The notes under the pieces: generated by a model
Told to the model about the DNA's origin: nothing
Databases searched by the model: none
Seen by the model: the letters and a program-made list of their open reading frames with translations, nothing else
In this document: one piece after another, positions 1 to 64,000 of the stretch
How positions within the stretch are numbered: position 1 is the first letter of the stretch
Layout: each line of letters opens with the position of its first letter
Translations under genes and position numbers: made by a program
Assembly: GCA_003989085.1 (NCBI GenBank)
Contig: RXIV01000003.1
Location: forward strand, 124,001-188,000
DNA length: 64,000 bases
From: Candidatus Competibacteraceae bacterium
GTDB taxonomy: Bacteria; Pseudomonadota; Gammaproteobacteria; Competibacterales; Competibacteraceae
Reading direction: 5' to 3'

Positions 1-919
1 GCGTGGATGGCGGTAGAGCCGGCGCAGGCGGCGCTAGCCACCAGTCATCAGGAATCGCCGCTTCCTCACTGGCCGGCTTAGCCGGGATATCGGGAATAAC
101 CGGTGGCGTTGCTACAGGCCATTCAGGAATTTCAAGCGGCGGCGGAGCCGGGTGGACTGGTTCGGCGGCTTGCTGCGCTGGCTCTGGAGTGGGCGATTCA
201 AGTTCCAGCGGCGAAGGAGCTGTCTCAGGAATCAGCGCCGGTGGTTCAAAAAAAGCGCGATCCGGCGCTGAGGCATCAGGCGGCGGTTCGGTGACTACCT
301 GACCGGCAGATTGGGGCTGGGCCGCGTGCGGCAGGTGGGAAGACTCCCGATCATCGGCCAGCAGATCGGAAAAAGACGGTTTGTCACGCTCAGATCGGGG
401 CTGGGCCGCGTGCGGCAGGTGGGAAGACTCCCGATCATCGGCCAGCAGATCGGAAAAAGACGGTTTGTCGTGATCGGCTACGCCACCAGCAAAGCTGGGT
501 TTCTCGTCTGACAGGATCGAATCGCCAGCCCCTAGCCCCGGAAACGGCACAACATCAGTGATCGGCCCGTCCGGGGCTGATTCTTCCGATTCTGCCACCG
601 ACAGCAATGTAGCGGCGATCTCATATTCGCCCAGCACGAAGTGATCGCCATCCTTGAGCCGGATTTTCTGGTTCCGAATGAGGCGCTGGTCAGAGTCGTT
701 CAGATAGACGCCATTGGTGCTGGTGTCTGTCAGAAAATAGCCGCCATCTTGGTGATGAACGGCGCAGTGCTTACTGGAGAGGATGCGTTCCGGGTCTTGC
801 AGGACCCAGTCGTTCTGCGCGGCGCGACCGATGCTGATCGATCCGCGATCCAGGATTTTGGTGGTTTCCTGGCCTGGAGAGAGCCGCTGATAGCTGGTAA
901 TCGTCAATTTCAAGGGCAT
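1..919 (-). CDS. tagH: T6SS-associated FHA domain protein TagH, N-terminal part (runs off the left edge)
   Basis: The reverse-strand frame is open from an ATG at 919 to the window edge (306 codons, no stop). An FHA domain fills about residues 8-100, with the phosphothreonine-binding signature visible as IGR at 30-32, SSKH at 48-51 and TSTNG at 66-70. The N-terminus (MPLKLTITSYQRLSPG) resembles TagH/Fha proteins encoded in T6SS clusters, which in some species link Thr kinase signalling to T6SS assembly. After the FHA domain comes a long Pro/Ala/Glu-rich low-complexity linker. It contains a 28-residue segment present twice in tandem (DKPSFSDLLADDRESS and following). The C-terminal domain lies outside the window. 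The gene points away from tssA, so the remaining T6SS genes probably continue to the left. No kinase gene is visible here. Confidence 0.88.
   Translation of the reverse strand, partial: MPLKLTITSYQRLSPGQETTKILDRGSISIGRAAQNDWVLQDPERILSSKHCAVHHQDGGYFLTDTSTNGVYLNDSDQRLIRNQKIRLKDGDHFVLGEYEIAATLLSVAESEESAPDGPITDVVPFPGLGAGDSILSDEKPSFAGGVADHDKPSFSDLLADDRESSHLPHAAQPRSERDKPSFSDLLADDRESSHLPHAAQPQSAGQVVTEPPPDASAPDRAFFEPPALIPETAPSPLELESPTPEPAQQAAEPVHPAPPPLEIPEWPVATPPVIPDIPAKPASEEAAIPDDWWLAPPAPALPPST
308..469. repeat. 84-bp tandem duplication inside tagH
   Basis: Bases 308-385 recur at 392-469 with a single visible difference (agattgg versus agatcgg), giving a period of 84 bp. The period is a multiple of three, so the duplication adds 28 residues in frame to the TagH linker. 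Near-identity at the DNA level suggests it is recent. Confidence 0.93.
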
Positions 920-1255
920 GGCGCGATTTCCGTGGACAGGGACGCCGCTTCGAGCGACCTGGGCGGAATGGATCAGCCTCGATCCGTCCGGATTGCTGCA
1001 ATGATAACCCCAGTCGATACCGCCCGGATCATCATGCCCAATGGACTGCGCCTGAGGCTTGACTCAAGCAGGGCGCCTTAATGGCGGAGGCCTGTGTTTG
1101 TGAGGGTAGATCCGGCCTTGTCCGGGTCAGTTAGATCAAGCGACCGTATATCCGCCATCTCGATTGAGTGGCGATGCTTGTCGCCTGACCACATCATCAC
1201 GCGCCCAATGCGCCGGCGGGCGAAGCTCCACTCGCCAGGCCGGGTCAGGAAAGGC
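920..1255. other. Gap between the 129-aa gene and tagH: no gene seen
   Basis: I find no convincing coding frame on either strand in these 336 bases. Frames crossing the gap on the plus strand are antisense extensions over the neighbouring reverse-strand genes. The gap follows the stop of the 129-aa gene and precedes the tagH start, so it may hold a tagH promoter, but I could not point to clear -35/-10 boxes. Confidence 0.5.
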
Positions 1256-1645
1256 CTACTCGTAAAAGACGCTCACGAACTGATTATATCTCTTGAACGA
1301 AATCTCATTGATGTAGATGGTGCCGTTGTCCTTCTGCTTGATGTAGAGATGGTAGGCGCGGCCACGATCATTTCGAATCGTGAAGTGCAGGGTAAAACCA
1401 CCGCTCATCAGGTTCTCTGGCTGATGGACACCCTGTTCGACAATGACATCATGCAAACCTTGGCGACTGCTAGCGTCTTCCAGGATTTCCCGTACCCAGG
1501 GGTCGCGGAAATGGCCGACAGCCATCCAAAGCGCCTGCATGATTTGTTGCTGGTTGACCGAGTCCAGAAAGGCCTGGTAATCACCGAATTGATAAACATA
1601 ATATGGATCGGCGACTTTCCAAAGCGGGTCGAATTTGATGCCCAT
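1256..1645 (-). CDS. Unrecognised 129-aa protein next to the T6SS cluster
   Basis: I do not recognise this protein. The ATG at 1645 is preceded by a strong Shine-Dalgarno sequence (GAGGAGGAAAC). The product is soluble and aromatic-rich (WKVADPYYVYQFGDY near the start, RGRAYHLYIKQKDNG in the second half), with no signal peptide or membrane segment. It lies between tagH and the divergent tssA and shares a 207-bp divergent promoter region with the T6SS operon. That position suggests an accessory, effector or immunity-type role, but nothing in the sequence proves it. A 209-codon plus-strand frame (1094-1723) overlaps it; the reverse-strand frame is preferred for its ribosome site and more protein-like composition. 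Confidence 0.7.
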   Translation of the reverse strand: MGIKFDPLWKVADPYYVYQFGDYQAFLDSVNQQQIMQALWMAVGHFRDPWVREILEDASSRQGLHDVIVEQGVHQPENLMSGGFTLHFTIRNDRGRAYHLYIKQKDNGTIYINEISFKRYNQFVSVFYE

Positions 1646-1742
1646 GTTTCCTCCTCACTCAATACGACTTTGTGTATGGAAATGGCGACTACAGTGGGAA
1701 TAAACCGCTCCCAATCCGATTGATCTGCTTAAGTTGAGCTAG

Positions 1743-1772
1743 TTAAGCTGAACTCTTTAAACAGCCTATAAT
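1743..1772 (+). promoter_or_regulatory. Candidate sigma-70 promoter of the tssA operon
   Basis: A perfect -10 box, TATAAT (1767-1772), lies 18 bp downstream of TTAAGC (1743-1748), a weak -35. It is in an AT-rich stretch (about 1720-1850) that contrasts with the GC-rich genes, about 80 bp before the tssA start. Confidence 0.45.
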
Positions 1773-1852
1773 GTGATATTAGAAAACTCAATATAGACTA
1801 TAAATATCTCTTAGCTATAGTTAAACCACAATCTTATGAGGCATATTTAGCC

Positions 1853-2920
1853 ATGAGTGTTATTGACGTTGATGCCTTGTTAGGCGAGGTTGCTGCGGGT
1901 CCACCGGGTGGCGAGGATCTCGAATACGATCCGGCTTTCGCGCAGATGGAGGAACAGGCCCAGGGAACCCCGGAGCGCCAGTACGGCGACACTATCATTC
2001 CAGCCGATCCGGCTGACTGGCGCAGCGTCAAGAAAACCGCCCTGGCGTTGGCGGAACGCACCCGGGACTTGCGGGTCGCGGTGTATCTGAGTCGCGCCCT
2101 GCTGCACACCGACGGCCTGCCCGGTTTTACCGAGGGTTTGATGTTGGTGGATGGTCTGATCGAGCGGTTTTGGGATCATCTCTACCCGCAGTTGGACCCC
2201 GACGACGACAATGATCCAACCCTCCGAGTGAATGTTGTAGTCGCACTGTGCGATCCGGAAGCCACCTTGCCCGCCCTGCGCGAAGCGCCGCTGGTTCACT
2301 CACGCAGTTTGGGGCGGATTAGTCTGCGCGACATCCACATTGCGTCCGGAGTGTTGACGCCGCTAGTCAAGGAGGAGGATGAATTACCGACTCCGGCTAA
2401 AATCAGCGGCGCATTCCAGGAAGTCGGTCCGGAGGCAATCCAGGCGACCGCAGCTATGATCACCGCAGCTATCGAATCAGTGCAGCGGATTGAGGCTGGG
2501 CTGACTGACCGGATCGGTGTTAGCCAAGCCCCGGATATGAGCGCATTGGGTGGGATACTCAAAGAGATGCGCCATGCGCTGGCCGAGCATCTCCAACAGC
2601 AGGGCGTGGCCATGACCAGCGATGGCGCTGTTGAGGCTGGAGAAGATGGAGGAACCCAGTCCGGTGGTCAGGCGCTGACCGGGGGTGGCCCACGGTTGGT
2701 GGTGGGCGAGATCGCCAGTCGCGAAGACGCCCTGCGCATGATTGACAAAATCTGCGAGTATTTTGACCGCTACGAACCGTCTAGCCCGGCCCCTCTGTTG
2801 TTGAGACGCGCCAAGCGACTAGCGACCAAGGATTTCATGTCCATCTTGCTTGACCTGGCGCCGGGTGGGGCTGAGCAAGCCCATCTGATTTTCGGGATGC
2901 AGAACGACAATGCTGAATAA
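1853..2920 (+). CDS. tssA: Type VI secretion protein TssA (ImpA family)
   Basis: The 355-residue product opens with the ImpA N-terminal domain (about residues 5-125). Its typical features are visible: PGGEDLEYDPAF near residue 20 and the RFWDHLYPQLDPDDDNDP block near 100. In characterised systems TssA docks on the baseplate and membrane complex and primes or caps polymerisation of the Hcp tube and sheath. The C-terminal part is the variable region that distinguishes TssA subclasses. A Gly-rich linker (near 265-280) precedes a final helical segment. It is the first gene of the rightward T6SS run; the ATG at 1853 has a close upstream purine-rich site (ATGAGG). Confidence 0.93.
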   Translation: MSVIDVDALLGEVAAGPPGGEDLEYDPAFAQMEEQAQGTPERQYGDTIIPADPADWRSVKKTALALAERTRDLRVAVYLSRALLHTDGLPGFTEGLMLVDGLIERFWDHLYPQLDPDDDNDPTLRVNVVVALCDPEATLPALREAPLVHSRSLGRISLRDIHIASGVLTPLVKEEDELPTPAKISGAFQEVGPEAIQATAAMITAAIESVQRIEAGLTDRIGVSQAPDMSALGGILKEMRHALAEHLQQQGVAMTSDGAVEAGEDGGTQSGGQALTGGGPRLVVGEIASREDALRMIDKICEYFDRYEPSSPAPLLLRRAKRLATKDFMSILLDLAPGGAEQAHLIFGMQNDNAE

Positions 2921-3013
2921 CCAACTATAATTATCGGTTGAATTCGGTTGAATGGTCCCAATTCCGGCTGGGTGTTACCAGTACCGTGTGATTCCAGAGA
3001 GAGGTAAGTTCCA

Positions 3014-3535
3014 ATGGCGATGAGCAGCCAGAAATTTATTGCCCGCAACCGGGCGCCTCGCGTCCAGATCGAGTATGACGTTGAGGTGTACGGATCGCAG
3101 AAAAAAGTGCAGCTGCCGTTCGTGATGGGCGTTATGGCCGATCTGTCGGGCAAACCGGCGGATCCGCTGGCGCCGGTATCTGATCGCAAGTTCCTCGAAA
3201 TTGACGTGGACAACTTCGATAACCGCCTGAAGGCCATGAAACCTCGTGCGGCGTTCCGGGTGCCCAATACCCTGACGGGCGAAGGCGATCTGAGCGTGGA
3301 TATTACCTTCGAGAGCATGGACGACTTCTCTCCGGCGGCGGTGGCCCGCAAGGTTGACGCCCTGAACCGGTTGTTGCAAGCCCGTGAGCAACTCACCAAC
3401 CTGATGACCTACATGGACGGCAAGACCGGGGCTGAAGAGTTGATCGCCAATGTCCTGAATGATCCGAGCCTGTTGCAAGCGCTGGCGTCCGCGCCCAAGC
3501 CGCAGGACGACGCCAAACCTGCCGCCGAGGAGTAA
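3014..3535 (+). CDS. tssB: T6SS contractile sheath small subunit TssB (VipA/ImpB)
   Basis: This 173-residue protein matches the TssB/VipA family over its whole length: RAPRVQIEYDVEVYG near the start, then the PFVMGVMADLSGK segment and FLEIDVDNFDNRLKAM. TssB pairs with TssC to form the contractile sheath that drives the Hcp tube outward and is recycled by the ClpV ATPase (tssH, not in this window). The gene starts 93 bp after tssA and only six bases separate its stop from tssC, so the two sheath genes are certainly co-transcribed. GAGAGAGG lies just upstream of the start. Confidence 0.96.
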   Translation: MAMSSQKFIARNRAPRVQIEYDVEVYGSQKKVQLPFVMGVMADLSGKPADPLAPVSDRKFLEIDVDNFDNRLKAMKPRAAFRVPNTLTGEGDLSVDITFESMDDFSPAAVARKVDALNRLLQAREQLTNLMTYMDGKTGAEELIANVLNDPSLLQALASAPKPQDDAKPAAEE

Positions 3536-3541
3536 TCAGTC

Positions 3542-5044
3542 ATGGCCGAACCTACTGCCAACGCCCAAGCTCAGCCCGGCGCCGAAACCCAGACTCTCGA
3601 AGCGAGCGATTTTTCTTCACTGCTGCAACGAGAATTCAAACCCAAATCGGATCAGGCCAAGGAAGCCGTCCAGAACGCGATCCGCACCATGGCCGAACAG
3701 GCCTTGCAGAACACCACGCTGATCTCCCATGACGTGATCAAATCGATTGAATCAATGATCGCGGCCATTGATCACAAGCTCAGCGAGCAAATGAACAAGA
3801 TCCTCCATCATGAGGATTTTCAGCAGGTCGAGAGCGCCTGGCGCGGTCTGCACTACCTCGTCAACAACACCGAAACCGACGAGATGCTGAAGATTCGGGT
3901 GCTGAATATCTCCAAGAAGGATCTGCATAAAACCCTTAAGAAGTTCAAGGGCACTGCCTGGGACCAGAGTCCGATCTTCAAGAAGATGTACGAAGAAGAA
4001 TATGGACAGTTTGGCGGCGAACCCTTTGGTTGCCTGGTGGGTGACTATTACTTCGATCACAGCCCGCCCGACGTGGAGCTACTGCGGGAAATAGCGCAGA
4101 CCGCCGCTGCGGCACATTGTCCTTTCCTGGCCGCCGCCGCGCCGACGGTCATGCAAATGGACTCTTGGCAGGAGCTCAGTAACCCGCGCGATCTCACCAA
4201 GATTTTCCAGACCCCCGAATATGCCGCTTGGCGGTCGCTGCGCGACTCCGAGGATTCCCGTTATATTGGTCTGGCGATGCCCCGGTTTTTAGGACGGCGA
4301 CCCTATGGAGCGAAATCCGACCCGGTGGAAGAATTCGACTTCGAGGAAGAAGTAGAGGGGTCCACTCACAACAGCTATGTGTGGACCAATGCCGCCTACG
4401 CAATGGCCACCAATATCACCCGAGCCTTCAAGATGTACGGCTGGTGCACTCGGATTCGCGGCATTGAATCCGGTGGTGCTGTGGAAAATCTGCCCACCCA
4501 TACCTTCCCGACTGACGATGGCGGCGTGGACATGAAATGTCCGACTGAGATTGCCATCAGTGACCGACGTGAGGCTGAATTAGCCAAAAACGGGTTCATG
4601 CCGCTGATCCACAAGAAGAACTCTGACTTTGCCGCCTTTATCGGCGCTCAGTCGCTGCAAAAACCAGCCGAGTATGAAGATCCGGACGCTACGGCTAATG
4701 CCAATCTGTCGGCGCGCTGGCCTTATCTGTTTGCGGTTTGCCGGTTTGCCCACTACCTTAAATGCATGGTGCGCGACAAGATCGGTTCGTTCAAGGAACG
4801 CGATGATATGCAAACCTGGCTGCAAAACTGGATTAACCAGTATGTCGACGGCAATCCGGCTTTTTCTAGTGAAGAAACCAAGGCTATGAAGCCGCTGGCC
4901 GACGCGCAGGTTGTTGTTGAAGAGGTGGAAGGCAATCCCGGTTACTACACCTCGAAATTCTTTTTACGTCCGCATTACCAGTTGGAAGGACTTACGGTAT
5001 CTCTGCGGCTAGTGTCGAAACTGCCATCGGCCAAAGGTGGCTAA
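3542..5044 (+). CDS. tssC: T6SS contractile sheath large subunit TssC (VipB/ImpC)
   Basis: At 500 residues this is the normal TssC length. Family blocks are clear: ESAWRGLHYLVNNTETDE near residue 100, FGCLVGDYYFDHSP near 160, and RFLGRRPYGAKSDPVEEF near 250. The C-terminal DUF877-type region ends FFLRPHYQLEGLTVSLRLVS. TssC forms the outer layer of the sheath with TssB. The gene follows tssB by six bases. Its stop is followed by a 241-bp non-coding stretch with a separate promoter candidate for hcp. Confidence 0.97.
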   Translation: MAEPTANAQAQPGAETQTLEASDFSSLLQREFKPKSDQAKEAVQNAIRTMAEQALQNTTLISHDVIKSIESMIAAIDHKLSEQMNKILHHEDFQQVESAWRGLHYLVNNTETDEMLKIRVLNISKKDLHKTLKKFKGTAWDQSPIFKKMYEEEYGQFGGEPFGCLVGDYYFDHSPPDVELLREIAQTAAAAHCPFLAAAAPTVMQMDSWQELSNPRDLTKIFQTPEYAAWRSLRDSEDSRYIGLAMPRFLGRRPYGAKSDPVEEFDFEEEVEGSTHNSYVWTNAAYAMATNITRAFKMYGWCTRIRGIESGGAVENLPTHTFPTDDGGVDMKCPTEIAISDRREAELAKNGFMPLIHKKNSDFAAFIGAQSLQKPAEYEDPDATANANLSARWPYLFAVCRFAHYLKCMVRDKIGSFKERDDMQTWLQNWINQYVDGNPAFSSEETKAMKPLADAQVVVEEVEGNPGYYTSKFFLRPHYQLEGLTVSLRLVSKLPSAKGG

Positions 5045-5146
5045 ACCGCAGGGTGACGGACGATTCAGAATGGCCTCAAAAGGTTCATTGTGGGCCACTC
5101 AGGGAAGATTGATAAAAATGCACCAAGGAAAACAGTGAGTTAATGT

Positions 5147-5162
5147 TGGCATGCAGTGTGCT
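5147..5162 (+). promoter_or_regulatory. Candidate -24/-12 (sigma-54) promoter upstream of hcp
   Basis: TGGCATGCAGTGTGCT has the invariant GG (5148-5149) and GC (5160-5161) separated by exactly 10 bases, with TGGCAT close to the -24 consensus and GTGC in place of TTGC at -12. It lies about 125 bp before the hcp start. The motif sits between arms of a perfect 8-bp inverted repeat, TGAGTTAA (5136-5143) and TTAACTCA (5163-5170). hcp genes of some other T6SS are known to be RpoN-dependent. Confidence 0.5.
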
Positions 5163-5285
5163 TTAACTCATACAGGTCGGTAAAACTTTCTGGAAACGCC
5201 AATTGGAGTTCTAAAGGTGCGCCGATCAATTCATGTTGGATTGTTATTCAATCCATAAGTCCTTTCCAAAGTGGAGGTAATTGTC

Positions 5286-5780
5286 ATGGCAAGATTAGAC
5301 GCTTTTCTGGATCTGAAGTCGGGTAATGTCAAGGGCGAATCCCCGGAAGAGGGCTACAAGGAGTGTATTCAGTTGCTGTCTTGGAGCTGGGGTTGCTCAA
5401 ACGCGGGTTCCGCGTCCCATGGCGGCGGTGAAGGCGTTGGCGCGGTGAACGTGCAGGATTTCCATTTCACCATGACCATGAATGCGGCGTCAGCCCCGTT
5501 GATGACGCTGTGTACGACGGGCAAGCATTTCCCGACTGCTATCTTTACCCAGCGGAAATCGACTGGCGATGAAACTCCGCAGAAATTCCTGGAAATCACC
5601 ATGTCCGATGTCATGGTTAGTTCCTACCAGACCGGTAGTGGCGGCCCCGAATTACCGCATGAAGCCTGCTCGATCAACTTCTCCAAGGTCCAGATGGAGT
5701 ACTTTGTGCAGGGCGCCGACGGCAAGCTGAAGTCGGCGGGCAAGATGGGCTGGGATGTGAAGCTGGCCAAGAAGGTCTGA
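5286..5780 (+). CDS. hcp: T6SS tube protein Hcp
   Basis: The 164-residue product is an Hcp family protein: MARLDAFLDLKSGNVKGES at the N-terminus, the QLLSWSWG segment near residue 35, and a C-terminal Lys-rich strand. Hcp forms the stacked hexameric tube inside the sheath and carries effectors. I chose the ATG at 5286 over an upstream in-frame start at 5271, because GTGGAGG lies just before it and the N-terminus then matches the family. The gene is set apart from tssBC by its own promoter candidate and followed by a hairpin, which fits the high Hcp output a T6SS needs. Confidence 0.95.
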   Translation: MARLDAFLDLKSGNVKGESPEEGYKECIQLLSWSWGCSNAGSASHGGGEGVGAVNVQDFHFTMTMNAASAPLMTLCTTGKHFPTAIFTQRKSTGDETPQKFLEITMSDVMVSSYQTGSGGPELPHEACSINFSKVQMEYFVQGADGKLKSAGKMGWDVKLAKKV

Positions 5781-5824
5781 GGCGACAGACCGGATCGCCC
5801 TTGCTGGCGTCCGGTTCTGGGCAT

Positions 5825-5871
5825 CCGCGTTTCCGGGCGGCATGGCTGCTCCGGAAGCGCGGAATCGTTTT
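5825..5871 (+). terminator. Hairpin with T-run after hcp (partial terminator or RNA stabiliser)
   Basis: CCGCGTTTCCGG (5825-5836) pairs with CCGGAAGCGCGG (5851-5862), a 12-bp stem with one G-T wobble and a 14-base loop. It is followed by AATCGTTTT. It lies between hcp and tagJ on the same strand. An intra-operon attenuator or 3'-stabiliser that raises hcp mRNA over the downstream genes is the simplest reading. Confidence 0.6.
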
Positions 5872-5904
5872 ACCGGCACCCATCGAAACGAAAAGAGCAT
5901 TGCC

Positions 5905-6729
5905 ATGTCAGCCGAACAAAGCCTGCGTGAAGGTCGCCTGTTGGATGCCCTGGCCGAGTTGCAGGCCCAGGTGCGCAAGGAACCCGCCAATGCCAAACAC
6001 CGTATCTTCCTGTTCCAGTTACTGGCGGCGCTGGGTCAGTGGGAACGGGCGCTGAACCAACTGAATGTCGTGGGCGAAATGGACGCCCTGGCATTGCCGA
6101 TGGTGCAGACCTATCGAGAAGCATTACGCTGCGAGATATTCCGGGCCGAGGTGTTCACCGGGCGGCGCTCACCGCTGATTTTTGGCGACCCCGCGTCGTG
6201 GGTGGCGCTGCTGCTGGAAGCCTTACGCCTGACCGCCGCCGGCCAGCATGTCCAGGCCCGGACAGTCCGTGATCAGGCCTTTGAGACCGCTCCGGCCACT
6301 GCCGGCGCGATAGATCAACAGCCCTTTGACTGGATCGCTGACGCCGACCCGCGCCTGGGGCCGGTGCTGGAAGCGGTTGTCAATGGCCGCTATTACTGGA
6401 TTCCATTCCAGAGGATTCAGACCATCGTGCTGGAGAAGCCCGCTGACTTGCGGGATTATGTCTGGATGCCGGCCCACTTCACTTGGGCCAACGGCGGCGA
6501 GACCGTCGGGCTGATTCCGGCCCGTTATCCGGATTCGCCAACCAGCACCGATCCACTGGTGCAATTGGGGCGCAAGACCGAGTGGCGGGAATGCGATGCC
6601 GAGACCTGGCTGGGATTGGGGCAACGGATGCTGACCACCGATCAGGGCGAGTACCCCTTGCTGGATGCGCGGCGGATCGATCTGAAGATCGAGACCATCC
6701 TTACCGATGCTGAATCCGGCGATGGCTGA
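5905..6729 (+). CDS. tagJ: T6SS accessory protein TagJ (ImpE/SciE family)
   Basis: This 274-residue protein matches the ImpE family. Helical TPR-like repeats at the N-terminus (EQSLREGRLLDALAELQ) are followed by the ImpE domain with WIPFQRIQTI near residue 170 and a VWMPAHFTW motif. In Pseudomonas aeruginosa H1-T6SS TagJ binds the sheath protein TssB and the ClpV ATPase and modulates sheath disassembly. I took the ATG at 5905 because the protein then begins like its homologues; an in-frame start at 5842 would lie inside the upstream hairpin. The 3' end overlaps tssE by eight bases. Confidence 0.9.
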   Translation: MSAEQSLREGRLLDALAELQAQVRKEPANAKHRIFLFQLLAALGQWERALNQLNVVGEMDALALPMVQTYREALRCEIFRAEVFTGRRSPLIFGDPASWVALLLEALRLTAAGQHVQARTVRDQAFETAPATAGAIDQQPFDWIADADPRLGPVLEAVVNGRYYWIPFQRIQTIVLEKPADLRDYVWMPAHFTWANGGETVGLIPARYPDSPTSTDPLVQLGRKTEWRECDAETWLGLGQRMLTTDQGEYPLLDARRIDLKIETILTDAESGDG

Positions 6730-7237
6730 ACTGACCTCGAAAGAACGCTTGCAGCCGTCGCTGCTGGATCGGCTGACCGATGACGAGCCGGATAAGACAC
6801 AAGAGTCCCGCGACCAGCGGGTGCTGTCCGCCAACCGTCTGCGCGAGTGTGTGTTGCGCGATCTGGGCTGGCTGTTCAACGCTTCCGGATTGCCGCAGCG
6901 CGAGGAGATTGAGCGTTATCCGTTCGCTGCCCATTCGGTGATCAACTTCGGGCTGCCGCCACTGGCCGGCTCGACCGCCCGTAGCGTGAATATGGATGCA
7001 CTGGAGCGTAACCTGCGCCAGTCGGTCGCCGACTTCGAGCCGCGCATTTTCCGGCAATCGCTGCGGGTGCGCACAGAGGTCAACGAGGAACGGATGAGTC
7101 ATAATGCGCTGACTTTCGAGATCGAAGGTGAATTATGGGCGCAGCCGTTGCCCCTGCAACTGTATCTGAAAACCGAGATTGACTTAGAAAGCGGCCAGGT
7201 GTTGATCGAGGAGTCCACCCGGTCCCGGGAGCGCTGA
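6722..7237 (+). CDS. tssE: T6SS baseplate protein TssE (gp25-like)
   Basis: The 171-residue product belongs to the gp25/TssE baseplate wedge family, with the typical N-terminus MAELTSKERLQPSLLDRL, and the SVNMDALERNLRQ region and EPRIF in the middle. TssE is part of the wedge from which the sheath polymerises. Two in-frame ATGs exist (6707 and 6722). The second gives the family-like N-terminus and a short overlap with the tagJ stop. The stop codon overlaps the tssF start (TGATG), indicating translational coupling. Confidence 0.92.
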   Translation: MAELTSKERLQPSLLDRLTDDEPDKTQESRDQRVLSANRLRECVLRDLGWLFNASGLPQREEIERYPFAAHSVINFGLPPLAGSTARSVNMDALERNLRQSVADFEPRIFRQSLRVRTEVNEERMSHNALTFEIEGELWAQPLPLQLYLKTEIDLESGQVLIEESTRSRER

Positions 7238-9114
7238 TGGATCCCCGCCTGCTGGAGTATTACAACCGGGAACTGCAACATTTGCGAGAGCTGGGCGGCG
7301 AGTTTGCTCGTGAATTCCCGAAAATTGCCGGGCGGCTGGGGTTAGAAGGCTTTGAATGCGCGGATCCCTATGTCGAGCGACTGCTGGAAGGATTCAGCTT
7401 TCTGGCAGCGCGGGTGCAACTCAAGATGGACGCCGAGTTCCCGCGCTTCACCCAGCACCTGCTGGAGATCATCTATCCATCCTATCTAGCGCCGACGCCG
7501 TCCATGCTGGTGGCTCGCTTCCAGCCGGATCCGACTGAGGGCGATCTTGAACAAGGGTTCGTCATTCCCCGGGGCAGTGCATTGCATAGCCTGCTGGGCA
7601 AGGGCGATCAGACCGCCTGTGAATACCGGACCGCGCATGAGGTGACCTTGTGGCCGCTGGAGCTGACTGAGGCGCAATATTTCGCTGGCAAGGAGCCGGT
7701 CGCGCAACTGGATCTGCCGGAATTGTCCCGGGTGCGGGCCGGTATTCGCCTGCGGCTACGCACCACCTTGCCGGGATTGGCATTCAACAAGCTGGCGCTG
7801 GATCGATTGCCGTTGTTTCTGCACGGCAGTGACGCCCTGCCGGCGCGGTTGCACGAGCAGTTGCTGACCAACACGGTCATGCTGGTGGCGCGGCCTGGCC
7901 GACGCCCAGCGCCTTGGCATGAGCGGTTAGCCGGCGGGTCTATCCAGCGGCTGGGATTCGAGGATCACCAAGCCCTGCTGCCATGTCCCCCAGCGGGATT
8001 CCAAGGCTACCGGCTCCTGCACGAATACTTTGCCTTCCCCCAGCGTTACCTGTTTGTCGAGCTCAGCGGATTAAAGCCGGCCATACAGCGCTGCGCTGAC
8101 CAGGAAATGGAATTGCTGATCCTGCTGAGCCGGGCCGACCCGATGTTGGAAAACGCCGTAGCCGCCACCAATTTCACTCTGTTTTGTACGCCGGCGATCA
8201 ATCTGTTTCCCAAGCGAGCTGACCGGATTCACCTGAGCGATCAGGTGGCCGAGCATCATGTGATTCCGGACCGAACCCGGCCACTGGATTTTGAGGCCTA
8301 CCAGATCACCAGCGTGGCCGGCATCGGCGCTAACAACGAGGAACAGGAATTCCTGCCGTTTTACGCCAGCTACGACCGGCTCAGCCAGCGCAGCGAGCGA
8401 GTGTTCTATACGATGCACCGGCTGCCGCGACTGCTGTCCGACCGGCAGCGGCGAGTCGGGCCACGTTCCAGCTACATCGGCAGCGAAACCTACCTGGCGC
8501 TGGTGGATGCGGATGAAACCCCCTATCGCGGCGACCTGCGGCAATTGGCGGTCGCCACTTGGTGCACCAATCGTGATTTACCGCTGCAAATGCCGATTGG
8601 GCGGGGCGACACCGATTTCACCTTGGCGTCCGGGGCGCCGGTCAGCGCGGTGCGTTGTCTAGCTGGCCCAACCAAGCCGCGCCCGTCCCATTCCCACGGC
8701 GATACTGCCTGGCGGCTCATCAGCCATCTGAACCTGAACTATCTGTCGATTGCCGATAGCGATGCCCGGCAAGGCGCGGTGGCGCTGCGAGAACTGCTGG
8801 CGCTATATGGCGATCTGGCTGAATCCAGCGCCCGCAAGCAGATTGACGGAGTTTGTTCCGTTCGCGCCACGCCGATCACCCGCCGGGCGCCGATTCCCGG
8901 TCCGATCGCCTTCGCCCGGGGTCTGGAAGTGATTGTGGCCCTGGATGAAGCGGCGTTTGAGGGTGTCGGCATTTTTCTGCTGGGCGCGGTGCTGGAACAG
9001 TTCTTCGCCAAATATGTTTCCATTAACTCCTTCACCGAAACGGTCGTCAAATCGACCGAGCGGGGCGAGATTATTCGATGGCCGGCCCGGATCGGACGAC
9101 GGCAGACCCTGTAG
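7237..9114 (+). CDS. tssF: T6SS baseplate protein TssF (ImpG/VasA)
   Basis: The 625-residue length is normal for TssF. The N-terminal block (LEYYNRELQHLRELGGEFA, then PKIAGRLGLEG and DPYVERLLEGFSFLAAR) is diagnostic. TssF pairs with TssG in the baseplate wedge around the VgrG hub. The start overlaps the tssE stop by one base and the end overlaps tssG by 37 bases, so tssE-tssF-tssG form a tightly coupled unit. Confidence 0.96.
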   Translation: MDPRLLEYYNRELQHLRELGGEFAREFPKIAGRLGLEGFECADPYVERLLEGFSFLAARVQLKMDAEFPRFTQHLLEIIYPSYLAPTPSMLVARFQPDPTEGDLEQGFVIPRGSALHSLLGKGDQTACEYRTAHEVTLWPLELTEAQYFAGKEPVAQLDLPELSRVRAGIRLRLRTTLPGLAFNKLALDRLPLFLHGSDALPARLHEQLLTNTVMLVARPGRRPAPWHERLAGGSIQRLGFEDHQALLPCPPAGFQGYRLLHEYFAFPQRYLFVELSGLKPAIQRCADQEMELLILLSRADPMLENAVAATNFTLFCTPAINLFPKRADRIHLSDQVAEHHVIPDRTRPLDFEAYQITSVAGIGANNEEQEFLPFYASYDRLSQRSERVFYTMHRLPRLLSDRQRRVGPRSSYIGSETYLALVDADETPYRGDLRQLAVATWCTNRDLPLQMPIGRGDTDFTLASGAPVSAVRCLAGPTKPRPSHSHGDTAWRLISHLNLNYLSIADSDARQGAVALRELLALYGDLAESSARKQIDGVCSVRATPITRRAPIPGPIAFARGLEVIVALDEAAFEGVGIFLLGAVLEQFFAKYVSINSFTETVVKSTERGEIIRWPARIGRRQTL

Positions 9115-10109
9115 ACCTGCTGGAGGCACTGCGGCAGAAGCCGTATGCCTTTCATTTTTTCCAAGCCTTGCGCCGCCTGGAATGCCGTTATCGCGACCAG
9201 CCCCGGCTGGGAAAAGCGATCCGGCTGGTGGATGATCCGGTGCGGCTGGCGCAGGAACCCTCGCTGGCCTTTGCGCCGGCTACTTTGGCGGCATTCGATC
9301 CGGGCAATGAGGACCGAGCGCCACGCCTGACCGAATATTTCCTAGGTTTGTTCGGGCCACATGGGCCGTTGCCGGTGCATCTAACCGAGTATGCCCGGGA
9401 CCGGTTGCGCAATCATGGTGACCGAACCTTCGCCCGCTTCGCCGACCTGTTTCATCACCGGATGCTGGGCCTGTTCTACCGGGCCTGGGCCGACACCCAG
9501 CCGACGGTCAGCTTCGACCGGCCTGAAACTGACCGCTTCAACGTTTATGTCGGGGCCCAGTTCGGGTTGGGAATGCCCTCGTTGTGGGACCGAGACGCTG
9601 TGCCGGATTTGGCCAAGCTCCATTACGCGGGCCGACTGGCCTGTCAGACCCGTAATCCTGAAGGTTTGGAGATGATTCTGGCGGATTTTTTCAAACTGCC
9701 GGTCCAAGTGGATACCTTTGTCGGCCATTGGCTGCCGTTGTCGGAGGCCAGCCGGTGCCGACTCGGTGAGACGCCCACGACCGGCCTGCTGGGCATGACT
9801 GCGGTGATTGGCGAACGGGTCTGGGATTGCCAGCACCGATTCCGCATTGTCATGGGGCCGATGAAGCTGGCTGAATTCCAACGGTTTCTGCCGGGCAGCG
9901 ACAGTCTGCAACGGCTGGTCGCTTGGGTGCGCAATTACATCGGTGATGAACTGCTGTGGGATGTCAACCTGATTCTCAGGAAGGAAGACGTGCCGCCGTT
10001 ACAACTGGGCGAGGGAACCCGGCTGGGCTGGACGACTTGGCTGAGCAGCCAACCGCTGGCCCGCGACGCGGATGATCTTAATCTGGATGCAGTGACTTAC
10101 TGCGCATGA
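9078..10109 (+). CDS. tssG: T6SS baseplate protein TssG (ImpH/VasB)
   Basis: This 343-residue protein carries TssG family features: the PYAFHFFQALRRLECR block near residue 25, HLTEYARDRLRNHGD near 100, and FADLFHHRMLGLFYRAWA. Two TssG with one TssF and TssE build each baseplate wedge. It is the last T6SS gene on the plus strand and converges on hoxH with about 145 bp between them. Only a weak short hairpin is visible in that gap, so the terminator is not obvious. The absence of tssH and vgrG downstream implies the cluster is split or continues to the left of the window. Confidence 0.94.
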   Translation: MAGPDRTTADPVDLLEALRQKPYAFHFFQALRRLECRYRDQPRLGKAIRLVDDPVRLAQEPSLAFAPATLAAFDPGNEDRAPRLTEYFLGLFGPHGPLPVHLTEYARDRLRNHGDRTFARFADLFHHRMLGLFYRAWADTQPTVSFDRPETDRFNVYVGAQFGLGMPSLWDRDAVPDLAKLHYAGRLACQTRNPEGLEMILADFFKLPVQVDTFVGHWLPLSEASRCRLGETPTTGLLGMTAVIGERVWDCQHRFRIVMGPMKLAEFQRFLPGSDSLQRLVAWVRNYIGDELLWDVNLILRKEDVPPLQLGEGTRLGWTTWLSSQPLARDADDLNLDAVTYCA

Positions 10110-10254
10110 GCGTTTAAGGCAGCAGGCCGATGTTCTGAATGGATGTCCGGGATGGCGGCAAACCCGGCCACGCCAGCGCCTAATCGGGAATGCTATCGAA
10201 CAATAGCGCCCATTAAATGCCTGAGTGCGCTCGACTGCCGTTGAAGCATAAAAA

Positions 10255-11739
10255 TTACTCCCGACGAATCTCGCCATCGGCATCCCGCACCAGACAATCC
10301 ACCATACTTCCATCAGCGTCCGTCAATTCCACCACCAGTGGCATCTTACCCAAAGCGTGCGTGGCGCAGGATAAACAGGGATCATAAGCCCGCACTGCAA
10401 CTTCGATTTGATTTAACAGTGGTTCGGTTAATTCCTTGCCATCCAGATAATGCTCAGCCACTTGGCGAATGGATTCATTCATCGCCTGATTGTTATTGGT
10501 GGTGGAGACAATCAGATTGGCTTTTTCCACCAATCCATCTTCATTAATCCGGTAGTGATGGAACAAGGTGCCGCGCGGCGCTTCGACTACGCCAATGCCT
10601 TCCTGCGTCATCTCGCCACGCACGACCAAGTCGCTGCCGAGAATCTCCGGGTCATGCAACAATTCCTTAATCGCCTCGGCGGAATACAGCAATTCAATCA
10701 TTCGCGCCCAGTGATAGGCCAGCGTCGCCTGAATCGGTTGCCCTTGCCCCAGCCCCACGAAGTATTGCCGCTCGACTTCAGCCAATGGCGTGGAGATAAA
10801 ATCGCAACAATTGACGCGCGCCAAGGGTCCGACCCGGTACCAGCCATTGTCTGGCCCTAGTGAAGCGATAAATGGAAACTTCATATAAGTCCACGATTTG
10901 ACTTGCTCGTGGATTACTTGAAAATAGCGTTGGTAATCGAGGTGATCGAAGACTTGCCCGCCGCGCCGGTTTTTAGCCCGCAGACCGCCGTGGTACAGGT
11001 CCAATGCGCCATCAGCACGCACCAGACTGAGGAAATTACTGCGGATCGTAGCAAAATGGATGAAATAACCGGGGTTTTGTTCGAAAGCCTGCCGCATCAG
11101 TCCGATCACGGCCTGACTCCACTGGATCATCTGTTCCAGATCAGTTAGCAGGTAATCCCGATCCGCCGCTGTCAGCGCTTTGTTGACGCCGCCTGGTACG
11201 GTGGCGACGCCATGAACCCGCTTCCCGGCAATGACTCGAATCACTTCCTGGCCGTATTTGCGTAACAATACCCCCTGACGGGCAATCTCGGGATGATCGG
11301 CCATCACCCCTACAATATTGCGGTGCGCCACCGGGTCGTCAAAATCAAACAGGAAATCCGGCGAGGCCAGATGAAAAAAATGCACAGCGTGCGATTGCAG
11401 CGTCTGGCCTAGATGCAATAGTCGGCGAATCTTTTCCGCAGTGGGGGTTAATTCTCGCGCCCCGACCAGTTGATCAATTGCCTTGGCCGCCGCTAGATGA
11501 TGGCTGACCGGGCAAATCCCGCACAACCGTTGTACTACAATCGGCAATTCCCAATAAGGCCGGCCCTGAATGAATTTCTCAAAGCCGCGAAATTCGACGA
11601 TGTGCAATCGCGCCTGGCGGATGTGGTGGTTTTCATCCAGCAGCAACGTCACCTTGCCATGACCTTCCACCCGACTGATCGGATCAATGGCAATGCGCTG
11701 TAATTTTTCCGATTCGGCAACCGTTTCCAACGTATTCAT
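10255..11739 (-). CDS. hoxH: NAD-reducing [NiFe] hydrogenase large subunit HoxH
   Basis: This 494-residue protein is the catalytic subunit of a group 3d bidirectional hydrogenase, which couples H2 oxidation or evolution to NAD(H). The N-terminal nickel motif RLCGICPVSHH supplies Cys73 and Cys76. The C-terminal motif DPCLSCATH supplies Cys455 and Cys458, all four as required for the NiFe site. A 33-residue tail after this His is typical of precursors cleaved by a dedicated endopeptidase (HoxW type), whose gene is not in the window. I chose the ATG at 11739 (MNTLETVAES) over a longer frame to 11856 that would overlap hoxY. It is the last gene of the leftward hoxFUYH operon. Confidence 0.95.
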   Translation of the reverse strand: MNTLETVAESEKLQRIAIDPISRVEGHGKVTLLLDENHHIRQARLHIVEFRGFEKFIQGRPYWELPIVVQRLCGICPVSHHLAAAKAIDQLVGARELTPTAEKIRRLLHLGQTLQSHAVHFFHLASPDFLFDFDDPVAHRNIVGVMADHPEIARQGVLLRKYGQEVIRVIAGKRVHGVATVPGGVNKALTAADRDYLLTDLEQMIQWSQAVIGLMRQAFEQNPGYFIHFATIRSNFLSLVRADGALDLYHGGLRAKNRRGGQVFDHLDYQRYFQVIHEQVKSWTYMKFPFIASLGPDNGWYRVGPLARVNCCDFISTPLAEVERQYFVGLGQGQPIQATLAYHWARMIELLYSAEAIKELLHDPEILGSDLVVRGEMTQEGIGVVEAPRGTLFHHYRINEDGLVEKANLIVSTTNNNQAMNESIRQVAEHYLDGKELTEPLLNQIEVAVRAYDPCLSCATHALGKMPLVVELTDADGSMVDCLVRDADGEIRRE

Positions 11740-11759
11740 GGTTCGCCTCGCGTAATTGC

Positions 11760-12296
11760 TCAATCGTAATGAAGCTGGCCGTAAGACAGGGCAATCGGCT
11801 GACCAGACAGCAATTGGGTCAGGAAGGTCCAGATTGCGTCGGCTGACGGTGGGCAACCGGGCAGGTAGTAATCTATTTTCACGACTTCATGCAGGGGATG
11901 AACCTGACTGAGTAGTAATGGGATTTCCGGGTCGCTGGGGATTTGTGCGTCGACCAGCCCGGTTCCATTGAGATAGGATTCGTCCAGACATTCCTTGAGA
12001 GTAAAGTGGTTGCGCATTGCCGGCACGCCGCCCGTGATCGCACAAGCACCCATTGAAATCAGAATCTTGCAGTGGGCGCGAAACTCCCGCAGCACGTGGA
12101 CGTTTTCGGCATTGCAAACCCCGCCCTCGATAATGCCAACATCGCATTGCCCAATCTGCTTGGTGTCCGTTAGTGGACTGCGGTCGAACTCCACCAAATC
12201 CACCAGAGTGAACAGCCGCTCGTCGAGATCCAGAATCGACATGTGGCAGCCAAAGCAGCCGGCCAGCGAACAGGTTGCGACTTTCAGTTTAGTCAT
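11760..12296 (-). CDS. hoxY: NAD-reducing hydrogenase small subunit HoxY
   Basis: The 178-residue subunit carries the proximal iron-sulfur cluster that passes electrons from the HoxH active site to HoxU. Its ligands are visible: CSLAGCFGCHMS at residues 9-20, GVCNAENVHV, GACAITGG and LPGCPPSAD near the C-terminus. It lacks a twin-arginine leader, as expected for a cytoplasmic group 3d enzyme. The ATG at 12296 gives the normal N-terminus; the gene overlaps hoxU by eight bases and ends 20 bases before hoxH. Confidence 0.95.
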   Translation of the reverse strand: MTKLKVATCSLAGCFGCHMSILDLDERLFTLVDLVEFDRSPLTDTKQIGQCDVGIIEGGVCNAENVHVLREFRAHCKILISMGACAITGGVPAMRNHFTLKECLDESYLNGTGLVDAQIPSDPEIPLLLSQVHPLHEVVKIDYYLPGCPPSADAIWTFLTQLLSGQPIALSYGQLHYD

Positions 12297-13029
12297 GGCG
12301 GCGCCCGCCTTCGCTTTCTGGCACTTGCGCCACATCACCGACCACATTGACCGCTTGCCGGTCGTACAGTCGCCGGCCAATCGGCGACTCATAAACCCGG
12401 TTCTTGATCAAAATCGCCCCGGTTGGACAGACTTGGGCGGCCTTGTCGGTGATGCTGAACGTGGTCGCGCCCAGCTTGCCGGACGGGGTGTTGATCACCA
12501 GGTGCGCCTTGATGCCCCGATTCTGTACTGCAAACACGTTTTTACCGTCGAAATCGCGGCTGGCCCGGACACACAGTTCACAGAGAATACAGCGGTTGAA
12601 GTCGATGACCGCATCCGGGTGCGAAGCATCGATGTTGCGATGTGGATAGAAGTAGGTGAAGTGCGGGGCCAGCATTCCAACGTAATAGGCCACTGCCTGC
12701 AACTGACAAGCTCCGCTTTTCTCGCAGGCCGGGCAGATATGATTGCCCTCGACGAACAGCATTTCCAGGATGCCCCGGCGGATTTCCTGCACGTCCTCGG
12801 TCTCACTCTGCACCACTTGACCGGCGGCGGCGGGAGTTGTGCAGGAGGCTTGAGCGCGGCCATTGACCTTGACCAGGCACACCCGGCAACTGCCATGCGG
12901 GGCAAACTCCGGGTTGAAGCACAGGTGGGGAATGTAGACGCCAGCGGCTCGCGCCGCCTCCATGATAGTCTGGCCGTCCTGGAATGGTACCGGCTGATCA
13001 TCAATGGTAAAGGTCGGTTCCCCGCTCAT
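12289..13029 (-). CDS. hoxU: NAD-reducing hydrogenase diaphorase subunit HoxU
   Basis: HoxU (246 residues) is the iron-sulfur electron-transfer subunit, related to the N-terminal part of NuoG. A [2Fe-2S] plant-ferredoxin-like domain is marked by HLCFNP, GSCRVCLV and the later SCTTP. A His/Cys-ligated cluster follows (NHICPACEKSGACQLQ), then a [4Fe-4S] ferredoxin motif (CILCELCVRASRD with CPTGAI). It bridges HoxF and HoxY. The start overlaps the hoxF stop by four bases (ATGA). Confidence 0.95.
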   Translation of the reverse strand: MSGEPTFTIDDQPVPFQDGQTIMEAARAAGVYIPHLCFNPEFAPHGSCRVCLVKVNGRAQASCTTPAAAGQVVQSETEDVQEIRRGILEMLFVEGNHICPACEKSGACQLQAVAYYVGMLAPHFTYFYPHRNIDASHPDAVIDFNRCILCELCVRASRDFDGKNVFAVQNRGIKAHLVINTPSGKLGATTFSITDKAAQVCPTGAILIKNRVYESPIGRRLYDRQAVNVVGDVAQVPESEGGRRHD

Positions 13030-14912
13030 GGCAATGCCCCCAGCAAATTCCGTTCATCATCAGACAGCGGCGTTTCCTGATCCGCCAGCAGTTGAGCCAG
13101 GCGCACCAGATCACTCTGTTCATCGGGCAAATGCGCTCCCGGATCGTCGCGCCCGCTCAAACGCCGGGCTTCGCCCAACGCCGCATCCAGATCGAAGGCC
13201 GGCTCATAATTGGTTGACCGCAAGCGCCGCATCCAGGCTTCCGGGAATTGATCCAGACTGTCTAGCACCGAATTAGGCGCAGTCTGACCGAGGCCGCAAT
13301 GACTGCCAGCTTTCATGATCCGCCCCAGCCGACGTATTTCATCAAGATCGGCGCGGGCGCCATGCCCGGTATGCACCTTATCCACCAAATCGCACAGCAG
13401 CGAGGTGCCGACCCGACAGGGCGTACAGAAACCGCAGCTTTCATGGACGAAGAAGTGGGCAAAATTGCGCATCCCGTCGAGAATATCGCGGTGCTTGGCG
13501 AACACCATGAACGAACCGCCAGTCGCCAGATCATCGAAGCAAATGCGCCGGTCATACTGTTTGGCGGAAAGAGTGTGTCCAGCCGGGCCGGCCATCTGGA
13601 TGCCCTGGGCATCCCGCGCCCCGCAATCTTCCAGCACCCGCCGCACCGTCACGCCAAAGGGGTATTCGTAAATCCCGGGCCGTTCACAGTCGCCGCTGAC
13701 GCTCAGCAGTTTGGTGCCCTTAGATTCGGCGGTGCCGCGACTGGCGAACCAAGCGCCGCCTTCGGTAGCAATTTTAGCGGTAACAGCGAAGGTTTCGACA
13801 TTGTTGACTACGGTCGGCTTGTTCAGATAACCGTGGGTCGTCGGGAACGGTGGGCGGATGCGCGGTACGCCATGCTTACCCTCCAGCGATTCGATCAGCG
13901 CCGATTCCTCACCGCAAACATAGGAGCCAGCGCCCAGATGAATGTCGATGTCGAAATCGAAGCCCGACTCGCCCAGGATATTTTTACCCAGCAGACCGAC
14001 CTCGCGCCGCCGTTGCAAAGTCGCGTTGAGCGACTCCAGCAGGTAGCGATATTCGCCGCGCAGATAAACGAAGCCTTGGCGAGCGCCGATCACCCGCCCG
14101 CACAGGGTCATACCCTCGAACACCAGATCGGCGTACTCCTGCATCAGCACCCGATCCTTAAAGGTGCCCGGCTCGCCTTCGTCAGCGTTGCACACCACGT
14201 ACTTCACTTCACCGGGCGCATCGCGGCAAGACCTCCATTTCAGGGCTAATTTGAAACCGGCGCCGCCTTGACCGCGCAGGCCGGATTTGACCAGTTCTTC
14301 CAGAATCGCTTGTGGGCCGCGCTTCAACACGGCTCGCAAAGCTGTGCCGTCAGCGAAATGCCGGCCTAGCAAAATATCGGCGCGGCGGATGTTGGTGGTG
14401 ACTTCGAAGTACTCACGCGGCCATTCGGCCAGCGGAACCAGCTGGTTGACCAGATCGGCGATCCGGTCGAGACGTGGCTTATCGAGGGCGGTCAGCGCAT
14501 AACCATTGACCAGGGCGGCAGGACCTTGATCGCACATCCCGGTGCAGGAGGTGATGCCGACCGTGACCCGACCGTCGGCGCGGGGCTGGCCGATGCCGAC
14601 ATCGAGCTTGTCGCACAGATAGCGCAACAATTGTCGGCTGCCAAGCATCCGATCCGTGATGTTGTCGCTAAACAGAATGTCGTAGGAACCACGCGGCACG
14701 GTGTAAAGAAAGGAGTAAAACTCGGCGACCCGCCGCACCTTATCGGGCGAGAGGCCGAGCGCATCGGCCACTGCGTCCATCGCTTCGGGCGATAGCCAGG
14801 TGAGGCTATCTTGCACCTCACGCAGAATTTGCAGCAGCCGGGTCGGTAACCCGCCGTGGCGCTGAACAACCGCGTTGACCATCAGGCCAAGCGCACTGGG
14901 TTCGACCAACAT
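13026..14912 (-). CDS. hoxF: NAD-reducing hydrogenase diaphorase subunit HoxF
   Basis: The 628-residue product fuses a NuoE-like domain (about 1-160) to a NuoF-like domain. The latter has the NADH/FMN site (LRGQGGAGFKLALKW, then GAGSYVCGEESALIE) and a [4Fe-4S] motif ESCGFCTPCRVGT with a distal Cys in GSHCGLGQ. It oxidises or reduces NAD(H) for the hydrogenase. In the NuoE-like part only the second Cys pair (SCTGMC) is seen; the position where the first pair is expected reads ILFSDNITDRM. It is the first gene of the operon, with a strong GGAGG site ahead of the ATG at 14912. A CTAAAC/GTTTAG hairpin (14998-15015) lies upstream. Confidence 0.95.
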   Translation of the reverse strand: MLVEPSALGLMVNAVVQRHGGLPTRLLQILREVQDSLTWLSPEAMDAVADALGLSPDKVRRVAEFYSFLYTVPRGSYDILFSDNITDRMLGSRQLLRYLCDKLDVGIGQPRADGRVTVGITSCTGMCDQGPAALVNGYALTALDKPRLDRIADLVNQLVPLAEWPREYFEVTTNIRRADILLGRHFADGTALRAVLKRGPQAILEELVKSGLRGQGGAGFKLALKWRSCRDAPGEVKYVVCNADEGEPGTFKDRVLMQEYADLVFEGMTLCGRVIGARQGFVYLRGEYRYLLESLNATLQRRREVGLLGKNILGESGFDFDIDIHLGAGSYVCGEESALIESLEGKHGVPRIRPPFPTTHGYLNKPTVVNNVETFAVTAKIATEGGAWFASRGTAESKGTKLLSVSGDCERPGIYEYPFGVTVRRVLEDCGARDAQGIQMAGPAGHTLSAKQYDRRICFDDLATGGSFMVFAKHRDILDGMRNFAHFFVHESCGFCTPCRVGTSLLCDLVDKVHTGHGARADLDEIRRLGRIMKAGSHCGLGQTAPNSVLDSLDQFPEAWMRRLRSTNYEPAFDLDAALGEARRLSGRDDPGAHLPDEQSDLVRLAQLLADQETPLSDDERNLLGALP

Positions 14913-15059
14913 GAGTTAAACCACCTCCGTTCTGGTCCGAATAAGCCGGTTTAGCGCCTGATGACGCCGACTAATACGCCTTCTAGGAACACCTCAACTA
15001 AACACCGTCGTTTAGAATGGACAACCCGCGTTTGGGCGAGCGTTTCCATCGCGGTTAGT

Positions 15060-20973
<5,914 letters not shown>

Positions 20974-21028
20974 GGGGAGTTCCACATTCAGTCAGGCAAG
21001 AGCCGGGCAAACCGGCGGGTATTGTTTA

Positions 21029-21058
21029 AGTATAGCGCCCAACCAATCCGGCGGGCAA
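21029..21058 (-). promoter_or_regulatory. Candidate sigma-70 promoter of gltBD
   Basis: On the reverse strand TTGCCC (21053-21058) and TATACT (21029-21034) are separated by 18 bp, about 55 bp ahead of the gltB start. The boxes are near consensus and lie in the divergent region shared with the EAL-HDOD gene. Confidence 0.45.
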
Positions 21059-21179
21059 ACAGATGGAGTTAATTACCTTATTGAATTAGAAGATTTTTCT
21101 GTCGAAAATCGTTATCCATCATCGCAACCAGTATAATTGATCCAATATTACCCTCCGAACCCAGTAAAGACCTCTCTAA

Positions 21180-22445
21180 ATGAGTGCCTACTCAATCGAC
21201 ACTGCTGATGCTCCCATTTATTTGGGGCGGCAACCTATTCTGGATCGGGAACAGCGCATCGTGGCTTATGAGTTACTGTTCAGGTCTTCGCACGGTCATA
21301 ACGCCGCAGTCATCGTCGACGACTTTGCCGCCACTGCCCAAGTCGTCGTCCGGGCCTTTGCCGAATTCGGTTTAGCCAGTGTCCTCGGCGATTGTCTGGG
21401 CTATCTCAATGTAGACGAGCGATTCCTGTCCAGCGATCTAATCGAACTGCTGCCCCGCGACCGGGTGGTGCTGGAAGTGCTAGAAACCGTGGAGATGACG
21501 CCTGCTGTCCTGAGTCGGCTACGCGAACTCAAGACGATGGGGTTCCGGCTGGCGCTGGACGATTTCACCCACTTTTCGGATCAGTACATTCCAGCGCTGG
21601 CGCTGGTAGATATCGTCAAGCTGGATTTGCCGCTGTTCGCCGACGATGATCTGGCGGATATGGTCCAGCAATTGCGCCGCTGGCCGCTTCAACTGCTGGC
21701 TGAAAAGATTGACGACCGCGCCCAGTTTCAGAACTGCGCCCGGCTGGGGTTTGATCTATTCCAAGGCTATTTCTTCGCCAAACCAACTATCCTGAGCAGC
21801 CGCCGAGTGGACCCGACCCGCGCCGGAGTACTCCGACTGATGAATTTAGCATTGGGTGAGGTGGAAATCAGTACGCTGGAACAGGAATTCAAGCATTGCC
21901 CCAATCTGGCCTATAAACTGCTGCGGCTGGTTAATTCAGTGGGATTGGGTGTCTCAGCCAAAATCCATTCGCTGCGTCACGCACTAGTGGTGCTGGGTAA
22001 ACGGCAACTGCAACGCTGGCTGCAATTGTTATTATTCACTCAGGGCGCTGATGGCGTGGCCGGTCAGCCACTCCTGATTCTGGCGGCGATGCGTGGTAAA
22101 TTGATGGAATCGATGATGGAATGCATAGTCCCTTATGATCGGGAACAGGCCGATCATGCATTCATGGTTGGTGTATTATCGCTGCTGGACACCCTGTTCG
22201 GAACGCCATTGCCGGAATTGCTAGCTGAACTGAATCTGGCTGATCCAGTGCGATTAGCGCTACTGAACCATCAGGGAATGCTGGGCCGATTACTGAGTAT
22301 TATTCTCCGGTCTGAGCAGAACCAGTTGGTTGAACTGATCGCTGAGCTGACAGAATTGCAAGCATTGTCATTACTACAGTTCAATCAGGCGCAATTACAG
22401 GCTCTCGGTTGGGCTAATGAATTAGCTGTTTGCCATGGGAGGTGA
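21180..22445 (+). CDS. EAL-HDOD two-domain regulatory protein
   Basis: The 421-residue protein joins an EAL-like domain (about 12-210) to an HDOD domain (about 215-410). In the EAL part the signature is YELLFR. The later DDFTHF, VDIVKLD and EKIDD segments are recognisable, but several acidic metal ligands of active c-di-GMP phosphodiesterases seem missing, so it is probably catalytically inactive. The HDOD part (CPNLAYKLLRLVNSVGLG, then LRHALVVLGKRQLQRWL) resembles domains in signalling proteins such as YuxH and CdgJ. The downstream CheZ-like gene starts four bases after its stop, so the two are probably co-translated and may act in motility or surface signalling. Confidence 0.88.
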   Translation: MSAYSIDTADAPIYLGRQPILDREQRIVAYELLFRSSHGHNAAVIVDDFAATAQVVVRAFAEFGLASVLGDCLGYLNVDERFLSSDLIELLPRDRVVLEVLETVEMTPAVLSRLRELKTMGFRLALDDFTHFSDQYIPALALVDIVKLDLPLFADDDLADMVQQLRRWPLQLLAEKIDDRAQFQNCARLGFDLFQGYFFAKPTILSSRRVDPTRAGVLRLMNLALGEVEISTLEQEFKHCPNLAYKLLRLVNSVGLGVSAKIHSLRHALVVLGKRQLQRWLQLLLFTQGADGVAGQPLLILAAMRGKLMESMMECIVPYDREQADHAFMVGVLSLLDTLFGTPLPELLAELNLADPVRLALLNHQGMLGRLLSIILRSEQNQLVELIAELTELQALSLLQFNQAQLQALGWANELAVCHGR

Positions 22446-22449
22446 GGTT

Positions 22450-23040
22450 ATGGACTTACCCGGTTCAAGTGCTCGCAATCCCGATCTGGACTGGAGCCAG
22501 GTTCGGGAAACCATTCTGATGCTGGCTCTGGCCGTTGCTCAGATTGAAATGTCAATGCGTGAAAGTGATGGTTCGGTGGAAGTATTAAGCAACTCGTTCA
22601 CTTCAATGGTCGGCCAGGTCAAGATGATCGAAAGAACTGTTGCCGCATTGCCAGATAGCGTGGAAATGACTGACGCCAAGGTTGCGATCATTAGTAGTTG
22701 CGCCACGGTGAGTGAAATGATGCACTCCGCCATCATTGCCTTTCAGTTCTACGACAAGCTGACCCAGCGTCTGAACCACGTGACCGGCAGTCTGGGATCC
22801 CTCGCCGATCTAGTCAATGATCAGCGCCGCTTGTATAATCCTTATGAGTGGCTCGGGATGCAGGAGAAGATTAAATCCCGCTATACAATGGAAGAAGAAC
22901 GGCTGATGTTTGATGCTATCATGCAGGGTAAAACTGTTAAACAGGCGCTGGCGATTTATGTCCAGGCTATTGAAGATCGCAAGCAGAAAACTGCGGACAG
23001 CAGTAGCGGCGATGATGAAGACGATATTGAGCTGTTTTAA
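22450..23040 (+). CDS. Small helical protein with a CheZ-like DxxxQ motif
   Basis: The 196-residue product is almost entirely alpha-helical. The segment AFQFYDKLTQRLNHV (residues 97-111) places Asp102 and Gln106 in a DxxxQ arrangement. This is the arrangement of the catalytic Asp143/Gln147 helix of the CheY-P phosphatase CheZ. A flexible Ser/Asp-rich linker then leads to an acidic-hydrophobic C-terminus, DDEDDIELF, which resembles the CheY-binding tail of CheZ. The family link is inference from these features; overall similarity is not evident by eye. A strong GGAGGTGAGG site precedes the ATG at 22450. It could dephosphorylate a response regulator working with the EAL-HDOD partner; no CheY or receiver gene is in the window. 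Confidence 0.7.
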   Translation: MDLPGSSARNPDLDWSQVRETILMLALAVAQIEMSMRESDGSVEVLSNSFTSMVGQVKMIERTVAALPDSVEMTDAKVAIISSCATVSEMMHSAIIAFQFYDKLTQRLNHVTGSLGSLADLVNDQRRLYNPYEWLGMQEKIKSRYTMEEERLMFDAIMQGKTVKQALAIYVQAIEDRKQKTADSSSGDDEDDIELF

Positions 23041-23078
23041 ACGATTTTCCGTAATAGCGCCACTGAAATTGGAAAACT

Positions 23079-25577
23079 ATGGAGTCTGTTGACGTCATTG
23101 TCCCGGTTTACCGGGGACTACTGGAAACCCGCCGCTGCCTGGAAAGCGTTCTCAGTCATCAACAACAATGCCCGTATGAACTGGTGGTCATTGATGACGC
23201 CAGCCCGGAACCGGAGTTGGCCGCTTGGCTGGACGAACTGGCCGCCAACCAACGCATCACCCTGTTGCGCCATACCGCCAACGTTGGCTTCGTGGCGACA
23301 GCCAACCACGGCTTGGCGCTGCACCCCGACCGGGATGTCGTGCTGCTCAACAGCGATACCGAAGTTAACGGCGACTGGCTGGATCGGTTGGTGCGTTGCG
23401 CCTACGCCGACGAACGGATCGGCACGGTCACGCCGTTTTCCAACAACGCCACTATTTGCAGTTACCCGCTCTTCTGCCAGGACAACCCCCTGCCGGACGG
23501 TCTGAGTCTGGCGGAACTGGATATGCTGTTCTGCCGCGCCAACCTGGGCCGTCGACTGGAAATTCCTACCGCAGTCGGATTCTGTATGTATATGCGCCGC
23601 GCTTGTCTGACGGCGGTCGGCGAACTGGACGAACGCCATTTCGGGCTGGGTTATGGCGAAGAAAACGATTTTTGCATGAGAGCCAGCAAGGCCGGGTGGC
23701 GGCATGTCCTGTGCGCCGACACCTTCGTTTACCATGTCGGCAACGTCAGTTTCAGCGATCGGGCGGCGCAATTACAGGCACAGGCGCAAACCACCCTGGC
23801 GACCTTGCACCCGGAATACCCGGTGCAAATCCAGGATTTTATCCGCCAGGATCCGGCGGGAGTATTGCGACTGGCGGTCAACCAGGAACGGGGCCGGTTC
23901 TCGCCCGAACAGGCTGCGCAAGTCATCCTGGAGCAGAATACCGCACTCTCCGATCTGTGGCGGCAGCGGCAAGAGTGCCTGTCAAACACCGCAGCGCTGG
24001 AACACGGGTTGCGCGAGGCCGAACGCCTGCTCAATCAGACCTGGTATGAGCTGCAAACCCGGGATCAGGCGCTCAGTGAAGCGCAACACTATGTCCGGCA
24101 ACGGGAAATCGATGTCGCCAGCCTACAGGAACAAAGCAGTGTCCTGCAGGACGAATTGCAGAGAGCCGGTCAGGCGCTGACTGCGGCTCAGCGGGAAGTA
24201 GCGGCTCTTCAGGAACAGGGCCGAATCATGCAAGCTGAACTATGCACACTCAGTCATGCATTGGCCGAAGTGCAACAGAATGTCCGGCAGCGGGAGATCG
24301 ATATTGCGATTCTTCATGAACAGCGTCGCATGATGCGGGAAGAATTGCGGCGAATTCATGCCGCCCAAAACCTGGCGCTACCCTCATTTTTACCTACGGC
24401 CATGACCAAAACCACTCATCTGTTCACCAGCATTACCGCCAATTATCTGCCCAAGGCCCGGGTGCTGGCGCATTCAGCCCGTCGGCAAGGTCTGGATATC
24501 CAGTTTCATGTGCTGTTGTGCGACGACTATCCCGCTGATGAAGAACGGAGCGCAGAACCCTTTGACTCCATCATTGATGTGCGGGATCTGCCGGTTCCCG
24601 GCTTGGAGTCCTGGTTGTTCGGGCATACGGTGGTGGAGATGTGCACTGCGGTCAAAGCGATGGGCTTTCTGGAAATCGCCCGCCGCTTCGCTGCCGACAA
24701 GATCTTCTACTTTGATCCCGACATCGTGATCCTGTCGGGACTGGACGGGCTGATCAAACGCCTGGACGAGCACAGTATCCTGCTGACTCCGCATCAGACC
24801 TTGCCCGAGCAGGCAATGGATGCGGTGATCGATAATGAGATCGGCAGCCTCAAGTATGGCGTGTTCAATCTCGGGTTTCTGGGCGTGCGCACCAGCGAGG
24901 AAGGCCTGCGGTTTTTGAACTGGTGGGCTGAGCGGTTGCGGCATTTTTGCCATGACGACATCGCCGGTGGGCTATTCACCGATCAGCGCTGGATCGATCT
25001 GGCCCCGGCCTTTTTCCCCGATATCGGCATCCTGCGTGAGCCAGTTTATAACGTCGCCACCTGGAATCTCACCCATCGCCGAGCCACTGGATCGATGGAA
25101 AGCGGTATTGCCATCAATGGTGAACCGCTGGCGTTTTATCACTTTTCCGGTTTTGACGGCGGCGCTCAGGAAGTGATGCTGAAGAAATATGCCGCGAAGG
25201 ATTCGGTGCTGTTCGACTTGCGCTACTGGTATATTGGAGAATGCCGGCGTATGGGTCAGGAGCGTTTGGGCCATCGTCCCAGCCGTTACCACCACTTCGA
25301 TAACGGCCAGCCCATCACCCGGTCACACCGGATTCTCTACCGTACTCGCCTGGATTTACAGCGCGCCTTTCCACAGCCGTTCCGAGCCACAGGGAAGTCT
25401 TATTACCGCTGGTATCAGCGGAATCAGAGCAGCGTCGATCTGGATGAAACAGCAGTTGATGACGCCTTGATCCGGGCCCGGCTGTCCGATGCGCGCCGTG
25501 AACTGGACTTGATCAAGCGCTCCAGGAGTTGGCGGCTGGCGCGAGCTATGGCGCGGGTGCTGAATGCCTTTCGCTGA
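23079..25577 (+). CDS. Bifunctional glycosyltransferase: GT2 domain, coiled coil, GT8-like domain
   Basis: The 832-residue protein has three parts. Residues 1-260 are a GT2 family domain: DVIVPVYRGLLETRRCLES, the NSDTEV metal-binding motif near 87, and GYGEENDFCMRA near 190. Residues about 285-430 form a coiled coil with a repeated unit (VRQREIDVASLQEQ and VRQREIDIAILHEQ). Residues about 440-720 are a second nucleotide-sugar transferase-like domain with a DxD (YFDPDIVIL). It ends with a short basic tail (SRSWRLARAM) seen in other coiled-coil glycosyltransferases. It probably builds surface polysaccharide or glycosylates a surface protein; acceptor unknown. It overlaps the next glycosyltransferase gene by 14 bases. 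Confidence 0.85.
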   Translation: MESVDVIVPVYRGLLETRRCLESVLSHQQQCPYELVVIDDASPEPELAAWLDELAANQRITLLRHTANVGFVATANHGLALHPDRDVVLLNSDTEVNGDWLDRLVRCAYADERIGTVTPFSNNATICSYPLFCQDNPLPDGLSLAELDMLFCRANLGRRLEIPTAVGFCMYMRRACLTAVGELDERHFGLGYGEENDFCMRASKAGWRHVLCADTFVYHVGNVSFSDRAAQLQAQAQTTLATLHPEYPVQIQDFIRQDPAGVLRLAVNQERGRFSPEQAAQVILEQNTALSDLWRQRQECLSNTAALEHGLREAERLLNQTWYELQTRDQALSEAQHYVRQREIDVASLQEQSSVLQDELQRAGQALTAAQREVAALQEQGRIMQAELCTLSHALAEVQQNVRQREIDIAILHEQRRMMREELRRIHAAQNLALPSFLPTAMTKTTHLFTSITANYLPKARVLAHSARRQGLDIQFHVLLCDDYPADEERSAEPFDSIIDVRDLPVPGLESWLFGHTVVEMCTAVKAMGFLEIARRFAADKIFYFDPDIVILSGLDGLIKRLDEHSILLTPHQTLPEQAMDAVIDNEIGSLKYGVFNLGFLGVRTSEEGLRFLNWWAERLRHFCHDDIAGGLFTDQRWIDLAPAFFPDIGILREPVYNVATWNLTHRRATGSMESGIAINGEPLAFYHFSGFDGGAQEVMLKKYAAKDSVLFDLRYWYIGECRRMGQERLGHRPSRYHHFDNGQPITRSHRILYRTRLDLQRAFPQPFRATGKSYYRWYQRNQSSVDLDETAVDDALIRARLSDARRELDLIKRSRSWRLARAMARVLNAFR

Positions 25578-27873
25578 GTCCGCTGAGCAGGGGCCGTTGG
25601 CGAAGATTACCGGGTTGCGGTCGTTGGCAAAGCCGCGCACCGTCTGTATCCCGGTCACTGCCGCCGATCTGGATTTGCTGCCCGCGACGCTTATATCCGT
25701 TCTGAACCACACCACGGCGGAATCCGGCATCCTGCTGCTGGCGGTCGACATCGATCCGGCATTACTGCAAAACGCACTGCCCGAGCCCACTACCGTTACA
25801 GTGGTTTCAGCCTCGGCCAGCACTGATCCGTGGCAAGCTGCATTGCAGGAATGGTCGGCGCGGGATACCCGGCATGATTTGCTGTTGTTGCGACCTGGCA
25901 TCGAGGTTCCACCGAATTGGGACGCCCGGCTGGCGCTGGCGGCTTACCGGGAACCGGGGATCGCCGCGGTGGTTCCTCTGTGTGATAGCGCCGAGTTTGT
26001 CGCTTTACTGGAGTGGCCGCCTGACCGGGTTGATCTGGCGCGGATTGACCGGCTGTTGTTCCGCCATAGTCCCCGACGCCATCACGAAATCCCCGCCCTG
26101 TTCAGTGGCTGCTGTTATTTACGGCGGGCGGCGTTGCGCCTGATCGAAGCCGAATTGGCTATCCAACCCGCGATGACAGCGGGTGACTGGTGCCAATGGT
26201 TGGCTCAGACTTTCCGGGAACAGGGTTGGCAAACTGTCAGTGGCGATCATATTTATGTGCTGGATCACGCGCCGGATCGCCGCCGTCAGGAAATGGCCGC
26301 CATTGCTGCGCTTGAGGATGTCCGGCTGATCGGGCAAGCCCATCCTCTGGCCGGCCTGCGCCAGCTCATGCGTGAGAGTCTGGATCAGGATGCGACCACC
26401 GATCCTGAATTGCCCGCGCCGCTGCCGGTGCAACTGCATATCGCTCACAGTTGGGGGGGCGGACTCGATTACTGGATCCGGCAGTATTGCGAAACGGATC
26501 GAACGCGCTCCAATCTGGTGTTGCGCTCGATAGGAACTTGGGGTGCTTTCGGGCAGCGCATCGCGCTCTACCAATCCGCCGTTATGGATCAACCGCTGCG
26601 CTACTGGGATCTGGACTATCCGATTCGCGCCACGGCCACCGCACATGGACAGTATCGGGCGATCCTGCGGGAAATTATCACCGATTTTGCCGTAGAAGCG
26701 GTGCTGATTTCATCGCTGATTGGCCATGCCCTGGATGCCTTGGCGACGGGTTTGCCTACGGTCATTGTTGCCCATGACTATTATCCATTCTGTCCGGCGG
26801 TGGTGATCCAGTTCGGCGAAGTGTGCCATCAGTGCGCCTTGCCCCGGCTGGAGCGCTGTTTTGCCGAAAACGGCCAAAACCGATTCTTCCGCAATGTCAG
26901 CGCAGTGGAATGGTTGAGCCTGCGCCGGCGCTTTGCCCGGTTGGCGCAGGCTGAAGCAGTGCAATTCGTTGTCCCGGCGCCGACAGTGGCCCGCCATTGG
27001 CGAACCCTGGTTCCCGAACTGCGCGATAAAACCTTTAGCGTCATTGCCCACGGTCTGGACTTTGCGCCGCCCCGCTTGCCCGCACCGCCGCTTGGCGAGC
27101 GGTTGCGGGTGGTGGTGCTAGGCAGTCTGGCTCCGCAAAAAGGCCGCACCCTGCTCGAACAGCTTTGGCCGTTGATCGCCGAGCAGGTTGAGCTGCTGCT
27201 GATCGGTGCAGGCGAGGACGGCGAGGTTTTTCGCAACCAGCCGGGAATCACCCTGATTCCGCGTTACCAGCCCGATCAACTGGCGGTGCTACTGACGGAT
27301 TTTCAGCCGGAAGTTGGTTTGTTGCTGTCGGTGTGGCCCGAAACTTTTAGCTATACCCTGAGCGAGTTGTGGTTACTGGGTCTGCCGGTGGTGGCGACCA
27401 ATCTGGGCAGTTTCGCTGACCGGATGCAGGATGGCGTTAATGGTTTCCTTTGCGAACCGCAAGCGGAGGCTGTGGCGGCACGACTGCTGGCGATAACCGC
27501 AGACCGGGCCAGCCTGACGCCCATCCGCGAGCGGCTGGCGAATTTCCGGCACCGCCCGGTGGCGGCGATGGTCGCCGATTACCATGCTCTGATCCCGCTG
27601 CCGGTGTGCAGCGCCCCGCGCTATTTCAGAACGCCCGCTTCGGCCTTGCTACTATCGGCTAGCCCTAACCCTGCGCGGGTGCTGTCTATCGATGTGCGCG
27701 CGCCGTTCGGCGAGGTGCTGCGGGAATTCGGCCAGTATGCGAGCCAAAAACTGGCGGCTACGCCCCGGCTGCGCCGGTGGCAGAAGCGCGGCCTGGCCGT
27801 TTTACTACGCTGGAGCCTGCGGGCAGCGGCGGCGTTGGCGCGAACTCCCCGCCTGTCCGATCCCCGGCGATGA
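25564..27873 (+). CDS. Two-domain glycosyltransferase: degenerate GT2-like N-terminus, GT4 C-terminus
   Basis: This 769-residue protein begins with a GT2-like fold (about 25-250) in which the metal-binding DxD position reads LLRPGIEV instead of the usual NSDxEV, so this half is probably not catalytic. The C-terminal half (about 285-690) is a GT4/GT-B transferase. LGSLAPQKGRTLLEQLW marks the nucleotide-binding half and ETFSYTLSE supplies the E-x7-E motif, followed by GLPVVATNLGSFADR. It lies in a run of three overlapping rightward glycosyltransferase genes and ends with an ATGA overlap to the next one. The role is surface glycan assembly by context. Confidence 0.85.
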   Translation: MPFAESAEQGPLAKITGLRSLAKPRTVCIPVTAADLDLLPATLISVLNHTTAESGILLLAVDIDPALLQNALPEPTTVTVVSASASTDPWQAALQEWSARDTRHDLLLLRPGIEVPPNWDARLALAAYREPGIAAVVPLCDSAEFVALLEWPPDRVDLARIDRLLFRHSPRRHHEIPALFSGCCYLRRAALRLIEAELAIQPAMTAGDWCQWLAQTFREQGWQTVSGDHIYVLDHAPDRRRQEMAAIAALEDVRLIGQAHPLAGLRQLMRESLDQDATTDPELPAPLPVQLHIAHSWGGGLDYWIRQYCETDRTRSNLVLRSIGTWGAFGQRIALYQSAVMDQPLRYWDLDYPIRATATAHGQYRAILREIITDFAVEAVLISSLIGHALDALATGLPTVIVAHDYYPFCPAVVIQFGEVCHQCALPRLERCFAENGQNRFFRNVSAVEWLSLRRRFARLAQAEAVQFVVPAPTVARHWRTLVPELRDKTFSVIAHGLDFAPPRLPAPPLGERLRVVVLGSLAPQKGRTLLEQLWPLIAEQVELLLIGAGEDGEVFRNQPGITLIPRYQPDQLAVLLTDFQPEVGLLLSVWPETFSYTLSELWLLGLPVVATNLGSFADRMQDGVNGFLCEPQAEAVAARLLAITADRASLTPIRERLANFRHRPVAAMVADYHALIPLPVCSAPRYFRTPASALLLSASPNPARVLSIDVRAPFGEVLREFGQYASQKLAATPRLRRWQKRGLAVLLRWSLRAAAALARTPRLSDPRR

Positions 27874-28871
27874 CCACGGTCTTCGATGTCGCAGTCATCA
27901 TCGTCAACTACAACAGCGGTGCTTATCTCGACCGCTGCTTGCAGGCGCTGGCGGTGCAAAGCGTCCGCCCGCGTCAGGTCATCGTGGTGGATAACGCCAG
28001 CCATGACGGCAGTGCAGATCAGGCGGAACGCGCCTACCCCGGACTCTGCGTGATCCGCTGCCCGGATAATCATGGCTTTGCCGGCGCTAACAACCGGGCA
28101 GTGGCGCAGAGTGCGGCCACTGAGTGGCTGGCGCTGCTCAATCCTGACGCCTTTCCCGCCCCGGACTGGCTAGCGGCCTTGCGCCAGGCCACCCAGGATC
28201 AGCCGCACTACGCGCTGTTTGGCTGCCGGCTGCTGGATGCCGCCAACACGGAGCGGCTGGACGGGGTGGGCGATGGCTACCACGCCAGCGGACTGGCCTG
28301 GCGGCGCGGGCATGGCGAAGCGGCAACGGGCCGGCATCTACAGAGTGAGGAGATTTTCGCGCCCTGTGCGGCGGCGGCGCTGTACCGGCGCACAGCGTTC
28401 CTGGAAGCTGGCGGCTTTGATGAGCGGTTTTTCTGCTACATGGAAGATGTCGATCTGGGCTTTCGCCTGCGTCTGCTCGGCTATCGCTGCGGCTATGCAC
28501 CAACGGCCATCGTTCACCATGTCGGCTCTGGATCCACCGGCGCCCGCAGCCCGTTCACCGTCTATCACGGCCACCGCAACCTGGTCTGGACCTACGTCAA
28601 GAATATGCCAGCGCCCTGGTTCTGGCTGTATCTGCCGGCGCACCTCGCGCTCAACCTGTTCAGCGTAGTCTGGCTGGCGGGGCGCGGACAGGGCCGGATT
28701 GTCCTGAAGGCCAAGTTCGATGCATTGCGCGAGTTGCCGGGTGTCTGGCGGCAACGGCGGCAAATTCAGCACCAGCGGCGCGTCAACGGCAGTGAAATTC
28801 GACGGGCGCTGACCGGGAGCGGGGAGCTGCTGGCGCGATTCCTCAGGTTCGGCGCTTCATCGCGAACCTGA
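27870..28871 (+). CDS. GT2 family glycosyltransferase (rhamnosyltransferase-like)
   Basis: The 333-residue protein is a single-domain GT2 enzyme: DVAVIIVNYNSGAYLDRCL, VIVVDNASHDGS, NHGFAGANNRAV, the NPDAFP motif in place of a strict DxD, and the acceptor-side MEDVDLGFRLRLLGY. A hydrophobic stretch near residue 250 (WFWLYLPAHLALNLFSVVW) suggests membrane association, as in many rhamnosyl or dTDP-sugar transferases of O-antigen loci. I chose the ATG at 27870, which overlaps the preceding stop as ATGA. Its 3' end overlaps the convergent glycosyltransferase gene by 15 bases. Confidence 0.9.
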   Translation: MTTVFDVAVIIVNYNSGAYLDRCLQALAVQSVRPRQVIVVDNASHDGSADQAERAYPGLCVIRCPDNHGFAGANNRAVAQSAATEWLALLNPDAFPAPDWLAALRQATQDQPHYALFGCRLLDAANTERLDGVGDGYHASGLAWRRGHGEAATGRHLQSEEIFAPCAAAALYRRTAFLEAGGFDERFFCYMEDVDLGFRLRLLGYRCGYAPTAIVHHVGSGSTGARSPFTVYHGHRNLVWTYVKNMPAPWFWLYLPAHLALNLFSVVWLAGRGQGRIVLKAKFDALRELPGVWRQRRQIQHQRRVNGSEIRRALTGSGELLARFLRFGASSRT

Positions 28872-29933
28872 GTCACGCCATTGGCGTAGGGTTTTGACTA
28901 GCCCGCGCAATGGCCGGGTGATTCGCCAGGAGGTCGATTGGTAGAAGCTCGCCAGTTGCCGATCCCGCTCGGCCACCTGTTCCCGCAAGTACTGCATTTG
29001 GCCCGTCAATTCAGCCAGTTGTCGCTGATTTTGCGTGAAGGCGTCGCGTTGCTGTCGATCAGCGTCTAACTGCGCCAGAATCTCCCGCAGCAAGGCCTCC
29101 TGTTCGTTCAGCCGGGCGCTCAGCGTCTCCAGCGGCGATTCGGTTGAGGGACGTGGCGCTTGCCGGTGAATGACGCCATCCAGTAATGCCGCCAGCGCCT
29201 CGCTCAACTCCGCCCCAGTCCAGCGTTGCCGCCATTTGTCGAACAGCGCTGCTCGTCCGGCGGCGATCTTGGTCACATCGGCATCCAGACCAAAACCGGA
29301 GTGACCAAAATTGCGGTAACAAGCGGTAATCTGGTCAACGTGTAGAAATTGATCCTGTTCAGCCAGTTGTAGCCAGAAATCCCAGTCTTCATAACGATCC
29401 AGGCGTTCATCAAACCGGCAGCCGGCTTCAACCAGCGCCCGTTCAAACAGCACTGCGTGCATCGGGATATAGTTCTGCGCCCGTAAACTTGGCAGGTGAA
29501 AAGGCTGATTCAGCACCGTTTCCGCGCCGGCTACGCCATTGGGCAGATAGGCGATCATCCGCACCCCGCTATAAGCAATCTGCGCCGGGCGTTGTTGCTG
29601 CAAAGCGTTGACCAGCGTCGCCACATGATCAGGGAACAGCAGATCGTCGTCATCCAGAAAGCCGACATAATGACCGTGCGCGGCCTCTAATCCGGCATTA
29701 GCGGCAGCGCTGCGCTCCAGCGGCTGGCCTTGATCGATAAAGCGCAACGGAAACCGCCCACAGGTCTGATTCAGCGGTGGATGACCGGGACCCTGCGCAT
29801 TGACCACCACCGCTTCGATGCTGGGCCAAGTCTGTTGAGCAATGCTGTCCAGCGCCTCGGCCAAGGTGGGGCGCGCCATACTGCGGATGATGATGCTAAC
29901 CAGTGCATTCTGGTCGGGGAAAACGTCCGGCAT
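28857..29933 (-). CDS. GT2 family glycosyltransferase with C-terminal coiled coil
   Basis: About 358 residues. An N-terminal GT2 domain is evident: ALVSIIIRSMARPTLAEAL, SAAANAGLEAAHGHY, the GFLDDDDLLFPDH metal site, and YEDWDFWLQLAEQ. A predicted coiled coil (about 265-330) follows, then a basic tail containing STSWRITRPLRG. That tail resembles the C-terminus of the 23079 glycosyltransferase. The gene runs against the other three, and divergently from hemH. I chose the ATG at 29933 (MPDVFPDQN); a frame extending to 30017 would overlap the hemH start. The acceptor is unknown. Confidence 0.87.
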   Translation of the reverse strand: MPDVFPDQNALVSIIIRSMARPTLAEALDSIAQQTWPSIEAVVVNAQGPGHPPLNQTCGRFPLRFIDQGQPLERSAAANAGLEAAHGHYVGFLDDDDLLFPDHVATLVNALQQQRPAQIAYSGVRMIAYLPNGVAGAETVLNQPFHLPSLRAQNYIPMHAVLFERALVEAGCRFDERLDRYEDWDFWLQLAEQDQFLHVDQITACYRNFGHSGFGLDADVTKIAAGRAALFDKWRQRWTGAELSEALAALLDGVIHRQAPRPSTESPLETLSARLNEQEALLREILAQLDADRQQRDAFTQNQRQLAELTGQMQYLREQVAERDRQLASFYQSTSWRITRPLRGLVKTLRQWRDSGSR

Positions 29934-30003
29934 GACCGGGAAACCTCGCAAGACCCATTTGTCGCCATTATAGGCAGTCAACCCCGGAGGCCGCGCAGCA
30001 CCC

Positions 30004-31113
30004 ATGACCCCTCTCACCCCCCCCGTCCCATTTACCCACGATCAGCTGGCCTGCGCCGGTGTCCTTCTGGTCAATCTCGGCACACCCGATGCGCCAACTT
30101 CAGCCGCCTTGCGCCGCTATCTGGCCGAGTTTCTCTGGGATCCGCGTGTCGTGGAAATCCCCCGCCCACTGTGGTGGCTGATTCTGCACGGGGCTATTCT
30201 GCCGTTCCGGCCAGCCCAGTCGGCGCGTAAATACCAGCACATCTGGACGGTGGAGGGTTCGCCATTGCTGGCGATCAGTCGCCGACAGGCCACAGCAGTC
30301 GCGACCCGCCTGGCGGAACGGCATCCCGGCCCGGTGCGGGTTGCGGTCGGAATGCGCTACGGCAACCCGTCTATCGCCGCTGGACTGGCGGAATTGCGGG
30401 CCGCTGGCGTCCAACGGTTGCTGGTCTTACCGCTGTACCCGCAATACGCCGCCGCCACTACGGCATCGACCTTTGATGCGATCGCCGCCGAGTTGCGCAG
30501 TTGGCGCTGGTTGCCGGAATTGCGCTTCATCACCCATTACCACGATGATCCCGGCTATCTGGACGCTTTGGCGACCAGCATCCGCGTCGCTCGCAAGGAC
30601 CAACCCGGCGAACGGCTGCTGTTCTCTTTCCACGGCTTGCCCAAACGCACGTTGCTGGCTGGCGATCCTTACCATTGCCAGTGTCTTAAAACGGCCCGGC
30701 AGGTCGCCGAACGGCTGGGACTCCAGGCGGGTGAATGGACAGTGGCGTTCCAATCCCGGTTTGGCCGCGCTGAATGGCTGCAACCCTATACCCATGCCGT
30801 GCTGACGGATTGGGCTAGGTCCGGGATCAAAAAGGTCGATGTGGTCTGTCCCGGGTTCGCCGCCGATTGTCTGGAAACGCTGGAGGAAATCGCCATCGAC
30901 AATCGTCGGACGTTTCTGGCGGCGGGTGGCGAACATTACCGTTACCTGCCGGCGCTGAATGATGGGCCAGACCATATTGCGGCGCTGGTCAGGCTGATTG
31001 AACGCCACACTGCGGATTGGCCGGAGTTCAGTCCTGATTACGACGCAGAGGCGCTGGCCGTAGAGCGGGCGGCCTGCCGCGACCGGGCGTTGGCGCTGGG
31101 CGCAGCGGTCTGA
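30004..31113 (+). CDS. hemH: Ferrochelatase HemH
   Basis: The 369-residue enzyme inserts ferrous iron into protoporphyrin IX, the last step of haem synthesis. Family marks are VLLVNLGTPDAPT near residue 20, RYGNPSI near 120, the FSFHGLPKRT segment with the conserved active-site His near 215, and PGFAADCLETLEEI with the conserved Glu near 290. The length is normal for proteobacteria. The gene is monocistronic here, converging on dtd with 28 bases between stops. No clear terminator is visible in that gap. Confidence 0.96.
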   Translation: MTPLTPPVPFTHDQLACAGVLLVNLGTPDAPTSAALRRYLAEFLWDPRVVEIPRPLWWLILHGAILPFRPAQSARKYQHIWTVEGSPLLAISRRQATAVATRLAERHPGPVRVAVGMRYGNPSIAAGLAELRAAGVQRLLVLPLYPQYAAATTASTFDAIAAELRSWRWLPELRFITHYHDDPGYLDALATSIRVARKDQPGERLLFSFHGLPKRTLLAGDPYHCQCLKTARQVAERLGLQAGEWTVAFQSRFGRAEWLQPYTHAVLTDWARSGIKKVDVVCPGFAADCLETLEEIAIDNRRTFLAAGGEHYRYLPALNDGPDHIAALVRLIERHTADWPEFSPDYDAEALAVERAACRDRALALGAAV

Positions 31114-31141
31114 ACCGGAAAGTCGAATGATTCCGGCGGCG

Positions 31142-31597
31142 CTATCGGGGAGCCGTTGGCGCTGCCCGCAGCCAGAAGGTGACCGGGCCATCGTTGAGCA
31201 GGCTGACCCGCATGTGTGCGCCAAACCGGCCCGCCGCCACCGGCGCGTATTGTCGCCGGGCCTGTTCCAGCAGATAGTCGAACAGTTGTTCACCCACCTT
31301 CGGCGGCGCGGCGGGGGTAAAGCTGGGCCGCATTCCCTTTCCGGTATCCGCCGCCAGGGTAAATTGTGGAACCAGCAGCAAGCCGCCGCTCATCTCGCGC
31401 AGGCTCAAATTCATCTTGCCCTCGGTGTCGGCAAAGACCCGGTAGCCCAACAGCCGCTCCAGCAACCGGTCGGCCTGCGCCGCGCTGTCATCGCGCTCAA
31501 CACCAACCAACACCAGCAACCCTGGCCCGATTGCCCCGATCCGCGCATCGTCCACCGTGACCTGCGCTTCAGTGACCCGCTGCACTAATCCGATCAT
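31142..31597 (-). CDS. dtd: D-aminoacyl-tRNA deacylase
   Basis: The 151-residue protein begins [17 protein letters not shown], as DTD enzymes do. It contains [12 protein letters not shown], a variant of the family SQFTL motif, and the NxGP-type motif as NDGPVTFWL near the C-terminus. It hydrolyses D-amino acids from mischarged tRNA. I chose the ATG at 31597, which overlaps the pip stop by four bases; a longer frame to 31726 lies inside pip. It is the last gene of a leftward unit with pip and perhaps the HAD gene. Confidence 0.95.
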
Positions 31598-32544
31598 GCC
31601 AACCGGTCGGCAAAGCGCTGGGTGGCGGTGATCAGCGCATCGACAATGCCCGGCTCGCTGGCGGCGTGACCGGCGGGCGTCACGATACGTAATTCCGCTT
31701 CCGGCCAGGCTCGGTGCAGCGCCCAAGCATTATCCGGCGGGCACACCACGTCGTAGCGGCCATGCACGATCACGCCGGGAATGCTGCGCAGTCGGTGGGC
31801 GTCGCGCAGGAGCTGGTCGGGTTCCAGGAAACAGTGATTGATGAAATAGTGGCATTCGATCCGGGCCAGACTCAGCGCCCGGCGGGCCTCGCCAAACTGT
31901 TCAATCGTAGCTGGATTGCTGTCCAGCGTCACCGTGGAACCTTCCCAGATCGCCCAGGCCTTAGCCGCCCGCAACCGCTCCAGTTCATTGGCGCTGGTCA
32001 ACCGCCGGTAATAAGCCTGCACCAGATCAGCGCGCTCCGCCGCTGGAATGGGGGCAACGAAGTGTTCCCACAAGTCCGGGAATAACCGATTGGTCCCGGA
32101 CTGGTAGAACCAGTGAATGTCCTGATCGCGGCATAGAAAAATACCGCGCAGAATCAGGCCCAACACCCGATCCGGGTGGGTTTCGGCATAGGCCAGCGCC
32201 AGCGTCGATCCCCAGGAACCGCCAAACACCAGCCAGCGGTCGATCCCCAGGTGTTCACGCAGCCGCTCAATATCCGCGATCAGATGTCCGGTGCTGTTAT
32301 CGCGTAATTCAGCGTGAGGGGTGGACTGACCGCTGCCGCGCTGATCAAACAGCACAATGCGGTAACGCTGCGGATCGAAGAAGCGCCGGTGCAGTGGTTC
32401 GCAACCAGCGCCGGGACCGCCGTGCAGAAACAGCACGGGCAGACCGTTGGGAAGACCGCATTCTTCGATATGCAGAGTGTGCAGATCATCGACCGCCAGC
32501 GACTGCACCGCGTAGGGTTTGATGTCGGGAAACAGGGAACGCAT
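31594..32544 (-). CDS. pip: Proline iminopeptidase (alpha/beta hydrolase)
   Basis: This 316-residue enzyme cleaves N-terminal proline from peptides. The alpha/beta-hydrolase signatures are clear: [11 protein letters not shown] near residue 38 (oxyanion region), the nucleophile elbow [14 protein letters not shown] near 105, the acid in [10 protein letters not shown] near 265, and the catalytic His in [11 protein letters not shown] near 292. I chose the ATG at 32544 since GGAGC lies five bases before it; another ATG at 32568 is in frame. The gene overlaps dtd by ATGA and follows the HAD gene by about 33 bases. Confidence 0.95.
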
Positions 32545-32577
32545 AAAAGCTCCGAAGGGATGCATCAAGGGAAGGAT

Positions 32578-33330
32578 TCAGAGAATGTAATCCACCACAG
32601 CGTCAAGATCGTTCAGTACCCGGCCGCCGTAGGGCTCCACCTTCGCCTCATCGCCGTGGCGGTATTTGCCGGTTCGCACCAGGACGCCGCGCAAGCCGGC
32701 ATCCAATGCGCCACGTACATCCATTTCCGCGTCATCACCGACCATGACCACGTCCTGCGGCGGTAGATCGAGGCTATTGACCGCCGCCAGAAAAAATTGG
32801 GCGGACGGTTTGCCCAACACCACTGCTTCCATTTCCGCCGCATATTCCAGCGCCGCCATGAACGGCCCTGCGTCCAGATTCAGGCCACTGCGGTCGCGGA
32901 AGTAGCGGTTGGAACCCATCGCCAGCAACGGCAGGCCGTCCAGCAGCAGGCGGAAACACTGATTAAGGGCTTCGTAGTTAAAACCAGGGCCCGCATCGCC
33001 CAGCAACACCGCGCCCGGCGGCGCGCCCATCAAGTCGGCAAATTCGCTCTGAATCTCGGGGTGAACCAGCAGATGGGGGGTCAAGCGGCGGGCAATCAAA
33101 TACTGGCGAGCCGCAACGGCCGGGGTGAACAGATGCTGGATCGGTATTTCCAGACCCATATTAGCTACCCGATTGACTATCGCGCTGCGAGTCAGCCGGG
33201 TGCTGTTGGTGATAAAGCGCACCGGAATCCCTGCTGCTCGCAGGCTCAGCAACGCTTCACGGGCGCCGGGCAAGGGGTAGCCGCTGACGTATAACACGCC
33301 TTCCAGATCGAGGAGAACACCGTGAATCAT
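32578..33330 (-). CDS. HAD-superfamily hydrolase, IIA type (LHPP/NagD-like)
   Basis: The 250-residue protein shows HAD motifs: motif I as LLDLEGVLY at residue 7, motif II FITNSTRL near 40, the C2-type cap in between, and motif III/IV in VLGKPSAQFF and MVGDDAEMDVRGA. Motif I has Glu where phosphatases normally have the second Asp (DxE for DxD); variation at this site is also seen in LHPP-type members. The substrate cannot be read from sequence. It heads a leftward cluster with pip and dtd. Confidence 0.88.
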   Translation of the reverse strand: MIHGVLLDLEGVLYVSGYPLPGAREALLSLRAAGIPVRFITNSTRLTRSAIVNRVANMGLEIPIQHLFTPAVAARQYLIARRLTPHLLVHPEIQSEFADLMGAPPGAVLLGDAGPGFNYEALNQCFRLLLDGLPLLAMGSNRYFRDRSGLNLDAGPFMAALEYAAEMEAVVLGKPSAQFFLAAVNSLDLPPQDVVMVGDDAEMDVRGALDAGLRGVLVRTGKYRHGDEAKVEPYGGRVLNDLDAVVDYIL

Positions 33331-33515
33331 GTGGTTATCGGATCGTGCGATTATCGCGGAATCGGAGCTGCCGGCGGCGGCTGGCGGGGGTGGCGGGTTA
33401 TATCCGGTTCAGTGAGTATAGAAGGCCATTTGGCAAACAAGGCGGGGGATTGGGCTGGCTTACCTTGGCGTTCAGACCGGTTCGACCTTGAACCGTTCTT
33501 ACGTCCTGGTCCCGA

Positions 33516-33659
33516 TCATTGAGGGGCAATCTCGATGCGCCTGAAGGCGGTTAGCATCTCGGGCAATTCCTTGTTTAGCGCCGCATGCAGCTTGTCGATC
33601 TTACTGGCGTCCGGCTTGCGCTCGTTGGGGTTGCCGGATTGCCCAGATTGCCATTTCAC
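33516..33659 (-). pseudogene. 47-codon remnant resembling the N-terminus of phage-type DUF5681 proteins
   Basis: A reverse-strand frame from a GTG at 33659 to a TGA at 33516 reads KWQSGQSGNPNERKPDASK and then a short helix (KLHAALNKELPEMLTAFRR). The W-Q-x-G-Q-S-G-N-P block followed by R-K-P is the hallmark of DUF5681 N-terminal segments found in prophage and plasmid genes. Those proteins usually continue well beyond this point, so this is probably a truncated leftover. An in-frame TAA lies just upstream of an AGGA site, so the short frame could still be translated. Together with flanking non-coding DNA (33331-33515 and 33660-33735) it fills the gap between the HAD gene and hsdR. Confidence 0.5.
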
Positions 33660-33735
33660 TCTGCATTTTTCCTGCTTTTACAGGATCATCAATTGAATTC
33701 TAGTGGTGCAAGAGGTGTCCCCATCGGTTCACCAG

Positions 33736-36700
33736 TCAATGATCCATCCTTGCTGAAGCGAACAATCCGCTCGCGCTTTGCCGCCAGATAAAGCCGTAGA
33801 CCTTTTTTGCTGTTTCGGTTTTTTCGACGTCCGAGAATGTGGGGCTGGGCAGCAAGGGGTAAAGGTGATCCAGGATGAACACTTCGACCTCAGCTTGGGT
33901 TTGCGCCTTCTGGGTCCATTGATCGAGCGGAGCGAGCAGATTTTGTAGCGCTTTAAGCAAATCGCGGCTGGCTTTCTTGAGGTGTTCGTGGTCGGCTTTG
34001 CCGATCGGGTCTTTCTTGAGTAAATCGAACAGCGCCAATTCTTCCTCACTCAAGCCTTCCTCTGCGGCCCGACGCTGCTCGGCGTCCAGCGTCTTAGCGA
34101 GATCAACCAGCTTGGCGAAGGTTTCTTCGATGATGATGCGATCCTTTTCCCGGTTGTAGTCGGCGATGATCTCTTGGTAGTGCTTGTGGTAATCCATACG
34201 CTGTGGGTTGTGGGCCAGCATCACGGCGAGTTTCTGTTCAACGAGGTCGCGAATATTTTGCAGAGCGGTGGCCTTTCGCTTCACCTTTTTGGCGAATTCG
34301 TCCCGCAGCTTTTCCAAGTCGATCTGGCTCAGGTCGTAGAATTTGGGTTCCTCAAAGACCTGATTGGGCGTTTGAGCGTGGATCGCCTCGTTGACGATGC
34401 GATGCAATGCCTTGAGCAGTTCCGTCACGTTGGCCGTATCGCGCCGTTCGGTGAGCTTCTTGTAGATGGCTTCTAGGTTGTCGTGCCGTTCGGCGTAGGC
34501 GAACGCGGAGGGTTCCATCAACAGCGCCTTGAAACGGTTGAACGCCTGCCGCGCCAGAATCTCGAAACGGCGTTTGGACTCATCGGAGGTATAAACCGCG
34601 TCTACTGCATCGGCCAAGGCAGCGATTCGCGTAAAACCTTTCGCGCCGACCAATCGGGCCGGGTTGAACCCCAAGTCCCGCAAATGGGCTTCGGCAGCCG
34701 TGGTGGCGTCCAGCAGCGCTTTGACGCGCTCCTCCACCGGCGCAACGATTTCACCGGACGGGTCGCCCTGATCGCCCAGCGCATATTGCGCCATCGCTTC
34801 ACGCAGGCTTTTGAGCATCCCGTTGTAGTCCACGATCAGGCTAAAATCCTTGCCGGGATAGCGCCGATTAGTGCGGGCGATCGCCTGCATCAAGGTGTGC
34901 GCCTTCATCGGTTTATCGAGGTAGAGGGCCGAGAGGCATTCCACGTCGAAACCGGTCAGCCACATGGCGCAGACAATGGCGATGCGGAAAGGATGCGCCG
35001 GATTTTTAAAGGCGGATTCCACATCTACCCGCTGACTGTCCGCCGTCTCGAAACCCTGCTTCATCGTCGTCCGGTGGGGGATGATGTCGAAGCCCCACTT
35101 TTTGAAATCGGCGACTTCGTTTTGCGCCTCGCTGATGATGATTTCGATGAGGGTTTGGTCCAGCCATTGCGCCTTGGTCAACAGGCGGTCGCGCTGGGCC
35201 TGGAGCAGTTGCCGGGCGTCAGCATCTTGCTCTATAGCGATGGCCGCTTCCTTGGTGGCGATCTCGTCGCGCACGGCGTGTTGCTGCTTCCGCCATTGCG
35301 GTTGGATGAGCTGCCACATCCGGACGCAGGTGATCTTGTCGATGCACACCAGCATGGATTTACCGGATTCCCAGCGGGTGGTGACGTGCGTCACGAAATC
35401 AGCGGCGATCTTTGCCAAGCGGTCGTCGGCGGTGATGACTTCGTAATCCTTGCCCAGCAACTTTTCCAGCAAGGCTGCTTGGTCGGGGTTCAGGTCGGCT
35501 TTTTCGATGGCATTGGCGATGCGGTCGTTGAGGTCGAGCCGGGCCAGTTTCAGTTTCTCGCCCCGGTTTTCGTAGACCAGTTTTACCGTCGCGCCGTCTT
35601 CCTCTGAACGCTTGAAGTCATAGCAAGAGACATAATGGCCGAAGATGCGCCGGGTCAGGTGATCGTGTTTGAGCAATGGAGTGCCGGTGAAGCCGATGAA
35701 GGCGGCGTTGGGCAGCGCTAAGCGCATGTTGCGGGCTAATTTGCCGGCTTGGGTGCGGTGGGCTTCGTCGGAAATGACGATGAGGTCGTCGCGGCGGCTG
35801 TAGGGCTGATCCGGGTTCACATCCTGATTAAACTTGTGAATCAGGCTGAACAGATAGCGGTGGTTTTGTTGGAGCAGTTGTTTCAGCGCCGCGCCGGAAC
35901 CCGCCCGTGGCGTGTTGTCGTCCGCCACCCCGCAACCGACGAAGGTGCGATAAATCTGGCTGTCCAAGTCGTCGCGGTCAGTCATCAGCAGGAAAGTGAA
36001 GTTACCGTGAATCTGCCGCCGAACCTTTTCAGTAAAGAAGGCCATCGAGTAGGACTTGCCGCTGCCTTGGGTGTGCCAGAACACGCCCAGCTTGCCCAGC
36101 TCCGGGTGTGCCGGCTCCGGTAGCCGCACGGTGCGGGGTTCATCGGGCGCGGCCAGCGCCAGTAGTTCGCCGTCTGTGGCCTGTTCCCGAGGCAGTTCAA
36201 TGACGCGATAGCTCAGCCGTTTTTCCGGCGGGTATTCCAATTTCAGTGCTTCTTGGCCGATTACTGCCGCTACGGCATGGTTTACGCCAAGTACCTGGTG
36301 ATTACGCGCCACCACCTTACGAGTTGCGCCCGGTTTACTGGCGTCGAACAGAATGAAGTTCTCAACGATGTCCAGCAGCCGCGTCTTGTCCAACATCCCA
36401 TTGAGCAACACTTCAGCGTCCACGTTGCCCGTGTCGCGTTCGTCCAGGCGCTTCCATTCCGCGAAGTGTTCCCACTGACTGGTGATAGAGCCGTAGCGGG
36501 CGCGATGACCGTTGCTGACGATGAGAAAAACGTTGTGGTGGAAGGCGTGGGCGATGACATGTTCGTCCAGATAATCTTTGAGGTTGCCCTCGAAGCCGGC
36601 GCGGATGTTTTTATAGATCGCTTTGAGTTCGATGAATACCAGCGGCAGGCCGTTGACGAAGCAGACTAAATCGGCGCGGCGGTTGTAGCCAGGGGCGCGC

Positions 36701-37134
36701 AGGCCGGTCAGCTTGAGTTCCCGCACTGCTAGAAAGCGGTTGTTGGCGGGATTGTGAAAGTCGATGACTTGAGCGGGGGCATGGCGCAATTCGCCTTTGG
36801 CGTCGCGGTAGCTGACGGGTACGCCGTCGCGAATCCATCGGTAGAATATCTGGTTGTGCTGGAGCAGGGAACGGGAGAAGTCGTAAGCAGTGAGCTTGCT
36901 TACCGCTTCGTCAATCGCTTTGGGCGGTAATAGGCGATTGAGTTTGACCAGTGCGGCGCGTAAATCACGCTTCAACACCGTATCGCGAGTATCGGCGCGG
37001 CCTAGTGTGCCGCCCGGCCCGAAGGTTTCTTGATTCCAGGCATAAACGCTGTCCCAACCCAAGACTTTTTCCAGATGTTCGGCGAAGGTAGCCTGTACCA
37101 GCCGGTCTTCGCTATTGATGTCGGTGTAGGCCAT
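33736..37134 (-). CDS. hsdR: Type I restriction enzyme subunit R (HsdR)
   Basis: The full-length 1132-residue motor and nuclease subunit appears intact. The N-terminal PD-(D/E)XK nuclease is seen in RADLVCFVNGLPLVFIELK (about 178-197). A superfamily 2 translocase follows: Walker A HTQGSGKSYSM near 365, DEAH-box ISDEAHRTQ near 465, motif III GFTGTPL, and the later AIARTNRRYPGKDF helicase motif. A helical C-terminal domain for assembly with HsdM/S completes it. It restricts unmethylated DNA recognised by HsdS. It is separated from hsdS by a decayed toxin-like fragment. Its intact state contrasts with the damaged hsdM, which may leave the system without a working methylase. Confidence 0.95.
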   Translation of the reverse strand: MAYTDINSEDRLVQATFAEHLEKVLGWDSVYAWNQETFGPGGTLGRADTRDTVLKRDLRAALVKLNRLLPPKAIDEAVSKLTAYDFSRSLLQHNQIFYRWIRDGVPVSYRDAKGELRHAPAQVIDFHNPANNRFLAVRELKLTGLRAPGYNRRADLVCFVNGLPLVFIELKAIYKNIRAGFEGNLKDYLDEHVIAHAFHHNVFLIVSNGHRARYGSITSQWEHFAEWKRLDERDTGNVDAEVLLNGMLDKTRLLDIVENFILFDASKPGATRKVVARNHQVLGVNHAVAAVIGQEALKLEYPPEKRLSYRVIELPREQATDGELLALAAPDEPRTVRLPEPAHPELGKLGVFWHTQGSGKSYSMAFFTEKVRRQIHGNFTFLLMTDRDDLDSQIYRTFVGCGVADDNTPRAGSGAALKQLLQQNHRYLFSLIHKFNQDVNPDQPYSRRDDLIVISDEAHRTQAGKLARNMRLALPNAAFIGFTGTPLLKHDHLTRRIFGHYVSCYDFKRSEEDGATVKLVYENRGEKLKLARLDLNDRIANAIEKADLNPDQAALLEKLLGKDYEVITADDRLAKIAADFVTHVTTRWESGKSMLVCIDKITCVRMWQLIQPQWRKQQHAVRDEIATKEAAIAIEQDADARQLLQAQRDRLLTKAQWLDQTLIEIIISEAQNEVADFKKWGFDIIPHRTTMKQGFETADSQRVDVESAFKNPAHPFRIAIVCAMWLTGFDVECLSALYLDKPMKAHTLMQAIARTNRRYPGKDFSLIVDYNGMLKSLREAMAQYALGDQGDPSGEIVAPVEERVKALLDATTAAEAHLRDLGFNPARLVGAKGFTRIAALADAVDAVYTSDESKRRFEILARQAFNRFKALLMEPSAFAYAERHDNLEAIYKKLTERRDTANVTELLKALHRIVNEAIHAQTPNQVFEEPKFYDLSQIDLEKLRDEFAKKVKRKATALQNIRDLVEQKLAVMLAHNPQRMDYHKHYQEIIADYNREKDRIIIEETFAKLVDLAKTLDAEQRRAAEEGLSEEELALFDLLKKDPIGKADHEHLKKASRDLLKALQNLLAPLDQWTQKAQTQAEVEVFILDHLYPLLPSPTFSDVEKTETAKKVYGFIWRQSASGLFASARMDH

Positions 37135-37183
37135 GCGATGCCCTGCTATCCAATAAAGTGATCGGTTATTGCAGCTTTTCCGT

Positions 37184-37411
37184 CTATTGTTCTTTATTCA
37201 CTGGACGGGCATCTGTCACCGCTTCTTCAATCAAAACACCATTACGCACTACGACTAAAGGCGTATGGCCTGCGATAAAGCGTCAGTGGATTATTGTCGG
37301 CGGCACTGAATGCCCGCCTTGACGAACCCGTATCGCTACTCGGGCTATGGCTTCTTCCGGGCTGGCTTCAAAGGGTAGAAATTCGTGAGCAAAAGTTGTT
37401 TTTCCCGCTCC
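37184..37411 (-). pseudogene. Decayed zeta-toxin-like P-loop kinase fragment between hsdS and hsdR
   Basis: Directly after the hsdS stop the reverse strand reads GAGKTTFAHEFLP, a Walker A motif. It jumps at once to EASPEEAIARVAIRVRQGGH, which in zeta-toxin-like ABC-type ATPases lies about 100 residues further on. A TGA then replaces what is normally an Arg of an R-R-R-F-x-x-G motif (37283-37285, a likely CGA to TGA change). The same frame continues RFIAGHTPLVVVRNGVL to a TAG at 37184. The start codon and the central substrate-binding part are missing. This is a deletion relic, not a functional toxin; the family call rests on the two motif blocks. Confidence 0.68.
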
Positions 37412-37412
37412 A

Positions 37413-38540
37413 TCATACCGCAATCTCACCGCTCATCAGGCGTGGCAGGAGCAAATCGCGGGCAGCGCGGAGTTTTTGGTTTTGGAGTGTCAGATTCTCT
37501 ACCTGCTGAAAAACCAGTTGTATATTTTCATCGAACAGGCGGGCAATGCTGGCAGATGGAACTAATAGTGGGATGCGCTTGAAAGTATCCACAATAATAG
37601 CGTCAAATACGGCCCCGACCGCTTGTTGGCGCAATACATCGACAGCAGCTTGCATTGCACAAAATACGAACGGTTGCGTTAAGTGACTCTTAGCGACAAG
37701 CGCGTAGCATGACTGGCTCATTGCCATTGGACGTTGAGCTATATTGAGCTTGCCAACGGTGCCGCGAGCCGAAATGAAAACAGTCTCTCTCGGATAAAGC
37801 TTGCTATTACAGTTATTCAGTCCGCGTTCGGTGATGCTTCGCTCAGTATCCGTTACCCAGACTCCATCGACTGCATCTTTCGGGGTGTAGAAGGGAATCT
37901 CACCGTCCCAATGATCAGTGACTGTTGTTTTCGGCGTGCCGCCACTGAGTATCTGTATCGCATCGAGCGCGGTTCTTCGTTCCCACCCCTCCGGCACGCC
38001 ATCAATAATCCGCGTATGTTCATGGCCGGGAAAGCGCAGCCGCACGAACCATTCTCGATAGAGCAGCCGCGCCGATTCTTCCAATAACGCCATTCGGCGG
38101 CGGTTGTTTTCGATGAGGTTGTCGTAAGTGGAGAGGATGGAGGCAATGCGGAGTTGCGTTGTGATATTGGGCGCTCGAACTAGCAGTTCGTGAAGGACAT
38201 TTCGATCAACACCCGGAACAGCCGCTTTGTTGCTCTGGTAATCCTTGAGTGCATGTTTCAGAAAATAAGCGGAAAATTTCGGGTCATTTCCTTTGAAGTC
38301 AATCACATATAAAGCTGTATTCAGCGGCCGATAGTCCCGATCCAAGAAAAATACTTCGCCCAGCGTCCCGTATCGTCCGGTAACAACTCCAGGCGCTGTT
38401 GCTTTTGCGTCTTTGTGATAACCGGTGATACCGGATGAAGAGACAACGGGCACTTCTCCATCTTGTCGAGAGTGTTCGGGCAAATCATGGCCGCGTTTGA
38501 GCGTAAGCACATCGCCAAGTCTGCACGACCGCCAACTCAT
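37413..38540 (-). CDS. hsdS: Type I restriction specificity subunit HsdS
   Basis: The 375-residue protein has the two-half HsdS architecture. TRD1 spans about 5-120 (RLGDVLTLKRGHDLP start, PVVSSSGITGYH). A central conserved helix follows (IASILSTYDNLIENNRRRM), then TRD2 about 185-320 (ILSGGTPKT, then SARGTVGKLNIAQ), and a C-terminal helix ending LLLPRLMSGEIAV. Each TRD reads half of a bipartite DNA target. The start codon lies in one copy of a 13-bp direct repeat flanking the DUF559 insertion. Before the insertion it would have overlapped the hsdM stop as ATGA. The upstream GGGAG is only one base from the ATG, so translation probably depends on coupling. Confidence 0.93.
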   Translation of the reverse strand: MSWRSCRLGDVLTLKRGHDLPEHSRQDGEVPVVSSSGITGYHKDAKATAPGVVTGRYGTLGEVFFLDRDYRPLNTALYVIDFKGNDPKFSAYFLKHALKDYQSNKAAVPGVDRNVLHELLVRAPNITTQLRIASILSTYDNLIENNRRRMALLEESARLLYREWFVRLRFPGHEHTRIIDGVPEGWERRTALDAIQILSGGTPKTTVTDHWDGEIPFYTPKDAVDGVWVTDTERSITERGLNNCNSKLYPRETVFISARGTVGKLNIAQRPMAMSQSCYALVAKSHLTQPFVFCAMQAAVDVLRQQAVGAVFDAIIVDTFKRIPLLVPSASIARLFDENIQLVFQQVENLTLQNQKLRAARDLLLPRLMSGEIAV

Positions 38541-38940
38541 ACTCCCAACCCCTTACCACCACTCCCTCCCCCTTGCGGGGGAGGGCTGGGGTGGGGGACA
38601 TTTCCTGCAACCCCTCCAAAATCCGCATCAACACGCCCTCTGTATGACTCAATACCTCATTATTCCAAAACCGCAGCACCCGAAACCCCTGTTCCACAAG
38701 CCACTCGTCCCGTCGGGCATCATAAACCTGTTGTTCCTGATGTTGACTGCCGTCAATTTCAACGATTAAGCGGCGCTCCAGACAAATAAAATCAACGATG
38801 TAGAAACCGATGGGCATTTGGCGACGGAAACGGCAGCCGGCGAGTTGCCGTTGGCGCAGATGCTTCCAGAGATGCCGTTCAGCATTAGTCATGTTGGAGC
38901 GAAGTTCTCTTGCGCGCTCGGTTAGATGTGATTGGATCAT
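38485..38940 (-). CDS. DUF559 (Vsr-like) endonuclease domain protein, carried on an inserted cassette
   Basis: About 151 residues. The DUF559 core is clear: TNAERHLWKHLRQRQLAG, then CRFRRQMPIGFYIVDFICL and RLIVEIDGSQH. This gives the Asp...Glu-x-Asp arrangement of the PD-(D/E)XK/Vsr fold, ending WLVEQGFRVLRFWNNEVL. The C-terminal 37 residues (from SPTPALPRKGEG) are read through the GC-rich terminal repeat and into hsdS, so they are probably not part of the functional domain. I chose the ATG at 38940 because the longer frame to 39015 reads through the other terminal repeat. The target is unknown; cleavage activity would fit a role in mobility or in restriction. Confidence 0.85.
   Translation of the reverse strand: MIQSHLTERARELRSNMTNAERHLWKHLRQRQLAGCRFRRQMPIGFYIVDFICLERRLIVEIDGSQHQEQQVYDARRDEWLVEQGFRVLRFWNNEVLSHTEGVLMRILEGLQEMSPTPALPRKGEGVVVRGWEYELAVVQTWRCAYAQTRP
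38562..38597 (+). repeat. Left GC-rich inverted repeat of the DUF559 cassette
   Basis: CTCCCTCCCCC-TTGCGGGGGAGGG then CTGGGGTGGGGG. The arm itself forms a hairpin (CTCCCCC with GGGGGAG). It matches the reverse complement of 38954-38990 with one or two differences. Confidence 0.88.
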
Positions 38941-38953
38941 TGCTGCTATTACC

Positions 38954-38990
38954 CCCCCACCCCAGCCCTCCCCCGCACGGGGGGAGGGAG
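38954..38990 (-). repeat. Right GC-rich inverted repeat of the DUF559 cassette
   Basis: Reverse complement of the left repeat, reading CTCCCTCCCCCCG then TGCGGGGGAGGG and CTGGGGTGGGGG on the minus strand. It lies five bases inside the second 13-bp direct repeat. Confidence 0.88.
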
Positions 38991-38995
38991 CAATT

Positions 38996-41100
38996 TCATA
39001 CTCCCAACTCCTCAAAATTCTCCTGAATCTTCGCCGCTAGTTCCGCCGCTTCCCGATTCAGATCCATCAACTCCACATGAATGTCGCGGAGGGTCTGCTC
39101 AAAATCGAAATCCTCATCCACTTCCGGCGGCGCAACGCCGACATAGCGGCCCGGCGTCAAACTCCAGTCGGCGGCGGCAATCTCGGCGCGGGTCACCACC
39201 TTGCACAGACCCGACACCGCCCGCATTTCGGCGGTGGGGAAACGGTCTTGCAGCCAGACGATTTGCCGGTGGAAATAGGCAACGGCCTTGAGTTGCTCCA
39301 CCGCCTGCTTGCGCTCCTCGTCCAGTTGCTTGAGGCGTTTGGTGGCGAGGCGGCGGTCATAACCTTCACCGGCTTTTGCAATAGCGGCCAGCTCCTGGGC
39401 TAGTGTCCCGCAGCGGGCGGCGAGCTTGTAAAGCAAATCCACTTGCTTGACTAAACCTTTGGTCTGGTCAGCCAGCGGCTCAAAGGCATGGCGGGCTGTG
39501 TGTTGGGCGGCGTTAGCGTCGGGTAGAACAGTGGCGTATTGGTTACGGAATGCCGCTAGTTCCTGAAGGAGGATGACGCGGTCGGCAACATACGCTTGCT
39601 GGGCTTCGGCCAGTTCCGCCAGTCCATCAGTCAGCGGCTGTTGCGGTTCTGGCGTGAGGGTCATCAACGCCTTCACCCGCTCCATGAACTCGGCAAGCTG
39701 ATCTTGTAGCGCCTTAAAGATCGTCTCGAAGCATTCCAGTTCACCGGGAACGGCAGCAGCTTCCTGGCAGACAGTGGCGAAATAGTCTCGCACCAAGGCC
39801 AAGAATCGCAGTGGCTGGCCTCGATAAAGCCAGACGATGGCGGTCAGGTTGGCGAGTTGCTCCGGGCTAAAATCGTAAATCTTGCGGGTGACTTTGCGGT
39901 AAACCGTGCGGGCGTCGAGCATCAACACCGTATCGCGCCGCTCTTCCGGCTTCCCTTTGTCGAAATGCCACAATTCGCAGGGTACGGTGCGGGTGTAGAA
40001 GAAGTTGGAGCGGATGGCGATCATCACGTCCACATCACCGGTTTGAACGATCTTGCGGCGTACTTCCGCCTCGCCATGCCCGGCGCTGGAGGCCTGCGAC
40101 GACATGACGAAACCGGCCCGACCCTTTGGATTCAAATAGCTGTGAAAGAAGGAAATCCACAGATAGTTTCCGTTGGAAACGGTCTCCTTGTTGTTTTTGG
40201 CGTCCCCTTTCTTATTTTTGCCCGCGCCTTTGGTGGTTCCTGGCAATCCGAATGGCAGTCGGCGGTCGCCCTTCACCTTCTCGACATCCACCATATCCAC
40301 ATTAAACGGCGGATTCGCCATGACGAAATCGCAGCGGCCAAACAGAGTGTGCTCATCCTGGTAGAAGGTGTTGGCCTCGCGGATGTTCCCTTCCAGCCCA
40401 TGCACGGCCAGATTCATTTTGGCTAGCCGAATGGTGGTCGCGGTCTTTTCCTGTCCGTAGAAGGTGACCCTATGGCTGGTGTCCTGTCTCTGCCGCTCAA
40501 TGAAATGGCTGGATTGCACGAACATGCCGCCGGAACCGCAAGCCGGATCAAACACGATGCCGTGATCCGGTTCGATGACATTGACGAGGGTCTGCACCAG
40601 CGAGGGCGGGGTGAAAAACTCGCCGTTGTCCTGTGCGCCCTGCATCGCGAACTTCATCAGGAAGTATTCGTAGATACGACCGAACACGTCGCCGCTGGCG
40701 TTGCGCAACACCTCCCGGTCGAAAGCGCGCAGCAGGTCTTCCAGCAGATCGCTCTCGAACTTGTCGTAATCCTTCGGCAACTGGTTCTCTAGCGGCTCGA
40801 ATTCTTTCTCAATGGCATTCATCGCTTCGACCAGCGCCGCGCCCAGCTTATTGTCCTTGGGACGTTTCATCAGCGCGTCGTACCGCGCTTGTTCGGGGAG
40901 CATCAAGGCCCGGCGTTTGATGAAGTCGCTTTTGACCAGCGAACGCCGGGGCATCTGCTGGCGTGGCGAAGGAAGATGATCCCCAGCACTGGCATACAGT
41001 ATTCGCTGCTGGTCAGCTTGGAGTTAGCGCGAAGCTGGTCGGCGGCTTCCCACAGGCTGGATTCGAGTTGTTCAATGTTGTGTAAGGCGTTGCGGGTCAT
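38996..41100 (-). pseudogene. hsdM: Type I restriction methyltransferase subunit HsdM, 5' end broken by an out-of-frame deletion
   Basis: The N-terminus starts normally at 41100 ([19 protein letters not shown], through [11 protein letters not shown]) but then runs out of frame near 40958 and stops at 40903. The rest of HsdM ([19 protein letters not shown] onward) is in another frame from an ATG at 40954 to the stop at 38996. Homologous HsdM proteins have a short helix between these two blocks that is missing here, so a small deletion rather than a one-base sequencing slip is likely. The downstream 652 codons keep methylase motif I (FDPACGSGGMF), NPPF (MANPPFNVD) and a long helical C-terminus. 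Internal initiation at 40954 could give an N-terminally truncated protein, probably inactive. Confidence 0.78.
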
Positions 41101-41299
41101 TTGTGGAGGTCAATTCGGCTCAACTAGATTTCTCTCGCCCCACCCAAATTTTGTACAAAAAAGACACCTGTTGGCGCACTTATGTACGCAGCTATTGCGA
41201 GATTGCTTGAAACGGATTGCAACGCCGAGAGGCAAGAAATCGGCGGAAATAGCGGCTATTCTAGGAAGAACGAGATGGGATAAAACGAGAGGTGAAAAC

Positions 41300-42166
41300 C
41301 TACTCGATATTCTGAATCTGCTCCCGCATCTGCTCGATTAAAACCTTGAGTTCCACCGCACAGCGTGTTGTATCGGCATCAGCGGATTTTGACGACAGCG
41401 TATTGGCCTCACGATTCAATTCCTGCATCAGAAAATCCAGTCGCCGTCCCACCGGCTCATTGCGCTGCAACACTGCTTCAATTTCATCCAGATGTGTGTC
41501 CAACCGATCCAGCTCTTCATCTACATCCAGCCGTTGTGCGACCAAGGCCAGTTCCTGCTCCAGCCGGCCCGGATCAGCGTCCACTGCAATATCCGCTAGC
41601 CGATTCAATAGCTTATCGCGCCACCGGGCCAGCACTTCGGGCCGGCGACTGCGCACCAGCGTGACCTGAACCCGAATCGCCGCGCAGCGTTGCCGCAACA
41701 AATCGGCAGTGCGCTCGCCTTCCCGCTCGCGGGTCGCTACCAACTCCGCCAGCGCTGCGCCCAGGCTATCGAGAATAGCCTGCTTGATGGCGTCCAAGTC
41801 TGGTTCTGGTTCATTGATCACGCCCGGCCAGCGCATGACGTCCACCAACCGCAGCCCGGTCCCCGGCCCCATCAGGTGTTCCAGTTCACCGGCGACCTCC
41901 AGCAACCGTTCCACCATCGGGTAATTCAAGGTAATGGCCGTCAGCGCCGCGCCGGTAGTGTGCAGCTTGAGCGTCCCTTCCACCTTGCCGCGGCTCAGGG
42001 TGGCGGCGATCCGTTCCCGGGCCGGCGTTTCCAGACTCCGCAGGGTCTCCGGCAAGCGGATCGAAGCCTCCAGATAGCGGTGATTCACCGAGCGCAATTC
42101 CCAGGTAATCGCGCCCCAGGCGCTGGTCTGCTCGTGGCGAGCGAAGGCGGTCATGCTGCGTAACAT
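41300..42166 (-). CDS. yicC: YicC family endoribonuclease
   Basis: The 288-residue protein has the YicC signatures at both ends: MLRSMTAFARHE, then WELRSVNHRYLEASIRLPE, and GRRLDFLMQELNREANTLSSK near the C-terminus, ending in the usual acidic helix. YicC is reported as an RNase affecting small RNA turnover. It is divergent from rph, a common arrangement in Gammaproteobacteria. A further 199 bp separate it from hsdM upstream; I saw no gene in that gap. Confidence 0.95.
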   Translation of the reverse strand: MLRSMTAFARHEQTSAWGAITWELRSVNHRYLEASIRLPETLRSLETPARERIAATLSRGKVEGTLKLHTTGAALTAITLNYPMVERLLEVAGELEHLMGPGTGLRLVDVMRWPGVINEPEPDLDAIKQAILDSLGAALAELVATREREGERTADLLRQRCAAIRVQVTLVRSRRPEVLARWRDKLLNRLADIAVDADPGRLEQELALVAQRLDVDEELDRLDTHLDEIEAVLQRNEPVGRRLDFLMQELNREANTLSSKSADADTTRCAVELKVLIEQMREQIQNIE

Positions 42167-42339
42167 AGGTTATCCTCAAATCAGTCGAGTCGTGAATGAT
42201 TGCCTAAGCATAGGTCGGAACCGCCGATTTGCTGTATTTGCGCTCGCCTATTTCGCCCGAATACGCCCGATCCAGAACCGCCAGCCAGTCTGCTATAGTC
42301 CGCACCCTTTGCCTTGACCCCGACCACAGGAACCTGCCC

Positions 42340-43062
42340 ATGCGCCCCAGCCGCCGCGCCGCCGATGAATTACGCCCGATCCGGATGACTCGCCCTTTCA
42401 CCAAACACGCCGAAGGTTCAGTATTGGTCGAGTTCGGCGATACCCAAGTGATCTGCACTGCCAGCATCGAGGAGCGGGTGCCGCCCTTTCTCAAAGGCAA
42501 AGGGCGCGGTTGGGTCACCGCGGAATACGGGATGCTGCCGCGTTCGACCAATACCCGGATGCAACGCGAGGCTAATCGAGGTCGCCAGGACGGGCGGACT
42601 CTGGAAATCCAGCGCTTGATTGGCCGATCACTGCGGGCCGTGATGGATTTGGACGCTTTGGGTGAGCGGACCATTACCTTAGATTGCGACGTGATCCAGG
42701 CCGATGGCGGCACCCGCACCGCAGCGATTACCGGTGGCTTTGTCGCCCTGGCGGATGCAGTCCGTTATCTGATGGGCCGCAAACAGGTGAAAAAAAATCC
42801 GCTGCATGGACAAATCGCTGCGGTGTCGGTCGGCATTTTTCAGGGGATGCCGGTGCTGGATTTGGACTACGCTGAGGATTCCGAAGCGGAAACCGACATG
42901 AATGTGGTGATGAACGACGCGGGCGCTTTTATCGAATTGCAAGGTACTGCTGAGGGTCATGCTTTCCGTATGGAAGAATTACAGGCAATGCTGGATCTGG
43001 CGCAACGCGGAATCACCCAATTGCTGGAAAAACAGCGGGAAACCTTGGGCTTGGTGGGCTGA
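42340..43062 (+). CDS. rph: Ribonuclease PH
   Basis: RNase PH (240 residues) trims the 3' ends of tRNA precursors using phosphate. Typical blocks are [30 protein letters not shown], the [14 protein letters not shown] loop and [20 protein letters not shown] chose the ATG at 42340, preceded by CAGGAA, rather than the longer frame from 42229. rdgB begins two bases after its stop, so the two form an operon. Confidence 0.97.
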
Positions 43063-43064
43063 AT

Positions 43065-43694
43065 ATGCTTAAAATCATTCTGGCGACCGGCAATCCAGGT
43101 AAACTCAGGGAATTCAGCGCGGTACTCGCCGGGCTGGAATTAAACCTCGTAGCGCAGTCCGACTTTAACACGCCAGAAGCAGCAGAAACCGGCCTGACTT
43201 TTGTTGAGAATGCGTTGCTCAAAGCCCGCAATGCTGCTTTGCATACGGGTCTACCGGCATTGGCTGATGACTCCGGGCTGGTGGTGGATGCGCTTAATGG
43301 AGCGCCCGGTCTTTATTCCGCACGCTATGCCGGTTTTGAGGCTAACGACCACGCTAATATCGCCAAGCTGCTGCACGAATTACACGGGGTTCCCACGGAG
43401 CGGCGCACTGCCCGGTTTGTTTGCGTTTTGGCGTTATTGCGCCACCCTGCTGATCCGACGCCATTGATCTGCCAGGGGACTTGGGAAGGCGTCATTCTGA
43501 CTGAGCCACGCGGTGCGGGGGGCTTTGGCTACGACCCGGTGTTCTTCATTCCGACCGAGCAACGGACTGCCGCCGAATTGGAGCCGGCAGCCAAGAATCG
43601 GCTGAGTCATCGCGGTCAAGCGCTCGCGCAGTTGCATCAGCAATTATCGCAGTGGCTGGAGTTTCAGGCGGCGCTTACGAAGTCGGGGAGGTGA
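43065..43694 (+). CDS. rdgB: XTP/dITP diphosphatase RdgB (HAM1/ITPase family)
   Basis: The 209-residue enzyme hydrolyses dITP, XTP and other non-canonical purine triphosphates. Visible motifs are [13 protein letters not shown] at the N-terminus, the catalytic [18 protein letters not shown] near residue 65, and [12 protein letters not shown] near 150, followed by a SHRGQAL C-terminal block. It follows rph by two bases. Its 3' end overlaps the convergent 280-aa gene by 20 bases. Confidence 0.96.
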
Positions 43695-44517
43695 TCGACT
43701 GCATAATTGGTTCGAGCTGCCGCCAGATCTGTTCGGCCTGCCGCTTGGAGAGCACCTTCGGCAGCATGTCGTGGATTCCATCCAATTCAACCCGGATCTG
43801 TTCGGGGGTAGTCGCCGCATCAACGCGCTCGATCCGGCGTTCGGCGGTTGGCCCCATCGCCCCCAACAAGGTAAAACGAATAAAACCCTTGGCTGTGTCC
43901 AGATTGAATTCGGCGTTCGGCGGTGTGGTCGCAGCTCCAGCTACCGGAGTATTCGGTGTAGATGGTGTCGGCGCTGGCGGCGAGGTCGCGCTAGTAGCGC
44001 GATTCGCCAGCCATCGCTCCAGCGACAGCATCACCGGTTCCATCTGCCGCCAGGTTTGCTCGGCCTGTGGCGGGGATAGCAGTCGGGGTAATAGCTCCCG
44101 AATGGCATCGAATTCGAGCCGGAGCTGTTGGGGTGTGGTCGTGACTTCGACGCATTCGATCCAGTATTCCGCCGCCGGCCCGATGGCGCTGAGCAGGGCG
44201 GACTGAATCACATGTTTGGCTGCATCCAGGTTGAAGGTCGGCTGAGTGGCTTGTGGGGCCGAATCCAGGTCCGGCGCGGCGAGTTTGGGCGACGGGGCGT
44301 GAGGCGTGGGAGTGGCGATGAAGCCGCCCGTTTCCAGTTCACTCAGCCCCGCTGCAACATCGCCAAGCATCGTCAGCCGACTGCTCAGATCGGCAGCGGT
44401 GGAACGCCCATCGACCATGATCAACAGCCGGCGCAAATTGGCCGACAACTTGTAGATCCGGTTCTGGATTTCTTCTTGCCCCTTGGCAGTCTTGACATAC
44501 ACCTGATTAAGTTCCAT
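43675..44517 (-). CDS. Unrecognised 280-aa protein with an N-terminal helical domain and two internal repeats
   Basis: I do not recognise the family. Residues 1-68 look like a small winged-helix-like region ([15 protein letters not shown], then [18 protein letters not shown]). Two homologous ~69-residue modules follow at 95-163 and 204-272, each beginning FNLD-x-AK and ending QAEQxWRQxEPxM. About 39 of 69 positions match by eye. Pro/Ala/Thr-rich linkers separate them. There is no signal peptide or membrane segment. I chose the ATG at 44517, which gives a compact N-terminus; an upstream in-frame start exists at 44583. It interrupts the common rdgB-hemW neighbourhood. The doubled module suggests a binding or dimerisation role, but function is unknown. 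Confidence 0.8.
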
Positions 44518-44642
44518 GACGCCCTCGATACGGGGTTGGAAAAGCAGCAATGACTCGGTCGGAAGCAGGCGGAAAAAGCTCACCGTAGTTCATTTGGGAT
44601 GAATCATCGTCATATCGCCATAATTCTAGTAGGGATGATGCA

Positions 44643-45803
44643 ATGTTGGAGTTTTCTTCACTGATTCCGCTGGCGATTTATATCCATATCCCCTGGTGCG
44701 TGCGCAAATGCCCCTATTGCGACTTTAACTCCCACGAGACGCACGGCCCGCTCCCGGAGCGGGCTTATGGGAATGCGCTGCTGGCTGATCTGGAGCAGGA
44801 CTTGCCGAGGGTGTGGGGACGGCGGATTGAGAGCGTGTTCATCGGTGGCGGCACGCCCAGCCTGTGGTCCGCCGAGGCGCTGGAGCGGTTTTTGTCCGGG
44901 TTGCGCGCCCGATTGCCGCTACGGCCAGACACCGAGATCACCCTGGAAGCCAATCCCGGTGCGGTGGAGCGGAGCCAATTCGCCGAGTTCCGGGAAGCGG
45001 GTATTAATCGCCTGTCTATCGGTGTTCAAAGTTTCGATGACGGGCAGCTGCGCCAATTGGGGCGGATCCATAGCCGCCGGGACGCTTTCGCCGCAGCCGA
45101 AGCCGCCCATGCTGCCGGGCTGGACAACTTCAACCTGGATCTGATGTTTGGTCTGCCGGGGCAGACGGTCCAACAGGCGCTGACCGACATCGCTAACGCC
45201 GTCGCACTGGAGCCGGCCCATCTGTCCTATTACCAACTGACGATTGAACCCAACACCGCTTTTCACGCGTCGCCGCCGACTCTGCCCGATGACGAAACAG
45301 TGGATCGGATTCAGCAGCAGGGGCAGGCGATGTTGGCCCAGCAGGGCTATGCCCGCTACGAAGTATCGGCTTACGCCAGAGAAAACCGGCAGTGCCGGCA
45401 TAACCTGAATTACTGGGAATTTGGCGACTATCTGGGCATTGGCGCCGGCGCTCACGGTAAATTGACCGATCCCGCTGCCGGTCAGATTCACCGGCTCTGG
45501 AAACCCAAACATCCCAACGCCTATCTGGCGGCGGCAGGAACAGCGGCGGGCATCGGCGGTGATGCCCCCATTCTCGAAGCGGATTTACCGGTGGAATTTC
45601 TGATGAACGCCCTGCGGTTGGTCGAAGGCGTCCCAGTCGAGCGATTCAGCGAGCGGACCGGACTGCCGCTGACCACGCTGGAACCGGCGTTGAGCCGGGC
45701 GCGGGAGCATGGATTGATGGCGGGGGATTCGGCCCGCTTGCAGGCGAGTGAACGGGGACTGCGCTTTCTGAACGATCTATTGCCGGACTTCATGCCGGAT
45801 TGA
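44643..45803 (+). CDS. hemW: HemW, radical SAM haem chaperone (HemN-like)
   Basis: The 386-residue protein has the radical SAM cluster motif CVRKCPYCDFNSH (Cys-x3-Cys-x2-Cys) near residue 20, then VFIGGGTPSLW and the HemW-type C-terminal segment HNLNYWEFGDYLGIGAGAH. Proteins of this shorter type lack coproporphyrinogen oxidase activity and bind haem. Its place after rph-rdgB is conserved in Gammaproteobacteria, here with one extra gene in between. Confidence 0.95.
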   Translation: MLEFSSLIPLAIYIHIPWCVRKCPYCDFNSHETHGPLPERAYGNALLADLEQDLPRVWGRRIESVFIGGGTPSLWSAEALERFLSGLRARLPLRPDTEITLEANPGAVERSQFAEFREAGINRLSIGVQSFDDGQLRQLGRIHSRRDAFAAAEAAHAAGLDNFNLDLMFGLPGQTVQQALTDIANAVALEPAHLSYYQLTIEPNTAFHASPPTLPDDETVDRIQQQGQAMLAQQGYARYEVSAYARENRQCRHNLNYWEFGDYLGIGAGAHGKLTDPAAGQIHRLWKPKHPNAYLAAAGTAAGIGGDAPILEADLPVEFLMNALRLVEGVPVERFSERTGLPLTTLEPALSRAREHGLMAGDSARLQASERGLRFLNDLLPDFMPD

Positions 45804-45827
45804 GCCTGGGAACGCGAGACGCGGCGG

Positions 45828-46259
45828 CTACAACTTGTGCGATTCCGGGGTCAACCCCCGTTCCCGGTACTGCTTGAACCGCTCTCGCGACGTGGACAGC
45901 ACCTCGGGTTGCTGATCGACCAGCTCCACCACCCGCTCAAACTGCTCGAAGCCATCGGGCACGGTCAGCGTGAAATTGATCAGCACTTGCGCGGTCACTT
46001 CCGCCGGCGATGCCGTCCCAATCAACACGGGTGAACTTTCGTTCCCCACCAGCGGATAGCGCTCGTGCGGGATGAAGCTGTCCTGGCGGAAAGTCCACAG
46101 CAGATCATCCAATGCCGCTGCCTGCGCCTCGGAAGTCGTCAGGATGTAGACGGTATGACCGAGGCCGTAGGCTTTATCGGCCAGGCGACAGGCAAGCAGC
46201 GCCCGGCCCTGGTCCTGGCGGTCGGGCAACACATAGAAATCAATGCGCGGCGCGGTCAT
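45828..46259 (-). CDS. holC: DNA polymerase III chi subunit HolC
   Basis: The 143-residue protein begins [20 protein letters not shown] and contains [16 protein letters not shown], the typical HolC block that contacts psi and SSB. It links the clamp loader to single-stranded DNA-binding protein. I chose the ATG at 46259. The gene overlaps the end of pepA by 20 bases; the pepA-holC order is widely conserved. Confidence 0.92.
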
Positions 46260-47766
46260 GATCCCAGCCCGCCTCAACCGCTCGATCCAGCAGGTATTGC
46301 GTCAGCAGCGGCACAGGTCGCCCGGTGGCGCCCTTGGCCTTGCCGCTTTTCCAAGCAGTGCCGGCGATGTCCAGATGCGCCCAATGGAATTTTTTGGCGA
46401 AGCGCGACAGAAAACAGGCCGCCATGATCGCACCACCATCACGGCTACCCGCGACGTTGGCGATGTCGGCGAAATTGCTGTCCAGCCCCTCCTGATAGTC
46501 GTCCCACAACGGCAGTTCCCACACCCGGTCACTGGACGCAGCGGCGGCGGTTTGCAGGGCGTGAGCCAGCGGCGGGTGGTTGCTGAGCAGCCCGTGCGGA
46601 TGTCGGCCTAGCGCAACGATGCAGGCCCCGGTCAGGGTCGCAATGTCGATCACCGCCGCTGGCTCATCGCGCTCGGCGTAAGTCAGCGCATCGCACAGGA
46701 TCAGCCGGCCCTCGGCGTCGGTGTTGAGAATCTCGACCGTCTGCCCGGACAGGCTGGTGATGATGTCGCCGGGCCGGGTCGCTTGCCCGCCGGGCATGTT
46801 TTCCACTGCTGGAATCAGTCCGATCACATTCAGCGGCAGGCGTAACTCCGCACTGGCCCGCAACGCGCCCAACACACTGGCCGCTCCGCACATGTCGTAC
46901 TTCATCTCGTCCATGCCGTCACCGGGCTTGAGTGAAATGCCGCCGCTGTCGAAGGTGACGCCCTTGCCGATCAGCACGAAGGGTTTTTGCGTCGCCGCTC
47001 CCTGTCGGTAATCCAGCCGGATCAGCTTGGCCGGCTGGGCGCTGCCTTGGCTGACCGCCAGCAGTGCGCCCATGCCCAGTTGCGCCATCTCCGCCTCTTC
47101 CAGCACGCTAACCTGCAACGCCGGAAACTCTCTGGACAGCGCCTGGGCCTGTTCCGCCAGCCAGGTTGGCGTGCAAAGATTGGGCGGCATATTAGCCAGG
47201 TCTTTGGTCAATTTGACCCCGCCCGCAATTGCTACGCCTTTGCGCACCGCCTGCTCGCTATCAGGCAAGTCGCGCCGGCCAGGAACATTGATGGTCATCT
47301 TGCGCAACGGGCGGCGTGGCGCATCCTTCTTACTCTTGAGGTAATCAAAGCGGTACTGCGACTCTTCAACCGCCTCCACCAGCCGGCGGATTTTCCAGTC
47401 CAGATCGCGGCTCTTGACCGGCAGATCGGCCAGATAGACCACTGCGTCGGTCGCGCCGGTCTCGTTCAGCGCGGTCGCGGCGTGGGCGGCAATCTGCCGA
47501 AAGCGGCGATCATCGACTTCGCGCTCGCGCCCGCAGCCGACCAGCAAGACCCGCTCAGCCAACGCGCCGGGGATGTTGAACAACAGTAGCGCCTGGCCCG
47601 GTTTACCCTCTAGGTCGCCCCGACGTAGCAGGTTACTTAGATAGCCGCCGCAAGCGCGATCAAACTGTTCCGCATCCGGGGTTAACCGCCGGGATTCGTA
47701 AACACCGAGCGCCAGGCAGGCGGTGCGCTGTTTTTCAGGATGACCACTCTTGACCGCAAATTCCAT
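46240..47766 (-). CDS. pepA: Leucyl aminopeptidase PepA (M17)
   Basis: A 508-residue cytosol aminopeptidase. The two-metal site is visible in [12 protein letters not shown] and the following [11 protein letters not shown] segment, and [10 protein letters not shown] carries the catalytic and metal residues. The N-terminal domain is the less conserved M17 lobe, which in E. coli PepA also binds DNA for site-specific recombination. I chose the ATG at 47766 (MEFAVKSG), which matches the family N-terminus; an upstream start at 47811 is less likely. It is divergent from lptF, a conserved arrangement. Confidence 0.96.
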
Positions 47767-47881
47767 GGATGGGCTGCTCTCAGGGTGAAGGAAGGCTTTA
47801 TTGGTGGGCAAATCATCGTAGACTTAAGCAGTCTAGCCGGAAATCACCGCCTCTCCCAGTAACGCACACCGTGGAATCTGC

Positions 47882-49000
47882 ATGGGTTTGCCTGCCATTA
47901 TCGACCGCTACCTGATTCGCGAGATCGGCCTGACCCTGCTGGGAACGACCCTGGCGTTGTTGGCGATCATCCTCAGTCATCGTCTCGCCACCTACCTGAG
48001 CAAGGCCGCCAGCGGTTTGCTGGCGCGGGATTCGATCTTCCAGTTGCTGATCCTGCAAATGCCCGATCTCTTGGTCATGCTCATCCCGTTAGCCTTCCTG
48101 TTGAGCATCATGCTGACCTTGGGGCGACTGTACCGGGATCACGAAATGGTGGCGCTGGCCGCCTGCGGCTATGGCCCCTTATCGATTTATCGCGCCGTGT
48201 TCCTGCTGGCGATGCCGTTGGCTTTATTCACCGCTGTCTTGTCTCTGTTCCTGATGCCATTGGTGATGGAATTGCAGTTCGAGGCGCTGGCCAAGGCCCG
48301 CAAGGAAGCTGAAGTCTCGATGTTCACACCGGGTGCGTTTCGCGAAGTGCTGGATGGTCGCCATGTGGTCTACATCGGCGCCCTTGATGACCGGGAGCTG
48401 CATAACATTTTCATTCAGAGCCGCGAAACAGATGGCCGAATCAGCATCACCACCGGCGATCAGGGCCGGCAGATCACCGATGAAGACGGCATCCGGTATG
48501 TGGCGCTCGACCGTGGCCACCGTTATCGGGGGACGCCGGGGCGGGGCGATTATGAAATGCTGCGCTTTGAGCGGGCGATAGTGCGCGTTGACAGCGGTCC
48601 ACCGCCTCAGACCTGGCAACACCGGGAAACTGTGCCGCTGCGTCGGTTGTGGGGGGCATCAGAACCGTTGTACATCGCCGAATTGCAAATGCGGCTGAAT
48701 AGCCCGATTCAGGTGCTGGTGATCGCATTATGGGCGCCGTTGCTGGCCCGCGCCCGCCCGCGAGAAGGACGCTATGGCCGGATCATTGCCGCCATACTGA
48801 TCTACGCCATTGACTTCAACCTGATCGGGATTGGTCAGTCCTGGCTCAGTCACGGAATCGTTGGGGCGGAACTGGGCCTGTGGTGGGTGCATGGCCTGTT
48901 TCTACTGTTCGGATTCGGACTGTTGCTGCACCACTATTCCGGCGCTCGCCGCTGGTGGCGGTTTTGGCGGCTTCCCCGGCCAGGAACCGTTGCTGCATGA
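47882..49000 (+). CDS. lptF: LPS export permease LptF
   Basis: The 372-residue inner-membrane protein starts with a short cytoplasmic segment (PAIIDRYLIREIGLTL). It has three N-terminal membrane helices (about 20-120), a periplasmic jellyroll region with GQITDEDGIRYVAL-like strands, and three C-terminal helices. With LptG and the LptB2 ATPase it extracts lipopolysaccharide and passes it to LptC. Its presence confirms a Gram-negative outer membrane. The stop overlaps the lptG start as ATGA. Confidence 0.95.
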   Translation: MGLPAIIDRYLIREIGLTLLGTTLALLAIILSHRLATYLSKAASGLLARDSIFQLLILQMPDLLVMLIPLAFLLSIMLTLGRLYRDHEMVALAACGYGPLSIYRAVFLLAMPLALFTAVLSLFLMPLVMELQFEALAKARKEAEVSMFTPGAFREVLDGRHVVYIGALDDRELHNIFIQSRETDGRISITTGDQGRQITDEDGIRYVALDRGHRYRGTPGRGDYEMLRFERAIVRVDSGPPPQTWQHRETVPLRRLWGASEPLYIAELQMRLNSPIQVLVIALWAPLLARARPREGRYGRIIAAILIYAIDFNLIGIGQSWLSHGIVGAELGLWWVHGLFLLFGFGLLLHHYSGARRWWRFWRLPRPGTVAA

Positions 49001-50061
49001 AAATCCTCGACCGCTATATTTTCCGCACTGTGGCGAGCGCCACCCTGGCGGCCCTGTTGGTGCTGATGCTGCTGGAACTGTTCATGACTTTGCTGGTGGA
49101 GTTGGAAGATGTCGGCAAGGGCAATTACGGCTTCCCGGCGGTGCTGCATTATCTGCTGCTGATTCAGCCGCAGCGTCTGTATGAACTGTTTCCAATGGCG
49201 CTGCTGGTTGGCGGGTTACTGGGGATGGGTTCGCTGGCCGGCGGCAGCGAATTGATTGTGCTGCGGGCCGCCGGGCTGTCGCTCATCCGGTTGACTGGCT
49301 CTGCCTTGCAAGCCGGGTTATTGCTCAGTCTGGCGGTGCTGGCGGTTGGCGAGTTTGTTGCGCCATCGTTGGAGCAGGCTGCCTACGAACAGCGGGCGGT
49401 CGCCAAAAGCCAGAATGTGGCGATTCGCGGCGGGCGCGGGTTTTGGGCGCGGGATGGCGACTACTTCATTCACGTCCGGGCGGTCTTGCCAGGCGTTCGC
49501 TTGGTGGACATCCATGTTTTCAAGATCGACGCCGAATCCCGGCTGGAAATGGTCACGGCTGCCGAAGGCGCTCGTTACGCCGGTGGCGACTGGTTGCTGG
49601 AAGGGGTTAGCCGCAGCATCCTGGGCGCCGATTCGGTGCAAACCGAGCAACTCGCCAGTCTGAAGGTCGTTTCAGCGATCAGCCCGAAAATTCTGGATGT
49701 GCTGGCCAGCAATCCTAGTGAGCTGTCGATCCGTGATCTGCGGGTCTATGTCGATTATCTGGAGCGCAATGGTCTGGATGCCCAGAGTTATTGGCTGGCG
49801 CTGTGGCGCAAGCTGCTGGCGCCACTGGCCTACCTGGCGATGCTGGTGGTCGGGATGCCGTTTGTGTTCGGTCCGCAGCGAGCCGCCGGAGTAGGTCAGC
49901 GGTTGTTAATCGGCCTGTTGTTGGGGCTGGCGTTTTTCCTGTTCAACTATCTGTTGGGCAATGTGGTGCTGTTGTACGGCTACCCGCCGCTGATCGGGGC
50001 GGGATTGCCGTCGCTGTTGTTTCTAGGCGCGGGGTTTTATGCGCTGCGGCGGTTGCGGTGA
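48997..50061 (+). CDS. lptG: LPS export permease LptG
   Basis: LptG (354 residues) opens MKILDRYIFRTVASATLAAL, the classic family start, and has the same 3+3 membrane topology as LptF with a periplasmic domain in the middle. I chose the ATG at 48997, overlapping the lptF stop by four bases; longer frames reach back into lptF. The final helices (LLGNVVLLYGYPPLIGAG) are typical. It converges on the RND pump gene with about 100 bp between; no strong terminator hairpin is seen there. Confidence 0.95.
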   Translation: MKILDRYIFRTVASATLAALLVLMLLELFMTLLVELEDVGKGNYGFPAVLHYLLLIQPQRLYELFPMALLVGGLLGMGSLAGGSELIVLRAAGLSLIRLTGSALQAGLLLSLAVLAVGEFVAPSLEQAAYEQRAVAKSQNVAIRGGRGFWARDGDYFIHVRAVLPGVRLVDIHVFKIDAESRLEMVTAAEGARYAGGDWLLEGVSRSILGADSVQTEQLASLKVVSAISPKILDVLASNPSELSIRDLRVYVDYLERNGLDAQSYWLALWRKLLAPLAYLAMLVVGMPFVFGPQRAAGVGQRLLIGLLLGLAFFLFNYLLGNVVLLYGYPPLIGAGLPSLLFLGAGFYALRRLR

Positions 50062-50163
50062 GTCAGTCCTTATTTATCAAGCCATTCAAACACCCGCCAA
50101 CAGGCCCTGGTTCTGCAACGATTGACCGCCCGCAGACAGGATTCTGCGTCCTGGAACTGAAGA

Positions 50164-53100
50164 TCAATCACCGCTTTTCAACGCAGTGGGTAGGGATTCC
50201 GGCAGGTGAGCGCCAGAATCTGCTTCGGCAGTGGTCGCCGCCGCCTGCTCCGCCTCGCGGTCGTGGGCGTGATCCCTGGCAATCAGCATATAAATGGAGG
50301 GCACGACAAAGATGGTGAACAGCGTTCCCACCGCCATGCCGCCGACCAGCACCAGACCAATCGAATTCCGTGCCGCCGCGCCAGCTCCGGTGACAAAAAC
50401 CAGCGGCAAATGCCCGGCAATCGTTGCGGCGGTGGTCATCAGGATCGGCCGCAGTCGGATCAGCGACGCCTCGCGCACCGCCGCCAGTTTGGGCAACCCG
50501 TTCAGTTGCAGCTTGTTGGCGAAGTCCACGATCAATATCCCGTTCTTGGCGATCAGTCCCATCAGCGTCACCAGTCCCACCTTGGCGTAGATGTTCATGG
50601 TGGTTGTCCAGCCTTCGGTCAGGGGAAAGGGGATATTCGGGTTGGGCATCTTCAGAAAGGTGAAGATCAGCGCCCCGAAGATCGCCAACGGTACTGAGCC
50701 CAGCAGGATGATGAATGGATCGCGGAAACTGTTGAACTGGGCGGCTAACACCAGAAAAATCAGTAAGATGGCAAAACCCATCGTCTTAAAAAACCGACTG
50801 CCGCCTTCCAGGCGCAATTGCCGCGATTCGCCGGTGTAGTCGATCACATAACCTTTGGGCATGATCTTGGCGGCTTCGTCTTCCAGAAAACGCAACGCCT
50901 TATCAAGCGGCTGAATCGCCACCCCGCTGATTTTCACCGAATTCAATTGCTGAAATCGGTTCAGAGTACGTGGCCCGGTGCTGTTGCGGAGCGAGGCGAC
51001 CGTGCCGAGGGGCAGCAATTGCCCGTTCGGGCTAGTGACGTAAATCGCTTCGAGCTGATCGGGATTCAATCGGTCTACCCGCTGTATCTGTGGGATGACC
51101 TTGTAGCTGCGCCCGGCAATGTTGAAGCGATTGACGAAGTTGCCGCCCACCGCCGCGCTCAAATCCGCCCCGACCTGTTGCAGGTTCAAGCCCAGCATGG
51201 CGACCTTATCGCGGTCAATCACCACTTCGGTCTGCGGCTGATCGAGCTTCACGTCAATCAACGGCGGGAAGGCGAACATCCCGCTTTGAGTCGCTTTCTC
51301 CTGTACCTGCTTGGCGATATCGAGGATTTCCTGCGTGCTGGCGGTCGAGGCAATCACGAACTCCACCGGAAATTGCCCACCACCCGGCAAGGCCGGCGGG
51401 GTGACCGGGAACATCTGGATGCCGGGAATGCTCCCCAGCTTCTGCTGCACTTCAGGCAGGATCTGAAATACGGTGCGCTGGCGCTGATCCCAGGGTTTGA
51501 CCACCATGCCCCCGAAGCCGGAAGTCGGGAAGGTGATCTGAAAGGTGAATTCAGTCTCCGGGATTGACAGGAACACCTGGTTGGCGGCTGCGGCAAAGGT
51601 GCTGGTCTGGTCGAGAGTGGCGTTGGCGGCGGCATCGACGATGCCGAAAATCACCCCCTGATCCTCATTCGGCGCCAGTTCCTCAGCAGAGAACATCCAC
51701 ATCGGCACAATCAGCAGCGACAGGGTTCCCCACAACAGATAAACCGCCGGGCGGGCGCTCAGGGTTTCATCGAGCCGCCGGCCATAAAACTGCTTGAATC
51801 GCTCAAAGGTGGCGTTGATGTGGGCCGGCAGCCAGTGCTGCTCATCCTCAGCGGTCAGCAGTTTCGATGACAGCATCGGCGACAGGGTCAACGCCACGAT
51901 CCCGGAAATCGTCACCGCTCCGGCCAGAGTGAAAGCGAACTCGCGGAACAGCGCCCCGGTCAACCCACCCTGCAAACCAATCGGGGTATAGACCGCAATC
52001 AGGGTCACGGTCATAGCGATGATTGGGCCGGTCAATTCCCGCCCGCTGAGCAACGCCGCTTCAAACGGGCTGCGCCCATCCCGTAAATGGCGCTCGACGT
52101 TTTCCACCACCACAATGGCGTCATCCACCACCAGCCCAACCGACAGCACAATCGCTAATAATGTCAGCAAGTTGATGGTGAAGCCGAAAACCTGCATCAG
52201 AAATATCCCGCCGATCAGCGAAATCGGGATCGCCACCACCGGCACCAGCACTGACCGGATTGAGCCGAGGAACAGGAAGATGATGATCACCACGATGATC
52301 AGGGTGTCGCCAAGAGTTTTAACGACCTCCTTAATCGCGTTATTGATGTAGTTGGTGGCATCGTAAGCAATTTGCGCCTGCAAGCCGGTGGGCAGTTCCC
52401 GCTGAATCTCGGCCATTTCGGCCCGGACCCGCTTGATCACGTCAATCGCGTTGGCATTGGGCAGCGGAAAGATACCCATGAACACTGCGGTCTGGCCGGA
52501 GAAACGCACCTCGGCGTCATAATCCTCAGCGCCCAGCGCCACATCAGCGATGTCCGATAACCGCACCAATGCCCCGTCTTTTTCCCGAATCACTAGATTC
52601 TTGAATTCATCCACCGAGCGCAGATCGGTGTTGGCGGTGAGATCAACCCGGACCAACGCGCCCTTGGTATGGCCTGGCGCAGCCAGATAGTTATTAGCGG
52701 CCAGCGCGGTGCGCACCTGGACCGGACTGATGTTCAGCGCCGCCATTCGATCCGGTTTGAGCCAGATTCGCATGGCGAAGGTGCGGTTGCCCAGAATGTC
52801 AGCCCGTTGCACGCCTTCCAGCGCCGACAGGCGCGGCTGTACTGCTCGCACCAGATAGTCGGTAATTTCATTTTGCTCTAGCACATCGGAGGCAAAGCTG
52901 AGATAAGCCGAGGCGAACTGACTGTCCGCAGATTCGATATTCAGCACCGGCACTTCGGCTTCGGGCGGCAAGTCGCCGCGCACCTGATCCACTTTGGAGC
53001 TGATTTCGGCCAGCGCTTTGGTCGGGTCCTGGTTCAACTTCAACCGGGCGGTAATCGTGGAGAGACCCTGGGCGCTTTGCGATTCCAGGTATTCGATGCC

Positions 53101-53334
53101 ATCAGCAGAGGCGATGACCCGCTCCAGCGGGGTGGTGATGAAACCGCGCACCAGATCGGCGCCGGCCCCGACATACACGGTGGTGATTTTGACGCTGGCG
53201 TTATCGCTGCGCGGATACTGGCGGACGTTGAGGGTAAACATGGCTTGCAGGCCGGCAATGATGATCACCAGATTGACCACAATCGCCAGTACGGGCCGGG
53301 TGACAAACAGATCAGTGAAGGATTTCATTTTCAA
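50164..53334 (-). CDS. RND efflux pump inner-membrane permease (AcrB/MexB family)
   Basis: The 1056-residue protein has the full RND layout: one N-terminal membrane helix, a large periplasmic domain, six more helices, a second periplasmic domain and five final helices. The proton-relay Asp pair is in GLVVDDAIVVVENVERH and the conserved Lys in IAKNGILIVDFANKL. The drug-pump (HAE1) subgroup fits the sequence better than heavy-metal exporters. The usual membrane-fusion adaptor gene is absent on both sides: lrgB precedes it and lptG follows. Substrate specificity cannot be read from sequence. Confidence 0.93.
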   Translation of the reverse strand: MKMKSFTDLFVTRPVLAIVVNLVIIIAGLQAMFTLNVRQYPRSDNASVKITTVYVGAGADLVRGFITTPLERVIASADGIEYLESQSAQGLSTITARLKLNQDPTKALAEISSKVDQVRGDLPPEAEVPVLNIESADSQFASAYLSFASDVLEQNEITDYLVRAVQPRLSALEGVQRADILGNRTFAMRIWLKPDRMAALNISPVQVRTALAANNYLAAPGHTKGALVRVDLTANTDLRSVDEFKNLVIREKDGALVRLSDIADVALGAEDYDAEVRFSGQTAVFMGIFPLPNANAIDVIKRVRAEMAEIQRELPTGLQAQIAYDATNYINNAIKEVVKTLGDTLIIVVIIIFLFLGSIRSVLVPVVAIPISLIGGIFLMQVFGFTINLLTLLAIVLSVGLVVDDAIVVVENVERHLRDGRSPFEAALLSGRELTGPIIAMTVTLIAVYTPIGLQGGLTGALFREFAFTLAGAVTISGIVALTLSPMLSSKLLTAEDEQHWLPAHINATFERFKQFYGRRLDETLSARPAVYLLWGTLSLLIVPMWMFSAEELAPNEDQGVIFGIVDAAANATLDQTSTFAAAANQVFLSIPETEFTFQITFPTSGFGGMVVKPWDQRQRTVFQILPEVQQKLGSIPGIQMFPVTPPALPGGGQFPVEFVIASTASTQEILDIAKQVQEKATQSGMFAFPPLIDVKLDQPQTEVVIDRDKVAMLGLNLQQVGADLSAAVGGNFVNRFNIAGRSYKVIPQIQRVDRLNPDQLEAIYVTSPNGQLLPLGTVASLRNSTGPRTLNRFQQLNSVKISGVAIQPLDKALRFLEDEAAKIMPKGYVIDYTGESRQLRLEGGSRFFKTMGFAILLIFLVLAAQFNSFRDPFIILLGSVPLAIFGALIFTFLKMPNPNIPFPLTEGWTTTMNIYAKVGLVTLMGLIAKNGILIVDFANKLQLNGLPKLAAVREASLIRLRPILMTTAATIAGHLPLVFVTGAGAAARNSIGLVLVGGMAVGTLFTIFVVPSIYMLIARDHAHDREAEQAAATTAEADSGAHLPESLPTALKSGD

Positions 53335-53403
53335 GGTTATAGCAAGGTTAAATGTTAGAAAGTCGGGCCTTATGATCTTTCCGTGTATTCCGTGGACAAC
53401 GGT

Positions 53404-54141
53404 TTAAGGCAGTCCGTTGGGCGTCAGGTGCAGCCACTGCACGATGAGCGGCGCCAGCAGCGCCGTCAGCAAGGCGTTCAGGCCAATCGCCAGCCCGGCG
53501 AAAGCGCCCGCTATACTGCTGATTTGCAGCGCCCGCGCCGTGCCGATGCCATGTGCGGCCACGCCAATGGCCAGACCTTGAACCGCCTCATCCCGAATCC
53601 GTAACCAGCCCAGCAGCGCCGGGGCGGCGACTGCGCCGACCACGCCGGTCAGGATCACCATGACGGCTGTCAGCGAGGGTAAACCGCCGATTTTCTCGGC
53701 AATCCCCATTGCGACCGGGGTAGTGACCGATTTGGGGGCCAGTGACAGCAGAGTGCGCGACGATCCGCCCAGCAGCCAAGCCAGGCCAATAGCTGACAGG
53801 ATAGCGGTGATCGAACCCGCCAACAGGCCAACGCTGATCGGCAGCAGCAGTTGCCGGACCCGATTCCGGTGCTGGTAGAGCGGGATCGCCAGCGCCACCG
53901 TCGCCGGGCCGAGCAGGAAATGAATGAACTGCGCCCCGGCAAAATAGGTGGAATAGGGGGTGCCGGTCAGCAACAGCAACGCCGCCAGCAGGGCGATCGC
54001 CAGCGCCACCGGGTTAAACAGCGCCCGCCCGCCACTGCGTCGGAACAGCCATTGCCCGGCCAGATAAACGACCAGAGTTAGCATCAGCCACAGCAGCGGC
54101 GAAGCAGTCAGATATACCCAGATGCCGCCGATCTTATCCAT
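53404..54141 (-). CDS. lrgB: LrgB/CidB family membrane protein
   Basis: The 245-residue protein has about six to seven membrane helices and the LrgB signature around SLAPKSVTTPVAMGIAEKIG, plus AAHGIGTARALQ near residue 205. LrgAB/CidAB proteins were described as holin-like, and related plastid and bacterial proteins transport glycolate, lactate or pyruvate. The gene overlaps lrgA by eight bases, so the pair is co-transcribed leftward. Confidence 0.93.
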   Translation of the reverse strand: MDKIGGIWVYLTASPLLWLMLTLVVYLAGQWLFRRSGGRALFNPVALAIALLAALLLLTGTPYSTYFAGAQFIHFLLGPATVALAIPLYQHRNRVRQLLLPISVGLLAGSITAILSAIGLAWLLGGSSRTLLSLAPKSVTTPVAMGIAEKIGGLPSLTAVMVILTGVVGAVAAPALLGWLRIRDEAVQGLAIGVAAHGIGTARALQISSIAGAFAGLAIGLNALLTALLAPLIVQWLHLTPNGLP

Positions 54142-54508
54142 CTCGTTGCGATCCGGGTTGACGGCGTATGACGGCCTGCATCGCCAGAGCGGTGACAGCC
54201 ACCGTGATCAAAGTGCTGAGCGCGAGGGCGACGATAATCGCTAGCCATTCCTCCGCTAGCCGCGCTCCGTGCTGGATGATGCCGACCCCGGCGGGAATGA
54301 ACAGCAGCGACAGGTGCGACAACAGAGTTTCCGCCACCGTCCGCAGGGCGTCGGGCAGCGCCCCGCGCCAATAGAGCGTCAGCAGCAACAGCACCATCCC
54401 GATGACCGGTCCCGGCGCAGGCAGACCGCTCATCTGGACCAGGATCTCGCCGACCAGTTGGAAGGCCAGCAATACCGTCAATGCGCCGATCATGGCGTGG
54501 TTTCCCAT
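54134..54508 (-). CDS. lrgA: LrgA/CidA family holin-like membrane protein
   Basis: About 124 residues with four predicted membrane helices. The signature LPAPGPVIGMVLLLLTLYWRG (family pattern around PGPVIGM) follows the first helix, and LLFIPAGVGIIQHG lies near the middle. It partners LrgB. Several starts are possible: I took the ATG at 54508 (MGNHAMIGAL) with a GGGGAAA site upstream; an inner ATG (MIGALTVLL) and an outer frame to 54595 exist. Confidence 0.88.
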   Translation of the reverse strand: MGNHAMIGALTVLLAFQLVGEILVQMSGLPAPGPVIGMVLLLLTLYWRGALPDALRTVAETLLSHLSLLFIPAGVGIIQHGARLAEEWLAIIVALALSTLITVAVTALAMQAVIRRQPGSQRDG

Positions 54509-54875
54509 CGGTTTCCCCGGATGATTGCCGGGGTTCGGTTCGCTTGGATAGTGTGCATCGCGTCGCCTTGCTGGAAAATTGGGAGAAATAGTCATCGGGC
54601 GATAAGCTGAAGAGAGCCGATTGTATCGCGCTGAACGCGGTTCTCCGCCTGTTTTGGAGCGAGTATGAGTTCACGCCAGGCATTTCTTAGTCATCCTTAC
54701 TTAAAATGGGTTTGTGCTATGCCCTTAACCCACTTTAAGCTAAACAGCGATGACTACAGGCGATCGGTGAATGGCGTGGTGTCCGCCGCCCGCCGCAATT
54801 CCAAAAGACGGCAGGGCCGGAGCAGCGGCGCTGGCCGGGCATTGCGTGGAGATCAGAACTTTTGAGGAGACCGTC
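54509..54875. other. Divergent lrgA/GST gap with a strong inverted repeat
   Basis: No credible gene was found in this 367-bp gap. It contains an inverted repeat with 13-base arms, CTTAAAATGGGTT (54700-54712) and AACCCACTTTAAG (54727-54739), with one mismatch and a 14-base loop. Both flanking genes point away from it, so it is not an ordinary terminator for either; it could be a regulatory structure or a remnant of a small repeat element. The stretch just before the GST gene carries its GAGGAG ribosome site. Confidence 0.6.
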
Positions 54876-55526
54876 ATGCGTCCGCAACTGGTGATTGGCA
54901 ACAAGAATTACTCTTCGTGGTCGCTGCGGCCCTGGCTGGCGGTGCGTCACGCCGGAATCGAATTCGATGAGGTTCGGATCGCGCTCTATACCCCGGAGGG
55001 TACAGCGCAGCTTCGGCAACTTTCACCCTCAGGCAAAGCGCCGGTATGGCGCGAGGGCGAGTGCGTGGTGTGGGATTCATTGGCGATCTGTGAATACCTC
55101 GCCGAACGGATGCCTACGTTGTGGCCGTCAGACGCTATCGCCCGCGCTATAGCCCGCTCGGTGAGCGCCGAGATGCACTCGGGCTTCACCGCGCTGCGCA
55201 CCCACATGACCATGAATGCCCGGGCGCGGGGTCGGCATGTGCCGATGACGCCCGAGATCGCCGCTGAGATCGACCGCATCGAGACGATCTGGACCGATTG
55301 CCGCCACCGCTTTGGGGCGTGCGGGCCTTGGCTGTTCGGCGCATTCTCTATTGCTGACGCCATGTTCGCGCCCGTCGCGCTGCGCTTTGTTCCGTATGGG
55401 GTAAGCCGCCCTGGCGTGGTGGACGATTATGTGGCGACGCTCATGGCCGATCCGCATCTGCAAGCCTGGATCGCCGACGCCAAGCGCGAGTCGGACGTTC
55501 TCGAACAATTTGAGTGTGGTCGCTGA
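54876..55526 (+). CDS. Glutathione S-transferase family protein
   Basis: The 216-residue protein has an N-terminal thioredoxin-like domain. RPQLVIGNKNYSSWSLRPWL carries a Ser-containing S-S-W-S active-site segment, the SPSGKAPVWREG cis-Pro region follows, and VWDSLAICEYLAE is the Ser that binds the glutathione glutamyl group. The C-terminal helical domain includes GAFSIADAMFAPVALRF, the N-capping motif of GSTs. I chose the ATG at 54876 with GAGGAG just upstream; a longer frame begins at 54771. The substrate is unknown. Confidence 0.92.
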   Translation: MRPQLVIGNKNYSSWSLRPWLAVRHAGIEFDEVRIALYTPEGTAQLRQLSPSGKAPVWREGECVVWDSLAICEYLAERMPTLWPSDAIARAIARSVSAEMHSGFTALRTHMTMNARARGRHVPMTPEIAAEIDRIETIWTDCRHRFGACGPWLFGAFSIADAMFAPVALRFVPYGVSRPGVVDDYVATLMADPHLQAWIADAKRESDVLEQFECGR

Positions 55527-55622
55527 GCGCCGCCGGAAGCCCCGGTCAGGATGCGGATGGTGGTTGCGGCGCTGTGGAAATTTCCAGTCATTCTGATTTA
55601 ACGCAAGGTGAGGAGCGTGATG

Positions 55623-56735
55623 ATGCGAGTCGGTTTTGTGGGTTGGCGAGGGATGGTGGGGTCGGTGCTGATGGCGCGGATGCAGGCGGAACATGATTTC
55701 GCCCTGATTGACGAGCCGGTGTTTTTCACCACCTCCAACGTAGGCGGTCCAGGGCCGGCGGTGGGCAAGGAAACGACGCCGCTCAAGGATGCGCATTCCA
55801 TCGCCGAGCTGAAAACTCTGGACATCATTGTGACCTGTCAGGGCGGCGATTACACCACGGCGATTTATCCGCAACTGCGGGCCGCCGGTTGGCAAGGCTA
55901 CTGGATTGACGCCGCCTCAAGCCTGCGAATGAAAGACGATGCCGTGATCATCCTCGATCCGGTCAATCGCGCTGTGATTCAAGAAGCGCTGGCGCGGGGC
56001 GTGAAGGATTACATCGGCGGTAATTGCACAGTCAGCCTGATGTTGATGGGTTTGGGCGGATTATTCACGCATGGTTTGGTGGAATGGATGAGCGCCATGA
56101 CCTATCAGGCCGCGTCCGGGGCCGGGGCGCAGAATATGCGGGAGCTGATTCAGCAGATGGGCGTGATTCATAGCGCCGTCGCCAATCGCCTAGACGAACC
56201 GGCCGCAGCGATTCTCGATATTGACCGGATCGTGGCGGATACGATTCGGTCCAGAGATTTCCCGACGGCTAACTTTGGGGTTCCATTGGCCGGCAGCCTG
56301 ATTCCGTGGATTGACAAGCAACTGGATAATGGTCAGAGCCGCGAGGAATGGAAAGGCCAAGCCGAAACCAACAAGATTCTGGGCCGTTCCGACCATCCCG
56401 TTCCGATTGACGGTCTCTGCGTCCGCATTGGCGCGATGCGTTGCCACAGCCAGGCGCTGACCATCAAACTGACCCGCGATCTGCCGTTGGATGAACTGAC
56501 CGAGATCATTGGAACCGCCAACGACTGGGTAAAGGTCGTGCCCAATGAGCGGGATATTTCGATGCGGGAACTGACTCCCGCCGCCGTGACGGGAACTCTG
56601 AGTGTGCCGGTGGGCCGGCTGCGGAAGTTGAACATGGGGCCGGAGTATCTGGCTGCGTTTACTTGCGGCGATCAATTGTTGTGGGGCGCTGCCGAGCCGT
56701 TGCGACGGATGCTGCGGATGCTGCTGGACGGTTAA
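55623..56735 (+). CDS. asd: Aspartate-semialdehyde dehydrogenase
   Basis: The 370-residue enzyme makes aspartate semialdehyde for lysine, threonine, methionine and diaminopimelate synthesis. It is the E. coli-like type: [17 protein letters not shown] at the NADP-binding start, the nucleophile Cys in [12 protein letters not shown] near residue 135, and the catalytic His region [12 protein letters not shown] near 265. Tandem ATG codons at 55620 and 55623 follow AGGAG; the second has the better spacing. It converges on trkH across a strong hairpin. Confidence 0.95.
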
Positions 56736-56747
56736 TCTGGCGCCCTG

Positions 56748-56772
56748 GCCTCTTTCCCGCCGGGAAAGAGGC
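56748..56772. terminator. Bidirectional hairpin between asd and trkH
   Basis: GCCTCTTTCCC (56748-56758) pairs perfectly with GGGAAAGAGGC (56762-56772) across a three-base loop. It sits 13 bp after the asd stop and 3 bp from the trkH stop. Neither side has a long T-run, so it may work with Rho or as an mRNA 3' stabiliser. Confidence 0.75.
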
Positions 56773-56774
56773 GA

Positions 56775-58136
56775 TCAGCCGATCATCACCTGTTCTTCCG
56801 CGTAGCTTACCGCCGGGCGTGGCTGCTGTTGGGCAATGGCGAGGGCAATGGTCAACGGCCCCAACCGTCCGATAAACATCAGCAGCATGATCAGTAGCTT
56901 GCCGCTGTCGCTCAGCAGCGAGGTAATGCCAGTGGACAAGCCCACCGTCCCCAGCGCCGACACCACCTCAAACATCAATCCCAGCGACCATTCGACCGAA
57001 CGCGGACGAAGCGGGCCGCTGACTTCCAATGCCGACAGGGCAATGGAACCGACGATGGTCAGGATAAACGCCAGCGCCACCACCCAAGCCGCCTTGGCGA
57101 TATTCGTCTCCGGGACGCTGCGATTGAACAGCCGCACTCCACGTTCACCGCGATAACGCGCCCGCGCCAGGGCCAGCAACACACCCAGGGTCGTCGCCTT
57201 GATCCCGCCGGCGGTAGAACCTGGACAACCGCCAATCATCATCAGGACAATGGTGAAATACAAGGTTGCGGCAGTCACCTGAGCATAATCGACCGTATTG
57301 AAACCGGCGGTGCGCGGCGTCACCGAAGCGAACCAACTGGTTAGCAAGGCTTCGCCGGGACTCAGGTTGGCCAGCAGATTATTCCGTTCCAACAGAGCGA
57401 AGCCGATCATGCCGACCAGCAGCAATGCGCCGCTCATGGTCAGCGCGACCTTGGTGTGCAAGCTGAACGCTGCCCGCTGGCCGCGCCACCGGCGCATTAC
57501 CCACCGGCTCAGTTCCTCCAGCACCGCAAAACCCAGTCCACCGAGAATAATCAGCAGCGAGATCGGCAGAATGATCGCGGGATTATTTCGATCCGTCATC
57601 AGGTTATCGAGGCGAAGTCCAAATCCGGCGTTACAAAAAGCGCTGACTGCGTGGAACACCGAGACCCATAACGCCTGTGACGGCGGCAAGCGCTGGCTTT
57701 CAGCCAAAAACAGAAGAGCTGCGCCCACTGCTTCAATCGCCAGCGTCCAGAAAATCACCAGCCGCAACATCGAACCCAGGCTCATCCGGTGGCTAAGAGC
57801 AAAGCTATCCTGCACCGCATCGCTGCCGGCCAGTGAAACCTGCTGACCGATCAGCAGCAGGGTGGCGGTAGATAACGTAGTGATGCCGAGTCCGCCAACT
57901 TGTACCAACCCCAACAGCACCGCCTGACCAAAACCGTTCAACGCACTGCCGGGATCAACGACCGCCAGTCCGGTTACACAAACCGCGCTGGTCGCCATGA
58001 ACAGGGCGTCGATAAAGGTCAGCGCCGGCCCCCGATTGGCGATGGGCAAGGCCAGCAGCAGGCCGCCGACCAGAATAGCCGCAGCAAATCCGACCACCAG
58101 CAGCCGGGAGGGGTGGCGGAGCAGGTGGCGGAGCAT
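56775..58136 (-). CDS. TrkH/KtrB family potassium transporter
   Basis: The 453-residue membrane protein has four pore-loop repeats of the Trk/Ktr superfamily, visible as SAVCVTGLAVVD, SAFCNAGFGL, TPRTAGFNTVD and SALGTVGLSTGI, each with the filter Gly. It takes up K+ with a regulatory TrkA/KtrA partner, which is not encoded nearby. The length is closer to KtrB or short TrkH than to E. coli TrkH. It ends three bases from the shared hairpin with asd and starts three bases after the HIT gene stop. Confidence 0.93.
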   Translation of the reverse strand: MLRHLLRHPSRLLVVGFAAAILVGGLLLALPIANRGPALTFIDALFMATSAVCVTGLAVVDPGSALNGFGQAVLLGLVQVGGLGITTLSTATLLLIGQQVSLAGSDAVQDSFALSHRMSLGSMLRLVIFWTLAIEAVGAALLFLAESQRLPPSQALWVSVFHAVSAFCNAGFGLRLDNLMTDRNNPAIILPISLLIILGGLGFAVLEELSRWVMRRWRGQRAAFSLHTKVALTMSGALLLVGMIGFALLERNNLLANLSPGEALLTSWFASVTPRTAGFNTVDYAQVTAATLYFTIVLMMIGGCPGSTAGGIKATTLGVLLALARARYRGERGVRLFNRSVPETNIAKAAWVVALAFILTIVGSIALSALEVSGPLRPRSVEWSLGLMFEVVSALGTVGLSTGITSLLSDSGKLLIMLLMFIGRLGPLTIALAIAQQQPRPAVSYAEEQVMIG

Positions 58137-58139
58137 AGT

Positions 58140-58559
58140 CTAGGTCAAGGCATGGCGGATGCGGGCGGCGACCGTCTCCAACGCGGCGGAATCGGCTTTC
58201 TCCCGGCCATGCGATCCGGCCCGTTGCCCCTCGCGAATCGGCACGATGTGAACGTGATAGTGCGGCACGCTCTGGCCGGCGGCAGCGCCGTTGAACTGGC
58301 TGATCCGCAGGCCGTCAGCGGCGAGCGCCTGCTGTACGGCACGGGCGAGGCGCTGAGTGGTCACAGTTGCGGCCAACAAGTCAGCTTCGGCTATCTCCAG
58401 CAGGGTAGGCGCATGGTTTTTGGCGATAACCAGGGTATGACCCTCGCTGGCCGGGAACACATCCATAAACGCCAGAGTGGATTCGTCTTCATAAACCCGG
58501 ACGGCGGGGATTTCGCCCCGCACTATTTTGCAAAAAAGACAATCATTCGCAGTGGTCAT
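58140..58559 (-). CDS. HIT family nucleotide-binding protein (HinT-like)
   Basis: The 139-residue protein has CLFCKIVRGEIPAV at the start (Cys pair of the HIT zinc-binding variants), FMDVFPASEGHTLVIAK in the middle, and the catalytic triad motif HYHVHIVPI near residue 100. HIT hydrolases cleave nucleotide phosphoramidates or dinucleoside polyphosphates. I chose the ATG at 58559; the longer frame to 58706 overlaps the DUF3108 gene. Confidence 0.93.
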   Translation of the reverse strand: MTTANDCLFCKIVRGEIPAVRVYEDESTLAFMDVFPASEGHTLVIAKNHAPTLLEIAEADLLAATVTTQRLARAVQQALAADGLRISQFNGAAAGQSVPHYHVHIVPIREGQRAGSHGREKADSAALETVAARIRHALT

Positions 58560-58644
58560 GGGAGAGTTTCCTGAGCAGGTTGGAATAGCATGGACCGGGA
58601 TTCCGTCGCCGTTAGAGTGTAGAGCAAGCTTGTGCGCCTGCCGG

Positions 58645-59367
58645 TTATTGGGTAACCGCCTCGATTTCCATCCGTAGTTCTTCCTTACCGTTTTTTTCCT
58701 GGGCAATCCGCACCAGCAGAAAGCGCTGGTCGGGGGCGACCCAGAACGTGGTCATCCGGGTTTTACCGGGCGTGTACTGGTTGATGCGGATGGTGCGCAA
58801 CTCGCCGAGAGGGGTATTCAGAATTTCCTCGCCCTGATTGCGAATTTGATAGGTCTTGATCTCGGTCCTGTCGATCAAACGGTATTGCGGAGGAACCTGG
58901 CCGTGCTGCAAATCGCCCATCACCAGCAGTTGCAGACTGAGCGGATCGACGATCCCGGGCGTCAGCGGCAAGGTGGCCTGATCGGCGTTGTAACGCGCCT
59001 CCACCTGACCGGCCGGCCAGTCAAAGCGCAACTGCATATGACTGGATTTCTTGCCGGTGTTCAGTTGGCGTTCGTACTGAAGCGGCCGGATCTTGCCCTC
59101 GTGGATTTCACCGCTGGCCTGCTCCTGGATGCGGCCGGACGCCAGCAGCGCCACCAGGCCGTTGGGACGGACATCGGAACTCATCCGGTATCCGTTCGGC
59201 CCGGCTGCGCTCAGGGTAACGACCGCTTCGCCTACTGAAAATCCAGAGGCGTACACCGCATAGCGGGCCTGAAAAGGCGCGATGGGCAAACCCTCAGCGG
59301 CGGTGGCCAGCGCCCCAAACAGCAGAGAACCTGCAAGTGAAAGGGTGTGGCGGAGCAGAAAGTTCAT
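58645..59367 (-). CDS. DUF3108 family exported protein
   Basis: The 240-residue protein starts with a signal peptide (NFLLRHTLSLAGSLLFGALA, cleavage probably after ATA-A near 25). The mature part shows DUF3108 features: FQARYAVYASGFSVGEAVV, then RMSSDVRPNGLVALLASGRI and the closing FWVAPDQRFLLVRIAQEKN. It is likely periplasmic, and the family has no established function. The start is the ATG at 59367 with GAGGA about ten bases upstream. It lies 21 bases after the prmC stop, so it is probably co-transcribed with prmC and possibly the HIT gene. Confidence 0.9.
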   Translation of the reverse strand: MNFLLRHTLSLAGSLLFGALATAAEGLPIAPFQARYAVYASGFSVGEAVVTLSAAGPNGYRMSSDVRPNGLVALLASGRIQEQASGEIHEGKIRPLQYERQLNTGKKSSHMQLRFDWPAGQVEARYNADQATLPLTPGIVDPLSLQLLVMGDLQHGQVPPQYRLIDRTEIKTYQIRNQGEEILNTPLGELRTIRINQYTPGKTRMTTFWVAPDQRFLLVRIAQEKNGKEELRMEIEAVTQ

Positions 59368-59388
59368 GGGCAAGGCGTCCTCGTGGGT

Positions 59389-60258
59389 TCAGGAAAGGCG
59401 ATAGCGTCCACTACTGGCTCGGCTCAGGCCAGCAGTGTCCTGATGATCGGTCACTTCGATAAAGCCGCGTTTTCGCAACAGCGCTGGAACCGCTTCGCCT
59501 TGATCATAACCGTGTTCCAGCATCAGCCAGCCACCCGGCTTCAGATAATCCGGCGCTTGGACGATGATGGTCCGCAAGGCATCCAGGCCGTCGGGACCGG
59601 AAATCAACGCGGTGGGCGGTTCAAAGCGCAACGCGCCTTGTCGCCAACCGGAATCGGCAGCGGCGACATAGGGCGGGTTGGCGACGATCAGGTCGAAGCA
59701 TTCTCCGGTCAGCGGGGCGCACCAGTCGCCGAGACGGAGCTCGATCTTCGCAAGATTCAAGCGCTGGGCGTTGCGCTGGGCTACGGCTAACGCGGCCTGG
59801 CTTTGGTCGGTGGCGACGATCCGCGCCTGAGGCCGCTCCAACGCCAGCGCCAGCGCAATCGCACCACTGCCCGTGCCGAGATCGGCGATGATCACGGCCT
59901 CATCCGCCGGCAATCGCGCCAACGCCAATTCCACCAGCAGCTCAGTTTCCGGGCGGGGGATCAAGGTGTCGGGCGTCACGGCCAGTTCCAGTGACCAGAA
60001 CTCGCGCCGACCCAGCAGATACGCAACCGGTTCACCCTTCAGGCGGCGCTCCAGCCAGGCGCCAAAGCAGGCCATCGCTTCCGGTCCCGGCATTCGTTCC
60101 GGCCAAGCGTGTAAATAGCTGCGGGACCGGCCCAACGCCGCCGCTAATAACACTTCTGCGTCCAGTTGGGCGCTATCGCTATGACCATTAAGCTGCTGGC
60201 TTGCGGTAAGCAACAGCGCGTGGATCGTGAATGCAGGGTCAGCTTGGGCGGCAGCCAT
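59389..60258 (-). CDS. prmC: Release factor glutamine methyltransferase PrmC (HemK)
   Basis: The 289-residue enzyme methylates the GGQ glutamine of release factors 1 and 2. The N-terminal helical domain precedes a Rossmann methyltransferase: LIPRPETELLVE, then IADLGTGSGAIALALA (SAM site) and the catalytic IVANPPYVAAAD. I chose the ATG at 60258, eight bases after GGAGAG; a longer frame reaches 60336. prfA is not adjacent, unlike in many Gammaproteobacteria. Confidence 0.95.
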   Translation of the reverse strand: MAAAQADPAFTIHALLLTASQQLNGHSDSAQLDAEVLLAAALGRSRSYLHAWPERMPGPEAMACFGAWLERRLKGEPVAYLLGRREFWSLELAVTPDTLIPRPETELLVELALARLPADEAVIIADLGTGSGAIALALALERPQARIVATDQSQAALAVAQRNAQRLNLAKIELRLGDWCAPLTGECFDLIVANPPYVAAADSGWRQGALRFEPPTALISGPDGLDALRTIIVQAPDYLKPGGWLMLEHGYDQGEAVPALLRKRGFIEVTDHQDTAGLSRASSGRYRLS

Positions 60259-60376
60259 CGGCAACTCTCCTGAATGAGTGGGCCGTCGGCATTGTGCCAT
60301 TTTGGCAATAAGCGGTTCTATGCCGGTCGCTCGCACGGGTGGCGTTCTGCTGCTCCAACCATAAACTTAATAGGGA

Positions 60377-60382
60377 TATAAT
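60377..60382 (+). promoter_or_regulatory. Candidate -10 box upstream of the 131-aa gene
   Basis: A perfect TATAAT stands in an AT-rich stretch (60361-60392) about 60 bp before the 60443 gene. I could not find a matching -35 at 16-18 bp, so an activator or extended element would be needed. Confidence 0.3.
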
Positions 60383-60442
60383 AAGATGTACTCGTCAAGC
60401 CGGGCTTTTCCATGACACAACGTCAATTCAAGGAGAACGCTC

Positions 60443-60838
60443 ATGGCCGGTATTTTGCAATCAGTACACGACGCGCTGTTCGGCGGAAAACCGAATCGAT
60501 GGAACCAAAAACAGTGGGATAACTTTTGCGAAAGTTATGCCCAAATGGAAAAGGGTGTGTTTTCCCTGACCGATTTCATCCCTCCAACCAGCTTGCCCGC
60601 CCTTGCTTCCACCTTAATTAAGCTAAGCTTAAAGAGCCTCGTCAAAGGTGGAAATCGAGCCTTGTTCGCCGGCTACGTTGATCTGTTTAATCGACAATAT
60701 AGCGAAGGCGCGAAGACCCGCGATCTTTACGAGAGCTACTCGGTCAAGATGACGGCTCTTGGCTATAGCTATGACGAGGTTTTTGTTATCACTCTAATAC
60801 TCCATGATTGTGTTTTTCCAGGGATGCGCCGCGATTAA
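60443..60838 (+). CDS. Unrecognised 131-aa protein
   Basis: I do not recognise this family. AAGGAGAAC precedes the ATG at 60443, and the codon use looks coding. The protein is soluble, with aromatic-rich ends (WNQKQWDNFCESYAQMEKG; GYSYDEVFVITLILHDCVF) and a Lys-rich amphipathic middle (LIKLSLKSLVKGGNR). No signal peptide or clear membrane helix is seen. A strong terminator-like hairpin (60871-60914) follows, separating it from the DUF4139-type pair. Its function and any tie to that pair are unknown. Confidence 0.75.
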   Translation: MAGILQSVHDALFGGKPNRWNQKQWDNFCESYAQMEKGVFSLTDFIPPTSLPALASTLIKLSLKSLVKGGNRALFAGYVDLFNRQYSEGAKTRDLYESYSVKMTALGYSYDEVFVITLILHDCVFPGMRRD

Positions 60839-60870
60839 TTGCATCAGTCTCAATGCAGATCAGCTCTTTC

Positions 60871-60914
60871 ATCTGATTCCTGCCTGCCTATGGCAGGAAC
60901 CAGATGTTTATTTT
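60871..60914 (+). terminator. Rho-independent terminator after the 131-aa gene, possibly an attenuator for the DUF4139 pair
   Basis: ATCTGATTCCTGCC (60871-60884) pairs with GGCAGGAACCAGAT (60892-60905), 13 of 14 bases, loop of seven, followed by GTTTATTTT. It ends just before the GGAGG of the next gene, so read-through would place the hairpin in that gene's 5' leader. Confidence 0.78.
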
Positions 60915-60930
60915 CTGGAGGTAAATTCTG

Positions 60931-62121
60931 ATGAACTGGACCCGCCTGCTGTATCCGCTTAGCGTTCTGCTAGTGCTTGGCGTCGCGCCGTTCGATGCTC
61001 TGGCCCGCATCAAACTCACGACCTTGCCGGTGCGCGAACGGGTAGAAATCCACTTGGATCATGCCCAACTTGCTCTGGTTGAAGAAGAGCGCATTGTACC
61101 ACTGGTCAAGGGCGTCAATCAGGTGGATTTCTCTTGGGCTAATACCCGGATTGATCCGGACACGCTGGTGTTTCGCATTCTCCCGCCACCTGCTGATCAA
61201 CCACTGGACGCCAAGGTGCTCTCAGTGAGTTATCCGCCCAATGAGAATGCGCTGATTTGGTCGGTTACAGCTAATGCATCGGGCACAGCGCGAGTGCGAA
61301 TTAGCTATGTTCTAGGCGGATTAGGTAAGGATTTTCATTATCGTGCCACTGCCAATCATGATGAAAAAATCCTGAGTCTAGCGCAATACATACGGGTTAA
61401 TAATAACGCCAATGAAACCTATGAGATGGCGAAATTTGAGACGGGAATTGGTGGTTTATGGTTTGATAAATCACTTGGCCTGAGCGAAACAAAGGAAGTG
61501 CAACTCAATAGCTTCACTGCTGTGCCGGTGCGTAAGACCTACAGCAGCGATCCACAGAAATTCGGCTATCTTGATCGCGCCCAAGATAAACTTAATGTAC
61601 CGATGCACTATGTAATCAAAAATGCCGGAGGCAGTTTAGGCAAAGCGCCATTGCCCGCTGGCAAGTCCCGCATTTTTCAAGATGATGGCAAAGGCGGCGT
61701 TGCCTTTCTTGGCGAGGATCGCGGCGAGTTTACTCTCCCCGATGATGAATTGACCCTGTATCTTGGCCTGGCCCGTGATATTGCAGTGCGCCGCACTGTG
61801 GATCGCAATGAGCGGCAGCGGATTGCCGGCAATCTTTACCGCTATGACGTGACCCTGAAATATGAGATCGAAAATTTCAAGGACACCCCGGTCACTCTGG
61901 ACCTGACTGAAAGTGTCCGCCAGATTCGCGATCAGATTCGTGGTGATAATGGCCGTGATCCGGAATGGCAATTAGGTGACGGCAGTCTGCGTAACCCCGA
62001 TCCGGAAAAAAGCGATGGGGATAAATTGCTGTTTCACGTCGATCTGCCCGCCCGCGCCGCTGATGGTCAGGCTAAAAAGCAGATACAAACCCTGCGGCTG
62101 ACGCTAAATAATGAGTGGTGA
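60931..62121 (+). CDS. Exported DUF4139-type protein, first of a tandem pair
   Basis: The 396-residue protein has a signal peptide (LLYPLSVLLVLGVAPFDALA, cleavage near 25). The mature part resembles its downstream neighbour: both share a VxLVKGVNQVDFSWANTRIDP-like block near residue 55-70 and a C-terminal DUF4139 beta-rich segment (NLYRYDVTLKYEIENFKDT, then VTLDLTESV). DUF4139 proteins are poorly characterised exported or surface proteins, some called mucoidy-inhibitor-like. TGGAGG lies just before the ATG. It overlaps the frame of the next gene's first possible start. Confidence 0.82.
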   Translation: MNWTRLLYPLSVLLVLGVAPFDALARIKLTTLPVRERVEIHLDHAQLALVEEERIVPLVKGVNQVDFSWANTRIDPDTLVFRILPPPADQPLDAKVLSVSYPPNENALIWSVTANASGTARVRISYVLGGLGKDFHYRATANHDEKILSLAQYIRVNNNANETYEMAKFETGIGGLWFDKSLGLSETKEVQLNSFTAVPVRKTYSSDPQKFGYLDRAQDKLNVPMHYVIKNAGGSLGKAPLPAGKSRIFQDDGKGGVAFLGEDRGEFTLPDDELTLYLGLARDIAVRRTVDRNERQRIAGNLYRYDVTLKYEIENFKDTPVTLDLTESVRQIRDQIRGDNGRDPEWQLGDGSLRNPDPEKSDGDKLLFHVDLPARAADGQAKKQIQTLRLTLNNEW

Positions 62122-62125
62122 AACC

Positions 62126-63571
62126 ATGACTATTAACCGGATGATCCATTGGCTTTTCCTGTTTAGCCTACTGCTGCCTTTCACAGCAATTTCTAGTAAT
62201 ATTGATCTCGCTACTGTTCCCGAACGGCGAACCGTGCAACTGACCATCTACAACTCCGAAGATTTGACCTTGGTGCGAGAAAGTCGGGTAGTCACTTTCA
62301 AGCAAGGTGTCAATCCCCTGCAATTCTCTTGGGCTAATACCCTCATTGATCCAACCTCAGTTGAACTCCACTTTCGTGAACCGAAAACCGGCCTTGAAAT
62401 ACTGGATACGACCTTCCCGCATGACAAGCCACAAACCCTGTACTGGAATGTGCAAAGCGACGCCAATCGTGAGGCGATAATCGAGATCAGCTATTTTACT
62501 TCGGGCATCAGTTGGGCGGCGGATTATCTGGCGATAGCGGATGCGGATGAGAAAAGTCTGCGGCTGGAGAGCTTCGTGCGGGTGACAAATAATTCCGGCG
62601 AGGATTACGAAAATGCTCAAGTGCGATTAGTCGTTGGTACTATCAACCTTGTCGAAAAGATTGCAGAACTGGCGAAGCTGCCGGTCGGGCGTGTAAAAGA
62701 TGAGCTTAGGAAAGGCGATCATCGGGAACTCCGTCAGCAAGCCGCCCGTAAGATAATGGCCGCTCCTGCTCCCGCATCAGTGGCGATGATGGATATGGCG
62801 GCGGGGTCGATGCAGGAAATGGATGCGCCTAAAGAAATCATTAAGGAAGGGCTGAGCGAGTATTTCATCTACACCATTGAAGGAACAGAAACTGTGCCCA
62901 ATGGTTGGGCTAAGCGGCTCCGCAGTTTCGAGATAGATGGTGTGCCGATGACCATTCAATACCGCTACCGACCACGGGAATACGGTGACCAACTGGTGCG
63001 GCTGTATCTGCTGAAAAATGATACCGCTTCCAAATTGGGAACCACGCCATTGCCAGATGGCACATTACGAGTATTCCGTGCTAATGGCAGCGATGGCTTG
63101 AATTATCTGGCGACGCAATCGCTCAAATACATTCCTGTTGGCGATAAGATTGAATTGAATCTGGGCGCTGATCCCTCAGTGATTTTTGAATTAATCAAGC
63201 GCAAGGTATCTCGTGATAATCTGTGGTTTCAGATCAAGGGTGGTAACCTGTACCGTAAACTGGGTGAGGATGGTATGAGGCTGGAACTGGATAGCCAAGT
63301 GGCTGGTTGGGACGAGCACACCATTTACCAGCAGAAAATTCGTAATTACTCTACCCAGCCGATCAGTGTGCAAATCCGCCGCGAAATTCCGGGTGATGTG
63401 GTATTTCGCAGTCGGCTCAATCCGACACTGCATGATTTCCAGACGGTACAATTTGAAACCGAGATTGCTGCGGGCGGCAAAGCTGAACTGGACTACGAAT
63501 TGATTAGCCGGCAAGGCTATAACCAGAAGCAGAACCGCGTGGAATTGCAGAGTGGGGAGGTGGGACGTTGA
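62126..63571 (+). CDS. Exported DUF4139 domain protein, second of the pair
   Basis: About 481 residues. A signal peptide (MIHWLFLFSLLLPFTAISS) precedes an N-terminal domain with FKQGVNPLQFSWANTLIDP, nearly the same block as in the preceding gene. The diagnostic DUF4139 segment is FTSGISWAADYLAIADADEK and FVRVTNNSGEDYENAQV, followed by an Ala/Met-rich linker and a C-terminal beta-rich half. I chose the ATG at 62126, four bases after the previous stop; an overlapping ATG at 62111 is in frame. The pair look like diverged duplicates, probably acting together at the cell envelope. Confidence 0.87.
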   Translation: MTINRMIHWLFLFSLLLPFTAISSNIDLATVPERRTVQLTIYNSEDLTLVRESRVVTFKQGVNPLQFSWANTLIDPTSVELHFREPKTGLEILDTTFPHDKPQTLYWNVQSDANREAIIEISYFTSGISWAADYLAIADADEKSLRLESFVRVTNNSGEDYENAQVRLVVGTINLVEKIAELAKLPVGRVKDELRKGDHRELRQQAARKIMAAPAPASVAMMDMAAGSMQEMDAPKEIIKEGLSEYFIYTIEGTETVPNGWAKRLRSFEIDGVPMTIQYRYRPREYGDQLVRLYLLKNDTASKLGTTPLPDGTLRVFRANGSDGLNYLATQSLKYIPVGDKIELNLGADPSVIFELIKRKVSRDNLWFQIKGGNLYRKLGEDGMRLELDSQVAGWDEHTIYQQKIRNYSTQPISVQIRREIPGDVVFRSRLNPTLHDFQTVQFETEIAAGGKAELDYELISRQGYNQKQNRVELQSGEVGR

Positions 63572-63689
63572 GACTGCCTTTATCTACGGAAGATATGGAA
63601 AACATGGAAAGCCCTCGTACAGGCTGACGCCATCGTGCGTGTTCGGGTTGTCCCGCACCAGCGGTATCCCCAAGCCAGCGAGGATCAAG

Positions 63690-63863
63690 GGAAGCCGGTA
63701 TGCCGCCGAGGAACGCGAAGCCCAGTTGAACCGTTTGGGCGATGTGCTACAAGTGATGGAGAAGCACATCGACTTCAAAGGGCTGGCCACCGAGATTGAC
63801 CAAGCATTCTCTTCAAGAAACAGCATCCCACAACCGAGGATTGACGACACGCGAGCGCCCTAA
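63690..63863 (+). pseudogene. Probable transposase N-terminal remnant
   Basis: Within an open frame from 63552, the segment EREAQLNRLGDVLQVMEKHIDF resembles the opening of IS5-group transposases (a leader of the type REAxLxxLGDPLxxLxxxIDF), and it stops at 63863 with no DDE domain. The preceding bases of the frame show no recognisable protein. The 63572-63923 gap otherwise holds nothing I can name. Confidence 0.42.
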
Positions 63864-63923
63864 CCCACTACAATTCGAGTCGGAATAAAAATTCTTTGAG
63901 AAACAGTATAAGGTCCGAACAAC

Positions 63924-64000
63924 ATGGCCACCGCTGAAGTCATCCACCGCTACCAGGAATTCACCGCACCCTCTGGTGAAAGCGACGCCTATCTGTTGGA
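63924..64000 (+). CDS. Start of an unidentified gene cut by the right edge
   Basis: An ATG at 63924, with AAGGT 10-14 bases upstream, opens a frame of 25 codons to the edge (MATAEVIHRYQEFTAP...). Too little is present to name a family. Confidence 0.5.
   Translation, partial: MATAEVIHRYQEFTAPSGESDAYLL

Follow-up and report, generated by a model that had tools for sequence, protein, structure and literature searches.

A conserved family of small CheZ-like proteins as candidate receiver phosphatases of flagellar chemotaxis in Pseudomonadota

Introduction

Does the short open reading frame at 22450..23040 (+) of the window, by which we mean the entire 64,000-nucleotide stretch of Competibacteraceae DNA analysed here, encode a phosphatase of chemotaxis signaling, and what are its real partners? 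Its 196-residue product, P0001, had been proposed from sequence to be a divergent CheZ-type phosphatase coupled to a neighboring EAL-HDOD protein, with a link to surface glycans. In CheZ a glutamine enters the active site of the receiver and an aspartate supports that glutamine, and the protein folds as a long helical hairpin that dimerises into a four-helix bundle; the CheX, CheC and FliY phosphatases use an ExxN motif. Searches of the open-access PMC literature listed no account of the P0001 proteins, nor of any chemoreceptor that ends in a CheZ-type segment. Here we combine family-wide conservation, profile comparison and the distribution of the gene across genomes to ask what P0001 most plausibly does.

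Results

The P0001 reading frame matched 0 families in Pfam, returned only a chance-level match in NCBIfam (E 0.076) and gave no match in a sequence search of the PDB. A scan of genome contigs found that 337 of 353 candidate stretches encode relatives, hosted by Competibacteraceae-type genomes and by many Rhodocyclales and Nitrosomonadales; the best 80 of these 337 were kept and, together with P0001, make up the 81 aligned sequences discussed below. A C-terminal [DE][IV]E[LF]F-stop pattern, searched as DNA in seven genomes, gave 16 matches versus 3 for the reversed pattern. These two results argue that neither the reading frame nor its sequence marks arose by chance, and P0001 is a member of a conserved, so far uncatalogued protein family. 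One relative, 78% identical to P0001, lies in a record titled Synechococcaceae cyanobacterium (L014) next to a glutamate-synthase-like neighbor as in Competibacteraceae, and this contig is probably mis-binned. Genes neighboring the relatives were called by GC3, and the neighbor counts given below are approximate, the family gene itself not having been picked in 6 of the 80 loci.

The sequence features that first drew attention to this protein are real and lie under strong constraint. The putative catalytic DxxxQ helix, A97-F-Q-F-Y-D102-K-L-T-Q106 (22738..22767, +), contains Asp102 (codon 22753-22755) and Gln106 (codon 22765-22767), both within AFQFYDKLTQRLNHV, and conservation of this pair, chosen beforehand as a check on the prediction, was found in 81/81 sequences (P0001 and the best 80 of 337 relatives). 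A97 to L104, Q106 to L108 and H110 are equally invariant across the same 81 sequences, including the tyrosine at D-1 (Tyr101, 81/81), and the longest unbroken stretch of invariant residues in P0001 either includes D102 and Q106 or directly adjoins them. The predicted acidic tail is borne out in the same way: the peptide D192-I-E-L-F196 (23023..23037, +) closes a DDIELF sequence in which Phe196 is kept in 81/81, Glu194 in 78/81 and Leu195 in 76/81 sequences, behind a linker that varies in both length and sequence. Being invariant or nearly so across the 81 sequences, the DxxxQ helix and the tail rank with the most constrained segments of P0001. A second conserved motif, Y145-T-M-E-E-E-R151 (22882..22902, +), is common to many chemoreceptor-borne relatives and missing in others.

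The tail recurs on other proteins. Two of the 16 pattern matches end in TGG and hence lack a stop, and the 14 real open reading frames divide into 5 members of the P0001 family, 7 chemoreceptor-like DxxxQ proteins and 2 GGDEF proteins; the window genome has just two copies of the pattern, one closing P0001 and the other closing a chemoreceptor-like protein of contig C13. The two GGDEF proteins (L165 and L166, read as GAF-GGDEF) end in EVELF or DIELF, with no DxxxQ helix seen. Such sharing speaks for a putative docking peptide with one common partner. CheD (assigned by reading) in the che operons of L112 and L121 carries GDVELF or GEVELF at or near its C-terminus. The tail also resembles the chemoreceptor pentapeptide xWxxF. 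Sliding-clamp-binding motifs contain a glutamine, and a clamp-binding function was rejected since the tail lacks this residue.

A profile of 46 family members, searched against 398 Pseudomonadota genomes, matched 22 genomes at E <= 0.001. Weaker matches were mostly to chemoreceptor-like proteins of ~400 residues with C-termini of the form LQFQDRVSQ...YTMxE...DITFF or EVELF, the remainder being small free-standing proteins and larger proteins. The homology to this module spans the C-terminal two thirds of P0001. A module-only profile containing no family members scored 100 against the P0001 family, with controls of 8.0-12.7 in 8 column shuffles and 13.3 for the reversed profile; a comparison of alignments A1 and A2 was discounted because A2 contains P0001 family members. 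Judged by these profile scores, the C-terminal part of P0001 is clearly homologous to the chemoreceptor-borne module. The window genome itself encodes such a carrier on contig C13 (L112:6605-7675), a 356-aa chemoreceptor-like protein (MCPsignal, E 3e-21) with an LQFEDIVGQ helix and the tail GDVELF, as the last gene of a che operon. This protein and the soluble chemoreceptor-like proteins at L088-L096 share with P0001 the homologous module, its D and Q, and a DIELF/DVELF/DITFF tail, but they bear the module fused behind an MCPsignal domain, whereas P0001 is free-standing with N-terminal helices of its own. Proteins of ~1200 residues from one family of small genomes (L098-L100), with a QNIDRVSQRL helix and YVMEEER, are a third type of carrier.

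Across the phylum sample the module was matched in 157/398 genomes at E <= 0.001, of which the weak ones (E above about 1e-5) could be fortuitous hits to helical proteins, and 30 fetched loci were inspected. D and Q are kept in all 30, and in 24/24 of those outside the P0001 family, and all 30 end in Phe; the DIELF of P0001 is a tail of the [DE][IV]xxF type. The flanking positions are freer, with Q, E, Y or G at D-1 (Q in 15/30) and A, S, E, Q, D, N or G at D-5; F at D-2 is as constant as D and Q.

P0001 had been described as otherwise not obviously CheZ, and profile searches agree. PF04344 (CheZ) gave no match for P0001, was absent from the list of 25 families that a scan of 46 members produced, and matched 0/7 members scanned singly; because this profile test failed, P0001 is not counted here as a CheZ. 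The family profile scored 15.3 against a CheZ profile, within the shuffle range of 10.0-18.6, and P0001 as a direct CheZ homologue was rejected on this ground. The module profile scored 30.3 against a profile of 25 CheZ sequences (E 0.001), and this alignment sets D on D and Q on Q; none of 30 shuffles exceeded 16.4, the reversed profile gave 17.0, and a smaller module set scored 26.1 vs at most 14.1 in 8 shuffles. Since the direct family score lies within its shuffles, kinship between P0001 and CheZ runs solely through this module bridge, which weakly suggests it. In PMC7750401 the CheZ motif is given as AxxFQ directly before DxxxQ; set against that motif, A97 (D-5) and F100 (D-2) of P0001 fit in register and the glutamine is replaced by Tyr101.

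Further likenesses lie in general design, P0001 being, as CheZ is, a small soluble helical protein that has its DxxxQ on a helix, ends in an acidic, Phe-terminated peptide behind a linker, and occurs with flagella. The differences are equally definite: the tails of the CheZ sequences compared are of the VDDLLxSLGF type rather than DIELF, and P0001 has an extra Y-T-M-x-x-E-R segment and Tyr, not Gln, at D-1. Monomer models of P0001 were all helical, with pLDDT 64 (46 rows) and 71 (58 rows). Nothing reached E <= 0.001 when these models of modest confidence were compared with Foldseek, and the best VIA score was a Z of 7.4 to unrelated helical proteins; CheZ was not listed, an absence that carries little weight with such monomer models. 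PDB sequence searches with alignments A3 and A2 yielded nothing meaningful, the A2 matches being short repeats.

Two sets of CheZ matches concern other proteins. The sole PF04344 match in the window genome (14.6 bits) is, by reading, a response-regulator/histidine-kinase protein. In five outside genomes that carry P0001 homologues (L128-L132), a canonical CheZ is accompanied by another CheZ-like protein, which has an N-terminus rich in Lys, Ala and Pro, an AQEFQDLAGQ helix and a FliM-N-like tail of the LSQAEIDGLLKDLMP type. Taking these second, weak CheZ matches as P0001 homologues proved wrong: they have a CheZ-type helix as P0001 does, but lie above the CheZ cut-off and have LSQAEIDGLLKDLMP-type ends.

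These conservation patterns bear on a rather unlikely reading in which P0001 is a chemotaxis scaffold or adaptor and no enzyme, its QFYDxxxQ helix serving to pack or dimerise and its tail tethering it, or a chemoreceptor-like carrier, to a shared polar or array partner. The presence of the tail on chemoreceptor-like proteins and on two GAF-GGDEF proteins in which no such helix was seen would fit a common partner rather than catalysis, and F98, F100, R107, L108 and H110 are as invariant in the family as D and Q. Against it, D and Q persist throughout the inspected module loci while D-1 and D-5 vary, as expected of a catalytic pair, although the phenylalanine at D-2 is equally constant, and the weak in-register match of the module to CheZ also tells against a purely structural helix.

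The distribution of the gene points to flagellar chemotaxis. P0001, CheW, FliM and CheZ were searched in the same 59 relatives, of which the window's taxonomic family comprises 37 genomes. The P0001 gene is present in 15/37, and FliM was found in 13/15 carriers vs 6/22 non-carriers (Fisher p 0.0006, a value inflated by relatedness); the two carriers without a FliM match are genomes 82% and 58% complete. In the subset of 25 genomes with a completeness of 90% or more, FliM is in 10/10 carriers vs 4/15 non-carriers (Fisher p 0.0005, likewise inflated by relatedness), and the 11 near-complete FliM-less genomes include 0 carriers. Shuffling carriers only within genera gave p 0.017 (37 genomes) and 0.013 (25 near-complete). 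In genera g220 and g223 the P0001 gene and FliM are both present or both absent, except in G433 (58% complete). G432 was scored without the gene and FliM; its EAL-HDOD orthologue hits the contig end where P0001 would follow, and this may be a false absence of the P0001 gene. Four near-complete, flagellated genomes (G401, G403, G406, G413) are without full-length P0001, two of them with weak module matches (G403 and G413, E about 4e-6 and 5e-6). Because ten genomes lacking both FliM and the P0001 gene keep 6 to 12 CheW matches, P0001 tracks flagella and not chemosensory arrays generally.

The relation to CheZ itself differs between lineages. None of the 15 P0001 carriers in the window's taxonomic family has CheZ, which was found in 1/37 genomes there (G416, with FliM present and P0001 absent). 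Outside it, CheZ lies above cut-off in 25/25 carriers picked from the 66 loci L016-L081 and in 5/5 other genomes with full-length matches in the phylum sample, vs a background of 147/398 phylum genomes. The contrast between 25/25 and this background argues that the P0001 family occurs with flagellar chemotaxis in those lineages too, and retention of CheZ in all 25 sampled outside carriers led us to reject P0001 as a mere CheZ replacement. In the window genome the P0001 gene lies outside any che operon. A 137-aa relative in G442 (L121; E 1.1e-11), with FQFYDRLTQQLDHV and the tail VVELF, occupies position X of a cheY-cheA-cheW-STAS-X-cheR-cheD-cheB operon (labels by reading, STAS by Pfam), and at L040 a CheZ gene (Pfam, 128 bits) ends 77 bases before the P0001 homologue.

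The original prediction of a CheZ-type phosphatase thus holds in part: a CheZ-like role is favored by the retained D and Q, the chemotaxis loci and the tracking of flagella, while membership in CheZ is not supported, PF04344 being unmatched. Improbable, by comparison, is a phosphatase acting on some receiver other than flagellar CheY, be it that of a second chemosensory system or of a phosphorelay built from a hybrid kinase and Hpt. In 10/80 loci (best 80 of 337 relatives) the next downstream gene encodes Hpt, either as a protein of its own or as the terminal H-box of a hybrid kinase. CheZ presumably already serves flagellar CheY in the 25 sampled outside carriers, and within the window's taxonomic family CheW matches are more numerous in carriers (median 13 vs 6.5). 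The Hpt neighbor is, however, limited to one branch, of Azonexus/Dechloromonas/Propionivibrio type (Pfam Hpt 43.8 bits for one), and the P0001 gene is missing from the non-flagellated genomes that keep CheW.

The window genome also holds another candidate for the task proposed for P0001. Its flagellar che cluster (L113) encodes FliM, FliL, a 161-aa protein, CheY, CheR, CheB, MCP, CheW and CheA, where FliM and CheW were labeled by search and the others by reading. The 161-aa protein (L113:1657-2142, -; contig C1) contains YEVMN, an ExxN pattern as in CheX/CheC, and has a counterpart at L121:1470-2021 (-), the size being conserved at 161-183 aa. Pfam gave it no CheX/CheC assignment, and it is possibly a CheX/CheC-like phosphatase that Pfam missed. 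It is present in 13/14 FliM genomes and 0/11 FliM-less ones among the near-complete genomes, and it tracks FliM at least as well as P0001 does. The YEVMN protein may be the main CheY phosphatase in the window genome with P0001 as an auxiliary, or neither may fill that role. P0001 itself matches none of the CheX/CheC/FliY Pfam families, though the proposed task is the same.

The coupling to the EAL-HDOD protein that had been proposed for P0001 describes the window well and the family poorly. The upstream frame (21180..22445, +) stops at 22445 and P0001 begins with an ATG at 22450, and this 4-base gap, together with a Shine-Dalgarno-like GGAGGTGAGG (22438..22447, +, by sequence reading) overlapping the upstream stop codon, marks a close linkage of the two genes in the window genome. 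Its description as degenerate was overstated, as the EAL domain scores 70.5 bits in Pfam (cut-off 31.3), alongside HDOD at 33.2 bits over 54/196 profile positions. The catalytic and metal-binding EAL residues (the E of YELLFR, N, E, DD, K, the E of AEK and the Q of FQGY) are identical in 7/7 aligned orthologues, and the loop after DDF diverges. An EAL-HDOD orthologue or remnant lies upstream in 8/80 loci and is missing in 72/80 (best 80 of 337 relatives), a count limited by upstream DNA of <=1300 bases in 4/80 loci; a ninth upstream match, L051, has weak EAL similarity only. In several relatives the gene looks to be decaying: G420 and G431 have it in fragments, L013 has it split between two frames, and L008 retains a fused remnant, all with P0001 intact, although assembly errors are possible. 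The EAL-HDOD linkage is a local, lineage-specific arrangement.

That P0001 is an EAL-HDOD partner in the control of c-di-GMP and surface glycans is consequently very improbable: the 4-base gap, orthologues upstream in L016, L018 and L020 outside the window's taxonomic family, GGDEF/EAL genes (by reading) upstream in L019 and L051, and the effects of HDOD proteins on swimming in Pseudomonas (PMC11004494, PMC11813219) are outweighed by the 72/80 loci without the orthologue, by its breakage beside intact P0001, by G398 of the same genus, which has the P0001 gene and a best EAL-HDOD match not above 32% identity, and by the glycosyltransferase-like frame downstream (23079..25577, +; label by sequence reading), whose counterpart neighbors P0001 in L002 only (1/80 of the best 80 of 337 relatives), which leaves the suggested glycan link unsupported.

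Discussion

The reading we favor, with somewhat better than even confidence, is that P0001 acts on a CheY-type receiver of flagellar chemotaxis, as a phosphatase working in the manner of CheZ. P0001 would remove the phosphate from this receiver within the flagellar chemotaxis pathway, with Asp102 and Gln106 presented on one helix of a putative, possibly dimeric bundle. Gln106 would enter the receiver active site and position the attacking water, Asp102 would contact the receiver, and the D-I-E-L-F peptide on its flexible linker would dock P0001 onto its receiver or onto a common partner in chemotaxis. Directly observed are the conservation of Asp102, Gln106 and the tail, the homology to the chemoreceptor-borne module, the relative in a che operon and the co-occurrence with flagella; we infer that P0001 acts as a phosphatase, which receiver it serves, that it forms a dimeric bundle and what its tail binds.

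The recurrence of the module invites a broader and more tentative proposal, to which we give distinctly less credence: P0001 and its relatives might form, in Pseudomonadota, a second class of receiver phosphatases of the CheZ type that is still without a name, defined by a DxxxQ module with a [DE][IV]xxF docking peptide and occurring either free-standing or fused to the ends of soluble chemoreceptor-like proteins. The tail, present on two GGDEF proteins as well, would then draw phosphatase activity and c-di-GMP synthesis together at a shared hub. If this were true, a receptor-like protein would carry its own off-switch.

How CheY-P is switched off in flagellated bacteria without CheZ is a standing question, and the P0001 family offers a concrete candidate for a lineage nearly devoid of CheZ. 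The family likewise provides a testable reason for the retention of several CheZ-like proteins by other bacteria. With the module matched in 157 of 398 genomes, the function of a single member, if established, would annotate many chemoreceptor-like C-termini that are now blank.
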